Origin: Ceratodon purpureus
Lineage: Eukaryota; Streptophyta; Bryopsida; Pseudoditrichales; Ditrichaceae
Length of the DNA: 64,000 nucleotides
Assembly (NCBI GenBank): GCA_014871385.1
Contig: CM026425.1
Span: 17,192,637 to 17,256,636 of the forward strand
Reading direction: 5' to 3'
The notes under the pieces were generated by a model. The model saw only the letters and a list, made by a program, of their open reading frames with translations, did not search any database and had not been told where the DNA came from. Positions 1 through 64,000 of the stretch are shown piece by piece; the stretch's first letter is position 1; every line of letters begins with the position of its first letter. The position numbers were made by a program, and so were the translations under genes.

Positions 1-151
1 ATAAGCCAATTCATTTTGTTAATTTTAATACGTAAACAAACAATTTTATAAATGTACTACCTAACATATACAAGACACATTGCTCCTATCTTCCAACCGG
101 AGAAATCTTCACAGCTTAGATTGATTTAATTCCACCGATGCCACTCCAAGC
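1..151. other. AT-rich left edge, no gene seen
   Basis: No coding signal is seen before the ATG at 152. An in-frame TGA lies about 24 bases upstream of that ATG, so the reading frame does not extend left without a splice. Confidence 0.4.
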
Positions 152-278
152 ATGAATGGATCACATGCTCAAAGTGAAAAACCACCAAGTCATCTATTTG
201 AGAATGCCAATTTCAAACTGCCAAGTGTTCCAGGAGATTATATGTATTTCAATTTTATAAGAAGCTTTAATGAAAATC

Positions 279-287
279 ACATCGAAG
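279..287. repeat. 9-bp target-site duplication, left copy
   Basis: acatcgaag directly precedes the first base of the left inverted repeat; the identical 9-mer follows the right repeat at 11522-11530. Confidence 0.92.
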
Positions 288-570
288 GGGTCTCTCTAAT
301 TTCCCCCTACGAGCGGTGCAGCCGCCCCTCGAGCGGGCAGGGGCAGCGCTCGTTGGGTTTCCCCCCCCCGACCCTCTCCCGGGCTCCACTCCCCGTCCCC
401 GCGCCCGATGTCCCCGACTCCCCGTGCCCGTGGTAGCCCCCGCGCCCGGGATTGGAATGCCCGCCCGGCGAGACCCTCATCCGGGCCCCGAGACTTCTCA
501 TCCCCCTCCCCTCGTCATCCACCTCATCGTCGCGTCGTCTCTCTCCTCCCCGCGCCGTCGTCTGTCTGCG
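288..570 (+). repeat. Left terminal inverted repeat of the MULE (283 bp)
   Basis: This repeat matches the reverse complement of 11239-11521 over 283 bases with one difference seen by eye (cgtcgcgtc here, cgttgcgtc in the other arm). The single C/T difference at a CpG could be methylcytosine deamination. Similarity stops abruptly after tctgtctgcg. Confidence 0.93.
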
Positions 571-819
571 ATCCATTATTCGCGCCGCCACCGTTGAGGG
601 CTGATGGCGGCACTGTTTCAATGCGAGCTTGGACAGGGGTCCGCCATCGCTGTATCTCGAGCTCCTCCATGCACAAATCGACAGAGGTAGGAGGGCGTTC
701 TAGACTTGCATGGACTTGGCATGACGACGGAGTATAATATTGAAGGTGGAAGGCTATTCGGACGTTTGAATCTGCAGATCGAATCATGGTTGATGGGTGA
801 GATTTAGGGTCATCATGAT

Positions 820-3800
820 ATGGGGGGGGCAGAGGTTCTCCCGGAAGAGGGTTCTCTGGACTCTTTGGGCGGTCCTGATGGAGAGTGTGTGCCTTCTGTT
901 CATGCACTTCACCGGTCCGAAGGTGGGAGGGAGGCGACTTGTACACATGGGCTTCCTGTTCCGTCTTCTTCCTCGCATCGATTACCCTGTGGCAGTGCTG
1001 TTGATTTGTCCGTTGTCGGGGAGGACTGGACTTGGGAGGAGGACACCATTGTGGCCGGACTCAGAAGACATGGGACAGAGGTATGTGCCCAAGAGAACGG
1101 GGCGGTTGCCCAGGAAGGCCTGCTTCTTCGACACACTTCAGGGGAGGTGCAGGCTCATGTCGGCACTTCCAGGCAGCAAGGATCTGATGTAAGGATGGAA
1201 TCCGATAAGATCGGAGACCTAGGGTTCATGGGCGACGGTTTTCATGGAACTGAGCAAGACAGCGGGGAATGTGAGCAGTTACGAGGGGAAGAAGTGGAGG
1301 CCCAGTGTTTCGAGATACCTGTACAAGATGATTGTGGAGAACAAAGCGACACATTGGTCGCGGAGGATGTTGGAGGCGGAGTGGCTACTGCAGAGCATTT
1401 GCTGTCCGAGACAGTACCGGATGAGAAGCCCAAAAGGGCGCCATGGAGAAAAATGGCTGAATCGGTGAAGGCGTCTGTCCAGAGGCCTCCACCAGGCCCT
1501 TTCAGTCGAGCAGATCTGCGATGGGAGGCGAAGTCAAACCAAGGCAGGGGGAGGCGTAGAGAAACTCAACGTGCCACCATTCCATGGGATCGTTTAGATG
1601 ATTTCCTCGAAGGGGAGATGTCGGGTCGGCAGCATCCATGCACATTTGTAGAAGAGTCCAGGAAGTGCATGAAGAAGGATGATCGGAAACAGACCCGCTC
1701 CGAATCTGCAGTTCAAGAAATCAGGTATGATAACTCCCATTCTTGCAATGTCTAAGTTTCTGACTCTGTTTTCATAGTTGCCTGTCCGGAATGAGTATTT
1801 TAGGGTTTGGATAGGTGCCGTTCTCACTCCAAATCTCCTTTCTTCTGCAGCTACTGGTGTCAGTACGGCCCTGAGGATTACAGTCGGCAATATAAGGTAG
1901 AGATCCAGAAGGCCTTCTCCCATGTCCTTGTGCAAAGGAAGAATTCAACAAACCAGAAAACCGCTGTAAAGAAGGCTCAGAAGCTGCTGGACAAGGCTGC
2001 GAAGGAAGCTGAAAAACAAGCCCGTCCAAAGAAAAAGACCAAGAAGCAACCTGTACCAGATCTGAATGAGGAGGCAGAGCAGGAGGACGAGGAGGAGATT
2101 TTACGAATTCAGGAGGCCCAGGAGCAACTGCTGCGTGCCCAAGCCTTGGTCGAGCAGGCCGCAAGGCCTCAAAGGAAAACCAGGGTCAGCAAAGTACAAG
2201 CCGGGATGTCCATTAAACGGGGATGTCAATGTAATTTCATTGCCAAGCAACTTCAGATAGATGAGTCTTTATGTACCATTCAGTTTCACTGTATGAGCCA
2301 CACTAATCGGGAGGGCAAGCCATGCCATGGGACAGAGTTTGGCGGACAGAGAGCAGGCCTCTCCGGGCATTTATCCGCAGCCACAAAAAAATGGATAGCC
2401 GACACACTTAGGTCAGGTAAATCCCCAGCCCAAGTTATGGCTGACCACAAGGCGGAGGTGATGAGGTGCACGTAGAATAACCTGCCAGCCACCAGGGACA
2501 CGTTTATAATGCCATCAGATGTTTATAATATTGCGAACAAGTTAGCGAAGGAGTTGTGGGAGAAGCACCCAAACGATGCAATGAGCGTTCGGTTATGGAC
2601 AGACGAGAATCCTGATTGCTGGTACCACTACCGGGAGTACGGTACTTTGGAGCTGAATGATGCTCCCCCACCTGAAGATGACCCATTCTGTCTTGCAATC
2701 CAAACAGAATGGCAGCTTCAGATGATGGTGAGGCATGGTCACAGGAGGGCGTTGTCCATGGACGCCACGTTCTCCACCAACGCCCCCAAGGTATTCTTCT
2801 CCCTCTCATTGCGATTTGTCCTAATTAATCTCTTCGTAGTTCCGATTTGCTGGAGTTCTGAATGTACATGAAGGCTGTCCGTGTCCTGATTCTGTTTCCT
2901 GCCTGTCCGGAAATCTATCCAGTACCCCCTGTATACGGTTATGGTCTTCGACGAGTGGGAGCAGGGGATTCCAGTAGCCTTCACTATTCAGGGGAAGTCT
3001 AGGGAGGTCGACATTGAGCCATGGCTGCGGAAATTGCGGGACCGCTGCCTGGCCGTGAAGCCTGACTGGAAACCAAACGCTTTCTTGGTGGATAATGACA
3101 ATGCAGAACTCAACGCAATCAGGTCAGCGTCTTTTTCATTTCATTTTTTTTTCAAGACAGGCAGTCTCTGCCGCCTGTCCAGGATGGAGCCCTGTCTTAT
3201 GTAATGCGTATCTTACTGTTTACCTTGCTACCTATTTTGTACAGGGATTTGATACTCTCTGTTTCTGAGAATGCAGGAAGGTGTGGCCAGAAGCACAACC
3301 TGTCCCGGGAGAGAAAAAGGACGACGTGGCCATCCTCCTCTGCCTTTGGCACACTAGGAAGGCGTGGCTTGAGAATGCTACCCAGAAAATAAAAGCGAAC
3401 TACCTCCGAACTGAGATTCTTGCTGCCTGTGCGGATCTCATGTACGGGAATGGTATTCTCCAGGGGGATTTGGCTGTGAAGGCTGCAAGGGAGCGGTTCA
3501 AGTTTTTGAAGACAAAGTACCCCCAAGCGAAGGCATTCTTTGTTTACTTTGAAGCCACATGGATTTCGAAGCTTGAGATGTGGGTGAAGGGGTTCCGCAA
3601 CATGCCTCACGCCAACCAGGATACAAACGCAGCTGTTGAGAGTTATCACGCAAACCTGAAGTCGATTTTGAGGTCTTCCAGAGCTAAATTTGACGGACGC
3701 AGGGTAGATTGGCTGGTCTACCACTTGCTCAAAGAAGTTTTGATACACTACTGGTATGCAGTGCAATGTAAGCTGTACGGATTCATCAAGAATGGTAAGG

Positions 3801-4459
3801 CAGAGGGCATAGTCGCCAATGCTGTCATACGGGCTGAGGAGATCCCAGATGAACATGTGAAGATCTGTCTACCCGAGGGCGTGGCTTATGTTGCTTCGCA
3901 GACGAATTTTCCAGTCATTTGGGTCATCACCAGTCCAGATTCGGACTGGGCTCACTGTAGTTGGCCTTTGGGAATGAGGGGCAATACCTGTAAACATGTC
4001 GTGAAAGTTTTCCGGATGATTAACCCCGATGCTCAGCCTGGTGACATTATCAGATATGCTGGAACGCTGCGGGGCACTATACGGGTTGGGGCGCGACCAG
4101 CTGGGATTACCTTGATTGCTGCAGATACTGCCTTCGACAGTGCTCAAGACAGGGGAAAACACGAAGCCACAGAAGACGATCCCGAGAAGGAACTGTGCAA
4201 CGGCAAGGCAGTCCTGGCTGAACTCGACACAATGTTGGTAGAGAACCGAGGACTTAGGAAAAATTTTATAGCAATGTTAAATGAGTGTAAAGGCAAGATG
4301 GCTTCCTTCAAGGTTAAGGCTGACGCAGGTTTGCTCCATCCTTTGTCCCAGCCTTCTTTCAAAGTGGCGGCCGGTCCCAAGAACCTTAGGAGGTTTAAGG
4401 CGTGTTCTGAAACAGGCACCAAGAAGCGAGGCGGCCAATCCCGGAAATGGACCTCTTAG
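820..4459 (+). CDS. MULE transposase (mudrA-type), four exons, one in-frame TAG
   Basis: Exons 820-1724, 1851-2790, 2923-3122 and 3277-4459 have GT-AG introns and keep one frame over 1076 codons. Residues 1-300 are acidic and unrecognised. A Cys/His cluster (RGCQCNF ... FHCMSH ... PCHGTEFGG) near residue 430-470 may bind DNA. The MULE catalytic core follows: SMDATF (Asp about 606), FLVDNDNAEL (Asp about 672) and NAAVESYH (Glu about 803), consistent with a DDE triad. The C-terminus has a SWIM-like motif, HCSWPLGMRGNTCKH, at about 908-922. Codon 510 (2473-2475) is TAG, although homologous-looking sequence continues in the same frame on both sides, so this copy is probably a single-nonsense allele. 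Start at 820 is chosen because it opens the longest frame, 250 bases inside the left TIR. It should cut and join DNA at the element ends in the nucleus. Confidence 0.85.
1725..1850 (+). other. Transposase intron 1 with CCTGTCCGGA motif
   Basis: Donor gtatga and acceptor ttctgcag. The intron carries cctgtccgga at 1781-1790. Intron 2 (2791-2922) carries the same 10-mer at 2902-2911, ending 11 bases before the acceptor. Intron 3 (3123-3276) has the variant cctgtccagg near 3174. Confidence 0.75.
2473..2475 (+). other. In-frame TAG inside the transposase exon 2
   Basis: The frame reads ...MRCT, stop, NNLPATRDTFIMPSDV... with no GT-AG intron of plausible size and phase able to remove the stop. A CAG-to-TAG transition is the simplest origin. 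Sequencing error or readthrough cannot be excluded from the sequence. Confidence 0.75.
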
Positions 4460-6327
4460 GCCTGTCCGGACAGCTTCATGTACATTATTGCATTCATTTT
4501 ATAAAGATTGAATTCAGACGTCTTCATATACCTGTCCGGATTATGTGACTCTTCCGCTGTCCATATACTCTTCTCTGTCCAGAAGACTACTTCTGCCTAT
4601 GGTATCCTTTGTCAGTTTAGCCTGAAATGTAAAACTTAATTGGTCCGTTAATGTTCTTAATCCCTACTGTATTCCATGTGTTTCTTTCCTTAAATTTCTT
4701 ATTGTTTGAGGCCGACCTGTCCGATCCTCCTTATTGTTTTATCCATGAACCTTGCTACTCTTGCACGGTCATGATGTTGCTTTTGAGCTCTTGATCGTTT
4801 TCTGTTATTTCATGTTTATGTTGTTTAGGCATTCCACTTTCCCCTACAATGTCTGTATTTCGGAATTCTTAATCATTATGTGTTCCGTATATGCATTTCT
4901 TTGTTTCTTATTATGTTCTCCACGTCTCCTTTTTCATCCAATTGGTGTGTCTATTTATCCATGCCTATTGGGTCGAATTTGTTTATTTCGGTTATTGCAA
5001 TTTTATTTTTTTTTGAGTTTCTGGTACCTTCTTATTTTTTTTATTTGTAGAACCCAAAGAGTACTTGTGTTTCTTTGTAAATACTTCTCTTCCCATATTA
5101 TGTTTCCATTGATTCATTACGTTTTTTTATGTTCTCTTTCGGCGTTCTTCTCCTTCTTTCTCCTTTCCTTTTTTAAATTTTATTTATAATTTTTTTTATA
5201 TATATATTTTTTATTTCATGTACTCTTACGAATTCATTACATTTTATCCATTTATCCATTTTTTTTTTTCATTTGACTGTCAATTCGTTCCCCTTTTTCT
5301 CTAGTTACTTTTATGATTGTTTTTATAACTTTAAAGACACGCTTCTTTGTTTTATTTCTTTTATATTTCTCCTGCAAACCTTCCCCTCATTTCATAACCT
5401 CCACATAATGTTGGTTCTATGTCCCTTCACATATGTAACACTCTATGTTTCCGATCATTTTTTTTTATTTTTTATTTTTTTCCTTTTCTTTTTCAAAAAT
5501 TATTTTTCTCCAATACTTAAACACCAGAGAACAAAGTCATCGAACACCCCAAACCCCTACTCCCTGAACGACACTGCCGCCCCAAGTCCTCACACAGCCC
5601 CTCAAACCGCCTAAGGGACACAGCCAACCCCTCCCACCGCTATCCCTCCTCCCACTTGAACACACTCTAAACCCAAAAAAAAGACAATGTCCGGTAGATG
5701 AAGGTGCACCCTGTCCGGGGTCTGCACTCATCAGTTTATAATTTTATTTTTTTTTCTTTAAGCACATAAAACTTGGACGCCCCTGCATCCTGTCCGGGGT
5801 GTGCAAGGGTCATTACTCGTTTTTTTTTTTTTATTTGTTTAACCACATAAAACTTGGACGCCCCTGCATCCTGTCCGGGGTGTGCAAGGGTCATTACTCG
5901 TTTCTTTTTTTTTTGTTTAACCACATAAAACTTGGGTGCGGGAGAGTAAAGGGAGAACTACAGCAGTGCAATATCTACACCCCAAGGCATACACGTCTGA
6001 GGGTTCGTCTCAAGACAGGTAAAAGAGCACGATTTCCAAACAGAAAGAGCAGACCGGAATAAACGTAAGACAGCTCAGAACGTGAATATACAGTGTTCGA
6101 TGCCAGAATTGTTCAAGACAGAAATACGTACTAAGAGATATCCCAAAAAATTAAAGTCAGAAGTCCTCAAAAAAATGTTTTCCTGCTCAAGACAGGGGCG
6201 GGCACCCTTGCTCATCTCCCCATATTATATCTTCTGGATTCATACCCACTGAGAACTCTATAAAAATATGTACTGAAATAGTTCATCTAATCGTAAACCG
6301 GTATATCTACATAGGCGACCTCACCCA
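4460..6327. other. Intergenic spacer between the convergent MULE genes
   Basis: The spacer holds the 3' ends of both genes. Between about 4600 and 5560 the + strand is strongly T-rich with little purine, producing spurious hydrophobic ORFs. CTGTCCGG octamers occur at 4462, 4532, 5711, 5790 and 5870. The first overlaps its own reverse complement (cctgtccggacag), giving a palindrome. No third gene was found. Confidence 0.6.
5763..5940 (+). repeat. Tandem repeat, about 80-bp unit, with CTGTCCGG in two units
   Basis: Units beginning cacataaaacttgg start at 5763, 5844 and 5922 (the third is partial). The first two contain cctgtccggggtgtgcaagg and a poly-T run. A diverged relative with ccctgtccggggtctgca lies just upstream at about 5709. 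Confidence 0.85.
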
Positions 6328-9300
6328 CTATTGGCTTGGTAAAACCACGACAGGGGTGCAAGACAGATACTGTCCGGCTATGTCGGCCACATCTTCCGCC
6401 CCTGCCCTGTCCGGACCAGAGCAGCCGCCCTCTTCAGTTCCACCTTCGACACAATCCCACCGGCTGCCTGTAGAGTGATCCGATGTGCTAGTTCCCAGGC
6501 TGTATTGATTCTCCGACCGAGCTTGAAAGACTCCCAGCTGGTCCAAACTGCATAACACTTGGGAGGCCCTGATCTGATCAAAGTCCACCAGGTCTTCGGT
6601 GACGTTCCAAACCTGAAGTTTCCCATGCAGATGATGGAGGCTGTCCGCCAAGAGCTTCTTCGCTGCCGTAAAAAGCCCAGCACCGGCTGCCGGCCATATC
6701 CCAGTGGCCTCCACAGCACCGAAAATATAACCTAGATCGATATTCTCCCGGTAGAGGAGAATATTTCTGAATGCATCGGCGACCCCTGCCTGGTCCACAT
6801 CGGGACGACTAACCCACATGTCACGCAGGACTCCTTCCTTCCCCAAGGCGATGGTATCAAGGCAGGCTCGTATGATTGTGTCACCGCGCCAAGCCTTGAA
6901 GCCGGTGCTCTGTCCGCCCCGGTCCTCAGCCGTGTCGAGCACTTCCCGAAACGTCTCGAAATCCTCGCCTTGCGTGTCCATGGTCGGGAAGAATACCTTG
7001 CCCACCCGGATGAGCTCTTCCATGGCAAGCAGGATCTCGGCAGCGTGGGAGTTGAGAGTCTGATGAGTGAGGCCCAATATAGGGCACAGCATCGGTGTCC
7101 GGGCCCCTATTTGACTCCTCGCAAATAACTTCATAGCACGCGCCATATGGGGGGGTTCATTGCGCTGCCCAATCCTCTTCCCCTCCAACTCCATCCACTT
7201 CATCAGTCCCTGGAATTCCTCTTCTGAGTGCTCGAAAGGCCGGTTAATGCAGCAGGGTGTTGGCTTGTTAATCGCTTCCATAAATAATGGCGACCAGCAC
7301 CACTCGATGTGTTCCTCCCTCATTCGCACCCCTTGGTCATATCGCGCCATCTCTTCCGCCACGAACGCATTGCGATCCCGGTCTACCTGCATGATCTTCC
7401 CTTCAAACTCCCGCTGTCTCTCCTGGAAGGTGAGCACCTCGTCGTGGTACAGGTAAAACTCTTGAATTTCTTTGTCAATCGCCTCTCCCGACTTCAGAGT
7501 GAATGCGGCCTTGCACCGATCCAGCCCAGCCGTCACTGCCACAGAGAAGGAACCCTACATCCCCACCACGACTTTCCTAATTAAAAAAGCATTTCAAGGC
7601 CCATCTAGACATACGTAACATCTCAAGATAAAAATCAGTGTCAACCCCAAACACCCCCGGAAACGAACTCTCCCTCTCATGCCGAACCACTTACCACCAG
7701 GTCCGCGTCGAACTGAACGGCGCCCCATGCCGCAGATACTAGACCCCCGAGCTTCCCCTGCTCTTGAAGAAACCGCAATGTCTCCAGAGGGCCCTGGAGC
7801 CCGGTCATCAACTCCGGTGCAATCAGCGTCCCGCAGCACTCCTGCAAGCAATACAGCCCCGGGGGGTTCGAGGGTGCCTTTGGCGCACTACGTGGGTCGA
7901 CCGAAGGGAACAACTCCACCGCCTTCGCCTCAGCCATTGCCTTCACGCGTGCCCTCACCCCTGCCGGTGTTCGCCTTCGTGGCGTCTCCTTCTCCTGCCG
8001 AACCCCGCTGCCTAAACGAACCCCGCCGTCGTCTTCAACCTCAACGTCTGCAGTACCCTGCGCCCCCTGAAATTCATCATGAAACCCGTCTTCTCCAGGA
8101 CCATGACCCTCGAATCTGTCCCTCTTCCTCTTCACCCCGGTGTCCTCTCTCACCCCCTGTCCCGCGCCATCAGCCCCCACCCCCCTACCCATCCTCCCCC
8201 CGGTAGCCCCGCGAGTCCGCTGCGCAATTCTACCAAGTGGCGTCGTCTCCCCACCGTCTCGCATTCCTCGACCAGTTGGCGTTTTGGTCGCCCCTCCGCT
8301 CTTACCCCAACCCCCAGATGGAGTACCCTTTTTCCCCTTCCCCCCCCGGCTACACCCTGCTCCACTGTCCGACGATGTGTCGGAGATGACTTGCTTTTTT
8401 TTTTTTCTGCCTGAAGGCGAAGCCCCTTTCCCCGAGCCGCTACCAATCTCTGTGACCCTACGCGGTGGAGTCTTCTTCGTTGGTGACTGTGTAGCCGGTG
8501 TCCCCCTCCGCTCACGATCCGCCTGTAGTCCGGCCAGGACCTCGGCGACACTCGGCCCATCTCCGAGCAGTCGTCTCTTCACTTCGGACAGCTCGTCCCT
8601 TCCCGTGGCCCGTGAACTCTGACCTCTTCCATCCTGCTCTCCACCGGCGACCCCCTGTTCCCCGTCGCCATCGCCTTCCCCTCCGCCCACTTGTTCCCCG
8701 TCGCTCCTTTCGGCGCTGCCCGGAGCCCGCCCATCCGGAGTGCTCAAATCCAGCGGGGGTAGTTCCCCGGCTGTACTATTCCTCTGCCGAGACCCGCCTG
8801 CCTGTGTTTCGCCGGCATCCCCTTCCGCCCCCGAATCCTCCTTGTCGCTGCGCCGTATCTTCTTCTTTTTACCACCGTCTTTCTTCACCTCCGGCCTTTT
8901 CCCTAGCATCTGCCAAGGCAGGGCCAGATTATACTTGGCGAAGACAGCTCGCGCCACTTTATTGCCTTCAATCCCATGGGCTGGGTAGATTTTTAGGGGC
9001 CCGTTGTCAATGTACTCGTAGCAGGGACACGCTCCGGACTTACGATGCCATCCGAGTGTGGCTTTGTCCACCATCTCAGCGTCGCAGTATTTGCAAATGA
9101 ACGGTATCTTCGTCCTAGACTTCCCCTTCTCCTGATTCGGCTCTTCATCCTTTCGATACAGTAAATTCACCTCCACCATGAGCCAATCGTGCTCGCTCAT
9201 GGTGAAGGCGTCTCGGCATGCCTCATATCCTGCCGCGACACTTGTGCAAACTATCACCTCTTCCGGCCCATATTTTCCCTCCACCAGAAGCTGCAACACA

Positions 9301-10796
9301 CCCCCCCACACACACCCGAACCCCCCCCCCCCCCCCCCCCCCCCCCAAGTGCAAACACAGTCAGTATGCTTCAGATCCTCAACCCGAATTGAGCACCACG
9401 TCCGAACCGGTAATTACAGGGAGGAGAAGATGGTAGTCCACTAACCCCGTCTACCATGCCCGGTTCCTGCGTTGCAATTCTCCTCTGCCATTCTTTGGAC
9501 AGATCGGAGACGTGCAGAATTGTCGCCCGATGCCACAATACATCGCAGGCGTTGTCCTTGGACAGCCCGGAGAGGTCTGGTGTTTCAAGATTGTCAATCT
9601 GCAGGACAAGGTAAGGGAGGGAAAACGTAAGATGGAAACATGGTACGAGAGAGAATGAACTGAATGAGAGACGCTAGAAACGGAGCCTGTCCGGAGAGGT
9701 AGAGGGGATCAGAGAATTGAGATCTTGGCTTCAAAAAACTAAAAGAAATTAAAAAAAGTCGGAAGTCCTCAAGGAATGGTGAAGGAGGGGAAGGCCTAAT
9801 GGCGGATTCGGACAGGGCCTCCCGTGGGGGAAAAAAAAAAAAAAAAAAAACAAAAAAAAACCAATAGAAAAGGAAAAAAATTAAAAATAACATGAAAAAA
9901 TTGAAAACAAGATGGGAAAACGGAAAATGAAAGAGAGAGGGAGATTAATGGAAAAAGTGACGAAAATGAAGAGAGAGAAAGAAATAAAAAAATTAAAAAA
10001 TCAGCAAGCACAAGGTGAAACTGCAAAGAGGATGAGACTTTCATAAAACAAGGTAGGCGAAAGGAGGTTGGGGAAATATGAAAGAGAAGATCAACAAACA
10101 CAGACATTCAAATTCAGTAAGGAAAAATCAGGACAGACTCGAAGGAGAGGGAGTTAGCGAGATCATGGGAAATGCAGAAATTTAATGTAAATCAACCTGG
10201 AAGAACAATTTCAACGGCAAGACGAAGATTAGATGAAAAAAAAATAAAAAAAAAATCCAGAGAACCGCCCCGGACAGGACAGGACAGCGTCTCCGGACAG
10301 GGAGAAATGCGAGGTTCCCGAAGGGGACGGACATTACACGCTTTGGACATAGCCATCGAGAGGCACTTCTGAAGACTCATAGGGAAACAGATCAGTACGA
10401 GGGATGGGGACAAGAGCTCAGTGGGGAGGGAGATAAAAAAAAGTCAAACAATTAAAAAATAAACTTCTTCCGTTACTGCACAAAACGCTAAACATTTGGA
10501 CAGGTCGAAACTGACCTACTTGTCGACAATGTCTGAAGGAAGCGCAGCAACGACAGAGCCTAGACAGGGAGAGATAGATAGAACTGCATTACACCTGTCC
10601 GGAAATAGGAAAACTTCCGTTAAGGACAGAGAACACATGAGTGACATAGACCTAAAACGAAACAAAGAAGGACGACGACAGCAGGAGAAACGGACAGGAG
10701 GGAATATGAAGAAGAGATTAAAAAAAAAAAAAAAAACCGAAGACTATGCAGAAGGGCCGGGAATGAGGTACTCACCAAGTCCCGTATGTTCTTCAT
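6328..10796 (-). CDS. Second MULE gene, unknown function, zinc-finger-like motif
   Basis: Model on the minus strand: exons 10796-10776 (MKNIRDL), 9598-9446, 9290-7695 and 7554-6328. They join in one frame to about 998 residues with GT-AG introns; the tiny first exon is the least certain. A Cys2-His-Cys cluster (CKYCDAEM ... HRKSGACPC) lies at about residues 124-148. It is followed by about 300 residues of Gly/Ser/Lys/Arg-rich low-complexity sequence with basic runs such as GRKKKKQ, suggesting nuclear localisation, and then a folded-looking C-terminal 400 residues. No DDE motif is seen. The gene converges on the transposase, starts inside the right TIR and occupies the mudrB position, but I see no resemblance that lets me name it. 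It could bind element DNA, assist integration or counter silencing; these are inferences. Its 5' region has AAACCCTA telo-box-like motifs (about 11078 and 11116). Confidence 0.65.
9321..9346 (+). repeat. 26-base poly-C tract
   Basis: Uninterrupted C run on the + strand in intron 2 of the second MULE gene (poly-G in its sense strand), preceded by a CA-rich stretch. Potential G-quadruplex former in the pre-mRNA. Confidence 0.9.
9599..10775 (-). other. Long strand-biased intron 1 of the second MULE gene
   Basis: About 1.2 kb that is purine-rich on the + strand, so pyrimidine-rich in the sense of the gene. CTGTCCGG octamers lie at 9687, 10270, 10293 and 10595 in both orientations, with near matches at 9808, 10498 and 10691. 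The intron call depends on the proposed 21-nt first exon. Confidence 0.45.
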
Positions 10797-11238
10797 GACC
10801 GTTCCCCACCGAAGCCGTGACGTCCTCCTCCGCTGAGCTCCACCTCGCTACTCCCCCTCTTCTGAGGTCCACCTCGCTGCTCCTCCCCCACTGAGATTGG
10901 CAGCTTGAAGGACCTAAACCTAAACCACTCCACCAAAGGAGTCCAACCCGAACCCTGTATCTACCGACAGCGACTCGAAAACCTAGGACGGATCTCCATG
11001 TACCCGCACCGCATATTCACCAACATCCCAACCCAGCAATCCCCGAGCTCCAAAGGGGCCACAACCTAAAAACCCTAAACCGCTACGGCATTTTCTCTGC
11101 TGTTTTCTCCGACCTAAACCCTAAACAAGCTCTCCTCTAGCTGGTTACCACCATCGCTGATTGTACACTACCCTAACCACAATGCAAACAAGCTGTCCGG
11201 AACCATAACAACGGACACAGCAAAACTCCAAGACACGG

Positions 11239-11521
11239 CGCAGACAGACGACGGCGCGGGGAGGAGAGAGACGACGCAACGATGAGGTGGATGACGAGGG
11301 GAGGGGGATGAGAAGTCTCGGGGCCCGGATGAGGGTCTCGCCGGGCGGGCATTCCAATCCCGGGCGCGGGGGCTACCACGGGCACGGGGAGTCGGGGACA
11401 TCGGGCGCGGGGACGGGGAGTGGAGCCCGGGAGAGGGTCGGGGGGGGGAAACCCAACGAGCGCTGCCCCTGCCCGCTCGAGGGGCGGCTGCACCGCTCGT
11501 AGGGGGAAATTAGAGAGACCC
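11239..11521 (-). repeat. Right terminal inverted repeat of the MULE (283 bp)
   Basis: Inverted copy of 288-570, ending gggggaaattagagagaccc at 11521 directly before the TSD. A CTGTCCGG octamer lies 39 bases inside it, at 11193-11200. Confidence 0.93.
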
Positions 11522-11530
11522 ACATCGAAG
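11522..11530. repeat. 9-bp target-site duplication, right copy
   Basis: acatcgaag directly follows the last base of the right inverted repeat and matches 279-287 exactly. Confidence 0.92.
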
Positions 11531-11772
11531 CTTGTGAAGTCACATCATGGACCTTATACAGTGATGGCATACTGGAAACAATACCTTCCTCTTCGAAGAA
11601 GAAACGGGTTGCTTCAATTTATGGAGTCACTGGTTTTGGAGCAATCTTCTTGGTTATATGCTACCTTTTATTACGGATAATTAGCAAACACCATGTTGCA
11701 ATGCAACAAGCAGCTCCACAGAGGTTTCATTTGTTTGTTCAATCAGCAAGACTAAATTACATCAAATGGTAG

Positions 11773-13346
11773 CGGAGCCTCAAACCAGATAACCCCGAAT
11801 GGGAGCCCTAAGGGATTCTAGTAAGTGAAAGGGAAGACATCGAAAGAATCGCATTGACCATTAGGAAAGTGAAAATAAATTAAAAACATGAAAGGAACAT
11901 GGGAACCTTTGAGAATAGAATGGAACTGGGAATGAAAGGTATAGATGTAATATTTGGATGATTTTGTGACATGGTACTGTGCCGGTTATTAGGGAGGGTA
12001 GTGACATGAAATTGTGACAATGTTTTTTTAATAGAATAGATACCTTTTCAAAGCCCCTAATCTTGTTGATTAAGTGAAAGTTTGATACTTTTATCTTGAA
12101 CATATTTAAGAATTATTCACCTTTAAGCAATTCTTGTCTAAAATTGAAAAGACTTAATCTATGAAAAGATATGAGAGAGAGAAGTTGCAGATACAAAGGG
12201 ATACTCAAATTCAACAATAGTGGCTCAAAAGAACTCACAAATAATGAAGTTTGTGAAGAGATTAGAAGGAACATGGGTAGTATATATTAATTTCATTGAA
12301 TTTAAATATTATAAAAATAAATAGAAGTATATATATCTTCAACATCCAATTATATTTCCCGTTATATTTATATTGCCATTGCATATTATTTTCATATTAA
12401 GGAAAAAAAAGAATTCTATATAAATATAAATATGTAATTAATTAATAACACTCATGTTGAAGTTTTAATTTTGATAACTTTATTTTGAATGAATAAATTA
12501 TAGATTGTTTTTTAAATTGATTCTAAAAGCTTCCGTATTTGTCACTACCTTTATACACATGTTGAAATACTTTGTATTGACTAGATATATAATTTTTTCC
12601 TATTATAGAATACATCAATCTATGGTTTTTAAACATTCATCATTTCTTATTAATCGATTCAAAGATGATGGAGGTTTTTAACTTTTGATTTATCGGAGGT
12701 GCATCTCATATTAAATTGTTTTGGACAAAATGTCTAATTATTTATATTTGAATACTCTATTATTCTTTGGCGTCTAATAAGTCTTCTCTTAAGCAGTCTA
12801 TTATAAATTGGAAATTTTCATTCAAAATATGTTGTCAAAACCATTTATTAGTTTAAATTCATTGTTTAGACTCTATTTCAGCCTTATAGTCAACGATTGG
12901 AGATTCGTGAGTTAATTTTTTGTGAATTTGTTGAAGTATTCATTATTTTATATTATTTATCATAAATTTTTATTTAAGTTTTCAATGATTTCAAATTATT
13001 TACTACAAACAAGTTGTCAACAGATGAGCTAACTAATAATTATGGACTTTAAAAAGTCCATAATTACTTAAGTATGGATTGTGAATCAAGGTCTAAAAAT
13101 AATCTTTAATTCAAAATAGTTCAAAACAATTCAAATAATTCAAAACAAATTCAATGGTTTAACTTCAAATATCTATGAATGATTAGATTTAGTCTTTTAA
13201 GGCAAATTAAGTGCTCAAATATTTCTAGCATCGTGGACGTAAATGAACACCAAACTTTAGATGAAACATTGCCAGCATCTTAGTTACGGTTGTCTTTTAT
13301 ATATCCAATGGCAACTAAGTATACCATGTGAACAACACAACTATAG
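11773..13346. other. AT-rich spacer right of the MULE
   Basis: Very AT-rich from about 12,280 on. No coding exon, RNA gene or clear repeat boundary was recognised. Confidence 0.4.
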
Positions 13347-13890
13347 AAGCAAATTCCTCAACATTGACGACTAGACTGCACAAGTAGCCTAGGTAAAGCA
13401 GACATGCCAATTAACATTACAGTTGTCCAAGCAAATTCTTCCATGTAGACAACTGAAGTGCACCCTGAACCTAGGTGAAACAAACATGCTAGCTAAAAGT
13501 ACAACCATTCAAGGAAATTATCAAACATCAACAACTGAACTACACTCTAAACTTAGGTAAACAAAAATGTTCGCTAAAAGCACATTCATTCAAACAAATT
13601 CCTTTACATTGGCAATAGTTCTGCATCTTTAACCTAGTTAAAACAACCATGCGAGCTAAAAGCACAACAATTCAAGCCTTAACCTCCATGCGGACAATTG
13701 AACAACACCCTTAAACTAGCAAAAAAAAAAACACGAGCTAATTCTGCCATCTCAAGTAATGAACAACACGTCTAGACACACCCATGAACTCTGTAAACTC
13801 AATGTCAACAACTAAACTCCTATATCGACGACTAAAATACACAAGTATATTAGATAAAACAAACATGCACATTACAACAATAATGCAATC
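13347..13890 (+). repeat. Degenerate tandem repeat, 82-bp period, about six copies
   Basis: Unit starts are visible at 13347, 13429, 13511, 13592 and 13674 (spacing 82, 82, 81, 82), with a further diverged copy near 13815. Shared landmarks are aagcaaattc near the start, gacaactgaa, acctaggtaaa, and acatgcnagctaaaagcaca near the end. Copies have diverged considerably, so the array is old. Confidence 0.75.
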
Positions 13891-14283
13891 AATAAACAAC
13901 AAGTCTAGACATAGTTGGAAACTCTGATAACTGAGAGTGAAGTTGATTTCTCACCCCAAGCCACGCAACTAATGAAATCCTCAAACCCTATCTGCTCCTG
14001 GATTTAACATAGGTCTGCTTACAGCAACGTCTCACTCCCTCAATCTCCTTATCGCTCTCCCTTTGACAACAAACGAATCAACCTTAACCCTACATTAATC
14101 CAACAAGGAACAACATAGCATCCAATGTGGACCCTAAACCATTCCAACAGTGAAGAACACAGAAGATCTAAACCATTCCAGATCTTACCTCACAAAAGCA
14201 TAGAAGCTAGTTCGAGCATGCGAGAAGTAAACACCACAAGTTTTCAAAACAATGAAACCATGCATGCATATTCAATTGTGCAA

Positions 14284-14690
14284 GTAAGGTAGAAGCACCT
14301 ATAACGAATCGCACCCCCAGAACCAACCTATAGATGTCACCAGAGTTGCATTTTGACTCTCCACCTGGCTTTGTAGCATTGTCAGAGCACTAACCAATCA
14401 AAAAGCTCCAAAATACTCAAAAAGCTGGTGGTTATTGGGTACACTCATGAGTGGAAATCAGTAGTACTCGGTGTGACAATGGAAAAAGTCTACATGTTAA
14501 TTGACGGTCACGAAGTACTTTCGTGTTTCAAAATTTGTATCTATTTCAATATTGGGAAGAAAATTTTGAAAATATTTCCATTCTATGATAAACCTATTTT
14601 TTTACATGTGAAAATTACACCTCAAAAATAACCCCCCAAAAAAGGCTCAGAATCCTTCACTTGTTGGTTTTAGGTGCTTCTACCTTAAAG
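14284..14690. mobile_element. MITE-like element with inverted ends taaggtagaagcaccta
   Basis: taaggtagaagcaccta at the left recurs inverted (taggtgcttctacctta) at the right, about 400 bp apart. Both are flanked by aag, a possible 3-bp target duplication. The internal segment from about 14520 to 14680 resembles 61560-61720 (shared tatttcaatattgg, then attc...aacct...tttt, acatg.gaaaa), so it may be a dispersed family. No coding content. Confidence 0.45.
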
Positions 14691-15693
14691 GAATTTGAAG
14701 GTCCTAAAACTTTGAAAGCGCATACATTCTTTACCTCAGTTCATGCATCCGATGGCTATGAAGTATCTACGTATTCCTTCCTCAAGCGTATCTTGGCTAC
14801 TAAAACGTATTTGCTCCCTCGGATGTATAGAGTCTAGACACCCACCCATCAATTTCTAAACCGTCACTGTGTTTCTCTCACGCGGAATTGGGCTATGAAG
14901 ACTGTCGAAAGTAGGTTTGAACCCAGAGCCTGCTACATCTTGCACCCTCAACTTCCTCCAAAGGCTACATGAAAAATACAGACTCAGCGGTGCTCACCTT
15001 CACACCATCCAGTTCACCTCCGCCATAGGTGTTAGTTAGCTGCACAGTGCACGACGCATCGCACTACGCATACTTCAAACAGACGACACAAGTCTAGATG
15101 CAGCACAAGTGTGATGAAGGGTGGATGACATTTGGAAACCCCAGCCCATCACATCCTGAAAACCCTAACCCGGCTTAAGTAGCGGAGACCCGACATGAGC
15201 AAGGCAGGGGCAGGTGGGCCAACGACACGGGCCCAGATTGATCCATGACCGGGGGACCATCCCAGCCGCCTTTTCGCGGGAAGCCTCTCTTTCCCTGATT
15301 TTACTATTTCTTGGGGTTGGAGGGGGGTTGGTAACGCAACGACGCATCTTCTTCGATCTCTCGAAGTAATATACAAAACATACAGTACTTACACAGCTAA
15401 AAATGGGGAAGTTCCATTCCTCTAGAGGAGACCAAGCCCCGTCTTTGCCCTCTCTCTGCGACTGCCAACATGCGTTTCCACAAGAGTGTGGTGACTAAGA
15501 GAGTTGTAGCGACTGTGATAGATCAACTAGCAGTTGACTTTCTCAACGTAGGTAAGGATTTTCAGGTCAGGCAACTAGTACAGTTATGAGCTTGTAAGGC
15601 CAGGGCTTATGTACTTCATCTTGGTGCAGTCGAAGGGACCGAGCGATTGACCATTCTTACGCACCTGCATAAAGGGAATAATTCTTTCAATCG
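14691..15693. other. Intergenic stretch, no gene supported
   Basis: Mixed composition with short ORFs on both strands. The GC-richer patch at 15,150-15,560 could be a promoter or UTR, but no exon was recognised. Confidence 0.3.
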
Positions 15694-18600
15694 TTAAGTA
15701 AATATAAATTTGCAGTTGTCATGTGGAACCCACAATATTGGACACAATCGACTGGCCCTGCAATGTACTAAATTCTTGGATGAGATTACTGCAGATGTAA
15801 ATGCACATACCGGGGACCAAGGATTCGCTTCTCGTACTACTTTGTCTGGAGGTGAATTTTGCACAGGCCCACTCTTTTTCTCCAGAATTTCCTGCAATCA
15901 AAGACGGATTTTGTAACTTTGTCATTTCAGTATTCCGCGCGTATCATCTCGCATGCTAGAGACGGTCGAATCAGATGAGAGAGATAGTTTACCGGTCCTG
16001 CTGCCTCTAATTCACAAATTCTGGCTTCCGAGAAAGGGGAGGGCAGCTTCGGTTCTGGCACGGGACAGATGCTGCTACTTCCAGATCTGCTAAACCGACG
16101 ACAGGTTTTGCGAGTCGATCTGGGTGTATCCTCATTTTCTGCAGCCACTAAGTCCGTAGAAGGCGGAGATGATGTCACGGCCTTTCTGGCAAGGGAGAAC
16201 ATGGATGGGCCATTTTCGTTCTTGGCAGGAGCAGAAGTAGACGGACAGACTTCTTCTCCATTCAATCCAAGAAACAGATTCCGGTCTGCGGACCCACTGT
16301 CCATCCTAGGAGACAAAGCTTTCGATGATGTACTTACAAAACGAGTCGAGAAGCTAAATCGCGATGGGGTTGACTCTTCCATAGCTGATCGTTGTTCATC
16401 AATTTCGGTTTTCGATACTGCATGCTCCGCTTTCAAGGATAGGGTCCTTGGAAATCTGACTGAACTGATTGGATGCGACTCAGTCGATTTCTCCGTAGCT
16501 TGCTCTCTCGAAAGCCTAGGTGAAATGGAGCTGAACCCCTCCTTCGCAGATCCTGGCAATTGGTCTGCAGAGATGGCAGCTCCAAGAACTGGCCAGTTAG
16601 ACCATTGCAAACATGGGCTTTCAAATTCTACGATCTTCCGGAGCGCCTTTCCTGAGCTGCCTAGGGTGCGATTACCACGGCCATTCTTGGAGCTTGGAGG
16701 AGTCAGAACTTCAAAAGTCCCAGCTGCATCTGGAGCATGGCTCGGAGAAATTATGTTATGACGTTTCCCACCTGAGGCAGGGGTGGCTGGGCCAGCGCCC
16801 GGCGACGAATCTACGATAGTTTTACCATCTGCGGACGGCAATGGGACCCCCCGACTGTAACTGCGAACAATATGCTGGCTGGCAGCCACAGGTGAATCTG
16901 TAGAAGTGTCTGTTCTAAAAGAAGATTCCCTTGAACTCTCGGTCCTCGGATTGTCAAACAGTTTTGATACCTTCGCACTGACAGCATGCGAGCGATCCTT
17001 GCTGGTGGCTGTGCTGGGGCAAGCTGAAGCTGGAAAACTTTTGAACCCGGATGCTTTCCTGGTGTGATCACAAGATTCTGCAAATTGTTTGGCGTGTCTT
17101 ATACCTGAAAAATTCGAGTGAATATCAGCACCTCCAATATTCGGCGAGGTCGGCCTCGTTGTTGGTGTGAAATTACCTTTGGGAGAGCTGGGGCGGATCA
17201 CATGGGTACCTCTGGGCGAAGTGGGCGCAGAAACCACACCATGACGCAAATGAGGTGCACTGGGGATAGCAGAGAGTATCTTGGTAGGGGCTAGAGCACG
17301 CGACCGATCTCCAAGTGGTTCAATTGGTGTGGAAGCCTCACTTCCTGGCCTCACAGGCTGCATGCCTTGCAACGGCTGAGAAGTTGTAGATGCCTTCAGT
17401 GGCGCAAACGTAGCCCTTCCCTGTATTACCAAAGGGAACGGCATTTAAATAAGCATTCTGCACATGGCCTTCTTGTGTGTGAAACAGGTACGGTATCATT
17501 AAAACTGGAGGCGAATCTCACTATAGAATGAGTCGGAATTTCTCTACTAAGTCAATTCGTGCGTGAGCTTCACCGTAAACAAATCGACTGCGGAAAAGAC
17601 TGGTGAAGAGCGAGGAGTTGTCAGATTCATGAACGATTATATCTATGCTACAGCAGTCAATCGCAAAGTAAAGGGATCAAGAGTTACCGCGTCAAAGAAG
17701 CCAAGCTTCGGTGAAGGTTTCCGTAAACCAGTCACTTTCCCAACAGGTTCTGAGGGCTGAACAGGTGGTGGACCTCGGTCAGCAGCTCTCAATAGACCAG
17801 GTTCTCCACATGCACTCTTGCTTCTCAAGAGAGTAGGGCCTTTCTTGGGAGCTTCCCTTGGAGATAAAGGGGTTCCTTTGCCACCAAGAATGTCTCGGGC
17901 AATGTAGATACCTTCAACAGGTTTAACTGGTACTACTGTTGCATAGGACTTCGTTCTGTGACTTGAATATTTTACTTCCGGCACAGTAGGCAATTTGGCT
18001 AACCTTTTCGAAGGCATAGGCGCTTTCTTAACAGGATGAACATGCGACGACGAAGGCTCTGACGGTACTCTTTGAGTACGCCCTGTCACATTTCATGGCA
18101 CCTGTCACGTGATCGTCACGGGATATACAAACTACATGATATGCGATAACAACAAGACATCAAGTTGGCAATCTGACAATATAATTATATAAAATAGTTT
18201 ACCTATCATTACTTTTCCCAGTGTCTCTTTCACTTTCTTGGACATGAAAGAGACCCTGCGGGAGAGAGCAGAAGGAGATTCAAGTAAAGCGGGTGTGGAC
18301 TTGCTCCTCGTCAACTCCGGTTGCTTCTTGGGAGTTAAATTCATCTGGTACATCTCTTCTGAAGGCTTAGCCTCCACCTTCCTGGATTGCTTCAATTCAT
18401 GAAGCTCCTCCAGATGTTTATCCTCCACTTTCTCATTTGTGCGTCTTAGTCAAGGTAGCAACCCACTAGTTCTAGTAAATTCCCAGTTAAATACATTGCA
18501 TGCAATTTAAAGTGCAAGGTCGAAGACCAAAAAAGACATCCAAAACCGGATTGAGGAATGGAGGAGAGCATTAAAGAAGCTACATCATCAATGAGGGGAT

Positions 18601-20903
18601 ATGAGACAAAATTCGGTAGTCGGACTCGGGGCACCTTCTGCAGAGGTGCTTCATGTGCCTTCTTCAATGCAGCTAATCTTGCCTGATGATGTAGACCTGT
18701 TGGACCGTTCCGTGGCTCCCTCATCTGACGTTCGTAAAATTATATAGCGTTAGAATGAAGCTAGATGAAGAAAAGCAGTTCACTACCGAGCTTACACATT
18801 CTGATAAAACTGTTGTGGCTGGTGACTTACATCTTGAACCGCTCCTAGAGGATTCTCAACCGGAATCATACCAGCAGCTTCAAGTTGTTTCCCTGTTCTC
18901 GAAAAACTATTTGCCAATGGTATTGAGGTGGCACCTTGAGGTATTGCTGCCGCTCTTGAATAAGCATTTGAAAATGCGTGCGATCCTGTTGTACGAATTT
19001 GCCGCAGTGGCCGATGGGAAAAACTGTGCAAGGTATCTGGCCGAAGGGACGTGGTGTGTGGGACATCTGCAAGCATAACCACGTACACCTTAAGTTTAAC
19101 CCATGGTAACACAGGAAATAACGTGAAAGGAGAGGAACCATGGGCAATGCCCTAAAGAACAGGGCAATCACGAACTAACCTTTCCGGGGCTTTGGATCCA
19201 CAGCAGGTCTCGCTTCGGGTCTCAATTCTGTCCTTCCGTCCGGTCTCAATTCTATTCTAAGGTCTGCTCTGAATAGAGTTTTAGCAGGTGTGGACTTCGT
19301 TTCAAATGGTGATACAGCAGTTTGTTGCCCATCCCAAATAGTGGCCAACTCGGGCATTGTAAATGTTTTTGGAGTGTCAGACGCAACCGCAAAGAGTTCA
19401 TCATTGTCTAGCACACCTGTGTAAACTACTAGTAAGTACATGCAGTAGCAGGTACGAGAAATCGGGTATAGGGTAAACATATGCAGCTGTAGGAACACTT
19501 CAGAACGGCGACCGCCGAAAAGAGTAAGCTGCTAATGATAATGCTGCGAGTAATTGTGACAGAAATTTTACCCTCATTTGTGAAAAATGCTTTGTCCCAA
19601 GCTAGAGACTTCCGCAGGGTCGTTGAGCGCCTGCTCCTACATTTTCGAAGATTAGTGGGCTCGCCTTCACTCCTCTCTGGAGTCATACCAGTGTGCTCAT
19701 TTTCTTTATCAAGATAACTCCTGTTCAGTTCACTTGTGAAGGTCCCAGGATAATTAACAGGAGTAGTCTCAGCAATACCGTCAAGTTGAATGGACTCTGC
19801 ATGGCATTCCTTATTTAATATCTCTTGGTGTCAAGATGAAAAAATAAGTGAGAAATCAAAAGGATGCGGGAAATAGAAAGAATGCACAGCCTAGACGGGT
19901 ACGAATTTCACTGTTCTAAATTGAGCTCACACACTAGGGTTCAGATGCCAGACTATACTGGCATATCAATCTGGTGTGAGGAAAACAATGGTCTGAGACA
20001 TCAAATTTTGCAAGAGAAAGTTTAGTAACTGCATGCCAGAGATTTAATGCATCCACACGAACATCATCATCACGGTGATTCCATCTAGTTCTGCTCGCAT
20101 GAGACGCTTGCCAATCAATGGATCCACAAATGCACTAAATTCAAAGTAAACCTTCTGGTTCCTGTCTTCTGGCGGGGGGTCTCCCCTCCCAATTTCTATG
20201 CCCCACACAAGTACCCCTGTCCACCTTGTCCAAGACGCACCTTTTACACCGTAGTCCTTCCGGGACCATGACTCCTCAATGATAACCCGGTTGACACTGC
20301 GCTTGTTCATCTTATTGAAATTCAGTATAGACAACACAGAACTGGGAACCGTAGGCGACCTGCAAGACACTGGCGCTAAGTTCACCTCCAAATCTGCTCC
20401 AACGACAGCCGGCGCACCACCCACCTCATCTTTCCCTGCAATAGAGGTGAGTTGTAAAGATCAATTTAGCTTTTTCAAGGTATCAGATACGAGACTTCCC
20501 CATGGAGAAAATCTGGAACGAGGCGAACAAGGAAATGAGCTTCGTGTCACACAAGGAGGATGATCCAACCTAACTATTGCAAGTTACTCGTTCTTCTGAA
20601 GTTTCCCACGCAGTCCCTCCCAACCCTTCTGTCACGATTCAGAGAGCTGACTATTTCGCCACATAACGTAGTCTTACAAGCTAATTCCGAAACTGTCTCC
20701 TCTACAATGCCAGCAGACTCACCGAGACAACTCTCCATTGACGTCGCCTGCTTCAAAGCCTTCAGCCTTATAGACGGCGACAACAGAGTCGACACGCCCA
20801 ACAAAGACTCAACGTTGAACTTCGCAGGACTCATCCCCAGCAAGCTATCGTCCTCTTGCTCGATGTTGAGAAGGTCCAACTTCTGCGCTTCCATATTCCC
20901 CAT
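15694..20903 (-). CDS. Large multi-exon gene of unknown function, SP-rich basic protein
   Basis: Proposed exons on the minus strand: 20903-~20644 (MGNMEAQKLD start; an in-frame GTG lies upstream), 20435-~20297, ~19827-19572, 19416-19180, 19066-18831, 18724-~18630, ~18440-18203, 18082-17688, 17420-~15990 and a terminal exon near 15890-15694. Exons 3 and 4 join through G|GT to give RKSLAWDKAFFTNEGVLDNDEL, shown here as RKSLAWDKAFF and TNEGVLDNDEL, a motif I associate with uncharacterised plant proteins. The rest is low-complexity, rich in Ser, Pro, Lys and Arg, with many SP/TP dipeptides (PTRPTSPN, RSKSTPALLESP, LSPREAPKK), suggesting an intrinsically disordered phosphoprotein, possibly cytoskeletal or nuclear. 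The splice at the C-terminus and the second-to-third exon junction are uncertain. I cannot assign a function. Confidence 0.55.
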
Positions 20904-22100
20904 TCTCACTCACTCTTCCACAGCGAGTGCACGTCGCGACGACACCCTCCCTCGCTACTTCTCCCCAACCAACGCTAGTCAATGCCCCTCCTCTCCGCCA
21001 TTACGCGCAATGCCGCATACCCTCCTCACATACACTCCCCCGATTCTTGATTCTTGATCCGCTCCTCCACATCGCCGCTCCATTCTCCACACTCTGGCTC
21101 CCTCATTCAATCGCTCAAAAAACTCCTAAACCTCGGCTAAAACATGACGAATCCTCTCAGACTAACAACACACTTGACCCGCAGCCTCCCTCAAGATTAA
21201 TAACGAAGGAAGGCAAGCGCATGCAGCAACGGGAATTAAAGAAACAGAAGAAACAGACCCAAAGACCATCCCTCCCCCTCTCTCTCCCTCTCTCCCTCCC
21301 TCCCTCCGTTCTCAGTAATCAAAAACGACCGCAAGAACACGACAGGCGGATAGCGGCGACTTCGACCGGGCAAGCAGCAGCACGACATTTGAACTAGTAG
21401 GTATATAATTTAAATCCGTTTTCCCCCAGTTTTTGCAAGTAACCGTTGTAGCCTCTCTCCCTCCCTGCCGAGAAGAGTAAGGCACAGGCACCCATAGACT
21501 CCCAACCAATGAAATTACAGAAAACCACAAAGTTTCTCCTCTTCGCCTTCACACTAGGGCCAAGGTCCAAAGGACGTTGTCTCGAAAAAAATTTAGGTGG
21601 CAGCACGTTAGAGGAAATTTGAGGTCACAAAAGAGCCTTTAGAACTGGCACGTGAGAAAAAAAAAAGGGGGTGCGCGTGCACTATTAACGGTGGCACCAA
21701 TGGTGCCGGCGCTGTCGGCTCAGGGATTTCAACCAATCACCTCGAGGAAGAGCGTGTGGGCTTATTTGCAACAATGTCAGCGCTGACAGCAAGCACTGCT
21801 GCTCCTCACACATCCCAAGCTCTGTTCCTCATATCAGTAGGAGTTTATGACATAATATTAAAAGAATGAGTTACATATAAGCACAGTCTAAACATTCAAC
21901 CATTCAACCCCAGCCAGCAAGCACCCCTCCACGCCGCAGAACTTCCTTCCTTAACTTTGAGGGCAACATTTATGGCATTTGCTCCTAGCAGCAAAGGGGC
22001 CTTTAGGTAGCCAATTTACCTAACCTGGGCTCTCTGTGAGGGCCTTTTTGTGACTCCAAATTTCACCTAATGACTTTTGGGAGATTATAGCGCCAAGAGT
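20904..22100. other. 5' region of the unknown gene and intergenic DNA
   Basis: It contains a CT-rich microsatellite-like run (about 21278-21307) and a pyrimidine-rich leader. No other exon was recognised. Confidence 0.35.
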
Positions 22101-22102
22101 TA

Positions 22103-22160
22103 CTCCTCTCGACCAAAGTTTGGGTGTAAAATGCTCGACCCAAAGTTTCGTCGAGAGGAG
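22103..22160. repeat. Near-perfect hairpin, 23-bp arms
   Basis: ctcctctcgaccaaagtttgggt (22103-22125) pairs with acccaaagtttcgtcgagaggag (22138-22160) with two mismatched positions and a 12-base loop. The related string ctcctctc occurs again near 22602. It may be the tip of a degraded inverted-repeat element or a small-RNA precursor. Confidence 0.7.
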
Positions 22161-22493
22161 AAACCTTTTTTTTTCATTAAAATATGCACAAGAAGACAAG
22201 GTTCATGGGCTAATAAGGGCTGGTCATGCTCTACTAGCCTTGTCCTTTTCTATTTAATGAATCTTTTGACAATCATTGGGTTTTGACCAATGCTGTCCAA
22301 AAATAAGCTGAACTTCAATCACTCATAACTTTGTCAAAACAAATGTAGAATTTGCTGAAATTTTTTCCGCGTATTCTTCATTAGTTTATACACCTCCTCT
22401 ATTTTTTTCAGAATTTTTTTAATTTTTTTTCGATTTTCTATAAATGTCTGAATATTTGGATCATAGCTCTTAGCCTTTGGCCTTCTACTTTGG

Positions 22494-22632
22494 GCCTTCA
22501 CACTATGTCCGGCCAAAGCTCCCAAGTGGATTATTTTAAGATTACTTTTCAGCCCAAAGGATTCTCTCCTCGACCAAGTTCAAGACAGTGGACAAAGGCT
22601 TCTCCTCTCAAGTTCGGCCATAGTGTGAAGCC
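22494..22632. repeat. Inverted repeat gccttcacactatg
   Basis: gccttcacactatg at 22494-22507 is repeated nearly inverted at 22619-22632 (catagtgtgaagcc). A third relative, gccttcacactaggg, lies near 21548. Likely ends of small non-autonomous elements; boundaries not resolved. Confidence 0.4.
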
Positions 22633-24270
22633 GCCATAATACCTCATTAACATGCATAACGCCAAGATGAACGTTCCCAAGCGCATACGAACTTGAGCCT
22701 GACGTCACGTTACGCACTCGAACGCGTGCGTTCCCTATGTTAACTCGTCTCCACTTTTGTTGCATACCAATTCTACGATAAGCTTGTGATTAAGTGACAT
22801 TCCTTCTTACCGCGCGGATGTCTCGGCCAATTTTATAAATCAACATATGTTTGTTGTCCTTAGTTCCAGTTTTCTAAAAATTTAGTTAGATTTAGATAAA
22901 ATTTTCAAGTTCAATTTGATATGAATGCCATTTTTTTTCATCTTGAATTGTATATTTGATACTAGATTTATAATTTCTTCATTTTTTTTAATGAGCTAAA
23001 CATTTATCAACCAAAAGTTTGGTAGTAGTCAAAACTGACAATGATTCTTAGTCAATGGTTTGTTTTCACTCAATTTTTGTTTCAAAGGAAAATTTTGATT
23101 AAATTAAAAATTCATTTTTTGAAATTTAGTTATTACATTCATGGTTTTTCTATAAATAAATATGCTCTAACATGAACAATATTGTTTTCAAGTCTTCAAA
23201 ACTACAAAAAATGAAGTTTTATAATCAATTTTTTCAAACATGTGTCCAAGAACATTTCAACTTCATCAAGATGATGAATTTCATTATCTTTCCTTCCTAT
23301 GAAATGCAAACAAAATGTGATCTCTATAATTTGATTGTTCAATGTCAAAAGACACCTTTGTTGCAAATAAAATACGACATCTTTTATAGTTTTCTATAAA
23401 AAGATCCACGCCTTTAATAGATTTGACCTAAAAGAATAATCTTGAACGATTATACGATTTTAGTCAACCATAGGAAATATCAATGTATGCCAATTGCAAT
23501 AACGTAATAACGCATTTATTGGCTCTGATCTAAAAAAAGAGGCATTGTAGGAACATCATGTTTCCTACTCTAAATACCACTTCTACAAAAGTATTACATC
23601 CATCTCAAAATATTTATCCATCAAGAGCAAATATTCATCCATTATATTGATGACAAGGTAGGACAAGGTTGGTGGCAGGAAAGGGGGAGTGGTTTAGTAT
23701 ATGGGGTGATGGAGATGAGAGATATGGACAGTAGAGAGAGTAGATCTAGGATTTAAGAATTAGGGATTTTATTATATTGCTATAAACAAATTAAACTAAA
23801 TTTTTTATCTTTTAATAAATTTGAAGATTGCAATTTTTATTTTTTAATAATTTTAAAAATTAATTCAATTCCTCAAAAAAATTAAAATAATAATTTTATA
23901 CGTCATACAATAATATGGATAGTTACAAAATTATAGACAAAATATATATATTTATTAATTTTGTTTTAAACTTAGATTTAGGGTCAGAGCATCTCGTGGC
24001 ATAGCTACTTGTTCACATTAGGTGCCGCTCACTTTTAATTCACGTTGATTGATCACACCAGAGTAATGCAACATCAAATGGATTGGTGATGGAGGGTGAA
24101 ACACCCAACTTATCTCGCACCATTGTCCTCAAGGAACTGATGTCCGCATCTAGGTTTATATCTGTGCAAGAACTACGTGATACTACTCCAATACCTCTGT
24201 GATAACCTCACGATACTCGGGCCTTCACGTCAGACATGGGCGGAGAAACTGAATTGGATAGACCACTGGT
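22633..24270. other. AT-rich spacer upstream of plastid L12
   Basis: No gene recognised. Short ORFs here are AT-driven. The last 150 bases likely include the L12 promoter and leader. Confidence 0.35.
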
Positions 24271-24459
24271 TAGTGGATAATGTGTGCACTCGCGGAACCG
24301 CACAGCCCTTGGCGCCGGAGCAACAGCCATTCCATTCCGTTCAGTAAGTTGCGCAATTCGCACCAGCTATCGCATTGCATTGCATTGTATTCGCAGCACC
24401 ACTTGCGTTGCACGCACCACCCTCCAGGCGCAGCAGCAGCAGGGCAATCGAATTCTGAG

Positions 24460-25032
24460 ATGGCGGCCATGGCGCAGGCTTCGTTGGTCTCCACCCCGGC
24501 CGCTCTGGGCGCCTCCACCTCGGTGGCCCGCACCGGCGAGCAGGCCAGCTCCGCCCGCCTGCAATTGGCCGCGCGCGCACCCGCGTCGTTGAGAGTGAGC
24601 CACAGGAGGTCGTTGGTGGCGAGGGCCGCTGTGGCGGACTTGGACATGGATGCGCTGCTGGAGCGCGTGAAGTCGCTGACGCTGGCGGAGGCGAAGGTGT
24701 TCACGGACCGGTTGTCGGAGGATTTGGGAATCTCGGCGCTGTCTTTCGCGCCTGCCGGCGGAGCTGGACCTGCGGCCGGGGGTGCGGCGACGGAGGCCGC
24801 GGCTGCGGTGGAGGAGAAGACGGAATTCGACCTGACGCTGGAGGAGGTGCCGTCGTCGGCCCGGATTGCGGTGATCAAGGCCGTGAGGACGTTGACGGCG
24901 CTGGGTCTGAAAGAGGCGAAGGACATGATCGAGGCGCTGCCGAAGAAGGTGAAGGAAGGCATTTCGAAGGAGGACGCGGAGGAGGCGAAGAAGACGTTGG
25001 AGGCTGCGGGCGCGAAGTGCAGCATTGCGTAA
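24460..25032 (+). CDS. RPL12: Plastid 50S ribosomal protein L7/L12, nuclear encoded
   Basis: Single-exon 190-residue protein. Residues 1-57 are rich in Ala, Ser and Arg with almost no acidic residues, a chloroplast transit peptide ([12 protein letters not shown] marks the likely cleavage region). The mature N-terminal domain ([20 protein letters not shown]) forms the L12 dimerisation and L10-binding helices. An Ala/Gly-rich hinge follows, then the C-terminal domain with [13 protein letters not shown] and [21 protein letters not shown], which recruits translation factors to the plastid ribosome stalk. The C-terminal tail ([10 protein letters not shown]) is longer and less charged than the bacterial end. 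The frame is open upstream of the ATG, but 24460 fits the transit peptide; Met4 is an alternative start. Coding GC is high and no intron is present, unlike most neighbours. Confidence 0.95.
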
Positions 25033-26528
25033 TGTGGTGGTGGGAGCAGGTAGTAGGATGCGGAATGCGTTTGAGTACCAGCGTTGGTCTTGTGAAATGC
25101 ATAGCCCGAGCAGGTGGGGTTAGGATGTCTAATGGGGAGAATGAGGGTGGAGTGAGCAGGCAAAATTGGCTGTTAGGTGTGATTAGGCGAAAAGAAATGT
25201 TAGGTTTAAGGAGGAGGGGATGTGGTTCCCGTTGCCACATTGTTGGAATTGTTTGCAATGCGAATGTCACTCCAGGTCAGGTTGTGGCCCTCGATTTAGA
25301 ATTCTGGCTATCTCATTCTTTCGTGTGTCTGCGCGTCAGTTTCTGATTGTTCTATCAATTTTTCAGGATTTGCTTGGTTTCCCGAGTTCGCTAGCACGGG
25401 TATTCTTTTGCTTTAGGTTCCGGTATTCGAACGGCCATGAGGATTCGTTGGTTGGTGCTATCGGGCTTTCAGGAAGCTTGTGTCGGTGTCCGTGGAATGG
25501 GTCTGGAGGATGTTTACTCCTTGTAATGAAGATGATTTTCTTGGTATGGTTGGATTTTTTGTGCAGGATTCGGACCGCATTCGTTATTTTGATGACGATT
25601 TGGCCTGCCAGTAGCTTCATAACAACACTTGGCATGACCATGGATTAGAATATTCTACACAATGATGAGTCTGTTGACGGAACTGCAAGAGCATGAGAAG
25701 CGCACGCGATTTCTGAATCCTGAAGATGCTGGTTATAGTGAAAGTGAGCCTGGAGTATGGACCATGCCCTGAGGAAGAGCAACCGATTTAGGCTGGAACG
25801 AGTGTCTGTCTTTAAGGGTAACGCACTTGAGGCTTTGCAATCAAGACACATTGTCGCGAAAAGGGAGGTTTCTTAGCATACGAAACCTAGTCTAGGAATC
25901 GATGAGCCCTCAATTCCTTTTTCGCCTTTAAGTAGCCGCCTGACAAATGTTTGCCAATAAGCCGTGAATATGGTTGGATATTCTGTACTAGAGTTGTATC
26001 AATATTACAGACATAACATCAGCTTTGGAGGTGAAGGTTAGACGTTAAGAAAAGACGTTAGCGAACATCATAAGTCAGTCCGGAATAGAGTGAATTTCAA
26101 CTGACCTTGCAGTTACGACATTTGTACCACAAGCCTGTAGATGAAATCAATGGTGACGATATTCTAAACAATTTCAGTGTCGATGCACCCCAAACCAAAT
26201 TAGAACAACTACTAAAGTGCCCGCAACAATCATGATGTCGTGCTTTGGTTAACCAGAAACTCCAAATCATAACATAAATACTGCTAAATGAATAACATAT
26301 TTGGACAACAAGTATTTGGGAGCGGAAAAGCCGACCCGGCGGATAGTAACAAGAATCATACTCTAATAAAGCGGACTCCAATATCCCCAACCTAACAAAT
26401 AGAGCACCAAGCCAAACATCCAACGAATACTACTGGTTGCACAGCCGTCAATGCAATAGGGTATCCAGGTAAATCCCAGACTAGAGTAACATTTTTGGCA
26501 AATAACTAAACCCCTTCCCAGAAGTACC
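25033..26528. other. Spacer between convergent L12 and HUB/BRE1 genes
   Basis: Contains the 3' ends of both genes. The L12 3' UTR is likely within the first few hundred bases. No additional coding region was supported. Confidence 0.4.
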
Positions 26529-29500
26529 TTAAATGTACACAGTTCTCACGTCACTCTGCCCAAATGGAATGCCGCAGCCAGGGCATTTCCGATGTCTAAG
26601 TTCCAAGTTCCGCTGTATGCAAGGACTACAAAAAAGATGGTAGCACTTGGTAATAACCACCTGTTTCCACAAAGTTTGATTTCAGTACAAGAATCACAAG
26701 AAGTCCACCAAACAAAATCATCAATCCTGGAGCACCTGATAGCCCGAAAAGTGTTCACTTCCACTTCCGAAGATTATCTGTAGAACTGCTCTTGTACTGA
26801 AAATATGAAAAAATCACCCAATACAATTTACGTAATGCACAGGGACATAGTAGAGCACCTCCTTGGGTCGATCGTGACAGACGCTGCATTTCAATATGGA
26901 TTTGTAATCCTTGATTTCTTCTTGTAATCGTTCCACCATGGGCCCGCCATCATGAAGAGTATTAAGTCGTGCAGCCTTCATATGTAAAACCTCCAACTCC
27001 TCTTGAGCCCTTCTCTTCTCAAACCTGGGGCAGACCAACACGTAAGTTAGAAACGTCCTCGAATAGGTGCATGCAAGCAGGCTGGGTGTTGTCAGAATTA
27101 AGGAAACAGTGCAGACTGCATGAAATCGTGAGAACTACAATCTTCTAAATGCATAGTTACAAACATGTTTCCATGCTGATAGCTTGTGTAGCATACTGCT
27201 ATTCCCTGGTTATTACCAACATGAAAAGCACCAACTAACCTCTCCTTCTCTAATTGCAAATTCACGTTCAGCAATTTCTGACCACGCTCCTCCAAAACTT
27301 TGTCAGCAGCACTTAGAGCTGATTTGGTAGAAGCCAACTCTTTCTCCACTTCAACAGCTTTCCGTTTCGCACTCTCCATTGCTGATGACTGATGCCGACT
27401 CTCATCTGTGGCTTTTCCAAGCTGATCAATAAATGTTTTGGCCTGCAGCAAACGAATTGTCCACCTTCAACATTCCGACATGAAAACTTACCTAAAGCAG
27501 ATCGCTGGATCAATATCACATAGTGAGTAAATGTTAATATCAAACGCAAACAAATGATCCAAAAACTTCACTAAGTCTGAATCCTAGCAGAAATTCATCA
27601 TTTGAACTCTAGACTAAGCAATAATCGAGAATAAAATCAGTGCAGAAGTACATACTTGCTCTTCTAGACGACCAATTCGTTGTTTGTGGAGTTCAGATGC
27701 AGAATTAGCATGATGCATACGGGCATTCAATACTTGCTTCTCAGCTTGTAGAGAAGTCTGCAACTGTTTGGCTTGGAGACTCTCTGACATCAACTGAATC
27801 CAAACATTAAACATCAACATCAGTACTACAAAATTGCTCAATGGACGAAGTGCCTTTCTCACTCTTCCGCAAATCATGACAAAATATAAGAAAAGAACAG
27901 AACACTAAGAGAATTAATGTTGGGAAATACTATCCCAAGTGGTACCGAATGAGTAATCACGCAACTGACTTGCGAGGTATCTCATCAGGAGCAAGACATT
28001 TCCAGAAATGTCTTACATCTCGCAAGTTGTAATCCTACCTGTGTATTGTATTCATCCCGTTCAATAATTTCTTGAAGTAACCTCTGATTTTGGGTCTGCA
28101 TATCTTCATAGGCTTGTCCAATGTTCTGCAATGTCCGTGGTAACACAACTAAAGAAGTGAGATGAAGCTGGGAATCAAGAAATCTAAGGCTCTTGAGACA
28201 AGGCAACGAATATAAACATACCAATCGCCAATTAGACAAGTAGTTCGATCAACACTTGTTAGCTGCAAAATAGCATGATGAAGGAAGAGATGTGAAAACG
28301 TACTTCTATTTCACTAATGTATGCATCCCCTTCCTCTTTCTTGGCCTGCAGAGCCTCCCTTAACTCTAGAGCAACCCTGCAACCAAAGAGAGCATCAATT
28401 CTTGGCGTCTTAAAAACTAAAAACTGAAGGCTTCAGCTCTGAACAGGAAGAAGGCTGCGAGAGAAGTTAGAAGTTCTCTTTCAAATGTATCAGTTATTCA
28501 TGAACTTTTCAGGGACACTCTCTCCTGCTCATGGACAACTTACAAAAAGAAAATAGAAAGTGTGGAGCTTTCCAATGAAAGCATCTTGCCCTATAACATA
28601 GCACCGTCGGAGACACCTAAATCACAGCAGTTGCATCACTCCTGTGTATATGACTCATGAAACACCATTGTGGCAATAAAATTACGAATTGATGATCTTT
28701 ACCTGTAAGAAGCTTCAATATTCTGCCGTAGCTCAGCAATCTCAGCTTCCACCGCGGTAAGCTTCTGCTGACATGCTGCCTCTGCTTCATTTGCAGCTTT
28801 CACACGAAGTTCTAAATTGTGTTCATCGAGAGCCAACTGCAATCGTTCCATCTCTGCTCGAGCTCTACACTCCGCTTGCTGCAGTTCCCGCACCTCTCTG
28901 TCAAAACAAGCATGCTGGTTTAGATGCCTGTACAGTCCTGCGATAACCACTAAACCGGATATTCCCAAGGTAACGAAGTCTACACTGTAGTATGAAATTG
29001 TGAATGTAACCCTATAAAGCTCTTGCTTGGAAACTATTAAAGAAGCCACATAATCACATTTTATCTTCTTACACAAATAGTGAACAAAATAGTATTTAGT
29101 GTCTAATTCAGCTGTAAAGGAACTACAGCTACAGACTAGGTGCCCGCTCGAACCCCAAATTTCAATGCCATAGCTTAGCGAAACTGCGACATCAAAACAG
29201 TCAATTAATACTTTACCTTGGTGTATCGGACTCTCTATCATACATATCCAGGATAAGCTTCAGTTCTTTCTCGCTTTCCCGCAAAACCCGGACCTGCAAA
29301 TTGGCAGCGAAAACTTAGTTCACAAGATGACTCGTAACTTTCCACGAAAACAGTAGTAGCAGTTACTGAAACAACTGGACAATAAGATGGGCTAGTGCTT
29401 CCACTATTGTCCATATCGTGAAGCAATGTTACTGAGCTCCAAGGTACCAAAGCTACCTCATCCTGAATTCGATCAAGTTCCCCAACTTGACCGGCATACT

Positions 29501-32500
29501 GGTCAGAGAGAAGCCGGCTTTCCAGTGTCTGCATATGTAAAAACTTAATATTAGCACAACACTTGATAACAAGGACTTGCAGGATATGAAGATTCATATG
29601 CAATCTTCAAGTTGAGCATACTTCCCATTACATGCCATTCACAGTGCCTTGGCACTTGCAAGGTATCACTTGCACTGGGCACTACAGAGTCGCAGCTCTC
29701 ATCGCTCAGATAAGCTAATTAAAAATTCACCAGATCAACAGAAATATTACTTCTGCACGTGTAACACATATGATAGATGTCTTTCTCAAACATCTCACAA
29801 ATTGCATGAAGAGCACACAATTAATCAAGAAATAGTAGGCATGTCCTTTCCACGAATGTGAATAAACTTACTTTTCTTTCCAGGATTGCATGCATAGAGT
29901 GAAGCTCTGCTCGCAGTGAATGAACTGCTGAGCTTGCTTCTTTGAAGTCGTATAGCTTTTCTTGCATCATGCTCATCTCTTTGTGGAGAGTGGTTATCAC
30001 CTTCTTGAGTTCAGCTACCGACTCCTTCCTCCCTACAAAATCGAATAATTTGTTTCTAAGACAAGCGCAAAGCCTAAAATGAGACATATATTGGACTCCT
30101 CAAAGGTCTCCAAAAAATATAAGATGATTGTAAGATGACTCCAACAAAAACAATTCTGCAAGCCCTCGAATGTAACTCTTGGTTTATAGAATACAACGGG
30201 AAGTGGCACTATGTTAAGTATCTAGAGGGGAATTTCAAAACTCTTACAGTGACTAGAGTAACTGATTCGAAATCTCAAAATAACCAAACAGGAAATAACA
30301 GATTTCAAATCCCAATATCTTGCACATTTCTTCAACAAATCAACTAAACAACCCCTCACTCTTGTATTCGATCTCAAGAAATTCTCAGAGACGAGACTCA
30401 TCTTCTAATTCCGAAAGGCTTATGAACAATGAGCAATTAAAAAAAATATCCTTGCAATGGTTTGTTTTTGGTAATTGCAAGCTGAAAATGGAACCTCACG
30501 TTTCAAGGTGGTGTCGAATCAAAAGCCCTCGCAAATACAAATCCAACGAGACTCTACCCAATTGCTAATTCTCAGATTTGTGCACGCGACGAGTGATTTT
30601 CAAACTTGCGTAAGTCGTGGTGGTGTGGTAATGAGAGACCTTGAGGGTTGCGTGCAACTAGGAGTTACCCTCACCTTCACACACCACAGATACAAGATCC
30701 AAATACTTGTCTAAAAGGTCAACATAATGAAAGTGACCCCATGGGACCATAGCTCACACAACTGCCCTTTCGAAGGAGAAAGAACACTGTGACTGTAGCG
30801 ACTCAGAAAACACACCTGAGGCTTGAGTAGCGTCTTGAACTTTTAGTTGCAAAGTGTCACAATCGGACATGCACTGTTGTAACTTTAGTTCCAAATCTGC
30901 TGCCCGAGCATCTGAGATGGTGCCTGCCCTTCGAGCTGCATCACCAGCCTCAGCTTTCAATGTAACCTCTTTCTCACGTCGCAGAAGAGAAACACGCTCA
31001 CCCTGAACATTGAGAGGTTAAAATAAAAATATGAGTCGAGTCACCTTACTAAAAATACAATAACTCACAACAATTATATTAACCGAGAATTAGACATACG
31101 TGATTTACTAAATACCGGTTCCTAGTTTCGCAGGCCCCATTGATATTTTAGACCGTCTTGGTACACATACAAATATGCTAAAGATTAGGCAACCATCCAC
31201 CTCATAGCATAAAAATCAACGCAATAAGAGAATGAGATTAATTTGAACCATTCTATCCAGAACGGTTGTTACAAACATGTGAAACCCAGTCACATTCAGT
31301 CAGCAGCTAAGGTGGAAGTAACGAAAATTTGCTGCGGGCACAGTAAAAGAGGACGATCGCATAATAAACACCTGTAACTGATCCGCCATGGCCCGATACT
31401 TTTCAACTTCAGTCCTCAGATACTGGACTTGTTCATTCAGCGACTGATATTGACGAGATGACATAATATGTTCTTGATTATCCAGTTCATCCTGTAGATA
31501 AACAACAGTAGAAACCAATCAATATGAATACAGCACCACATATATGGCTAGACAGTCACTAAGAATTGTTGAAAACCCTAGACTGAACCACAGTCTAGGT
31601 GAAGCTTGGTGGAAAACAAACCTGCATATGCTGAATTTTCTGGATAACATCCAACTGATTTTGCAGAGCTTCTTGAAGCTCTGTAAGCCTTCGAGCTGCC
31701 AATGTCTGCGAAATCCAACAGCACTTTAGTACAATTCCAGCATGATATTATGACACCATATGATTGTGGACATGCATAGCCATCGCATCGCTTGGAACTT
31801 GAAATGACATACATGAAAGTCAATATATAACGAAATGCTTGATTGTCAAGCGTTGATCGACACAATTCATACGGGTACTTGACTGCATAAATGGTTTCCC
31901 TGACCTACCTAACTCCAGATAAAATAGACTCTTGCTTGCCAAATACTATTTTAACCCATTGAGGGAACGAAGGTTGCTAGCCGAATAGAAATGTGCATAA
32001 TCTAGAATTGTTAAAACGACTTTAAATGACTCACTGAGGGGGAAAAAGTAGATCAATGCTGGAACATTTTTTAAACGAAAACATGAATTGGGGATCAAAA
32101 CGTCATAGAAATAGAAAGAAGCCCATACCTTAGCTTCTTCTAAACCAGCCTCCAGTTGACAATTTTCTTTCGAGATTTTTTCTTGTGCCGTGCCTCCATC
32201 TCCATACTCAAATACTTTGCGAGTTGGAGTAGCACTAGGTGTGGGCGGACCAGAGAGCATCGCATCCTGAGAGCGGAGGGTAGCCAACTGGCGCCTACTA
32301 GAGTCTAGTTCAGCACAAGCTTCTTCGTATTCGCCTACAGTGTCAAACTAATCATCAGCATGCAATGGAAATCTTCCAGCAGCTCCTACCTGTACTCACA
32401 GATATAGCACATAGTAGATATCTACGGTTGATACTACCAGTTGTAGGAATGATTGAATCATAGTAAAATGGTGGACGAGGATAAAAGTCAAATCTTACCT

Positions 32501-34115
32501 GTTAATCTTATGACCTCAGCTCGGTCCTTCGCCTGAAGATCATGACAAGTCCCCAATTCAGCAGAAAGATCCCGGTGCCTTAAATGAAGGCCATCAACAA
32601 GACTTCGCAACTTTTTCGCCTCTGCATACAGTTCCTCATCTGTTTTCGCAAGCGATCGGGTGATACCTGGCACAGTATTGAAGTTATCATACTCGTCTAA
32701 AAGTTCCATATGACTATCCCCACTACCCTCCTTACTCAAAAAGATCTACATTTACTCAAGGCTGCAAAAACATGATGTCGAGCTAAACTAGATCTGCGGC
32801 AACAAGAACTACAACAAAAGTATACAGCAGCAATTTTTAGCTATCAAGTCTATTGGTTAAAAATTTAGCAGTCAAGGTCATCTAGCACGACACGCGCTCG
32901 CACCTTTCCATGTTAAAGTCTTACGACGTTTTCGAAAAACAACACTCAACCCCCTTAATGCAAGCTTTCCTCACCATTAGAAGACAGGCTATTTCTGAAA
33001 GTGCTCACAAGGTCTTCGTTTCGAGCTCGCTCATAGTCAATACTTTGCACAAGATACTTCATGGTCTTGGCAGTAGATGCCTTTCGGCTGCTGATTCCAG
33101 ATTCAACTGAACCGTTACTTCCATTGGTTGTAGAACTTTCGGTAGCTCCCTTATCAAGCAACCGTTGCAGAAACGTTTCCTCTGGAGCAACTGAGGAATT
33201 ATATTGATCTGTTAAAAGAAAGCAACCCGATATCACTACTACCTCAAAGTACTGCAGTTGGAATAACCTTCGAGGAATGCCAAAGAATTACTGACAATCT
33301 GATTATTCACTCGCTCAATCAGAGCCCTGAAGTAATGGTCAGAAGGAGATAATTCGAAACGCACCCTTGGAAGCAGTTCCCGAAACATGAAATCCATTGG
33401 TTGCAGTATTAGCTCGTATTGTAAGCAACTCCAAATCATCCACAACCTATAGTAGAGATTTGCTCTCCTAAATTAGTAAAACTTTGTATGGTTTAATCTG
33501 TGAACTCTTAATCTAGACAGTAACGTCATATGAAATCCATCAAACTCGTATTAGAAAGTAAACACACAGTTTTAAAGAGGATGATACAAGTTACAAAAAA
33601 CAAAAACTATAACGAGTTATAACCCAAAAAATCATTATTAAAAAAAAATTAAAACCAAAACCTACAGAAAGCTTTCTAAGCCATGTCAACAAAACATTGT
33701 AGTCTAACCTGGTTCCAGACACGATTAACAGTTGAGAGATTCTCGTCAAAGGAGGCTTGCTTGCTACGTAGTTTACTCAGTTTGTCCTCCAAAACGTTTA
33801 TTTCGTTGCGCTGGACATCAAGCTGCTGGGCAAGCTTGTGATTTTGGTACTGCAACATTTGAGCGTTCACCTGGAAATTCACCCGATCACCATTGTAACT
33901 TAGCCCCAGCGCTTTCACCAGAGTTTCACGAAATTCCTTTCCAGGCAGGGACAGTTGTGAAATGTGGCGCTTGTAGGAAAAATTGTAAGAATTATAGATC
34001 GTACCTTCTTCTCTTCAGATGATGGTGTAACAGGTTGCCTCTTGACTGGGGGGGACTCAGAATGATTGTTATTAAGGTGACGCCGTTTGCGGTCAGGTTC
34101 TTCTGTACTTCCCAT
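26529..34115 (-). CDS. HUB1/HUB2 (BRE1): HUB/BRE1-type RING E3 ligase for histone H2B monoubiquitination
   Basis: Nineteen exons on the minus strand: 34115-34005, 33870-33709, 33446-33365, 33208-~33009, ~32745-32499, 32334-32129, 31705-31622, 31491-31372, 31002-30816, 30032-29872, 29528-29457, 29293-29217, 28897-28703, 28376-28304, 28125-28039, 27793-27656, 27442-27240, 27024-26859, 26660-26529. They join in phase to about 900 residues, close to plant HUB proteins. The N-terminus (MGSTEEPDRKRRH) is typical of the family. The middle is long coiled coil. The last two exons form the RING: LKCSVCHDRPKEV joined to TKCYHLFCSPC and KCPGCGIPFGQSDV, with all zinc ligands present. The protein should act with a RAD6/UBC2 E2 in the nucleus on H2B during transcription. 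Only the exon 4/5 junction is doubtful: several donors are possible and I chose the one that keeps frame. Confidence 0.93.
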
Positions 34116-35900
34116 GCTGCCTCCGCTTCAGCTCAGAAGTGCATTATCACGTACTCTTCGTTGCCAGTCAATCTCGAGAAATTCAAAGTATCTACAGGAA
34201 AAAAATATATATTCACTTGTATAAAAATCACCAGTAATTCGTAATTCTGTATCCAATTCACCCACAGAAAGGAGCTGGAAAGAAACCTTCGGTCAAACCA
34301 GGTGCAACTTTGTCTTTAGAAATGAATAGGCTTTAAATGAGTATTACGAGTAAACAACATATAAAAATACCGCACTAAATATCGAGCAGAGAATCTACGA
34401 CCACTTGTGCACGGAGAGCATCGGAACAATACTCTGAGCTGCGAATCTACGTATAGGAGCTAATACGAGTGAGCTCCTAAAACCTACAACGAAACATGCA
34501 CCTTCGTTGTGAGGTTTTCCACTGAGATTTAGTCCTTGCACCTGTTAAACCGCGTTTGCAACAAATCGAGGATATAACATTCCTGCTTTACGACAACAAA
34601 AGAACCTCGCCCCATGCAAGCTGGCAGCCTCCAGCTTAATCTCTTTTAAACCGCCTACACTTCCAGGTAACCCTAAGCTCTGCGAGCTCGACGAATGTCT
34701 ACTAGAACACCTTTTAGAAGTCAGAAAATAAGAGTCCAGTTTCTACTTCTTCGCAAACCAATCAGGGCCAACAAAGAGCCTCGTCGCAACAACGGTGAGA
34801 AAGCAGCGTTATTGCGGCACCGTGATTCCAAATTGTACTAGAAGATCTTCTCGCAATCCAGCCAGGCGACATTACAAAACTGATCAACCATAAGCTACCA
34901 GCTGACAATACCTCACTAAAGCATCTCTCTGAAACCCTAAATGTCCGAAACAAAAAAATCCTACAGCGAGAAAATTCTAAAGCCCCGCATATCTACCAGA
35001 ATCCACACCAAGCGCATTTCTCTCTCCCACTTCGATCATCCACCCTAAATTCGCAGCCAAACAACCCCGCCAATGCACCAGCAAACCTCCAAAGCCACTA
35101 CTCCTAGGCTCCCGCACACAGCCACAACACCAAACCACACCATACCAACACCTCAAAGAAAAAAAAATCAAGCACGATTACGAAAACAAAACACTACGAA
35201 CGCATCCACGTCGAAAAAAATCCGTCGCGACCAAATCCATCCACCATTACCGACAAACGCAAAATACTTCCAAAACTCACACACAACTCGTCCTCCAAAC
35301 TCACACGCTCAAACTAATCTCTAGAACCACTCGCTAGCCACTAAAACACTAGTACCAAAACTAACACCTCAGAACGCAAACCCGCACTCTCTCTCTCCTC
35401 CACCCCTCCCTCCCTCCCTCCACTCATCCACTCATCAACTCATCCACTCCACATTCCATGCACGACGCACCTTCATAACGAAAGCGCCGAGGCGCCCTCG
35501 CTCCAATGGCACCGAAACCCCAAGCCCCCGGCGCCTGTCCGCACTACTGGCGCCCTGATTGATCTCCACGCTCCAAATTCACGGCGCGTCACGGGAGCGG
35601 CATTCGTGGTGGAATTGGCTGGTGCAAGCTGCGGCGGAGCGCGACGGAGAGGCGACACCAGCGCGCTCGCTCCCCCTCTCTCTCCGTCTCCCTCCGTATG
35701 TGTGTGCCTGCGTCTGTCTCGCCGCGAGCTTGAGTTTTGGCCTTGGTCTACTTTCCCTTGTGTGGGTGTGTGTGTGTGTTTCTTTGTCTCGTTTCTGTCT
35801 CGCCTTCTCTCTCCTCGCTCGCGCGGTTACTGGGGACGACGCCTGTGCGCGGGCACCGGTTTCCGTACGGGTCGAATATTAATCTGTTTAAGTGTAGTCG
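34116..35900. other. Upstream region of the HUB/BRE1 gene
   Basis: Moderately AC-rich sequence with a CT-rich run (35389-35450) and a short GT microsatellite (35763-35780). Probably 5' UTR, promoter and spacer. The short ORFs reflect low-complexity composition. Confidence 0.4.
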
Positions 35901-38700
35901 TTGGATCTAACAAATGTATATTTTTTAATTTAGGATTTTTGAATGGTGTAAGTGCTAAGTGAGCAATTGCGGGTAGGAAAAGAGTTGTGATAATCAATAG
36001 CCGAGCGTATGTGTGACATGAGAGAGTGTTATTGGTTGCTAATATAGATAAAGCAACTTTAGTTACTAATTTTTTTGTTTTTTTATTTATTAGTTATAAA
36101 GAGGATTTTCTTTTTATGATTGTAATTTGTCTATGTTTGAGGACCTTAATTAGGGTTGATTTTCATGGTGTTTGTTTCAATACAGGTTTAAAAAAATTTC
36201 TCCCTGCAAACATTTGACGTGACCTTGAGAAAGGGTTGATTGACAATGATTATATATTATTTGATACATGTGCTTTGAAGAATGTGATTGTTGTTGGACT
36301 TTCCAAGATACATAGAGAATTTATACCAATTTATCATTGTTGTGGATCTTCGTACCATAGGTTTTCATTGCCAGTCAGTGTTGATCTACAAGTCTCTTTC
36401 TGTCTCTATCTCTACAAAGAATTTGCAGCAATCTGTCATTGTTGTGGATCTTGGTGAGGGTGGGTTTCATTATGTCTGTCTCTTTTCATCTACTGTAACC
36501 ATTCTACTTGACATTGACAAAGGAATGATTGTTGTGAATAAATGTGTTCTCAAAATTTTGTATTGTTTTATTATTAGACTTGTCAAATCATACAAAGAAT
36601 TTGCAATGAATTTTTGTAGTTGTAGAGCTTGGTGAGGGTTATTTATGTAGTATGTGTTAATACTAGTTTAAACATTTGTTTTAAATAACCATTTAACTTC
36701 ATATTTATAAAATATTGATTATTCTGAATTATTGCTTTTTGGCACACAATCATTTATAAAATCAATTTCAATGATCTAAAAACATAAACGTATCAATTTA
36801 TTCTTAAATAACATCAATAAGAGTAGAATTATAGTATTTTGATGCAATATTCAATTGACTCTAAATTTTAACCTCTAGATGACAATTTGTCCCATTTGAA
36901 CCTTTTTTGAATTTGGGCATATAACTATGACTTTGATTTAAGCTAAGTTTTTTTGAAACTATTTGTGAATGTTGCCGTGGCAAGGACTTTGAAGGAATCT
37001 AATATTCTTTCAATTAGACATTTAAAAAAAAAGTTATGGTACCCAAAGTGAAATTTGGTGCTCGGCGGGCAGTTCGAGTAGCCATGCTAGATATATTTTT
37101 TACCTTTTGAGAAATTTTCTATAAATACTTAATGTTATTGTCTTTGAATTTTTTCAAAAAAACCTTTTTCAGTACAAAAGGTTCATTCTACAAAATATCA
37201 AAGTTTTCTCACTGCTTTGGGTAGTGTATTAAAAAAACTTCTTCTTTCCTTCATAAAAGTTAGGAAATTTGTTTTTTAGGTTTTTTCTTTTGTCCACTCA
37301 AAGTATGGACATCAATCTTTACTTTGATTGTTTGGATTAGGACTTTATAATATAATAAAATTTCTTAGAAAGAAATATGAAATAGTATTCTTTTGTATTT
37401 AACTTCATAAAAATATTTTTTTTCAACATGCTACACTTGTCTTTTGTGTATAATTTATTTCTTTACAAATAGCTCACTTAGTTATCTTTGACATGCACCA
37501 AAACCCCCAAAATCCATAACAAAATAGACCTAAGGAAGAAAAGTTAGAGTATGTCAATCTAGTCAAAAATCTTGTCAAAAAAGTATGTTTCCAAATTTCA
37601 ATTGTTATAATCTTCTAATCTTTACTGTCAATTATGATGAAATTTATTGACCTATCTACTATAAAAATCCATTTGAAGATTTTAAAATTAGAATTAGTAA
37701 TTAATGATTTTTTAATCATTCATGCTTTTTACTTTCGAAATGGCAGTTTTGAAGCATTCTTTGGTGAAACATAGTCAAGGGACTTTAGGGATTAAAGATT
37801 TATTTGATTTATTGTTTACCTAGCTCTGTTGTTAAATTGATGTTGTATACCTTGCATTGTATCTTGTATTACAATAAGTTTTATTTTTTTAAAGAAAAAA
37901 GAAAAACTCTTATTTTCTCCAATAAATCTATTATTGTAGCACCATATTATAGTTGCCATCGATCAATTAAACATTCATTTAATTGAAAAAATATATATAT
38001 CCTTTTAAAAGATGAATCTTTTGATTCTTTTAGCAACATTCTCAAAAAAATGACGTCAGTAGCTTCAAATATCAAAACAAAACCGGAAAAAAAAAATTAT
38101 ATATTTGTTTATTTTCTTGTATATTTTTATATTTTTTGTTGTCTTTCTAAAAATAATTTTGGGACATATATGCTATGGTGCTATGGTATATACAAAGTTT
38201 GTAAGTTGATACAAAATGTCAAACATGACCACCTCACCAACCTTCAAATGATTTTACTCTACAATTCACTTCTAAATGCATTATTGTCCAAGCATTAAAA
38301 GTGATAAGAAAATAATATAAAAAAAGCAAAAAAAATTGATGTACCATAAAAATATACATTCTACTAATTATTTTTTAAATCGCGTATATATCAATATCAT
38401 ATTATATAATATTTCTAAAATGATTTCATAAAAATTATAGATGAATCTATTTCAACAGTCAGACATATTTTGGTATTAGAAATTGTACATCAATCATTTC
38501 AAAATTAACCACAAACCTACCCAATAAATATAGTTATTTATAAACATATCTAATCATGTATACTAGAGACATTTGCATATAACATTGCAAAACTTGAAAC
38601 TATTTAAAATGTTACAAATAGAGTCAAAAGGTTGATTACGAATACCTATTATAAGAAAATGCAAGTAAAATACGAAATTTGGAATATCATTGTAAGGCAA
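35901..38700. other. AT-rich gene-free tract
   Basis: No exon supported. Between about 36050 and 36690 there are loosely repeated strings (ttgttgtggatctt, acaaagaatttgca, ttggtgaggg) with irregular 100-180 base spacing, suggesting a very degenerate repeat. Confidence 0.4.
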
Positions 38701-38763
38701 TTTCATTTATAAAATTCCGAAAGGCTTTGGTTACCCTCTCCGTAGGAAAATACCCAAACGCAC

Positions 38764-38970
38764 TGCGAAGATTCCAGAACTCTCGTTCAAGATTACAAAG
38801 CTCATGCTGAAGATTACAGTCTTCCGTTTGAAGATTTCGAAGCTCTGTGTAGAAGGGCGTGGCGAGTGAGGTGGCTCTCGGAGCCGTCGAAGGCGCAGGA
38901 GAAGGAGACCTGGGTTGGGGACGTGAGTTAGAGACCTGGGTTGGGGACCTGGGTTGGGGACCTGAATTGT
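38764..38970 (+). repeat. Short tandem repeats in the QCR7 copy 1 promoter region
   Basis: Two adjacent arrays: four diverged units of about 21 bp around gaagatt(c/a)c(a/g) (38764-38852), then about four copies of gacctgggttgggg-like sequence (38909-38965), ending roughly 150 bases before the start codon. Confidence 0.6.
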
Positions 38971-39120
38971 AGGCAGCCCACCGGACTCACACCGGCTGAA
39001 GCCAACACACGACCGAAATCGCGAAGGAGGACAACAGCTCCAACACAAGCTTTGCCATCGCCATCGCCAGAGCTAGAGCTCGCCACCGATCTGCGCCCCG
39101 CTTCCGTCACTCGTTGCGCC

Positions 39121-40659
39121 ATGGCTGCCAAGCAGGCCCTCACCAAGGCCTTCGAGCCCGTCTGGAACTGGGCGTCTCGCCGCTACCAGGCTGCCGTCGC
39201 CAAGGAGCTCAAGAAATACGGTCCGTGCTCTCCTAAACCCTAATTCCTTGCCTTTTTCTGCTTGCGATTCGGGGTAGTTGTTTCCCAGCGCGTTGCATCT
39301 GGAGCTTGTTTCGGAGGATGTTGTGTTGAGAATTTTGGTTGGATTGTATCGGTGGGGTAGGTCTGCGTTACGATGACTTGTATGACGACATGTACGACCT
39401 GGACATCAAGGAGGCGTTGAACCGGTTGCCGCAGCAGGAGGTGGACTACCGCAACCAGCGGCTGAAGCGCGCGATGGACTTCTCGATGAAGCATATGTAC
39501 ATGCCCAAGGACTTGCAGGTACTTATTTTTTTTCTCGGTTAGCTGGGTGTTTGATGTGGATTGGTGGGAGGCATTCGGAGTGGAGGGATCGATTTAGGGT
39601 GGTTTGTGGAACTGTAGAAGTGTGGTTGTGTTGCGTATTTTGTTTCCTTTGAGTGTGTCGTGTTCGTGGATTTCCTGGCTTGTGAGAAGTAGTTTAGAAT
39701 TCGGAATGTGTCATCCCTTGGTACTACGAAGAAGGAATGTCTCTATTTTACAGAAGTAGATTGAAGAGGAATTTTTAGGGAGTTAGCAGAGTGGATTGAA
39801 GCTTCACTTAGTTCATATCTTGTTTCGGGAACTTTCTTGGGTCACTGCATCGTCCAGAACTGCACAATTGCAAGTACTGTCTAGTTTGGCATTCTCTGTT
39901 CCTGTCCTCGTCATTTTCTTCACGTCCATGAAGGATTGGTTTTTACGACAATTATGATATCGGGAATTTATACTGGCTACTGTTCTTATGTACTTGTGCT
40001 CTTTAGTCATTTGGATGCTACTCTGTAGACCACGAGGCGTGTACACTTTTGTGTAAATTCTAGGGTCCATTCTAGGGAGAACCATGTGTATGTAATGGAC
40101 GTTTGGTTGAGTTTCAAAATTTCAAGGTTCATTTTAGAAGAAAGTTTGACTAGTGCTCACGAGACCTTACATAAAATCGTATCAAATGGCTTCTACTTTC
40201 TAGACCATAAACGTCGTGGTACATCACCTGCAGTGGCGGTCGACGTACCCTCGAGAGCCTCGTTTGGTCGTCGGTTAGAATTATATCTGTTATGAATGAT
40301 AATTCGAGCAGTAGATTGGACGACAGCGAGGGACTTATATTACGTATGAGAATTTGGTGTAAATTCTGCATTTTGAAACTCTGGCATTGCAATGTATCGT
40401 TGCTCACAATATTTTTGTCACTTTTGCAGGCAAAGCAAACCCCTTATGAACCCTACTTGCAAGATGCTTTGCAGCTGGTGAGTATATTTCAGAGAATTCG
40501 ATTGGTAGCTCATTTCTGGAATTAAAGTCACTGGATGAAATCATTTAATTTGGAACCAATCACTTAGCTTCTTCCTCTTTTTTGTTGCAGGTAAAGGAAG
40601 AACGGAAGGAGCATGTTGAGTTGGGATCTGATCTGCCTTACAACCGCTCTTTGCCTTGA
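39121..40659 (+). CDS. QCR7: Cytochrome bc1 complex subunit 7 (14 kDa), copy 1
   Basis: Four exons, 39121-39220, 39361-39518, 40430-40477 and 40591-40659, join in frame to 124 residues, the usual family length. The N-terminus MAAKQALTKAFEPVWNWASR, then LRYDDLYDDMYDLDIKEALN, RLPQQEVDYRNQRLKRAMDF and the end KEERKEHVELGSDLPYNRSLP (key residues DLPY) match the plant 14-kDa ubiquinol-cytochrome c reductase subunit. It sits on the matrix side of mitochondrial complex III and contacts cytochrome b. A telo-box-like cctaaaccctaa lies at the start of intron 1. The gene is duplicated at 43902-45104 with the same intron positions, so the copy arose through DNA. Confidence 0.95.
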
Positions 40660-41810
40660 TTTTCGAACGCATACTTTTGTGATGTTAAACTATGTTTTTT
40701 CAGATTTCACTTAGCTTCACCATTTAGGTAGTGAAGAACAATTTTCACGACTCCAGTAGCAGTACCCAATAGTTCCACATTCTGGCTTTTGAGTCTAGGA
40801 TTTAAGCGGTGGTTCCTCTTGTAGAGGTCCTGATCAAATGTCACTAGGATTGACTACATCTAATAAGCAAGAAAGCGGTTATGAATCCATCTCTAGTACT
40901 TCTGCGGATAATGACGGTTTTCATTTGTTGACGGTGCTGCTATGTATTTTACTGATTATGTGTAGTGCATTCAGAATTTGTAGTAATTTATTTCTTTACC
41001 TTTCTGATACCATGGCCTCAGTCGGAGTCGGTTGACTGGGCAGCGACTCCATCTGAGCTTTCCAGTATTGGCTCCAGGCGCAATCTATATACAGTTAGCA
41101 GTGGCCGAGATTGCTGGATCATTGCGCATGGCTTGGACGTCGCTTGGGTCTTGGCAATGTGTATATCAGCGTGAAGGATCTGTATCTAAGTGTTAAACTC
41201 TTAAGTCTCACAACTTCTGAAGAAGCATAGCAAGCCTACTCTACCAGGATGTGCAATTCAGTAAAGTCACTCCTTCACAGATTCTGAATTATTAGAATTT
41301 ATTTTTTTAAAACAAAATTCCCAAGTCTCCAAATTATATATGATTAACGACAATCTTTTTTAGAAATTGGAAACATTCAACTAGAACGAAATTGAAAACT
41401 ATTCACTCATGTTCCATATGGCACCTACTCCAGAAAACATAAAAAACCAATAGATTTTGTGATGCTTTTGTGTAGATGAAACATCAGAATTGTTATGTCA
41501 TCAATGATCAAGTCTAAATTCTAAAAGAATATCTTTTAGTAACTTATTAGTGACCATTTTTAAAATTGAAAATCCAATCACCTTTATGAAATATCAAATA
41601 TTAGGAAATCCAAAAATGATCTGTATTGAAGATTTCAAATTTTGTCATGTAGAAATATAATAATTATAACTACAATATTTATCAAAAAATATTTGTATCA
41701 AAATTTTATTACTATTGCCGCTATTGTAGATATTCAAACCTTCCACAATTTCCTCTTAGTACAATGCTTTCATTTCATAAATGAAATAAAGCGGGATTAG
41801 GTAAATGACC
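40660..41810. other. 3' flank of QCR7 copy 1 and AT-rich spacer
   Basis: The 3' flank to about 40915 is still recognisably similar to the flank of copy 2 (shared ggttcctct...agaggtcc and catctaataagcaagaaagc). Beyond that the sequence is AT-rich with no gene. Confidence 0.5.
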
Positions 41811-42727
41811 TTAAGAATGAGAAGGGGCAAGTGGATCATTCAGCAATGATGGACTTTGAGCAGACGCTAATGGAGAACCAATTGGAGATGTCGTGGGAGT
41901 TTGAATAGATGAAGAATCTGCAAAACAATAATAATTATTTTAAAAATGATTAATATTTCTTGATATAAAAAGACCATAGTTTATCTTAAATTCTCTATAC
42001 ATGTAATATGTTAAATAATTATATTTCATGAAATTCATGTATTCAAAAATTCTTATTTTCAAATAAATAAGAAAGAAATGGAAAAATAGACTTTTAGTGA
42101 GTCTTGTCAAATTTTGATACATTATGATTACACGTTACCTTGTAGAGAAGGAATTGGAGGAGCAACTGGAATAGAAGCAGTTGGAGATGCATCTGAGAGC
42201 GTAACTTGGCCCCATATTGAGCTATTTAAGATATCACTTATAGCATAACAAGCCACAGTTTGGATAGTGCACAAATCTCTAGCCATAACATTGATGTTAT
42301 TGATGTAAAAGCTATTTGGATCGTTATCTGTAACCAAAAGTGTATTGTTGGCGAGGAGAGTAGAAATTTGAGTTCCAATAGTAAAATTTGCCAACACACT
42401 GAAATAATAGTTATTGTTTGTGATATGATAGGAGACAAGATCAGTGACATTCGGATTCGAAGAAAGAACTCCATCCACAATAGAATTTGGTGGAACAAAT
42501 ATGGTTGCACTTGGTGGTATAAAGAAACGTTCATGCCAGATGGCATTATCTATAGTATTTGCAAAAGATGTAAAATTTTCTTGCCGCAATGCATACATAA
42601 TGCTTTCATGATCTGCTGGTGGAACAGCAGCAGCTGTCCAAGCTGTTGTTGGACTTATAAAATAAAGGAAAAATAATTCAACAAGTAATAGCGGCCACGT
42701 TGTAATTTTGTCTCCATAGGTCTTCAT
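41811..42727 (-). CDS. Fasciclin-like (FAS1) secreted protein
   Basis: Two exons on the minus strand, 42727-42139 and 41917-41811, join in frame to 231 residues. A hydrophobic N-terminal segment (WPLLLVELFFLYFISPTTA) is a signal peptide. A single FAS1-like domain follows at about residues 40-175: ATIFVPPNSIVDGV resembles the H1 box, and the later hydrophobic strands end with VMARDLCTIQTVACYAISDI. There are several N-glycosylation sequons (NFT, NVT, NFT, NNT, NSS). The C-terminus is Pro/Ser/Thr-rich (TPTTSPIGSPLASAQSP), like an arabinogalactan module, but I see no hydrophobic GPI-anchor tail. Likely a cell-wall or adhesion protein. Codons are strikingly AT-rich compared with the neighbouring QCR7, UFC1 and L12 genes. 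It lies between the two QCR7 copies on the opposite strand. Confidence 0.75.
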
Positions 42728-43339
42728 TTTGATGTATAGTTCAATAAATCTGAAAGTACAACAAATTCACACCAAAATTAATTTCACATAAACCAATGAA
42801 TTTGTTAGGAAGTCAAAAAATTGTAATGTAAGATAGAAATTATAAGATACATTCAAGAAATGAATCAATTAACTTACACTTATAATTCAAAAAAGAAGAA
42901 ACACCAAATAGAATACTTCATTCAAGAGAACAAAAACTAATATATAGAAAGAAGAAGTCATGTTTTCAATTTAAAGATATGATTATCAAGTCTAAAAATA
43001 AAAGGATTTATTCATAGTTTTTATTTTAAGTAATACGACTACACTCAACAGAAGCTAAAACACCAATTATAATTTTATTATCTTCAATAATAATAACAAA
43101 CTACCACTTTGAACTCAAAACTCCTTCTAAGGTTCTAATTAAATCAATTGACTCTATTTTTACTAGTCCAAGATAAAAATACATATAAACCATTAACTTT
43201 TAAAAAGTAATCTTCTATGTTAAGAAGACATTGTTTTCCAATATTTTCGAGTCTACTGCAGTTGCACAGAATTATCTAATTTGTCTTAAATTGTATATTG
43301 AATTGCATCATTTACCCAAATTTGAAACAAAACATGCTA
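42728..43339. other. AT-rich upstream region of the FAS1 gene
   Basis: No other gene seen. The region separates the FAS1 start from the Stowaway-like element. Confidence 0.35.
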
Positions 43340-43624
43340 CTCCCTCTGTTTCTGAAAGAAATGGTGTTTTCCATTTTAGGCCGAGATTAAGTACAGTGAC
43401 GCCGCCTTGACTCTGTAAATGCATCAGCTGCCAACCTGCTAAGCTGCCATTAAAATAAACTTTCTGAAATTCAATCAGCTGGTGTCACCTTGCTGATTTC
43501 AGGTTCATGGCAGGTTCCTCCTCTAAATTCTTGACGGTGGACTTCCTGGTAATGATGAAACCATTGTTTCTTTGTGAAACAAAGACTTTGTGGAAAACAC
43601 CATTTCTTTCAGAAACAGAGGGAG
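43340..43624. mobile_element. Stowaway-like (Tc1/mariner) MITE, 285 bp
   Basis: The element begins ctccctctgtttctgaaag and ends with the exact inverse. The perfect inverted repeats are 34 bp (43340-43373 and 43591-43624). It is flanked by TA on both sides (43338-43339, 43625-43626). The ctccctc end and the TA target are the hallmarks of Stowaway elements. No coding capacity. It lies 277 bases upstream of the start codon of QCR7 copy 2. Confidence 0.88.
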
Positions 43625-43901
43625 TAGAACATTACTGTGCAAAGTCAACTGATATCTCGGTCTTGAGTTCCCCATCTTCGGTACCAACAGCCACGGTCGT
43701 ACCACACTGAAGAGCCCCGGACCGATGACCGAGTGAGCAGAGGACGGTCCCTCAGTTCGGCACCAGAATTATAGCGAAGGCCACCGGTGCCAAAACAACC
43801 GGAGAAGAAGTAGACGAGGAATGACAAGAAGCACACGCTCGCCATCGCCATAGCCAGAGCTCGCCACCGATCTGCGCCCCGCCTCCGTCACTCGCTGCGC
43901 C

Positions 43902-45104
43902 ATGGCTGCCAAGCAGGCCCTCACCAAGGCCTTCGAGCCCGTCTGGAACTGGGCGTCTCGCCGCTACCAGGCTGCCGTTGCCAAGGAGCTCAAGAAATAC
44001 GGTCCGTGCTCTCCTAAACCCTAATTCCCTGCCTTTTTCTGCTTGCGATTCGGGGTAGTCGTTTCCCGGTGTGTTGCACCTGGAGCTCGTTGTGTTGAGA
44101 ATTTTGGCTGGATTGTATCGGTGGGGTAGGTCTGCGTTACGATGACTTGTATGACGACATGTACGACCTGGACATCAAGGAGGCGTTGAACCGGTTGCCG
44201 CAGCAGGAGGTGGACTACCGCAACCAGCGGCTGAAGCGCGCGATGGACTTCTCGATGAAGCATATGTACATGCCCAAGGACTTGCAGGTACTTATTTTTT
44301 TTCTCGGTTAGCTGGGTGTTTGATGTGGATTGTTGGGAAACATTGGGAGTGGAGGGATCGATTTAGGGTGGTTTACAATGCTGTGGTCATTTTGATTGAG
44401 CTGCGGGATTTTGCTCTGTAATAAGATTCCAGTCTTGAACAATGTAGAAATTCTTTTCTTGAGAGCACCAGGTGGATTATCGTAAACGTCTTACTGTGTT
44501 TAATCAGTTATGCTCACATTCCCCCCTCCCCGCCCTCAAAATCCAAATCGGGTCGTTTGCAGGCTAGTTTGTTTAGTTTTTTAAGGAAAGTTTAGTTTCT
44601 TAGAAAAGTGTTATGGGCGTTCTAGCATTGAAATGGCGGGTTGCTCTCTGAAACTGGAATCACGCCAAAGTTTATTTTAGAGCTATTCGCTTGACATGAA
44701 GATTTTATGGTAAATAACTTGAAACATTGAATTGGATGATTGTGAGGGGCTTTCTGAGTGATACCAAGCTATGAATCTTGTACATGACAGTTTCTTATGC
44801 GGAAGCCTTCATTTTTTCTCATGTTATTGTTGTGATTTTTGCAGGCCAAGCAAACCCCCTACGAGCCTTATCTGCAAGATGCTTTGCAGCTGGTGAGTTA
44901 TTTTTCAGACATTTAGATTGGCAGATCTACTGCCGAACTTGTTGCTGTGATTGTCGTTACTCGATTTCACCGTATGTTGATGGTGCCACTAGATTTGGAA
45001 GCAAGTGGCTTAGCCTTTTCCGTTCGTTATTGCAGGTAAAGGAGGAACGAAAGGAACACGTAGAGTTGGGATCTGATCTGCCTTACAACCGATCTCTACC
45101 TTGA
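43902..45104 (+). CDS. QCR7: Cytochrome bc1 complex subunit 7 (14 kDa), copy 2
   Basis: Exons 43902-44001, 44130-44287, 44845-44892 and 45036-45104 encode 124 residues that look identical to copy 1 by eye. Intron positions and phases are the same. Intron 1 and the start of intron 2 are still closely similar, whereas introns 2 and 3 have otherwise diverged in length and sequence. Homology begins around 43826, about 75 bases before the ATG, so the promoters differ: this copy has the Stowaway-like MITE upstream. Strong protein conservation despite intron divergence suggests both copies are under selection. Role as for copy 1 in mitochondrial complex III. Confidence 0.95.
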
Positions 45105-45644
45105 TTTGTGAAGGTATACTTTCATAATGTTCAGCACGGTTCCTGTCAGGTTTAACGTAGCTCCAGGGTCGTCTTTCTCCTGGTACAGTAGTAGAGAAAA
45201 ATCCTCGTGACGATTTGTACGTAAAAGTTTCACATTCGGGCTTTGAGTCTAGAGTTTTTGCAGTGGTTCCTCTCGCAGAGGTCCCGATCAACATGTCACT
45301 TGGATTGGCTCCATCTAATAAGCAAGAAAGCATTTCTGAATCAGTCTCCATTACTTTTATGAGAGCTTTATTATCTGTGATTGCACTTCCTCCACGTCTC
45401 CATGTTCTTCAATTTATATCCAATTATCAGCTTCTCCAAAATCCTGCACCATTAGAAAGTTACATCCCATGTCTTAGAAAAGCAATATTCCTTCAGGTCT
45501 GAAATGGTGGTTTCAGTCTGCAAATCAGTATCCAATCAATGATTTCCAATCTGAGAAACCCAAGCTAAGAATGCAACGCACACTTCGAAATCGGAAGAAG
45601 TGCAGCGAGAGATGGAAAGAAACAAGGGACAGTTAGAGACGGAC
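45105..45644. other. 3' flank of QCR7 copy 2
   Basis: Similarity to the copy 1 flank persists to about 45360, which sets the right end of the duplicated block. No gene otherwise. Confidence 0.5.
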
Positions 45645-45748
45645 CATATATGATCTCTGGAGCTCCTTGGCCACCGCAGCCTGGTATCGACGAGACGCAA
45701 GTCCCACACGGACCCAGTCGTCTTCGTTAAGGCCTTCTTGGTAGTCAT
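45645..45748 (-). pseudogene. QCR7: Broken QCR7 exon 1, inverted third copy
   Basis: On the minus strand an ATG at 45748 opens a segment that aligns with QCR7 exon 1: TTKKALTKTTGSVWD then, after a one-base frame slip, ASRRYQAAVAKEL. The splice donor gtccgt at the end is also kept. The codons after KEL differ, and the length is 104 nt instead of 100. Exons 2-4 are not seen on this strand nearby. I read it as a truncated, frameshifted relic in inverted orientation about 540 bases beyond copy 2. Confidence 0.7.
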
Positions 45749-46546
45749 AACGACGCGGAATGTCATCTTACCGAGAATGATGATCAAACTCAGTACTCAC
45801 CGAGCAAGGGACAATCAATCCAACAAGCGCGTGCCGCCCACACTCATCATTCTTCCGTAATCGAGGCCCCCAAACCAGACCCCATCCTCCAATCTTACGA
45901 GCTAAATCCCGTCACTTCAGTCAAATCCGAGACTATTAGGATCATATCTAGATTTCAGAATGTAACATGTAGCCCCGCCGTAGACAGTCCGTGCATACGC
46001 GTTTAGGATATCCATCCCTTCACGAAGTTCACGCCACGATGGAAAGTCGTCCTTGTGTCATCACGATCCACGACAAGTTAAGTTCCCATGGTATCAACCA
46101 GTGACATCCCGGGTATTTATTCTATTCCAAATCTACATGCGACCTAGACTAAGGCATTTCTAACTTTGAATGTACATCTCTGGAAGATTGGAGTTTTGAT
46201 ATATCCAGAGACTTCACACCGAAGATATATCAACCCGGGTATCGGTAGTCGTCTCTCTCGCTCTGTTTTTTGGAGCTTTTTCGTTTTCATTGCTTCGGCA
46301 TTTTTGTTGCGTAGCTGCCGATTGAGCAGCTTGATGAAGGTGGTGTGCCGATCTACTTCAGGGTTGTTTTGATCGGAGAGGAGGAGGACGCTGGTGTTGT
46401 GGAAGAGCTTAATTGGAGCGGCTTGATTACAGCTTCGGAGCTTCGTTCTGCGTCGAGAATTGCTGCGGTTTAGCGTTTGCTTGTGTTTTTTCGTTCGAGT
46501 TGAGCGATAAGGGGAGAGGGGTTGGAGGAGATAAGGTTGAGCGACG
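45749..46546. other. Upstream region and leader of UFC1
   Basis: No exon is supported. The last 150 bases are GC-richer and likely contain the UFC1 5' UTR. Confidence 0.35.
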
Positions 46547-47083
46547 ATGGACGGGTGGGACACGACTACGAAGTCGACGGTGCAGAGGATACCGCTGTTG
46601 ACGACGAGGGCGGGGCCGCGCGACGGGGAGAAGTGGTTGCAGCGGCGGAAGGAGGAGTTTATGGCGTTGATTAAGTACATGGAGATGAACAAGGAGAAGG
46701 ACAACGACTGGTTCCGGATTTCGCCGAACGAGGACGGGACGAAGTGGAAGGGGAAGTGCTGGTATGTTCACAATTTGCTCAAGTATGAGTTTGATTTGCA
46801 GTTTGAGATTCCTGTGACGTATCCGGCGACGGCTCCGGAGCTCGAGCTCCCTGAGCTGGACGGGAAGACGGCGAAGATGTATCGTGGAGGGAAGATCTGC
46901 CTCACTATCCACTTCAAGCCTCTTTGGGCGAAGAACTGTCCTCGGTTTGGGATCGCGCATGCGTTGTGTTTAGGGTTAGGGCCGTGGTTGGCTGCGGAGA
47001 TTCCTCATTTGGTGGACACGGGCGTGATCCAGCACAAGGAGAAGCAAGTGACTGAGAAGCAAGTTACTGCCGCGGCTTCATGA
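46547..47083 (+). CDS. UFC1: UFM1-conjugating enzyme E2 (UFC1)
   Basis: Single exon, 178 residues, close to the usual UFC1 length plus a short lysine-rich tail. The N-terminal helix ([18 protein letters not shown]) and the segment [20 protein letters not shown] are characteristic. The catalytic cysteine is in [17 protein letters not shown] (Cys118), in the atypical E2 fold of UFC1. The enzyme takes UFM1 from the E1 UBA5 and passes it to UFL1 substrates at the endoplasmic reticulum, including ribosomal protein uL24/RPL26. The C-terminal tail ([16 protein letters not shown]) is a plant-like extension. The start at 46547 gives the canonical N-terminus. Confidence 0.95.
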
Positions 47084-47999
47084 TGTAAGCTCAGCTCGGC
47101 GGTATGAAGCTTTGCTGGGGTAGTTATTGTAGGTGTAATGTGTTTCTTTTACCTGTATTGTCTTGAAGTAATTTGATGATGAGTTGGTTGGCTTCCTTGG
47201 AAGCCGTAGAGCAATTCGAATAGCATGAAACATTATTTAGTGATTTCCACATTTCAGAGCCAATGTTTTCTATTTATCCTCCGCAATGAATTACGATGTC
47301 CTCCTAGCATATAAGTTTTGTTGCTTATCTTATGCCTCGTATGATTATTGATGATTGATGATTAAGTATGGCACTCTATGTCTCTTATATGCATCTCATG
47401 GCACTACGTGCTGCAGCGACGTACTTTTACAGCTATGTGTACGATTTTGTCATTTGGTTCAGATTTCAGAGCGCACCTCATGCGATTGCTTTCTAAGATG
47501 ATGCAGATCTTGATTTCGTTGCTTCAAATAGACTATGTTATGAGTAGGGGAGCTGTACTGTCCTTGTATTTGTCACACCGTATTTCTCAATGACGCAGTA
47601 TCTGCTCTTGACTTTTAGGGGCACATAATTCTTGTCTGTATCGAAACGTTTCGTAGATACCAAAATCGTGGCAATATATGAAAACCCCTTGCTCAGGAGA
47701 TGCTGACTAGCTTCTACCAAGACAACCATCAAATATGCATGTTCAGAGCCTCGCGAACACATGATATACAGTTGATCGACAGCTGCAGTTTTTGAAATGT
47801 TTTTTGACATTTGAAGCAATATTGTATACAGATGATAACTGCAGAATGAGTTTCTGATGCTAGATCTAACCCTCACCCATTGGAACTTCTGATTGACAAC
47901 TCTTTACAGAACTGGAGTTCGGTATATCAATCACCAATTACAGCTAGGAAAATTAAAAAATAGCAACCTCCCTTCACGCTAATCTTTTAATGGAATCCC
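47084..47999. other. Spacer between convergent UFC1 and JmjC genes
   Basis: 3' UTRs expected from both sides. No coding exon or RNA gene recognised. Confidence 0.4.
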
Positions 48000-50144
48000 T
48001 CAGACTTTCACGAGGATGCCATGGTCACATAATTCTGTGACAAGGGTGACAATTTCTTCACCGGAAACAGCCAAAGAAGACACCTCGACAGGCTCAGGAA
48101 ACGCTGACAGAAGCTCTTCTAGCGCGGGCGCCACCTCCCACGTGAACACCAAGCGCTTCCCAGGTTCGGGGTCTTCTGCCTCCTCCTGGTCGCCTTCGTT
48201 GTGTGCGTCTCTGGAGTTTTTCAGCATGTGGTATACCACTACAGCGTCCCCTTCTAAGACCAGTCTCGCAACGTCAGGAGCCACAAGACGCACCTTCGAC
48301 TTCCGAGTGATCTTCCCAGTACTCTTCGCTGGTCGTTTGGAGGCTTCTTGTCCAGGCAACGGCAGCCTGGCCTGCAAGAATTTGACCGCGAGTTGGTCTG
48401 CTGCGGAGTCCCAGGGGATGCTTTGGGAGACCCTGGCCATGCACTCCATAACTTTCTCAATGAACGCGGCTCTCTGGGGATTTTCGTGTTCATCCGAATG
48501 TGCAACGCCCATGTAGTCTGCGTATCCACGGGGGAGGCTTTCGCGAAGGATGATGTGATCTTCACTCGCAAGCTCTAGTGCTCTTGGCATTGCGAGCTCC
48601 AGAAAGTCTCCCCAACAGTTACGCTGGCCCACTGAGACTGTGATGTGGAGCGAGTGTGTGTCAGGTGAAGCCTTTGCTTGATGAATGGTGCCCCTGGGCA
48701 TGTACCTATAAGATTTCCCAAGATCTAATTAGACATGAGAAGATGATAATACACTGCACTGAACGATAGTAAAATTTTCACCATCATTGTGTTTCAACTT
48801 TGCAGAAGCTTAGCTGACGGCTAAACAGAGCATATGCATTAGAATTCTTGGAATACAGCAGCTTGATCAACCAAATTAACTTCATACAGATTGGACAACT
48901 TACAAAATATCCCCAGGTTCCAGATCCACGTCCAGAATCGGCTCCCCGATTTCACTTTGTTCAAAATTGGGGCTTGAGAATCTGGGAAGTGCTTCGGCTG
49001 GGGTCCGGGGTTTGTACACTTTCCATCGTTTCTTTCCTTCAGTCTGTATCACGAAAGCTTCAATGTCGTCGTAATGTGGGCTAAATCCTTGGGACCCAGC
49101 TGGAGTCAGATAAGCATTGCAGCCTGCTACAGATCCCCAGAACCTCTCGAAGGCGGAAAGGATCAAGAAGACAGGGTCGCACCACCTCTGCGGATGCAGA
49201 ATTCGCACTGACCACCCGTCAGCATATTTAGACCATACTTTGGAAGATGTGGCAGATGCTTCGGAGGAGTAAGTAGATCGACCACCATCTACGTCATACT
49301 TGGTCACATCTATGTTGAGTCCGTATCTGTTCCAAAGAGAATACACAATCTCAACATCCACATGCAAGTCATGCTTTTTGGCACGTAACGTCTAAGAAAT
49401 TATTCCAGCATTTCACTAATCATTATAATGATCTCAATCCATGTAGGACATTTACCAATTTGTTAACCTGCTATTTACAAATTTTACTGGTTAAGACCTA
49501 GAGAGAAGCGCCTCACACCATTTTGAAAGGAGGTCATATACACAAAGAACAGATAATAAACAAACTATTGAGAATGCGTCTCCAAAAAAAAATTCAGGAC
49601 AAACCACCGAATTAAGCATTCATAAAATGTTCACCTTTCCAAGATAAAGCCACGACAATTTATAACGAAGCGAGAAGCCAAACATCGTGAGGACGTACTT
49701 CAATTCATGATTCTCCAGGAGCTTTTCGATGGTTGCTTTGTCGAAGAGCCCATCATAATAGTTCCTGTTCTTCGGCCGCCGAATGAGAAACGGCCTCTGC
49801 TCCCAAAACTCTTCCTGGAACTTCTCCAGTTTCATGGGACTCACAACCCACTCCAGGAACCTCTGCGGCGCTCCTGCACTCAAATCCTTCGCCATCTCCA
49901 ACCCCTTCCCATCACATTTCTCCCTCGTATCCTCGATCACCTCTATCTTAAACTGCTCAATATACTTCACAGCCTCCGGGTCCATCTCCTCTTCCACGCT
50001 CATTGACCCATCATCCCCCTCCTCCCCCTCCATCTCCCCCTCTACCTCCACCTCACTCTCCTCCTCCTCAGAGTCCACATCTCCCTGTGGAATGTCCAAC
50101 ACCGGCAGCGCTGGCCCATGCTTCGCCTTCTTCACATTCCGCAT
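48000..50144 (-). CDS. RIOX-type JmjC ribosomal oxygenase (NO66/MINA53-like)
   Basis: Three exons on the minus strand, 50144-49699, 49326-48904 and 48705-48000, join in frame to 524 residues. The N-terminus is basic, then very acidic (Glu/Asp runs at about 25-55). FLEWVVSPMKLEKFQEEFWE leads into the JmjC barrel. The iron-binding HxD is in SPHYDDIEAF (His233, Asp235), and the distal His is in RGTIHQA (His298), formed across the second splice. The C-terminal half is a winged-helix region typical of ribosomal oxygenases. The family are 2-oxoglutarate/Fe(II) enzymes that hydroxylate histidines of ribosomal proteins in the nucleolus; histone demethylation has been reported for some. Which RIOX subtype this is cannot be settled here. 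Confidence 0.9.
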
Positions 50145-50231
50145 TGTGCCAAAATCTGCCCCACCTCAACCCAACTCACCCACCCCCACAAACCCTAATA
50201 ACCAGAAAAATTAGGTCACAACACAGAGCTC

Positions 50232-50330
50232 CACTTCAAATGTTTTCACTCCCAATGTTTCAAATGTTTTCACTCCCAATGTTTTCACTCCCAATGTCAC
50301 TTCAAATGTTTTCACTCCCAATGTTTCACA
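50232..50330. repeat. Tandem repeat of aatgttttcactccc, upstream of the JmjC gene
   Basis: Four copies of tgttttcactcccaatgt within about 100 bases, in two arrangements (with or without the spacer ttcaa). They begin 88 bases upstream of the start codon, so they probably lie in the 5' UTR or core promoter. Confidence 0.8.
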
Positions 50331-51588
50331 CAGATGCAGCCAATCCACAGAAAAAATCCACAGGAGGGAGAAACTACAAAACCCTTCGTAAAATGAGACG
50401 AAACCCTAAACCCCAGCACCATGAACTCCTGACAATGCTTCCAAACCTCTTGAAAGGTTTCTCAGGATGTGTTTTTTGTGGGAATTTTAGAGATATGGGA
50501 GGCCAGCATCTAAAACCGTCACTACATCTGAAACTACGTCTTTTTAAAGTAAGGTACATTTTTTCCAGTAAAATCTACAATTTTGGTTCTGTGACGGTTT
50601 TCGGATATATGTCTTGTAGAGGGAAGTTGTCTCCTGGAACCTTAGAATGGAAGCTGTGTGACGTTGTGTTGTCACATAACTTAGTTTAGTATCAGAGGTT
50701 CATCACCCTGACTAACTTCACAGCTTTGGAATCCAATCTCTTGTATCAAAATCCTTGTATGTTGGCTTGGGTTTAAGAGAGGAGGTGTTCTTCGCTTTGT
50801 GATCTAAGTGAGAGCAATGGCCAGCAGTGGCTTTTGGTGAGGGGGAAGACTGGGGTTTTTCCTCGGTTTTTGAGAACTTAGTTTATTGCGACAACTGAAG
50901 ACTGCAGAGCTTGAGAATTACATGGGGTAAATTGCATCAAATATTTCTGTTCATTCTGAGATGCCCATTGTCGTTATCTGAATTGCTCACAATGTTTCTG
51001 TATCGATGCTCAAGCTCTTCTTTGTGATGAACCAATCTTACACGAAAGTTACACCTTGCTATCTCTCCTAGTTGAAATAAGCCATGTAGGCCTAGAGCTC
51101 TAAGGGCCGCTTCTAAGGGCTGCTTCAGATTATGGCCAAACTTCAAGAGGAGAAGTGTCCCAACCAATAAAATTACAGCCCGCGATCGCCCAAAGCGGCT
51201 GGATCGTGGATGTCGGATTGAATGCGAGATGATGACTCAAGGGGCGAAGTCGGATATCAGAGGGTTGTTGGCGTCCTGTTTTGTGTTGATTGAATGAGTA
51301 AAAGGTTGATTGAAGAATTGGGCTCGAGGGTGCATTGTATAATATTATGAAACAGCTACTTGTGCAGTGCTTTCACCCCAAGATCTGCCCAAAACTAGGA
51401 ACGATGGATTTGAAGGAGCACTTCGGATGGAGGGCTCCAGCCTCTGTGGATTTTAAATTGTTTTGTTAAGATATTCCTTGATGTTAGCGTTTTAGGATAC
51501 TAAGGTTCATGGTTACACTAGTTTGGGATGGAAGTACAGTCAGGTACAGCTCATTTACGAATTCTTGCAATCATAGGGGAAAAAAAGC
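50331..51588. other. Intergenic region, no gene supported
   Basis: Short ORFs on both strands lack recognisable features. It includes the distal promoter of the JmjC gene. Confidence 0.35.
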
Positions 51589-51975
51589 TTCATTGCTGCC
51601 AACTTTGCCACCCTCCCAAGAGCTCAAAAACTGGTATTTTACCATGAAATGTTTACCACAACATCATCTTTAAGTTAATAACACGTTTACCAAATTTCAA
51701 GGTCAGAAGATCTACACATGAAAAGATATTTAAAATCTACCAACATGTGTAGCTAAGAAAAAACAATTCAATACTACCAACTTTGACACCCTCCCAAAGA
51801 TTGGAAAAACAGAATTTGGCCATGGGAATTTTAGCACAAGATCATCTCTATGTTGATAATATGTGTGGAAAATTTCAAGTTTGAAAGATTTGACCACAAA
51901 GAGATATTTGAAATCTACCAATTGACAAGTGTTTTTTTGAAAATTTTCACAACTACACACATTGGTAGATTTTGA
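51589..51975. repeat. Two direct repeats (178-bp period) plus an inverted end
   Basis: Diverged direct copies start at 51589 (ttcattgctgccaacttt) and 51767 (ttcaatactaccaacttt) and share ccaccctcccaa, agatatttnaaatctacca and related blocks. A third occurrence of the block gatattcaaaatctacca is inverted at about 51957-51979. This looks like a tandemly duplicated small element with an inverted terminal copy. Confidence 0.6.
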
Positions 51976-52102
51976 ATATCGTATAACACTGCCCCGAGCA
52001 GAGTGTTGAGCCGCCGCAGTACGAGTCTTCGCTGATGGCCGCCTGGATCGTGACCGCGAGGATCATGGCCACAAGCAGCATGCTGTTCACTGTGAGCTTC
52101 AT
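51953..52102 (-). CDS. Small secreted cysteine-containing peptide, 49 residues
   Basis: The minus-strand ATG at 52102 opens MKLTVNSMLLVAMILAVTIQ, a strong signal peptide with likely cleavage after AAIS. A short mature part follows, EDSYCGGSTLCSGQCYT, with a CxGxxxCxxxC-like spacing, then the stop at 51953. A TATA-box-like TATAAAT lies at 52203-52197, about 95 bases upstream. The GC-rich coding start contrasts with the AT-rich 3' end. The final codons (IFKIYQCV) lie in the inverted copy of the neighbouring repeat, so the original C-terminus may have been replaced. It may be a truncated or exapted peptide gene. No family assignment is possible. Confidence 0.5.
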   Translation of the reverse strand: MKLTVNSMLLVAMILAVTIQAAISEDSYCGGSTLCSGQCYTIFKIYQCV

Positions 52103-54418
52103 GGTGAACAAACTCCGCAACGTCTATGCATAAAGTCGAAGACTAAGAAGATTGGATCCGAGTGTCGTTGTGTTGGATGGGCCTGGGTGCTCTTCAATTT
52201 ATACTAGCTCCGGTTTGCTGATAAGTCGACATTGTCGGCATATTAGCGCTGTGAGTCAATGGTTCTACTTGCTAGACTTGCAGAGATCTCAGACATCCTT
52301 GTTATATCCCTTGTTAGAGACTTGAGCGATATCTCATGCAGAAGATATCGATTTCAGATGTGACTTGAGTGAGTTAAGTGGTTTACATCAGGGGGTAATT
52401 TGCCTTTACCGAGCACATCGACACGGGAGTCTCGGGTTTACATCATTACAGTTTCATGAGTCAATTTTAATCATGTTAGTACAGAGCCAAATCGTCTAGA
52501 ATTCGTCAGAGCGATTGATTCAGGATATGACCACATGCAAACTCTGGAGTCAGAAAAATCCCATTTTTGACTCTTAGGCAAGCACCACATGTGGATTTTG
52601 TTAGAGTATTTATCCCAATTTGAAAAACGTCTCAATTCACAATTTGGCATGTGTACAGTCATTGTGCACAATATTTAAACAATCTTTGATACCGGTATCC
52701 AAAGTCCTTGTGACGTTTCGTGCATGGATACATGTTTGTAGCTGTGTCTTGCCATTGGACCAATATTGTTTAAATGTGACAAGCTAATATCATATCTTGC
52801 CACTTATTTTACAGACAATTCATAATGGATGACAATCAAATTAGTAAGTACAATTAATGGTTCATGTACACCAGTGACACCCGGCCAGCTTAAGATACTT
52901 TCAGTACAAGAGCGATCTGGTTATACGTACACAGTGCTGGAGTACTTTGATAGATCAACTCAACCCTTCAGTGCCCACACAATTGTGGCACATGCAATGA
53001 GAAAACCAAAGTATACCCAATTTCACTGAAAACAGAAAATTTACTAGTTTTAGGAATTATCTGTTGAAAGTAGAAGTGTTGAACTTGAATGCTGAAACAC
53101 ATGAAAATTCTCAAGATGACTGTGAAATTCAGAAGAGGATGATGTGTATGCAGAGTGTAGAAAGTGATGATAGATAAGCTAATCTGGTGGATGACGGGAT
53201 TTTTATTGGTAAAATGAATTTGCACAAAATTTTCAAAGACGAAAAAAAAGAGGTTCAGATATGCCACATTGAAATAGCTTTCCAATATGAGCATTTTCAT
53301 GGGTGCTTGCAACTACCAAAATATGGTCAGTGTAGTAGCTGACACCTTTCTTCTTCTTCTTCATCTTCAGAGGAATGCTGAAATTGTGCGAGTATACGTC
53401 GCTGTATGGACATCCGGAGCCCTTGATAATGGTGCCGCGTAGGCGTCTGTGTCATTCACACTATGTCTCCACCATATCGCTGTATATCTCTTCGGGAGTT
53501 CAGATGTGCACGATAAGCATGCGATTAAAACAGCGGCCAGGACCCTGGTGCGGAGTGCCAAGCATAAGTCACAACAGCAGGTAACACAGAAGTTATTTAA
53601 GCGCCTTTTTTATACACCAAGACTCAAGAGTGCCACCAGTGTCACCAGTACTACTGCATTTTGTAGCATATTTATTTGCAACATTCCACTCTGCAACAAG
53701 GGTGCTTGGAAACTCATATAAAATTGATAATGAGGAAGTTCTAAGTTGCAGCTTCTGAAAATTTCTTACCCGAGTAAGGCCTGACATTAGAGTACACTTG
53801 CTAATTGACTCAAATCACAGTAACATCCTCTTCAGTTTTGAAGAGCCAGAAATTATGCCCATATTCAATGGTACATCTGAACGCAGATCGGCAAAATCTT
53901 GGAGTGTGTACCAGTTTTCGTTTTCATTTTCTTTTTCCAGATTACACGGACTCTTGTACTCTGTCAAACACTGACTCTTACAATATTGAATTAAGAGCTA
54001 CAGAGGGAGGAGTTTTAATAGGGGCTAGTTTTTTATAAGGCTGCTTATGATTGTCTGAGGGAGTGATCCAGAGAGTTCACGCCCACACACACAGAGTTGC
54101 ATCGTACATGTAGATGGCAAGCTCCAATCACCGAGGGATTTTCAAAATATTGCTAAACAAAAACGAGGTGAAGTCTGGGAGCCCAGTCGACGTGTTGAAA
54201 CAAGATTTGTGGTGAAAAATCTTCTCCGGATAGGCAATAAAAGCGACGCGTGTATCCACAAACACTCCGAGCAACTGGTGAGTTTTAATAGCCTTTTCAA
54301 GAAGGTGATCTTATGCCTATATGAGATCATTTGAGCATAATATGTGCTGAGCTGAGGGACCCCCATGACTGTTTATCAGTAAATTTGGGGACAATCTCCA
54401 CATTTGTCCTATTGTAGG
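52103..54418. other. Intergenic region, no gene supported
   Basis: Promoter of the small peptide at the left end. Short ORFs on both strands are not convincing. Confidence 0.35.
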
Positions 54419-55330
54419 CCTGCATCACAGCACAGAATATGCAGCTCTGAATCCAACATGTCCCGAAGAATTATCGTCAAGTTCAGGCAAAGCTTCTAAA
54501 CTGTGTAGATCTGCTTCCGAAGCCTTGAGAGTCTGAACGTTACTTGTTATTTCCTCACATGGTTCAGTTCCATTGTCTATAAGGTGAATTAAAATTAAGG
54601 CTGAATAATGTCTTCATTCAAACTGGCTATTTTGATTGGGAGAGTAGGAAGCAGAACTAGACCCACAAGTGCTGTATTTCTTCAAAATTCACATAAAAAA
54701 GAAGCCAACCTACTACAGTACTCTGGCTTACACCTTCACTCATTCAGATAATAATTCACTGTTCGCCATGTGACTTGATAGTGATGTTCCAAGTGTACAT
54801 GCTTTGGACAATCTCACTGGCAGGGCTGAGCAATATCTTGAAATCTCTGGCCATGACTTCAGACGACACAAGGGTACAATACATGATCAGAATAGAGACA
54901 CAGAGATAATTACTGTTAACTAGACAAGAAAATGACCTTGATTTGTACAACTTGAAACATGAGGGTCATTCAAAAGATTACACCCAATTCAATCTTAATC
55001 CCATTGACATGCCCGTCCAGTGACAAGGTATAAGCTAATTGAATCATTCAATGCAACAACTATGAAAACAACCAAGAGTTATGTACTGATGCAGATCAGA
55101 ATTCTTAACACCTAAATAGCGGCCCAAAAATCGTTATCACCAAGCGGACAGTGTAGGTATTGGTTGCAAGCAGCAAAACTTTCGATGACACAATACAGTC
55201 CCAATTTTGTGCCATCTCTCATCCTGGGCCGCAACTTCAACCATGGAATAGTAAATGTTGAGAGCATGTATATGAATGTTGAAGTTGCTGGAACCAGCTG
55301 GTCAGCAAATTGCTCTAGCCTCAACCTTAT
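54419..55330 (-). CDS. Possible unassigned minus-strand exons
   Basis: Three minus-strand blocks read like coding sequence with plausible splice sites. They are about 55330-55141 (contains KLGLYCVIESFAACNQYLHC), about 54914-54764 (SSEVMARDFKILLSPASEIV and WNITIKSHGE) and about 54590-54419 (TSNVQTLKASEADLHSLEAL to a stop after FRAAYSVL). Junction phases are not proven, no start codon is identified, and I recognise no family. They could be exons of one gene or remnants of one. Confidence 0.25.
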
Positions 55331-56836
55331 ACACTATAAATCTGATCAACGAGGAAGTTGCCTTCGGGACAACATTCAAGAGAGGAGAGACAGGACTCAT
55401 GTGTCTGATCTTCCGGGTTCAAGTTTGAGTTATGTGGGGGCCGCGCGAACGCGAGCTCCTGCTGCCACAAATTGTGACGTGTATGCTTCCCGTGGGAAGA
55501 TACTAGAGCTCCCATATCCCAAGTGCAATGGACTCGGCTGCCCTAGGCCATCCACCTTGATGATCATGGATTGACCCCGCCAAGGTAAGTGAGGATTGGG
55601 TCTGCAGCACGGATATTAGAAGCATGAGCTGCCCTGGAAGGCCAGGTAGCCTTATGGGATTACAGAGCTACCTCATCAGCTGCTATTTGTTGCATCCTTG
55701 CTCTTTGATGAAGGCATTTCAGGCTAAATTCATAGAATTGGTTATTTCATTGGAGTCCATGACAATGCCATCTGTAACTCGTGATGAATCTGTCGTTTTA
55801 GGTACATTTAGCGAAGCTGAGGGTGTTGCTTTCTGGTTTCCGCCACATTGCAGCTGTCCTGTTTCAGCAACAATTTTACACTTCGTCATATATCGTATGG
55901 GTTTCGGCCTAGATATTGTACTTGGCCAGTGATTCAATTCTTCAAGGACCTGATAAGGATGCAGTACTCTACGGTCTGATCATTTAAAGTGAGTCACTAT
56001 GAACCTTTCAAATCTAACTGGAAATTTGTTACCTGGTTGGTAGAACTACCAATTTCAGCCAAACTCCCTGGAGAATGTCATCTGGCACATTCAACCTGTC
56101 TGGGGACTCCACCTGGTTCCGCTTCATTATACATCCAGCATTTGATTAAGACTTGTAATTAACATGTTGAAAGTTGCTTCTGACTTGGCTTTGAACTTCT
56201 GTTTCCTATCATCATCTTGCATGATACTACTTCCATCCCAATCAGTGGTTAAAATATGGAAAAAGAACTAATTGCTTGCAATACCTCACCATTATCTGGT
56301 GAATTTCATCAACCACAAGCCATTATCTATTTCCTATATTATAACCACCTTTATAGTATTCATTCTAAGGCATCTTTCTGGTGGTCATTTTGAATCGGCC
56401 TCGCTTCTTGTCGGTCACTGCACGGCAGATTAATTATGGTTGAAAGAAGCTACGCTAGAGATACAATTTGCACTTGACAGAGACGGACTGAAGCACAGTT
56501 CTGAAAGCGCAATGCACATCAAGGAGCGGATTATACGTGGGAAGTTGGAGCTGTGTTTGAGCTCAAACACTCGCTTAAGGGATGAATTTGTCAGTTGACG
56601 TCAGAATGGCGTGAGTCGAGATTTCAAGAGAAATCAACACGATGTGACTGCCTGCAGTGTGACTCGACGAGGACGTCCTGCATGAAAACAAGGCACTGCC
56701 CACTTCCGTCTCTCCCAGATCTGCCTTCCCTGCACACCAGTTGGCGCTATAGGTTTTCGTCCTCCACTCTCTCCAAGCATTGTGTTTCCTTCAGTGCATT
56801 GATTTATGTTGTGAAGGGTTGTTGTTTCTTGATAGT
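55331..56836. other. Upstream region of the UGT gene
   Basis: No gene recognised with confidence. Short ORFs on both strands may include remnants of the uncertain minus-strand gene. Confidence 0.3.
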
Positions 56837-56890
56837 ATGTTTCCAACAGAGAAGACGCAGAAGATCGAGCCTAGGAACGGGAAGGATACC

Positions 56891-58702
56891 ATGAAGACTT
56901 TGCACGCTGTCATAGTCCCGTTTCCTGCCCAAGGGCATGTTACTCCTGCCTTGCAACTTGCGAAGAAACTGGTGGGCCTTGGCTTTCGCATCACCTTCGT
57001 CAACACCATTCATATTCATGAACGAATGATGAAATCACGTTCGAAAGCTGCTGTGCAGGATGAGTAAGTCCTTCTCCTGTTACCTTGAAATGTAGATTTG
57101 TGCCAAGTTGATGCCAAGCTGCTGGAGCTAGTTGAGGGTAACTGTTTATCGGCAGAGTTTGTTTCTCTAAGGGCATTCATCAACTGCGAGTTTATGTTTC
57201 TGTGTGCATTAAATACCGGCTGCCTTCTTTGTAAGCTGGGTACTTCTCGGATTGATTCTGCCGAGTATTGTCTACACATGTGCAGCAAGGATATTGAGTT
57301 CGTTGCAGTGCCAGATGGACTACCCGATGATCATCCTCGACTAAACGATCTGTGTGCGTTCTGCAAGACAACAACAGAATTAGGCCCTGTATTTAAGGAG
57401 GTCTTAGCTGATTTGCTACGGAAGTCTTCAATTACATGCGTCATCCGTGATGCTGTACTGACAGCCGTTCATGGAAGTGCTAAAAAACTTGGCATTCCGA
57501 TAGTGGTTTTGGCAACCCCCTCTGCCATTGCCATGCAGTGTATCTACCACCTTCAGACTTTCGTAGCAAACGAGGTTCTACCACTCCCGGCGCCTCCTCT
57601 AGGTCAGGCTCCGTCCCTTGATCCTGTCAAATTGACGATTGGACTACCTCGCAGTGAACCTGAGATTAAAGCACGGCAAGCTCCACTAACGTGTCTTCCT
57701 GGTGGGTCTCCAACGATGCGAGTGGATGACATTCCTACATTTTTAGTTTCCCATGACTTGGACGCTTTCTTCCCTCGCTTCTTTCGAGAACTTCAAAACC
57801 CATTTCTGCCCGACTCTGAGTGCATCCTCTATAATACTTACTCCGCCTTGGAGGGTGATATCCTGAACGCCATGGCCGGTGATATGAATTCCCACACTTA
57901 TGCCATAGGACCTCTCGTCTTTGATACTCCTCCAACATCAAGTGATGGGGTCGGGAAAGAGCTGTCGTTGCTGGGAGCTGGAAGTGCCAGTAGCTTGTGG
58001 GAAGAGGACCCCATCTCTCTGGCGTGGCTTGACCATCAGGCACCGAAGTCGGTTCTTTTCGTATCGTTTGGGAGCATAACCACAGTCTCCATGCAACAGA
58101 TTCAAGAGTTCGCTACCGGCCTCGAGCTGAGCAAACACGCATTTCTGTGGGTGATTCGACCTGATCTCATAGAGTCAATTTGCGCCGACAATGGTCACCA
58201 AGGGATGTTCTCGGATTTTATGGGACGAACACGAGACCGTGGGCTCCTGGTCCCGTGGGCGCCGCAGACAGCAGTCCTCTCGCATCCATCAGTGGCAGCT
58301 TTCCTTACTCACTGCGGCTGGAACTCCACCATTGAGAGCATCTCCTGTGGAATTCCGATGCTTGGATGGCCGAGATTCGCTGATCAGAATACCAACTGCC
58401 ATTACATCGTGCATGTTTGGAAAACTGGTCTGGCACTCCAGGGCCATTTGGACCCCAACGGAGCTACAGTCGTTTCCAAGGAGGAAATCGCCAACAAGGT
58501 GAAGAAGATCATGGCATGTGATAAAACGGACCTGGAGGTTGACGAAATTCGAAACAACACTAGAAACTTCCAGATCGAAGCAAGGAAGGCAGTTGAGCGG
58601 GGTGGATCCTCTCAAACAGCCCTGATGAAGTTTGTAGAACTGATCAAAGGAATAACAAAATGTCCGACGTTCACGCCCTCATCAAATTCAATGCACATTT
58701 AG
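56891..58702 (+). CDS. Family 1 UDP-glycosyltransferase
   Basis: Two exons, 56891-57063 and 57286-58702, join in frame (GA|C) to 529 residues. An in-frame ATG at 56837 would add 18 residues. The N-terminus [20 protein letters not shown] is the acceptor-domain start, with the catalytic His after [21 protein letters not shown] follows the splice. The donor-binding PSPG box begins [20 protein letters not shown] and continues [12 protein letters not shown] to PRFADQNTN; the final Gln fits UDP-glucose use. Acceptor specificity cannot be told from sequence, but flavonoids, hormones or other small phenolics are typical. Length is slightly above the usual 450-500 because of loops before the PSPG box. 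Cytosolic, with no signal peptide. Confidence 0.93.
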
Positions 58703-59266
58703 CGTACTTTTGGTTGGTTCTAGTGATTCAAAAAACTTTGTTACTTTGCACATTTCCGATAGAAAGTAATAGGCGTGACGTCTATATATCGTGATAGTCT
58801 CGGATGGAGCTATGTTCAGATCTTCTGCTTGAACAAAATTCGATTTCTGACCGATGCAAGATACGTCTTAATGAAAAACCTGCATACTCAGGACACGACT
58901 ACGGTTATTAGCGAACATATGCTGAGACTTCGCATGAATTCCATTTGAACAGGATTTGCAGAAGCGGTCTGTATAAGGAAGAAAATTGCTGGACGTATTA
59001 TTGATTAAGGCAACATTGCAATTTGCACCATGTGACGAAATGCTTTTTTCCAGCATTTCATGTGCACCTCAGACGAATTTACAGATTTATATCCTTGATG
59101 CGCATTATTCGGAGCTATGTATATTGAGAAGATCAAACAGCAGTAAGGAGCTTAGGACGGAAAAGGAAAGCCCCAGTAAATCGTGCTTGTTTAGGATTAA
59201 GCTGTTATCTACAAACCATCCTGATAACAACATTATCGCATACGCGGCTGATGATGTAGGGAGTGA
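58703..59266. other. Spacer between convergent UGT and COX6a genes
   Basis: 3' ends of both genes; nothing else recognised. Confidence 0.4.
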
Positions 59267-60779
59267 TCAGTGCTCCTCATGATCCTCATGCTTGTACTCG
59301 AAGAGGCCGTCCGGTCCTGCAAAAAATAGAATAATTAATTTTCGTTTATGTAATGCCGGTTTTATCAAGAAATAAATGGAATGCATTCCAAAGGACCGCG
59401 AACGAGGCAATAGAGTAAGACATACCCCATGGAAACTCTTTGTTACGGATGTGCAAGTAAGAGTATTCCTGCCATTCCAACCAAAAAAAAACTTTACATG
59501 ACAGAAGCTGTAACAAACCAAATGTCCGCTTCCAATATCTGTTGCATTCACCTTTGAAAATTTCTAGAAAATCAAAATGCAACCATAATCAAATTGACTC
59601 GTATAATAAGATGCAACTCTTTGAACGATTTCTACAACAATGTTCAGAGGTATAGTTAAGCTCTCCACAAATGAGGGGCTCATCCTGGGAGCTCTTGGAC
59701 TCAAAGAAACTCAAGCGCCGTAAATAATTCCTCTCTGTTCCAAGTGCAATCTTCAGGTAAGAAAATCTGGTGTTGGCGTTCTTCACATACGTCAAAAATT
59801 ACATACCGTGCGTTCAATCTGACCGTGTTCCTCGTGAGTAAGTATGTAGGCACCCATGCCGATACACAATACATAAGCCGCAATCGTAATGCTGCGCCAC
59901 TTGGCTGTCTCCTCTGCAGCACCACACATCGTAAAGTGAACAAATGCACGTAATCACTCATTCACACAGCGGTTCATTTAACACTAAAAAATAACCAAGC
60001 TCCATCACAACATTCCACAACACTCGTTCCAAATTAACTAAAAAATCACAACCCGGAGCAATTGTGAAAGGAAAAAGGGAGGAAAAAAACCACACTCAAC
60101 ATCCTAGAAACTCAAAATTACTTCTTACATACACGACCACGGCTTGAAAGAAACATCACTCCAATCGTACAGGAATCTAAAAGAGCTAAAAAAAACACTC
60201 AAGAACAAAGAACCACGACTACCACCTTGCAATCAGAAATATAAAAACTGTGCAAGCAAAAAAGATCTTTAACTCACGCAATCACTAGATTTCAACAACG
60301 AAAGAGAAAGCCACAACCTCGGCATTGAGCACTAGTGCGACATTAGAACAATCACTAAAACAAGAGCGAGAATCTCAGAAGACAAAGAGCGGCGAATTAC
60401 GTAACCTAGCTTAGCAAACCTCAGTATTCAAGAACCACGACTACCACAGTACAACCGGAATCTAAAACACTGCACCTAACAACGGTAACTCCCGCGGTCA
60501 CTAGCTAATTCACAATCTTCAAGACCATACCTCGATCCATGAGCGACAGTTCGATTTTCAGAAGACAACCTCAGAAGACGATTTCAGGAGTCGATTTCGG
60601 AAGACGTACAAGAAGAGACAGACTAGATTGCAAGAGATTCTCTTACCGGCGTCGTCGTGAGCGTGAGCTTTGGACGCGAAGAATCGCTTGGTGACGGCAG
60701 CGCCAGTGGTGTGGAGCGAGGCGGGAGCTGGTGGCCGGCTCAAGAGAGCGCCGAGACGCTGGCGGAGAGCGTTCGCCAT
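59267..60779 (-). CDS. COX6A: Cytochrome c oxidase subunit 6a, mitochondrial
   Basis: Four short exons on the minus strand, 60779-60647, 59913-59807, 59468-59426 and 59316-59267, total 333 nt and join in frame to 110 residues. The N-terminus MANALRQRLGALLSRPPAPA is an Arg-rich mitochondrial presequence. EETAKWRSITIAAYVLCIGM is the entry to the single membrane helix, and the conserved end YLHIRNKEFPWGPDGLFEYK (split over exons 3 and 4) is the family signature. The acidic tail HEDHEEH follows. It is a nuclear-encoded regulatory subunit on the outside of complex IV in the inner mitochondrial membrane. Exon 3 is only 43 nt. Short repeats of cagaagac and gatttc lie in the leader (60553-60605). Confidence 0.92.
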
Positions 60780-61069
60780 CGCTACGAAGATGATGGTGCC
60801 TGCGTCAACAAGAAATCGTCGTAATCTAGACTACGGAATTCTGCATTTCGATGCTCGGTGAGTGTTTTTCCATGGTTTTGCTCCTCCCGCGGGATTAGAG
60901 GCGCCCCATGACGCAGTCTTCGGAGAGTTCGGGGGCGCCGCCCTATGCCCGTGTCTGGATTCCCCATGCAACTTGGGGAAGCGTCCACATGGGCGACACT
61001 TTGGCGCCGACTGTGCCTTTCATGGCCAAGTCATGTCGCTGGTGGGTAAGCATACGCTATGGTACCTAA
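60780..61069. promoter_or_regulatory. Probable COX6a promoter region
   Basis: GC-richer region directly upstream of the COX6a start codon. No specific element is assigned. Confidence 0.35.
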
Positions 61070-61328
61070 GAGCATCCCCAGTAGTCATGTACTGTAAACC
61101 TGAAAGCGGAAAGAAGTGGAAAGACGTGAATTGCGGTTCAAGCCAGTTAGGGGAAAAGCCTATATACAAGCTTGTAAGCCAATAATTTACAGGTTGAAAC
61201 CTGGTTTTGGAAGGTTTTTTGGGGCAAATCTGTAAACGGTTTTAGAATGTTTTGCTTTGGAAAGACACTCAGGTTTGGGAGAACGACGTTCTCAGGCTTA
61301 CATGCTTACAGGCTTACTGGGGATGCTC
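61070..61328. mobile_element. PIF/Harbinger (Tourist-like) MITE, 259 bp
   Basis: Ends gagcatccccagta and its exact inverse tactggggatgctc, flanked by the 3-bp duplication TAA (61067-61069 and 61329-61331), which fits the Harbinger TWA target. The inner parts of the ends continue to resemble each other loosely (catgta, aagcctga). Non-coding. Confidence 0.8.
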
Positions 61329-61499
61329 TAAGGTAGACCAACCTATACCCAACCAGCCACCTATAACCGATCCATTTCAGAAAAGTTTCAAATTCAAAAT
61401 GTAGGGAGATCTTCACAGATCTTTGTGTAATTTTTAAGCGTGATTGGTAGAAAGGGAATACTATGGGAATATTTTGATAATAAACCATGATCAAGTTTT

Positions 61500-61740
61500 G
61501 GTGTCATGGTGGTCGGTTTTACAGCAGCCTATATATTGACCATGTGTGATTTCAACTTTTCACTTCAAATAATTGTAATTATTTCAATATTGGAAATAAA
61601 ATTACGGAAATTTTTGCATTCAAATAGAACCTTTTGTTTGTACACATGAAAAATCCTCTTCAAATTATATACCTCAAACACATATGCTAAAATCCTTTAG
61701 ATGATCGGTTTTAGTTTCGTTTACCTTATTCTAGCTTGAG
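61500..61740. repeat. Dispersed repeat related to 14430-14680
   Basis: Shares ordered blocks with the MITE-like element at 14284-14690: tatttcaatattgg, aaaatt, a tttt-acatg.gaaaa block and ggttttag. Divergence is high and the ends are not defined. Confidence 0.4.
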
Positions 61741-62077
61741 TATGCAAATTCTCATTTTAAAATTTTTTTTTAATGATAATCATAGAAATTACTTGCGTGT
61801 GTCAGTATTTGAAAATGGAGTACAATCAAAGTGATTTCATCATTTTTGGAGATTATATGAAAATGTTATGAATTGTTATAAGTATAAAAGAAAAGTGGCA
61901 AAAAATAGCGGGCAGTAAGGATTGCCAAACTGGTTATAGGAGTTTCATGCATCAAATGGTCAAGAATCAAGATTGAAGTTGTAGCAAAGATAGATTTAAG
62001 TACTATGGAAAATATTTTAAGTTGAATAGTAGGAAGCCAATTATGGCAATCCACCACATCATATTTGTCTACGTTAA

Positions 62078-62515
62078 GAGCATCGCCCATGTGGTCGTCA
62101 ACGCCCACGCCAACGGCCCCTGTACCGGCTCGGGTTTGGTGCCGCTTCTCACTGCGACCTGCTAAAGGGACCTCGGAGGCAAGCCACGGCCCTCAACTTG
62201 GCCAACCCAACAAGTTGCCGTGGAGAACTCTTCCATACAGAGCGCCTTGAATCCTGTACGTGCTGACTTTTTCTTTAACTTCTTCTTGTTGACGTCATCA
62301 CAATTGGAAGAACTATGAAGAGGCCAGCGCCTAGAGTTGCGCAATGAGGGTGGTTCAAGAGTGCTACTATGGGGACCACGAATGGAAATCAACCAAAACG
62401 GGATAAGGGCTGGCTGTGGGTGAGGGGTGGATTGGGCTGATGGGTGATGGAGCCACGTTTAGAAATGGCAAGGGCTCGCCACCGGTGGCAATGGAAGCTA
62501 CGGGTGCCAATGCTC
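62078..62515. mobile_element. Possible second Harbinger-like MITE, 438 bp
   Basis: Starts gagcatcgccca after TAA (62075-62077) and ends ggtgccaatgctc before TAA (62516-62518). The inverted repeats are short and imperfect (gagcat then g.c), so the call is weaker than for the element at 61070. GC-rich interior. Confidence 0.5.
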
Positions 62516-62866
62516 TAAAACAATGTGTTGAACCTGACATGGTATCGTAATACAAATGAAATCACGCATATACACATGAAAAGTATTTGATAACCCCCAT
62601 ACACATGAAGAAATGAAACACCTTTGGAGGTTCAAGTTCAAGTCTTTTAGCATATATACAGTCAATTTTACAATAATAGGCCATTACGCAAAATCCCATG
62701 GTATCTATTACTAAATATTTTAAATAATTATAGTTTGTAATGTTTCAAAAGTGTCTTGTTGCAAGTTAATGTCAATTCTTTTTTATATTGCAAACACACA
62801 TTAGAATTATTTGAAAATACAACCTTATTTAGACCTCAAAATCTTATTGTGTGAAAATATATCTAA

Positions 62867-62909
62867 ACATTAAATATACATTAAATATACATTAAATATA
62901 CATTAAAAA
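62867..62909 (+). repeat. Tandem repeat of acattaaatat
   Basis: About four units of an 11-12 bp AT-rich motif. Confidence 0.8.
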
Positions 62910-63117
62910 TGTATGTTGTGTCAAAATTAATATAAAAAATCTAAAGAGCTTGAAATGACTCAAAAAAACAACCACCTAAGTGATAGACAAGGTTGATTTT
63001 TTTGGAAAGCCACATAAATAAGGTCTCTTGCAAGGTTTCATGTATGATTCCTATGAAAAATGGTCTGACAAACAATTTAGTGTAGTATAAATTTTTATTA
63101 AAAATTTGAAAACATAT

Positions 63118-63123
<6 letters not shown>

Positions 63124-63162
<39 letters not shown>
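63124..63162 (+). repeat. (TA)n microsatellite
   Basis: About 19 uninterrupted TA dinucleotides in AT-rich DNA that continues to the window end without any gene. Confidence 0.92.
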
Positions 63163-63164
<2 letters not shown>

Positions 63165-64000
63165 CAACACTATAGATGGTTTGTCACTTGCTACATGAAT
63201 AATATCTGTATTTTTTGAAAAGATAAGATTTGCCTTCCAAAAATTGAATTCATTGATTTTTGTTGATTAATTTTTTTTTAAAAATGACCTAAAATAGCTT
63301 AGAAATAAAAAAACTGCAAACTATATAATTTATATTGTTTTTCTTTTTATCTTTATAATTTTCTAGTTTTTATATTTTATATTTTTTAAACTATTTTTGG
63401 TCAAACATCTTATTATACTACAATAGAATATATGTAATGTATAGTCTTGTCCTGAATTATGTTTCCTTGTATAATCAAAAAACATACTTGTCAATTGATT
63501 GTGTATAAAGATTTATTTCTTGTATTCATATTCATTTCTCATTAAGTTTTATTCTTTCTAATTTCATTCTATACTACTTCATCATTCAATTCTTTTTTAA
63601 AATGGATTTTTTCTAATTTTAACTTCTATCAAGGCAATTTTTAAGAATTAATGAACTTCTGTAAAGTATTGGTTTTATTTTATTATCTATTTCAATATAA
63701 GCATATATTAATATTGTATGTTACAAATGCATAATCCATAGAAAATAACATCAAGACTGAGTTGTTAAATAGCTTATGTAACTACTCTACTTTTTAGGAA
63801 TGAAACTTTCAAAATAGAAAGTTTAATGATGCACAAATTAGAAATAGGGAATTTCATCTTTTATTTGAATCAAGGTATCTTCACAAAAAGTATCAAAGAT
63901 GTGTATGCATTTCTACAAAGAGATGTTAGAATTATTAAATTATTGTCAATTGAACTCATTTTGATCTAGTAATTAATTCAATTTCCATACTAGAAGATTG

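What the first reader, a model, noticed from the sequence alone, without database searches (positions are those of the whole stretch)
1782..11200. CTGTCCGG octamer scattered at least 14 times through the element and not noticed elsewhere
Exact octamers lie at 1782, 2903, 4462 (palindromic with 4466), 4532, 5711, 5790, 5870, 6370, 6407, 9687, 10270, 10293, 10595 and 11193, mostly as CCTGTCCGGA, in introns, the spacer and flanks. About 0.3 would be expected by chance in 11 kb on both strands with equal base use. The pattern recalls subterminal TNPA sites of En/Spm and, more closely, the short motifs bound in non-coding regions of VANDAL MULEs by the VANC anti-silencing proteins. It may be the recognition code of an element-encoded DNA-binding protein, possibly the second gene product.
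Basis: partly seen in the sequence, partly recalled or inferred. Interest (0 to 1): 0.88.

Follow-up and report, generated by a model that had tools for sequence, protein, structure and literature searches.

The report
Moss transposon with its own address tag
A two-gene jumping gene, apparently from a moss, carries the short DNA tag CTGTCCGG 15 times along its length, relatives too diverged to align elsewhere still carry it, and a second branch of the family carries a changed tag, which suggests a self-encoded protein that recognises its own element.

Summary
The octamer is real: 15 copies in 64 kb, all inside an 11,234-bp Mutator-like element (288-11521), none in its terminal repeats; shuffles of the interior give 0.31. 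It is a family property. Six loci picked as decamer clusters are all relatives, with 85 octamers inside and 0 in 40.6 kb outside, although little of their non-coding DNA aligns. Of 15 spacers chosen by transposase match, 13 have at least 5 CTGTCC (about 1 expected); L037 and L032 do not. A second branch keeps CTGTCC but follows it with T (G48/T8 against G2/T51, p = 7.6e-20); the split coincides with a 99/96-supported split of protein B, which carries an invariant C2HC finger. Best reading: the motif is the binding site of an element-encoded protein, most likely B, acting along the whole element as VANC does in VANDALs, though B is unrelated to VANC by domain search. Binding and any effect on methylation are not shown; the transposase or a host factor remain possible binders. 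By size the assembly resembles the moss Ceratodon purpureus.

The parts
279..287 (.). left target-site duplication ACATCGAAG
11522..11530 (.). right target-site duplication ACATCGAAG
288..570 (+). left terminal inverted repeat, 283 bp, 100% identical to the right one; no CTGTCC
11239..11521 (-). right terminal inverted repeat
820..1724 (+). gene A (MULE transposase) exon 1
   Evidence: model by splice-site reading
1851..2790 (+). gene A exon 2; holds one in-frame TAG at 2473-2475
2923..3122 (+). gene A exon 3
3277..4459 (+). gene A exon 4; 106 matches in the genome (capped scoring)
   Evidence: (Pfam MULE E 4.3e-11 for the C-terminal 655 residues of A)
10776..10796 (-). gene B exon 1 (model)
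9446..9598 (-). gene B exon 2
7695..9290 (-). gene B exon 3; its first 147 codons hold the C2HC finger C-X2-C-X12-H-X5-C
6328..7554 (-). gene B exon 4
1782..1789 (+). CTGTCCGG, gene A intron 1
2903..2910 (+). CTGTCCGG, gene A intron 2
4462..4469 (+). CTGTCCGG, just after gene A stop; overlaps the next as palindrome CTGTCCGGACAG
4466..4473 (-). CTGTCCGG, overlapping reverse copy
4532..4539 (+). CTGTCCGG, spacer between the convergent genes
5711..5718 (+). CTGTCCGG, spacer, first of three related 79-81-bp units
5790..5797 (+). CTGTCCGG, spacer tandem unit
5871..5878 (+). CTGTCCGG, spacer tandem unit
5742..5935 (.). 81-bp tandem array (2.4 copies) carrying the motif
6370..6377 (+). CTGTCCGG in gene B exon 4
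6407..6414 (+). CTGTCCGG in gene B exon 4
9687..9694 (+). CTGTCCGG, gene B intron 1
10270..10277 (-). CTGTCCGG, gene B intron 1
10293..10300 (-). CTGTCCGG, gene B intron 1
10595..10602 (+). CTGTCCGG, gene B intron 1
11193..11200 (+). CTGTCCGG between gene B exon 1 and the right terminal repeat

Best explanation
The octamer and its weaker CTGTCC forms are binding sites, kept by selection along the whole element, for a protein that the element itself encodes. The most likely binder is the second gene product B, a 998-residue protein whose conserved N-terminal part carries a C2HC zinc finger. Many scattered sites let B mark this subfamily's DNA as self in cis; the most likely output, inferred by likeness to VANC/VANDAL, is that bound B keeps the element from being silenced, so that the transposase is made and transposition stays confined to its own kind. 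Shown: the sites, their family specificity, their retention while other non-coding DNA diverged, the change of the base after CTGTCC between two branches, and the agreement of that change with the B tree. Inferred: that B is the binder, and that the effect is anti-silencing.
For: 15 octamers against 0.31 expected. A weight matrix trained on one half of the element finds 4.1 and 5.1 hits per kb in the other half against 0.25 per kb in the flank. Contexts of sites are unrelated apart from one tandem array. Enriched in B coding DNA beyond codon use: CTGTCC 10 against 2.5, 0 of 1000 shuffles. Six loci picked as dense decamer clusters are all relatives with terminal repeats, A and B: 85 octamers inside 79.4 kb, 0 in 40.6 kb outside, while blastn finds only short scraps of common non-coding DNA. 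Of 15 spacers chosen by transposase match, 13 have 5 or more CTGTCC; three fetched last as a replication, with nothing known of their sites (L067-L069), hold 5, 4 and 7 octamers in 2.5 kb each. 31 of the 100 listed decamer sites lie within 12 kb of an A or B match, 1.07 expected. Next base after CTGTCC: 8 GG-side spacers G48 A5 T8 C3; 7 T-side spacers T51 A10 G2 C2, p = 7.6e-20. The B tree splits into the same two groups, support 99/96. B's N-terminal part is under strong constraint (pN 0.06-0.30 against pS 0.56-0.93, the near-identical L057 left out), its finger Cys and His are the same in 20 of 20 rows, and helix position +3 is Thr in 12 of 12 GG rows, Asn 5 or His 2 in T rows. 20 of 20 transposase copies listed on C1-C3 have B downstream.
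Against: No binding, expression or methylation data. One copy on the GG side (L037, 79%) has only 2 CTGTCC in its spacer and L038 only 5; L032 has 3, and pieces of other 72-74% copies 2-5 in 2-2.5 kb. Ten deeper B-like loci (44-51%) read for 2 kb upstream: nine have 0-3 CTGTCC, one has 17 in a tandem array. A non-relative control region (h, retroelement-like) has 32 CTGTCC in 20 kb, though only 2 octamers, so CTGTCC alone is not unique to the family. Position +3 is one of 11 discriminating columns of 131, and both Asn and His occur with the T motif, so it is no simple code. A single finger is little for a 9-10-bp site, and Pfam does not accept it. The branch split is one event, so A and B cannot be told apart by the tree. 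The Fisher value treats sites as independent; shared ancestry and tandem arrays inflate it. The structure models were useless (pLDDT 37 and 38).
Confidence: 0.55

Rival explanations
1. The transposase A itself binds the sites, as an internal recruiting, regulatory or anti-silencing signal (MURA of maize MuDR is reported to lower methylation of terminal repeats, PMC10398659 passages).
For: Every copy read here that has the motif was found with A as well (copies were largely picked by A); A has a Cys/His-rich stretch before its catalytic domain (by eye, translation); and its branches would show the same split as B because both ride on one element.
Against: The terminal repeats, where a MULE transposase is expected to bind (recalled), hold no CTGTCC in the window and no octamer in six relatives (one relative has 2 CTGTCC there). 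A is the more conserved protein: 61-100% in exon 4 against 43-100% for the N-terminal part of B, and 71-88% against 45-49% in element X, while the motif switched.
Confidence: 0.2
2. A host factor (for example a transcription factor with a TGTC core, such as an auxin response factor; recalled) is recruited by the sites to drive element expression.
For: TGTC is the core of auxin response elements (recalled); TEs often carry host factor sites (recalled).
Against: The sites are spread over introns, the 3' spacer and coding DNA rather than near starts. The specificity differs between subfamilies of one genome, where the host factors are the same. Genome background is low: 574 decamers in 362 Mb against 254 for the reversed control.
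Confidence: 0.12
3. No binding site: the motif spreads by mutation, duplication or gene conversion, or is a composition effect.
For: One tandem array with 79-81-bp spacing multiplies three of the 15 sites; the T-type copy X has a 9-bp tandem run.
Against: Flanks of the sites are unrelated, mean identity 0.27. Sites persist where synonymous sites of B are near saturation and non-coding DNA hardly aligns. Dinucleotide, codon and column-permuted controls fall far below the count, although in A's coding DNA the excess is slight (28 of 1000 shuffles as high).
Confidence: 0.05
4. The sites work like En/Spm subterminal TNPA sites: cis-determinants of excision that hold the ends together.
For: Multiple short sites and an element-encoded second protein, as in CACTA elements (PMC2613891 passages); the last octamer (11193-11200) lies within 40 bp of the inner edge of the right terminal repeat.
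Against: Most sites are not subterminal: the first octamer lies 1.2 kb inside the left terminal repeat, and sites run through both genes. Terminal repeats and the 9-bp duplication are MULE, not CACTA.
Confidence: 0.08

Closest known systems
VANC / VANDAL anti-silencing systems of Arabidopsis (VANC21, VANC6; PMC5735166 and PMC10398659, passages read)
   Same: MULE with transposase plus an accessory protein; short motif repeated through introns, intergenic and other non-coding parts, partly as tandem repeats; motif differs between related families (YAGTATTAY against AGTTGTCC / AGTTGTAC) as here CTGTCCGG against CTGTCCT; rapid divergence of non-coding DNA.
   Different: B has no DUF1985 or DUF287 match and carries a C2HC finger; terminal repeats are long and identical rather than degenerate; sites also lie in coding DNA; host is probably a moss; no demethylation shown.
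MuDR of maize (mudrA, mudrB)
   Same: TIR-MULE with a transposase and a second gene (PMC6446971 passage); 9-bp duplication and convergent genes (recalled).
   Different: MURA acts on the terminal repeats (PMC10398659 passage); here the sites are internal and absent from the terminal repeats. B was not compared with MURB directly; no Pfam family matched it above cut-off.
En/Spm and Tgm CACTA elements with TNPA-like binders (PMC2613891 passages)
   Same: Element-encoded DNA binder with many short sites; TnpA is linked to demethylation (PMC10398659 passage).
   Different: Sites there are subterminal (within 159 and 732 bp of the ends in Tgmt*); CACTA ends and 3-bp duplications; another superfamily.
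Spectre MULEs of invertebrates (PMC6446971 passage)
   Same: Second ORF with a C2H2 zinc finger beside the transposase, perfect 74-bp TIRs, 8-bp duplication.
   Different: Invertebrate hosts; no motif array described in the passages read.
AT1G60560-like SWIM proteins of land plants (name from one hit)
   Same: Nearest protein relatives of A, 27-33% identity over about 75% of the queried part (120 of 148 hits listed).
   Different: About 700 residues, apparently host genes (by their names and spread); presence of a partner B not tested. One search for a transposase link in print found 0 papers.

Membership tests
MULE (Mutator superfamily) | MULE transposase domain | tested here: met
   PF10551 E 4.3e-11, 43.6 bits against cut-off 27.6 (one in-frame stop given as X)
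MULE (Mutator superfamily) | 8-11-bp target duplication and long terminal inverted repeats | tested here: met
   9 bp, 283 bp 100%; 9-bp duplications in 5 of 6 relatives by eye, none seen in the sixth
VANDAL | lost or degenerate terminal inverted repeats | tested here: not met
   283-bp perfect repeats
VANC protein | DUF1985 / DUF287 domains | tested here: not met
   no such Pfam match in B or P0121
VANC-like mechanism | short motif repeated through non-coding parts of the element | tested here: met
   but coding DNA is not spared in relatives
VANC-like mechanism | motif differs between related families together with the accessory protein | tested here: met
   one switch only
VANC-like mechanism | protein binds the motif | not testable with these tools
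   needs EMSA, DAP-seq or ChIP-seq
[quoted passage not shown]
   needs bisulfite data
CACTA (En/Spm) | CACTA ends, 3-bp duplication, subterminal repeats | tested here: not met
   ends GGGTCTCTCT, 9-bp duplication, sites spread over 9.4 kb
C2H2-type zinc finger | Pfam zf-C2H2 above its cut-off | tested here: not met
   only P0121 matches, E 0.044, 14.7 bits against 25.2; B itself has no match
C2H2-type zinc finger | C-X2-C-X12-H-X5-C/H kept across relatives | tested here: met
   alignment of 20 rows; among 7 sub-threshold PDB hits three are SNAI1, PRDM9 and CTCF fingers at this stretch, E 0.3-0.73, but the best, E 0.12, is not a finger

The most novel reading that the evidence does not exclude
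A second, independently evolved sequence-specific anti-silencing system: long-TIR Mutator elements of a moss encode a C2HC zinc-finger protein, unrelated to VANC, that recognises CTGTCCGG sites spread along its own subfamily, and one natural change of that protein moved the recognised site to CTGTCCT, giving two non-cross-reacting self codes in one genome.
Probability: 0.4. Interest if true: 0.88.

Novelty: new variant of a known kind. Interest (0 to 1): 0.8.

Why it matters
VANC is described from Arabidopsis VANDALs, and which part of VANC sets the target, and how the silent mark is removed, are named as open in PMC5735166 (passages). Here is a family with about 100 transposase matches in one genome, two sharply different site types that differ in one half of the motif, and a candidate binder small enough (147 conserved residues, one recognisable finger, 11 branch-fixed columns) to swap and test. 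If B is anti-silencing, the trick arose more than once with unrelated proteins, which would make self-addressed protection a wider strategy of Mutator elements.

Tried and rejected
Considered and dropped: En/Spm-like subterminal sites (positions do not fit); terminal-repeat recognition (no site there); composition or codon effects; a host-wide motif (0 octamers in 52.8 kb of window flank; 574 decamers in the genome against 254 for the reversed control).

Led nowhere: protein search for residues 560-960 of B (none among 7995 candidates scored); structure prediction of B exon 4 and of the B N-terminal part (pLDDT 36.7 and 38.1), so no fold search was run; solved-structure searches (only sub-threshold); scans of viral and prokaryotic contigs (nothing related). 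A codon-compatibility test of P0121 for hidden octamers was weak (6 against 2.66, 108 of 2000 shuffles as high). Methylation decay of the CpG in the motif could not be judged because the copy looks young (identical terminal repeats). and the first gene models had exon borders off by one base; the octamer and CTGTCC counts did not change when corrected. One search timed out and crashed half way; both were replaced. The genome search for the terminal repeat did not complete, nor one for CTGTCCTA.

Circularity: loci a-f were picked as decamer clusters, so their counts show only that such clusters are this family. The 12 copies were picked from the transposase list over bands of identity; for the five on C1 and C2 I had already seen that they have no or one decamer nearby, so this choice leaned against the octamer; nothing was known of a T-type motif then. 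The 15 B-upstream pieces were picked by identity, some of them known to belong to copies without nearby decamers. L028 and L053 are two pieces of one copy. L067-L069 lie on contigs for which no site had been listed. X and Y were extended because their spacers had already shown TGTCCT. The lists are capped.
Full report
Setting. The window is G000:C5:17192637-17256636 of an assembly of 362,488,568 bases in 151 contigs; C6 is 110.5 Mb. A 360-Mb genome with sex chromosomes over 100 Mb, about 30% of the total, is described for the moss Ceratodon purpureus (PMC8000587, passages). The match is by size only; the name is my inference. Flanking open frames match ribosomal L12, UFC1, JmjC, UDP-glycosyltransferase and fasciclin domains (5 of 8 frames searched).

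The element. Identical 283-bp terminal repeats at 288-570 and 11239-11521 with a 9-bp duplication ACATCGAAG bound an 11,234-bp element with two convergent genes. Gene A (+ strand, four exons by splice-site reading) has a MULE transposase domain, E 4.3e-11, read with one in-frame TAG at 2473-2475 as X; its relatives in the protein search are 27-33% identical plant proteins, many named SWIM, one 'like AT1G60560' (148 hits, 120 listed). Gene B (- strand, four exons, 998 residues) has no Pfam match above cut-off, no relative for residues 560-960 and one for its first 205 residues, P0121, 56% identical, unnamed.

The motif. CTGTCCGG occurs 15 times in the window, all in the element, against 0.31 in shuffles of its interior (max 3 of 500). 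13 lie in 4,443 non-coding bases and 2 in 6,225 coding bases (p = 7.6e-4). The core CTGTCC occurs 43 times inside; the refined matrix reads C/G-C-T-G-T-C-C-G-G-A/G, with about 61 sites by expectation-maximisation. Trained on the left half, a matrix finds 4.1 sites per kb in the right half against 0.25 in the flank, and the reverse gives 5.1; column-permuted matrices reach at most 9 hits where the true ones have 22 and 27. Site flanks are unrelated except for one tandem array. Within B's coding DNA CTGTCC is in excess of codon-preserving shuffles (10 against 2.5, none of 1000 as high); within A's it is weaker (7 against 2.98, 28 of 1000).

Other copies. CCTGTCCGGA occurs 574 times in the genome, its reversed control 254 times. 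Of the 100 places listed (C1, C2 and part of C3) 31 lie within 12 kb of a family match, 1.07 expected. Nine loci of 20 kb were fetched as groups of decamers: six dense clusters (a-f) are all relatives with terminal repeats, A and B; three sparse ones (g-i) gave no match to the element or its proteins and look, by eye, like duplicated and retroelement DNA. The six hold 85 octamers in 79.4 kb of element and none in 40.6 kb around; CTGTCC 244 inside and 11 outside. Their non-coding DNA shares only short scraps with the window copy. The three controls hold 2, 2 and 4 octamers and 13, 32 and 12 CTGTCC in 20 kb each, so CTGTCC alone can be common elsewhere, the octamer much less so. In the six, 34 of 85 octamers are in stretches matching A or B, which make 35.2 of 79.4 kb, so the non-coding preference of the window copy is not general.

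Copies chosen by transposase. Exon 4 has 106 matches, 61-100% identical. Spacers of 2.5 kb were fetched for 12 of them over bands of identity and later for three more as a replication. CTGTCC counts: L034 13, L035 13, L036 7, L037 2, L038 5, L028 5, L030 5, L032 3, L027 15, L029 7, L031 23, L033 7, L067 7, L068 9, L069 8, against about 0.6-1.4 by base composition where computed. Octamers: 10, 9, 4, 1, 1, then 0 in the seven copies from L028 to L033, and 5, 4, 7 in the last three. L037 and L032 are plain exceptions. Five of the 12 (on C1 and C2) were already known to have no or one decamer nearby; nothing was known of the three replicates.

A second site type. The seven copies without the octamer keep CTGTCC but follow it with T: T51 A10 G2 C2, against G48 A5 T8 C3 in the other eight (p = 7.6e-20, sites treated as independent). 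Element X (C1 about 10.58 Mb, terminal repeats found, 9.0 kb) has 49 CTGTCC, 31 followed by T and 2 by G. Eight pieces of seven 72-76% copies, five of them upstream of B, have 34 CTGTCC, 26 followed by T and none by GG; several of these pieces hold hardly more CTGTCC than expected.

Protein B. A tree of 20 B N-terminal pieces splits, support 99/96, into GG-type and T-type copies; P0121 falls on the GG side. The labels of a-f rest on motif-picked loci, those of the others on the window itself and the spacers; two rows on the GG side (L060, L061) have spacers with few sites. Between the window and other copies pN is 0.06-0.30 and pS 0.56-0.93, the nearly identical L057 left out: amino acids are constrained and silent sites near saturation, so scattered octamers are unlikely to have persisted by descent alone. 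All 20 rows keep C-X2-C, H and the following C of a C2HC finger. Of 131 columns 11 share no residue between the branches, among them finger helix position +3 (numbering recalled from classical fingers): Thr in 12 of 12, against Asn 5 and His 2. This is suggestive, not proof, because the other ten columns change too and two residues go with one site type. B has at least 150 matches in the genome, 43-100% (capped), and 20 of 20 transposase copies listed on C1-C3 have one downstream, 19 within 10 kb, on the opposite strand by reading. Ten deeper B-like loci (44-51%) were read for 2 kb upstream: nine show 0-3 CTGTCC, one 17 in a tandem array; three have one octamer. Whether they belong to elements was not tested.

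Interpretation. The pattern (many scattered short sites, absent from the ends, kept in diverged copies, differing by subfamily, with a fast-changing accessory protein) is that of VANC targets: VANC21 binds YAGTATTAY, VANC6 targets carry AGTTGTCC or AGTTGTAC, in non-coding parts and often in tandem repeats, and VANCs carry DUF1985 and DUF287 (PMC5735166, passages). B lacks those domains and the element has long perfect ends, so it is not a VANDAL; it may work like one. PMC10398659 (passages) names TnpA of Spm and MURA of MuDR as further proteins that lower methylation of their elements, so the output is plausible but unproven. Word searches for a moss or zinc-finger MULE counterpart in print showed none among the 20, 10 and 8 papers listed (of 508, 120 and 52) and found 0 papers in the last; only open-licence PMC papers were searched.

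Noticed in passing
window 820-4459 (gene A): The transposase's best protein relatives are SWIM proteins of the AT1G60560 type from many seed plants (148 hits, 27-33% in the 120 listed); this element may be a living relative of the transposon from which that host family came.
   Followed up: partly
window 2473-2475: Gene A of this copy has one in-frame TAG; exon 4 is free of stops in many other copies (other exons not checked).
   Followed up: partly
G000 contig C6 (110.5 Mb): About half of the 106 transposase matches (55 by hand count) lie on C6, 30% of the assembly, and many of those have stops; C6 may be a sex chromosome where copies pile up and decay.
   Followed up: no
window 3152-3161, 4144-4153, 6010-6019, 6187-6196 (all - strand): A second word, CCTGTCTTGA, occurs four times exactly in the element interior and nowhere else in the window; it may be a variant site.
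   Followed up: no
window 9321-9346: 26-base run of C inside gene B intron 2, about 30 bases before the acceptor on the other strand; could affect splicing or be an assembly artefact.
   Followed up: no
L031/L039/L040 (C1:10570254-10585253): T-type element with a run of 9-bp CTGTCCTCT-like repeats in its spacer: sites multiplying by short tandem duplication, as described for VANC targets.
   Followed up: partly
L042-L045 and L047-L052 (pieces upstream of deep B matches): B-like genes at 44-51% identity mostly without the motif: either another element family with another code or host-retained copies.
   Followed up: no
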